DNA of 7,141 bases, from positions 1 to 7,141 of the forward strand of contig JAEOTU010000310.1 in assembly GCA_016839665.1 (NCBI GenBank). Reading direction: 5' to 3'. Below the pieces are notes generated by a model. The model did not search any database. It was not told where the DNA came from and worked only from the letters and a program-made list of their open reading frames with translations. The DNA comes from Candidatus Hodarchaeota archaeon (GTDB lineage Archaea > Asgardarchaeota > Heimdallarchaeia > Hodarchaeales > Hodarchaeaceae). Both the position numbers and the translations under genes were made by a program. Below are positions 1 to 7,141 of the stretch, in pieces (within the stretch, counting starts at the first letter, position 1; every line of letters begins with the position of its first letter).

Positions 1-1
1 A

Positions 2-49
2 CGTTCAGATGGCGATAAAAATTACTTTGGTCTGATTAATTATAGGTAA
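2..49 (+). CDS. Possible 3' end of a plus-strand gene cut by the window edge
   Basis: Reading from base 2, fifteen sense codons (RSDGDKNYFGLINYR) are followed by TAA at 47-49. The composition looks protein-like and the end falls just before a hairpin/T-run region, as expected for a gene converging on the minus-strand gene that ends at 92. It is far too short to assign a family. A chance open stretch of this length is quite possible. Confidence 0.25.
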   Translation, partial: RSDGDKNYFGLINYR

Positions 50-77
50 AAAATACCTAGAAGGGAACTAAAAAAAA
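43..77 (-). terminator. Hairpin plus T-run downstream of the NAD-kinase-like gene
   Basis: On the minus strand, an 8-T run (A8 at 70-77 on the plus strand) begins 14 nt after the stop of the gene ending at 92. It is followed by an inverted repeat TAGGTA-AAAAA-TACCTA (43-59). Archaeal termination depends mainly on T-runs, so the run is the stronger part. The hairpin overlaps the stop of the putative converging plus-strand tail, so it could serve both directions. This is inference from sequence only. Confidence 0.45.
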
Positions 78-91
78 TGGTAAAATTTCAT

Positions 92-1156
92 TTACAAATC
101 GTGTTCAGCTAAACTATAATAATAGAGGTACCCACGCATATCAGTATAATTTTCACGCCTTTTAACAAGACCTTTACTCATTAAAAGATTCAAGGCACTT
201 CTTATTGTCTTTTGATTTTGAACGTGTGTAATATCTATCAATTCATTAATAGTAAATGGTTTCTCATTATCTTTTAACACATAAAGAATGAATTTTGCTG
301 TTGAGGTTAATGATTGAGTATCTTCAAAAGATAACTTAGCCTTTAATTTATTTTGAGGATGTGTTTTATTCCTTTTCTCAATAAATGAAATGAAGGAGAC
401 TGTATTTGGGGCTTTAGTTAATAAAAAGAATTTCTCTTTCGTTTTGAATTGGTGATTATCCACATTAATGACAAGAGGGAGAATTGATTCAGTTATTTCA
501 ACTTCTATTGTTGATTCTTGAGGAACAATTTGATGATGAGTGGTGATATTTCTTGAAGCTATTGAAATAATCTGGAATACTGAGGATTGAGGATTAATTA
601 ATGCTCCACCAAGATTAAAACTCATTGCAGTGGAGCCTGTTGGTGTACTAATAAGAATAGCGTTAGCAGAATCAGAACCATCAGCATATAGAGATTCATT
701 ATTAACTCTAATATCATATCTGATTCTTTTATTAATGGCCGATGAAGTTATATGAACATCATTTAATGCATTGTATAGCCTGTCACTGGTTTTCAATTGG
801 AGGAGTGATCTGGTATCCAGAACATATTCATTATCGAAATACTCCCTTAACGCCCATTTCAGATTGTTTAAAGTAACTTGGGAAAAAAATGAATTATCCC
901 CAGGGAGTTCAATACATAGCAGAGGAGGAAGATTTTCGAATTCTCTAACTACGTTTAGAACATCATCGTCATGAATGCAAAGAAAACAATCAAAATCTAA
1001 CTCATTAGGAGATAAATTTTTGGAATCTAACTGATGTAGTTCAAAATTCTTATCCTTAGATCCTAAATTATCAATTGTACTGGTTATAAATTCAATCTCA
1101 AATTCAGAGATCATATCTGATTTTATAAGGGCGAGTTTAATTAGACTATCACTCAT
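92..1156 (-). CDS. NAD-kinase-fold protein with degenerate active site fused to a C-terminal winged helix
   Basis: 354 residues, ATG start, TAA stop. Residues about 55-260 follow the ATP-NAD kinase (PpnK/NadK) plan. The best-kept block is TPTGSTAMSFNLGG (171-184), followed by INP and IASRNITTHHQIVP, matching the family's TPTGSTAYS..GG and IaPh..t.RP.v.P blocks. An ALNDVHI segment (130-136) stands where ALNEv.i is usual. Several key positions are altered: the GGDGT loop reads HDDDV (62-66, Asp kept, glycines lost), the DG before TPTGST reads NA (165-166), and the later DGq reads DN (233-234). Residues about 276-350 form a winged helix (tAKFILYVLKD, then TINELIDIT, a recognition-helix-like TIRSALNLLMSKGLVKR, and a Tyr-rich wing). 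Typical NAD kinases are about 250-300 aa and lack this tail. It may be a weak kinase, or more likely a regulator sensing NAD(P) or ATP; DNA binding is inferred. It lies 31 nt downstream of the interrupted hydrolase gene on the same strand. No clear Shine-Dalgarno motif precedes the start. Confidence 0.8.
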   Translation of the reverse strand: MSDSLIKLALIKSDMISEFEIEFITSTIDNLGSKDKNFELHQLDSKNLSPNELDFDCFLCIHDDDVLNVVREFENLPPLLCIELPGDNSFFSQVTLNNLKWALREYFDNEYVLDTRSLLQLKTSDRLYNALNDVHITSSAINKRIRYDIRVNNESLYADGSDSANAILISTPTGSTAMSFNLGGALINPQSSVFQIISIASRNITTHHQIVPQESTIEVEITESILPLVINVDNHQFKTKEKFFLLTKAPNTVSFISFIEKRNKTHPQNKLKAKLSFEDTQSLTSTAKFILYVLKDNEKPFTINELIDITHVQNQKTIRSALNLLMSKGLVKRRENYTDMRGYLYYYSLAEHDL

Positions 1157-1187
1157 TATTTGTTACTGTAAAGTTGTAGTATTTAAT

Positions 1188-2582
1188 TCATCCTCTTACT
1201 TTATGATACAGATTTCTTTCAATAAGGAGATCGATATCACCTGTTTCACGAATTATAAACTTGATTGGTTCTATCATTCCCATATTGTAAGAGTAAAACT
1301 CGTTATTATCAATGGTTCTATTTTTAGGAATCAATGGGATATTGTCATCTATAAATTCAGCCACCTTCAGCTCGAAGAAGAGCATCCCTTCTTTTAGGGT
1401 TATTTTGGGATTAAAGATCTTACTATAACTCGTGTATTACCCAACAAACTTTTCAAACTTTTTCTGTACTTTTAAAAAGGGAATTTCAGCCTCAATATCC
1501 TTTCCCAACATCATTGCAAGTATAGCTTGACCAAATACGTCTAGAGGCGCAATTCCATTATTAGCTACAAGAGCAACTCCAAGTGATACATCAGGGAGAA
1601 AACCGATATAAGCACCAGAAACAAGTGTACTACCACCGTGGCCAATTAATTTATGCCCAAAAAAGTCTTCAGTGATACCCCATCCATAACCATACCCAAA
1701 ATCCCCGTACATCCCATGATCTCTCTTTGTACCCTATTGAATAACATGCATATCTTGGGTTGACTTTTGGTTAAGGATCTTTTTCCCTTTGTACGTCCCT
1801 CCGTTCATTACCATTATTAAGTAATTACCTAGATCGGTTCCTGAAGAAAATACTCCACCAGCTCCTTTTGCAACTCTATCAAACATATGGTTAGTAGGTT
1901 CGATCTTTCCCTGCGGTTTTATTAGGTATGCTGTTCCTGTATTGGGATCCTTTTCAAACTCCTCCTCCTTAAGTGCGGAACGATTCATTTCTAATGGTAC
2001 CAAGATTTTCTGTTTGATATAATCTTCAAATTGCATACCACTGATCTTTTCAATCACCATAGCTAGCAAAGCATACCCACCATTAAAATAAAAGAAATAC
2101 TCACCTGGTGTAAAGCGTACTTCTTTTGATGCTCCATTAAAAAATCGAAGAACATCAGCACCAGTACTTAGTGGGATGTAAGTTTCTGCATCTAAACATT
2201 CACGAGCAATTACTGTTTCAGCTGATGCTAAATTTGGAATACCAGAAGTATGTGACATTAAATGCCGAACTGTTATTGGATTCTCTGTATTACCTAAAGT
2301 AAAAGGAATGTATTTTGAAATTGGATCTTCGAGATTTAATTGTCCTGCTTCAGCTAACTGCATCACCGCCAAACAGGTGAAAGATTTGGTTACAGAACCT
2401 ATCCCGAATAGAGTGTTAGAGTCGACTGGTAATTTCTTTTTCAAGTCACGAGCCCTAAACCCATTAGAATAGATTATTTGATGATCTTTGATTATAGCTA
2501 TAGCGAGTCCTGGAATTTAACTTTGTTGCATTAAAGGAGGAATTCTTAATTCAAAATTAGTTACTAATTCAGATATTGACAT
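1188..2582 (-). pseudogene. Serine beta-lactamase-family hydrolase interrupted by three in-frame stops
   Basis: From ATG at 2582 to TGA at 1188-1190 one frame of 464 codons runs with no frameshift but contains TAA (codon 22, 2517-2519), TAG (codon 283, 1734-1736) and TAA (codon 382, 1437-1439). Conceptual translation gives a complete class C beta-lactamase/penicillin-binding-like hydrolase. It has the N-terminal IPGLAIAIIKDHQIIYSNGF strand, the nucleophile motif S63-V-T-K66, RHLMSHTSGIP, Y165-F-N167, and H315-G-G317 in place of KTG, then a C-terminal beta domain (PLIPKNRT..., ending NLYHKVRG). The full length fits this family, which hydrolyses peptides, esters or lactams. No signal peptide is seen, so a cytoplasmic location is likely. 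Neighbouring genes end normally at TAA or TGA, so a genome-wide code change is unlikely. The likeliest reading is a young pseudogene. Each stop is one change from Lys, Gln or Glu codons. Partial products from internal starts (TTG 2444, ATG 1712, ATG 1385) would each lack part of the fold. Confidence 0.85.
1198..1206 (-). promoter_or_regulatory. Weak TATA-like element for the NAD-kinase-like gene
   Basis: On the minus strand, TATCATAAAGTAAG lies about 42-50 nt before the ATG at 1156, the same spacing as the other candidate promoters in the window. It sits inside the last codons of the interrupted hydrolase gene. If real, the NAD-kinase-like gene is transcribed independently of that damaged upstream gene. 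The match is poor. Confidence 0.25.
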
Positions 2583-2624
2583 TTTATTAACTCTCTAATC
2601 AGTCATTTTTGACTCAAAAAGGTG

Positions 2625-2631
2625 TATTTAA
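2625..2631 (-). promoter_or_regulatory. TATA box upstream of the interrupted hydrolase gene
   Basis: Minus-strand ACCTTAAATACACC contains TTAAATA 43-49 nt before the ATG at 2582. With initiation about 25 nt downstream, this gives a leader of roughly 20 nt. It resembles archaeal TATA boxes and is placed like the others in the window. Its survival suggests the damaged gene could still be transcribed. Confidence 0.5.
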
Positions 2632-2696
2632 GGTCAATTTAGATAAAAATAAAAGCTAGAACATTCTTAAATTAATTTTGTGAAATTTTCTACAAT

Positions 2697-2723
2697 AAAA
2701 AAGGGAAGGAGATAAAACTCCTT
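2697..2723 (-). terminator. Terminator of the ABC exporter operon
   Basis: Starting 11 nt after the permease stop, the minus strand has AAGGAG-TTTTAT-CTCCTT (6-bp stem, 6-nt loop, 2706-2723), then CCC and six Ts (2697-2702). This is a hairpin plus T-run in the right place and orientation to end the two-gene operon before the TATA box of the next gene at 2625-2631. Confidence 0.55.
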
Positions 2724-2733
2724 TAAAGGGGAA

Positions 2734-4443
2734 TTAGACCAGATAGTCTTTGGTAGGTGTTCGCTTCTTTAAAACGAGAACATAGAAAACGAGAGTTATG
2801 AGAGTACCCATTATTACTTCAGGAAGAACATCGGTCAATGTCCGTTTGTCTAATATAAGACTGATAAAGTCAAAATAGCCAAAGGGAGTCAAAAATCGTA
2901 ACCAAGTGAGATCGCTCCCAGGTAGAAAAGCAATGAAAATTATGAGGACAAAAAATACATATCCGATCATTAAGGTTTTCAGGGCATGTCTAGAGGGGAC
3001 AAGAAGTGCGAGGGAGAGAAAGAAAACAAAGATAACACAGTAACCCCAAATGAACACCAAATAACTTGACAACGTGAGAATAAAATCCGAGAAGATTCCA
3101 CGAGCCGCTTGCATAATAAAGAGTGTTATCATGTTAGCTAGAGCGACAATAATGAAATAGATCAGTGCTGCGATAGTTCGGCCAAAAAAAATCCGTGAAT
3201 CAGTCTTTGGAAAAGTCCACGTGATTTCAGCATACCTCTTTTTATAATCACGCATTATAATGTCATAAATGACGATGAGAAAGAAGGGAGCAATGATCAT
3301 CCACGAGAAACTGAATATTTCAAACGCAAGATAAGTTTCTAACGTAATTGGAAGATCCATAAGACTATTCCCAAAAAGCAACGACTGCATAAACGGCATA
3401 TTGAAGCTCCGCAAGAGTTCAGCAATCTCTCCTTCTTGATACATTCCCATGACATATAAGGAATAGAATATCATAAAACCGAAGAAGATAATGAAGATAG
3501 TTGCATTGGAATGTAATTGATCTCTAACTACAGGGAATCTCCAGCCTAATCTCCCAAGTAATTTATCCATGGGAGTGCGAATGCGGGATAATTTTGATTG
3601 TGATTTTGTCTGGTCTAGTTTTGCTGTTTCTTCAATAATCGTTTGTTGTTGGACTCCTTTTTCCAGAAAATCCTTTCTATGTAATAAGAGAATGGATGCG
3701 ACGATTAAAATGACGACAACAATTATGACTGATAGAATGTACTCTTCATTCCATGATCCTGACAAACCATTGTTTACAACTTTTGCTTGGGAAAACAGAC
3801 TTAACTGACGAAGGAAATCAAGATCTTCTACTTGATTTGCTGTTAAGTCCGCCACAATTGAAAAGATAATATACAACCCACTGATTGCATACCCCGTATT
3901 CTTTGAGAAATTAATAGTACTTCCAAACGCAGTGAGAAATGCGATAGCTACTACAAGTAAACTTGCTAGAACAAAACAGATAGTAATATTTGGGACAGCA
4001 TCCCAAGCATCATTGAAGTAGAGCAAGCCAAGAGACACAATGTAGCTGGGGAGTGAAACTAAACCAATTAACACAATGACAATGAATGAATTTTCTAGAA
4101 AGGATACTGTTAGAGATTTTGGAGTAGAAAAGAGAATTTCCTTTCCATCTTTTTCGTTGATTGGTAACAAGTTACTTCCGAGAAATACGCCCGCTACAGG
4201 TAGATACAAAGAAAGACTGAATCCACAGAAAAATATCAACCAAAGAGCGAATCCAGGATTGTCAGTTGGAAAGTCACCAAGGAATGTCATAAGTTGGATG
4301 AACTCTATTAAAGCATCTTCTCCTGGATAAAACATAGATATACCGATTATTAATGAAACATAAAGGAAGATAGCTAATCCCACAACTGTTCGATGTCGAA
4401 AACTATGAAGATAGAACCGCTTAACTAGCTTTGAAAAGCTCAT
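2734..4443 (-). CDS. ABC-2 type exporter permease, about 12 TM, internally duplicated
   Basis: 569 residues, very hydrophobic. About twelve membrane segments are visible near residues 19-39, 66-90, 119-142, 153-174, 184-203, 236-255, then 314-334, 372-396, 422-445, 453-482, 488-508 and 540-558. A polar linker (256-312, rich in K, Q, T) separates the two six-TM halves. The halves resemble each other: EKDGKEILFSTPKS (97-110) parallels KKRYAEITWTFPKTDS (401-416), and DLDFLRQLSLFSQAK (207-221) parallels DLTWLRFLTPFGYF (511-524). Most ABC-2 permeases have one six-TM unit and dimerise, so this one may supply the whole membrane pore. Its ATG overlaps the stop of the ATPase gene (ATGA, 4440-4443), indicating translational coupling. 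It should export its substrate from the cytoplasm using that ATPase. The substrate is unknown. The gene ends with TAA. A nucleotide-binding domain is absent, as expected. Confidence 0.9.
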   Translation of the reverse strand: MSFSKLVKRFYLHSFRHRTVVGLAIFLYVSLIIGISMFYPGEDALIEFIQLMTFLGDFPTDNPGFALWLIFFCGFSLSLYLPVAGVFLGSNLLPINEKDGKEILFSTPKSLTVSFLENSFIVIVLIGLVSLPSYIVSLGLLYFNDAWDAVPNITICFVLASLLVVAIAFLTAFGSTINFSKNTGYAISGLYIIFSIVADLTANQVEDLDFLRQLSLFSQAKVVNNGLSGSWNEEYILSVIIVVVILIVASILLLHRKDFLEKGVQQQTIIEETAKLDQTKSQSKLSRIRTPMDKLLGRLGWRFPVVRDQLHSNATIFIIFFGFMIFYSLYVMGMYQEGEIAELLRSFNMPFMQSLLFGNSLMDLPITLETYLAFEIFSFSWMIIAPFFLIVIYDIIMRDYKKRYAEITWTFPKTDSRIFFGRTIAALIYFIIVALANMITLFIMQAARGIFSDFILTLSSYLVFIWGYCVIFVFFLSLALLVPSRHALKTLMIGYVFFVLIIFIAFLPGSDLTWLRFLTPFGYFDFISLILDKRTLTDVLPEVIMGTLITLVFYVLVLKKRTPTKDYLV

Positions 4444-5339
4444 CTTGCTTCCTCTTCTTGCCCTTTATAGAACTGTAAGAAGTAATCCTCAAGACTAGCG
4501 GGAGGAAAAACGATTTCTTCTGGTTCCATTGGAATGAGAACCTCAAGATATTGTTTGATGGAGTCTGTTTGACGTACGAGAATACGTGCCCGATTGTCAT
4601 CCAGTTCTAGTAAATGATCTCCGAGTGTTTGAAGCTGATCTTGGTTTGGTTTACGAAGAGTTACTTCAAGAATTCTTGAAACCTCTTTGTTAAGCCTATC
4701 CACGTCTACAACGTTAATTAGATGACCATCCCTCACAATTCCAACACGGTCACAGATACGTTGAACTTCAGAAAGGTTGTGACTACTGAAAAATATTGTC
4801 TTACCCTGACTTTTTGCATCAAGAATAAGATTATAAGTCTCCTGTTGAAGAAGAGGATCGAGTCCAGTAGTTGGTTCATCAAGGATCAACACGTCAGGAT
4901 CGTGCATAAAGGCAGCAATAATACTGACCTTCTGTTTGTTTCCTTTTGATAATTCTCCTATTTTCTTTTTTACTGGAAGATCAAAGAGTTGAACTAATTC
5001 CTTTCGTCTAGGACTTGGAATACCACGCATACTTTCGACATATGTCAAGAAATCATCGGCAGTATAATTTTCGGGAAGAAGTCCCGCTTCTGTAATGTAT
5101 CCAATATTCTCACGAAGCTTGGGATTTGACCGCTCCACTTTTCCACCATTAATCCAAATTTCTCCTTCAGTAGGCAAGAGAATATTCATCATACAGCGAA
5201 TTGTTGTGGTTTTTCCCGCTCCATTAGGTCCGAGAAAGCCGAAAATTTCCCCACTGAATATTTCAAGATCCAAATTCTCAATACCACGGTTTTTACCGTA
5301 ATATTTGGTTAAATTTTGTATTTTAATTTTCGTTTCCAT
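4440..5339 (-). CDS. ABC exporter ATP-binding protein (CcmA/ABC-2 class)
   Basis: 299 residues from ATG at 5339. All ATPase motifs are present: Walker A GPNGAGKTT (37-45), a Q-loop position occupied by Glu84 (IGYITE), signature LSKGNKQK (130-137), Walker B VLILDEP (150-156), D-loop GLD (159-161) and switch His187 (SSHNLS). The LSKG-x-KQ signature is typical of ATPases paired with ABC-2 exporters. The C-terminal 90 residues form the extra domain common in this group, ending in a SLEDYFLQFY motif. It powers the permease encoded immediately downstream (4-nt overlap). The frame is open upstream to a TTG at 5387, but those 16 residues (MRENCYNHASCRIVKK) do not resemble the family N-terminus, whereas METKIKIQNLTKYYG does, so ATG 5339 is preferred. 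Regulation is probably through the shared region with the divergent GbsR-like gene. The transported compound cannot be told. Confidence 0.93.
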   Translation of the reverse strand: METKIKIQNLTKYYGKNRGIENLDLEIFSGEIFGFLGPNGAGKTTTIRCMMNILLPTEGEIWINGGKVERSNPKLRENIGYITEAGLLPENYTADDFLTYVESMRGIPSPRRKELVQLFDLPVKKKIGELSKGNKQKVSIIAAFMHDPDVLILDEPTTGLDPLLQQETYNLILDAKSQGKTIFFSSHNLSEVQRICDRVGIVRDGHLINVVDVDRLNKEVSRILEVTLRKPNQDQLQTLGDHLLELDDNRARILVRQTDSIKQYLEVLIPMEPEEIVFPPASLEDYFLQFYKGQEEEAR

Positions 5340-5410
5340 TTTTTTCACAATTCTGCAACTTGCATGATTGTAGCAATTTTCTCTCAATTCTGTGCGAGAC
5401 TAGTTTTATT

Positions 5411-5426
5411 AAAGTTTATAAACTTT
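5411..5426. promoter_or_regulatory. Perfect 16-bp palindrome, likely operator in the divergent control region
   Basis: AAAGTTTATAAACTTT equals its own reverse complement. It lies in the 158-bp gap between the ABC operon and the regulator, 71 nt from each start codon (5339 and 5498). Its centre, TTTATAAA, is a symmetric TATA-like box that could serve either strand. Dimeric winged-helix regulators bind such sites, so the adjacent GbsR-like protein is the natural candidate. Binding would cover the exporter promoter. Confidence 0.5.
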
Positions 5427-5431
5427 CCTAA

Positions 5432-5449
5432 TTTGGAAAATTTGGAAAA
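5432..5449 (+). repeat. Two tandem 9-bp repeats next to the regulator promoter
   Basis: TTTGGAAAA occurs twice head to tail, directly abutting the TATA-like box of the regulator gene. TTTCC at 5424-5428 pairs with the first GGAAA to form an imperfect inverted repeat (TTTCC-TAATTT-GGAAA, 5424-5439). It could be a second regulator site, an initiator-upstream element, or chance in AT-rich DNA. Confidence 0.35.
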
Positions 5450-5456
5450 TATAAAA
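5449..5456 (+). promoter_or_regulatory. TATA box of the GbsR-like regulator gene
   Basis: ATATAAAA lies 42-49 nt before the ATG at 5498, giving a predicted leader of about 20 nt. It is one of the better TATA matches in the window. It overlaps the end of the tandem 9-bp repeat and lies 22 bp from the palindrome at 5411-5426, so autoregulation is plausible. Confidence 0.5.
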
Positions 5457-5497
5457 ACTTTTTAGTTATACCAGATTTCTTCGTTATTTGATGATAG

Positions 5498-6055
5498 ATG
5501 ACGGATACTAAATCAAATTCCTCTGAAAAGAAGTTAATGGAATTTAAAAACGATATTGTCTTGCTTTTTGAAGAACTTTGGGCTTTAAGAGGAAATGATC
5601 CGATCGCAGGCAGATTGTATGCGTTCATTATCCTCAGCGAAAAGCCCTTGACGCAAAGAGAGTTAGAAAACACCTCTGGCTATTCGCGTGGACAGGTTTC
5701 CAAAACGCTTAAATTCCTTGAACATTCTCTTCTAATCACGAAAAGTCGGCAACCTGGTTATCGTGAGAAATTATATCATGTTGGATCCGAATCTTTTCTT
5801 AAGACATTTTCTGAGCGGATGAAAACTGGTCTCGATTTTCTTCGGCAAAAATTAGTATCGTTAGATGATGGAATCGCGGCATGGAAAGAGTTACCGAAAT
5901 CAATCCAAGACTCAAGTGAAGCTCAACGTATTAGGGATGTTGGGTTGATGTTCCGCACTTATTATTCATTTTACCTTAATACAATGGACGACGTTATTGA
6001 AAAAGTAGAAAGTGAGATCAAGAAAATAGAAAAAGAAATTAAAAATAAGATCTAA
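5498..6055 (+). CDS. GbsR/MarR-type winged-helix transcriptional regulator
   Basis: 185 residues, ATG start, TAA stop. Residues about 14-90 follow the GbsR pattern: a lead helix (LLFEELWALRGNDPIAGRLY), LSEKPLTQRELENTSGYSRG with SRGQVSKTLKFLEH as recognition helix (about 60-76), and the wing TKSRQPGYREKLYHV. Residues about 95-150 should form the helical dimer interface, and the tail (about 163-185) is a charged Glu/Lys helix that could form a coiled coil. GbsR-family proteins are dimeric DNA-binding repressors; the Bacillus founder controls glycine betaine genes. The gene is divergent from the ABC exporter operon, with a palindrome and tandem repeats between, so it probably controls the exporter and perhaps itself. 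No extra ligand domain is visible. A broader MarR or ArsR-like label is the main alternative. Confidence 0.87.
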   Translation: MTDTKSNSSEKKLMEFKNDIVLLFEELWALRGNDPIAGRLYAFIILSEKPLTQRELENTSGYSRGQVSKTLKFLEHSLLITKSRQPGYREKLYHVGSESFLKTFSERMKTGLDFLRQKLVSLDDGIAAWKELPKSIQDSSEAQRIRDVGLMFRTYYSFYLNTMDDVIEKVESEIKKIEKEIKNKI

Positions 6056-6130
6056 TCACAGGCTCTTATTACAAAATAACTCGAAAAAAGAAGGTTCGAA
6101 TTGACTAACACTACATATCAAATACAAAGG

Positions 6131-6148
6131 TTAAATGTGAACATTTAA
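6131..6148. promoter_or_regulatory. 18-bp inverted repeat overlapping a TATA-like box
   Basis: TTAAATGT-GA-ACATTTAA has perfect 8-bp arms and a 2-bp centre. Its right arm runs into ATTTAAAA (6143-6150), a TATA-like element 47-54 nt before the ATG at 6197. A dimeric repressor bound here would block that promoter. The sequence differs from the palindrome at 5411-5426, so it need not be a site for the same regulator. Confidence 0.45.
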
Positions 6149-6196
6149 AAGGTTATTTTCGGGTTAGTATTACTACTAGTGGAAATTGGTGTAACT

Positions 6197-6331
6197 ATGA
6201 TAATCCCGAAGGGAAAATACTCCCCATACGATTCAAGAACCGCTCACATAATGATTTCTTTCTTCTTAATCATTTTCTCAGCATCCTTTCTATTCAAAGA
6301 AAAATTTGAGGTTATCGCAAAGTTGATTTGA
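6197..6331 (+). CDS. Possible small membrane protein (44 aa), perhaps the remnant of a two-TM protein
   Basis: ATG at 6197 to TGA at 6329-6331 encodes 44 residues: a short polar start (IIPKGKYSPYDSRTAH), one strongly hydrophobic segment (IMISFFLIIFSASFLF, residues 18-33) and a charged tail. The family is not recognised. The same frame is open upstream to a TAA at 6146-6148 and encodes a second hydrophobic stretch (KVIFGLVLLLVEIGVTMII) before the ATG. One codon set further back, GTG AAC ATT TAA, would be a natural start if the TAA were a Lys codon. The gene is therefore either a 44-aa protein with promoter and palindrome upstream, or a 64-residue two-TM protein broken at codon 4. Chance is possible given its length. 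It lies 141 nt after the regulator gene on the same strand. Confidence 0.4.
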   Translation: MIIPKGKYSPYDSRTAHIMISFFLIIFSASFLFKEKFEVIAKLI

Positions 6332-6415
6332 TGAGGTTCAGAATAAGTGAATGATCTGACTTAAGGCTGTTTTGTCTCTAACCAACACAATCAAAAGCAA
6401 GGAATTATTAACGGG

Positions 6416-6423
6416 TTTTTTTT
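6416..6423 (+). terminator. T8 run, possible terminator
   Basis: Eight consecutive Ts after CGGG lie 85 nt past the small membrane ORF. Archaeal RNA polymerase commonly terminates at such runs. No strong hairpin precedes it. Confidence 0.3.
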
Positions 6424-6554
6424 ACTGTTTATAAGATATCATAACTCTTGTTTTAAGCTAAATGACCCATACATGATTAAAACTTGGTGAGTTGATGTGA
6501 TTTTAGTGTTCTTGAGGATAGTAGAACTCTAATGACTTTAGAAAATTAAAAAGG

Positions 6555-6561
6555 AATATAA
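6555..6561 (+). promoter_or_regulatory. Weak TATA-like element before the kinase-like gene
   Basis: AATATAA lies 40-46 nt before the ATG at 6601, matching the spacing of the other candidate promoters. The match is modest and the region is AT-rich. Confidence 0.28.
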
Positions 6562-6600
6562 CAACGTTCAAATGAAAACAAGTGATGACAGGCAAGTAAC

Positions 6601-7141
6601 ATGAGGATAACAAAGGATATCAGAGCAGAAATATTTGAACAATTAACCTCAGCTTGTCCTGACTTCAAAGATTATCAAATCAGTACGTTCACCAGGGTTT
6701 TAGGAGGAGCAGATACTACTATTTTCTCTTTCGATTTAATCTCAAAATCTAAAACGATTCCGTTTATATTAAGAATATTTCGTCCAAATTTCACTGAATC
6801 AGCAAAAAGAGAATTTCAAACCCTTAATAGGTTACATATTAGGGGATTGAAAGTTCCTAAACCGTATTTTTGGATTCCTAAATCAGCAAAACTAGGTTGT
6901 GCATATATTGTTATGGAGAGGATTAACGGAAAGCTACTAGCAGATGTACTACACGCTTTTCGATCTGATGAACGATTCTTACATCTCATTCATAAATTTA
7001 TCATCAATTTAGTTGCGATTCACTCCATAAAATTTTCAGACAGTTTCTCTTATCTTGCTTCCCTTAGTATAAGAGAAGATCCCCAAATTTTCTGCATAAC
7101 TGAACTCGCAAGACAAAAAAGAATAGTGGAGGAAAACAAGA
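6601..7141 (+). CDS. Aminoglycoside-phosphotransferase-like kinase, N-terminal part, runs off the window
   Basis: ATG at 6601 opens 180 codons to the window edge without a stop. The sequence follows the APH/choline kinase-like fold. There is a glycine-rich loop LGGADTTIFSF (34-44), FILRIF (55-60) where the ATP-binding strand usually carries vLR, and a likely helix-C Glu71 (KREFQTLNRL). VPKPYF (85-90) is followed by the hinge AYIVMERINGKLL (101-113) and the LVAIHS segment (137-142). The catalytic HxD loop and metal-binding Asp would lie beyond 7141, so activity cannot be judged. Relatives of about 300-350 aa phosphorylate small molecules such as aminoglycosides, macrolides, choline or homoserine; the substrate is unknown and a resistance role should not be assumed. 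An in-frame TAA just upstream of the start (6597-6599 region is non-coding; ATGACAGGCAAGTAA at 6585 is out of frame) leaves 6601 as the clear start. Confidence 0.78.
   Translation, partial: MRITKDIRAEIFEQLTSACPDFKDYQISTFTRVLGGADTTIFSFDLISKSKTIPFILRIFRPNFTESAKREFQTLNRLHIRGLKVPKPYFWIPKSAKLGCAYIVMERINGKLLADVLHAFRSDERFLHLIHKFIINLVAIHSIKFSDSFSYLASLSIREDPQIFCITELARQKRIVEENK

Follow-up and report, generated by a model that had tools for sequence, protein, structure and literature searches.

Comparison of sequences and gene neighbourhoods points to a family of archaeal proteins that were built from NAD kinase and that very probably sense NAD(P) and regulate NAD biosynthesis. One member is encoded at positions 92..1156 on the minus strand of a 7,141-nucleotide stretch of Hodarchaeota DNA, the whole of which we refer to as the window. 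By alignment and structural modelling, this open reading frame of 354 amino acids comprises a NAD-kinase fold with an eroded ATP-phosphate loop and a MarR-like winged helix. The window protein itself is likely to be a ligand-sensing, DNA-binding regulator derived from NAD kinase; that it controls NAD genes is a more tentative proposal. A sequence-only reading of the window had recognised the NAD-kinase fold with eroded loops joined to a winged helix, which Pfam, the alignment and the model all confirm, and had suggested that loss of catalysis together with gain of the winged helix produced a nucleotide-sensing regulator, an idea for which we find support at the level of the family.

Domain architecture and predicted fold

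The NAD-kinase-like domain occupies residues 1-262 (end approximate; 371..1156, on the minus strand like the other features of this gene). Pfam places NAD_kinase_C at residues 131-256 above the cut-off (E 2e-11) and a sub-threshold MarR_2 match at residues 283-341 (E 7.9e-5), and NCBIfam yields sub-threshold matches alone, to NAD kinase and Lrs14/Sta1. The Nudix fold differs from the NAD-kinase fold, and no Nudix domain is found among the Pfam matches up to E 1, all of which are to NAD_kinase_C and HTH-type DNA-binding families. In the AlphaFold2 model of the window protein, built with 19 family sequences (pLDDT 81), the NAD-kinase fold is followed by the element order of a winged helix, so that the winged helix expected from the sequence is indeed present in the predicted structure (residues 283-347, 116..310); the model of a Thorarchaeal member has the identical element order (pLDDT 86.8). 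With Foldseek and VIA-align, solved NAD kinases match the N-terminal part of the window-protein model; the VIA-align list hardly covers the winged helix, so that a lack of matches to it there is uninformative. When 20 winged helices of the family are combined into a profile, it finds MarR proteins and transcription factor E among PDB entries, with E values from 4.7e-5. The recognition helix predicted by DSSP of the AlphaFold2 model spans residues 315-327 (176..214), and D339-x-R341 (134..142), with Asp and Arg in 20/20 rows of the Hodarchaeal branch, corresponds to what we take to be the DxR wing motif of MarR proteins.

The window protein shares the NAD-kinase fold, the NE/ND motif and TPTGST with NadK (PF01513/PF20143; A. 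fulgidus 1suw, T. maritima 1yt5), but differs from it in lacking the GGDG loop and the DG and in carrying an additional winged helix. With MarR/Lrs14-type regulators it has in common a winged helix with a DxR wing, reflected in the sub-threshold MarR_2 and Lrs14 matches; here, however, the winged helix is attached to a putative sensor derived from NAD kinase.

Erosion of the active site and retention of the NAD pocket

The alignment covers 120 NAD kinases along with fusions from the Hodarchaeal branch (20) and from elsewhere (166); exact duplicates were removed and near-copies retained. GGDG is present in 120/120 NAD kinases as against 16 of the 161 fusions outside the Hodarchaeal branch whose loop could be read, where the variants include GSDR (55), GDTG (13) and GSDK (11), plus others. 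The window protein has HDDDV in place of GGDGT (residues 62-66, 959..973), a loop shorter by one residue, as it is in 20/20 Hodarchaeal rows, with D63 aligned to the catalytic Asp. The other side of the active site is largely retained. The Asn of NE, the Asp and Gly of DG, the GS of TPTGST and the late Asp and Gly are invariant in all 166 other fusions. In the window protein, the NE/ND motif is kept as N132-D133 (758..763) and TPTGSTA at residues 171-177 (626..646); the DG ahead of the latter is replaced by N165-A166 (659..664) and the late DG by D233-N234 (455..460). The Asp of the first DG is found in 166/166 other fusions and 120/120 NAD kinases, and is Asn in 20/20 Hodarchaeal rows, followed by A in 12, S in 5, G in 2 and Q in 1; Asn likewise follows the late Asp in 20/20. 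Residues D63, N132, D133, the GST of TPTGST, D233, D339 and R341 are each kept in all 20 rows. A single search had returned 20 further proteins of this branch (P0002-P0021, two of them short), and intact GGDG occurs in none of the 18 aligned with the window protein, so its close homologues do not have the normal loop that would have spoken against the sequence-only reading.

The DNA-binding side is similarly constrained. In the 166 non-Hodarchaeal fusions, the Arg and Thr of the recognition helix are invariant, and the wing has Arg in 166/166 and Asp in 165/166; in the Hodarchaeal branch, T317 is present in 20/20 rows and R319 in 19/20, and one recognition-helix position is Lys in this branch and Arg in the other fusions. 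Loss of the phosphate-donor side combined with retention of the NAD side is the pattern expected of a NAD(P) sensor devoid of catalysis. The sequence-only reading had left open a response to either NAD(P) or ATP: the former is supported at the level of the family, whereas responsiveness to ATP is unlikely, because the ATP-phosphate loop is precisely the part that has been lost.

It is improbable that the window protein is bifunctional, still phosphorylating NAD through an unusual loop while its winged helix provides autoregulation. Such an enzyme would fit the conservation of D63, N132, D133 and D233, and the 16 other fusions that retain GGDG, one of which is encoded by locus L038 in genome G003, indicate that some family members could be active kinases. 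Against this, the loop of the window protein has lost its glycines and one residue, the DG is lost too, and the catalytic Asp itself is gone in related clades with GDTG and GGAA loops. Moreover, the Hodarchaeota genome of a close relative carries an intact, separate NAD kinase, which, as judged from this relative, also weakens the objection that the fusion might be the only NAD kinase of its genome. Separate NAD kinases of fusion genomes keep GGDG in 20/20 cases fetched (20 of about 26 among the matches listed, out of 54 fusion genomes; two of the 20, with GGDGS, do not match the DG pattern used).

Distribution, annotation and evolution of the family

A search for the same two-domain order found relatives across archaea, and the window protein is accordingly not unique. 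A profile of 24 diverse fusions gave 7817 matches among all proteins, and all 120 of those listed align through the winged helix. Source names among the matches listed include Thorarchaeota (on which our label 'Thorarchaeal set' leans), Bathyarchaeota, Nitrososphaerales and Geothermarchaeota; a further search added Heimdallarchaeaceae and relatives in Vulcanisaeta, including the named isolate Vulcanisaeta moutnovskia 768-28, and Hodarchaeales are also represented. Judged by eye, two Vulcanisaeta proteins (P0287 and P0298) lack the DxR wing, which suggests that these members may recognise DNA in a different way. To assess co-occurrence, we used the genome of the close Hodarchaeota relative and 227 genomes of the same phylum, at least 54 of which have a match that extends through the winged helix, counting listed matches that reach profile position 343 or beyond and leaving out partial ones; 219/227 have some match to the branch profile. 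The Hodarchaeal-branch profile matches other fusions up to position ~345 of 350. The window protein and the other fusions thus share their domain order and are homologous along both domains, which is how we define the family.

Public records name family proteins variously as NAD kinase, sugar kinase or MarR regulator, and the few named proteins of the Hodarchaeal branch are labelled NAD kinase or come from Hodarchaeales/Heimdallarchaeota records. Owing to this mixed annotation, counts of archaeal NadK genes, and metabolic models with them, may be wrong.

The fusion of a close relative (locus L001) is 91% identical to the window protein over residues 163-353, the contig of the relative starting at this point. 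Over the 191 codons compared, dN is 0.042 and dS 0.367, and the resulting dN/dS of ~0.12 indicates purifying selection on the fusion gene. In a tree of 77 rows, the Hodarchaeal branch forms one clade (support 100/100) on a long stem of 1.46 changes per column, and the NAD kinases are set apart by a branch with 99/96 support, a topology that fits a single origin of the NadK/winged-helix fusion. Support for grouping the remaining fusions is only 86/49, so the Hodarchaeal branch is not firmly placed among the fusions. On this tree, the loop must have switched between the intact and the eroded state 7 times or more, and the catalytic Asp must have changed 4 times or more. As read from these sequences, the family would be a clear case of an enzyme that became a sensor by repeated loss of one half of its active site.

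Genomic neighbourhood

Neighbouring genes were read in 54 fusion-bearing Asgard genomes, the Hodarchaeota genome being represented by L001, which lacks the upstream side. The fusion is divergent from the quinolinate synthase gene nadA in 41 of the 54 (29 plus 12, by BLAST); examples of this nadA score above the cut-offs of PF02445 and TIGR00550. In five others (L041, L044, L045, L047 and L078), it adjoins an NAPRTase/QRPTase-like gene (Pfam on one example); no nadA was found in four of these five genomes, and the fifth, G177, has nadA elsewhere. The remaining eight comprise three Hodarchaeal genomes, G003 with its intact loop, L081 and L087, both with the fusion at a contig end, and L089 and L094, which have no such neighbour in the 755-1158 bases available upstream. 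Neither nadA nor NAPRTase adjoins the fusion at any of the four Hodarchaeal loci (the window, L001, L036 and L037), where the window shows the upstream side alone and L001 the downstream side alone.

Several further neighbours recur. A Band_7/SPFH gene lies downstream of the fusion in L001 (750-1604), L036 and L037, the fourth locus ending at the window edge, and is followed by a gene for a 314-aa protein with no Pfam match (Pfam was run on the L001 copies). A beta-CASP/metallo-beta-lactamase protein of ~717 aa (Pfam on one example, L043:624-2774) is encoded 3' of the fusion on the same strand in 15/38 loci and is possibly co-transcribed with it. In G003, the fusion with the intact loop is transcribed divergently from a gene for a protein with an iron-sulphur domain of the dihydroorotate-dehydrogenase-B type (L038:7469-8326), perhaps a subunit of an NAD(P)-linked oxidoreductase.

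The window itself contains, upstream of the fusion gene, a serine-hydrolase gene (1188-2600, minus strand; PF00144) with a sub-threshold Pab87_oct-like C-terminal piece. It lies in one frame with in-frame stops, TAG at 1734-1736, TAA at 1437-1439 and another near the N-terminus, and is either pseudogene-like or a possible case of stop-codon recoding. Beyond it are ABC permease-like and ATPase genes (2734-5387, minus strand) and a divergent regulator-like gene (5498-6055, plus strand) with sub-threshold CudC (NCBIfam) and MarR matches, which together look like an ordinary regulator-transporter set, and a gene for an APH-type phosphotransferase-family protein (6601-7140, plus strand; PF01636) that is cut by the window end.

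A candidate operator at nadA and nadE

The 41 intergenic regions between nadA and the fusion have in common a 13-bp palindrome, GGCAAnnnTTGCC, which is exact in 21, present with at most one mismatch in 34 and with at most two in 39; the corresponding means of 200 dinucleotide shuffles are 0.005, 0.235 and 2.975. L054 and L079 are counted as misses because over-long ORF starts hide exact sites there. In 16/41 regions, all from the Thorarchaeal set, the palindrome is accompanied by an imperfect second copy at a distance of 29-30 bp, and T/A-rich, TATA-like elements can be seen by eye near the palindromes. The five NAPRTase-linked loci have no GGCAAnnnTTGCC palindrome, and the salvage branch may therefore use another operator.

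Exact copies of GGCAAnnnTTGCC are rare genome-wide: eight genomes of the Thorarchaeal set contain 39, with 2-11 each, and 8 of the 39 are the fusion/nadA region itself. The flanks were read for 20 of the other exact sites, of which 14 lie inside ORFs, as chance sites would behave. Among the six outside, one precedes a second copy of nadA (in G219, 83 bp ahead), one precedes nadE by 65 bp, two precede one unknown gene and two are 8 bp before ORFs. Similar proteins of 112-120 aa without Pfam matches are encoded in G205 and G206 (L115:1689-2024 and L120:1802-2161); an exact GGCAAnnnTTGCC precedes each of the two genes by 103-113 bp, and they may be further members of the regulon. Sites with at most one mismatch occur upstream of nadE in 8/21 regions, where shuffles give 0.155 on average and 1 at most; these regions are the strong nadE matches from 27 genomes, 20 from the Thorarchaeal set plus G004. 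Five of the sites are at exactly -65, and the one at -284 (L150) is probably a chance occurrence. Eight of the 21 regions have no site even at two mismatches, and in Heimdallarchaeaceae, Hodarchaeales and G003 the count is 0/20 at that tolerance (21 loci tried, one of them lacking a usable start), which rules out nadE as a family-wide target beyond the Thorarchaeal set.

As a control, nadA was taken from 40 genomes outside the 54; its start could be located in 34, one with 13 bp upstream. The site is present in two of these 34 regions, from G208 and G209. G208 carries a fusion fragment at a contig end, and its exclusion leaves one of 33 fusion-less genomes with the site, as against 34/41 fusion genomes (Fisher p 5e-13, in a test that ignores kinship and assembly gaps and compares 400 bp in the control with the whole intergenic region). 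In G209 (L215), an exact palindrome lies 57 bp before nadA and no fusion was found nearby, for which an assembly gap, a moved gene or a recent loss may account.

Winged helices can also act as protein modules, and the MarR_2 match is below the Pfam cut-off; both points would be compatible with a pseudo-enzyme whose winged helix serves oligomerisation or protein binding and does not bind DNA. The near invariance of the recognition-helix and wing residues, however, and the fact that presence of the family tracks the palindrome at nadA, make this very improbable and favour a DNA-binding function.

The palindrome was not found in the Hodarchaeal branch. GGCAAnnnTTGCC with at most one mismatch occurs nowhere in the window and not near the fusion at the other Hodarchaeal loci, where a stray one-mismatch match in L036 is 4 kb off, and it is missing upstream of Hodarchaeal nadA and nadE. 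A search of eight upstream regions for another Hodarchaeal operator made of 5-bp half-site palindromes gave a largest count of 1, with shuffles mostly giving 2. A relaxed palindrome, RGCAANNNTTGCY, was also scanned for in 10 genomes, one of which (G065) has no fusion; with at least 18-42 sites per genome among the matches listed, it is too common to be informative and was dropped.

These differences raise a possible, if somewhat doubtful, alternative in which the Hodarchaeal branch has been re-purposed, keeping the DNA-binding architecture and acquiring another nucleotide-like ligand and another regulon, with no role in NAD(P) sensing or NAD-gene control. The long stem, the two Asn substitutions at the DG positions, the missing nadA linkage and palindrome, and the Band_7 gene downstream in every Hodarchaeal locus that extends far enough are all consistent with it. 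Nevertheless, N132, D133, GST and the late Asp are invariant in the branch, which suggests that the pocket is still selected for something similar, and loss of linkage does not equal loss of regulation in trans.

Discussion

For the family as a whole, regulation of NAD biosynthesis is the most likely function, given the linkage to nadA and NAPRTase, the shared palindrome, the nadE sites in trans and the control with fusion-less genomes. The proposal of a regulator made from the sequence alone is thereby strengthened on three counts: residues of the NAD pocket and of the DNA-contacting wing are invariant in a family where the ATP loop is free to vary; nadA is divergent from the fusion or NAPRTase adjacent to it, with the palindrome at nadA and, in part of one clade, at nadE; and the palindrome is nearly absent where no fusion was found. 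For the window branch, in which the NAD-gene link is not seen, we infer both the ligand and the targets.

The NAD-kinase domain is an oligomer in the enzyme. In the mechanism that we envisage, such an oligomer would bind NAD(P) with no use of ATP, ligand occupancy would alter the spacing between paired winged helices, and these would bind GGCAAnnnTTGCC at the nadA promoter and at the promoter of the fusion gene. Both promoters would most likely be repressed when NAD(P) is plentiful; in this proposal the protein would repress and not activate, and the ligand would perhaps act as co-repressor and not as inducer. In the Hodarchaeal branch, this machine would have been kept with a changed pocket and recognition helix, probably with altered ligand, operator and target set.

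Regulators derived from cofactor-related enzymes have precedents. NrtR resembles the fusion in being an enzyme fold turned sensor joined to an HTH, in adjoining nadA/B/C and in having a palindrome between regulator and target, and some NrtRs are devoid of catalysis (PMC6800001), but NrtR is bacterial, has a Nudix fold and responds to ADP-ribose (PMC6800001). NadR and NiaR are bacterial regulators of NAD genes that respond to metabolites of the NAD pathway (PMC6800001, PMC7713382); the ligand domains of NadR, an adenylyltransferase and a ribosylnicotinamide kinase (PMC6800001), are unlike that of the fusion, and so is that of NiaR. An archaeal parallel is RbkR (PMC8305020), a cofactor kinase with a DNA-binding domain that is both regulator and enzyme of its own pathway; it differs in being a riboflavin kinase with an N-terminal HTH that acts in the riboflavin pathway. 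In a phylogeny of NADK genes that includes Asgard sequences, the word 'fusion' is absent from the main text (PMC6675116). We found no description of a NAD-kinase/HTH protein or of an archaeal NAD regulator in the open-access literature, and hence, while enzyme-derived cofactor regulators are already known, an archaeal family derived from NadK appears to be undescribed there.

Hodarchaeales belong to the Asgard archaea and are frequently positioned close to the origin of eukaryotes. Taking the evidence together, we put forward, with less than even confidence, an undescribed, archaea-wide group of NAD(P)-sensing repressors that arose by one fusion and repeatedly lost the ATP loop but kept the NAD pocket, and that in Hodarchaeales would have been re-tuned, with a regulon untied from nadA. 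Included in this same cautious proposal is that the change of DG to NA would make the Hodarchaeales protein sense a different pyridine nucleotide. The family, whose members include proteins of uncultured Asgard archaea, is a concrete candidate for regulating NAD homeostasis in archaea, for which a sensor domain can be named and an operator and targets predicted; if the archaea-wide reading is true, it would correspond in archaea to the bacterial NadR, NiaR and NrtR.
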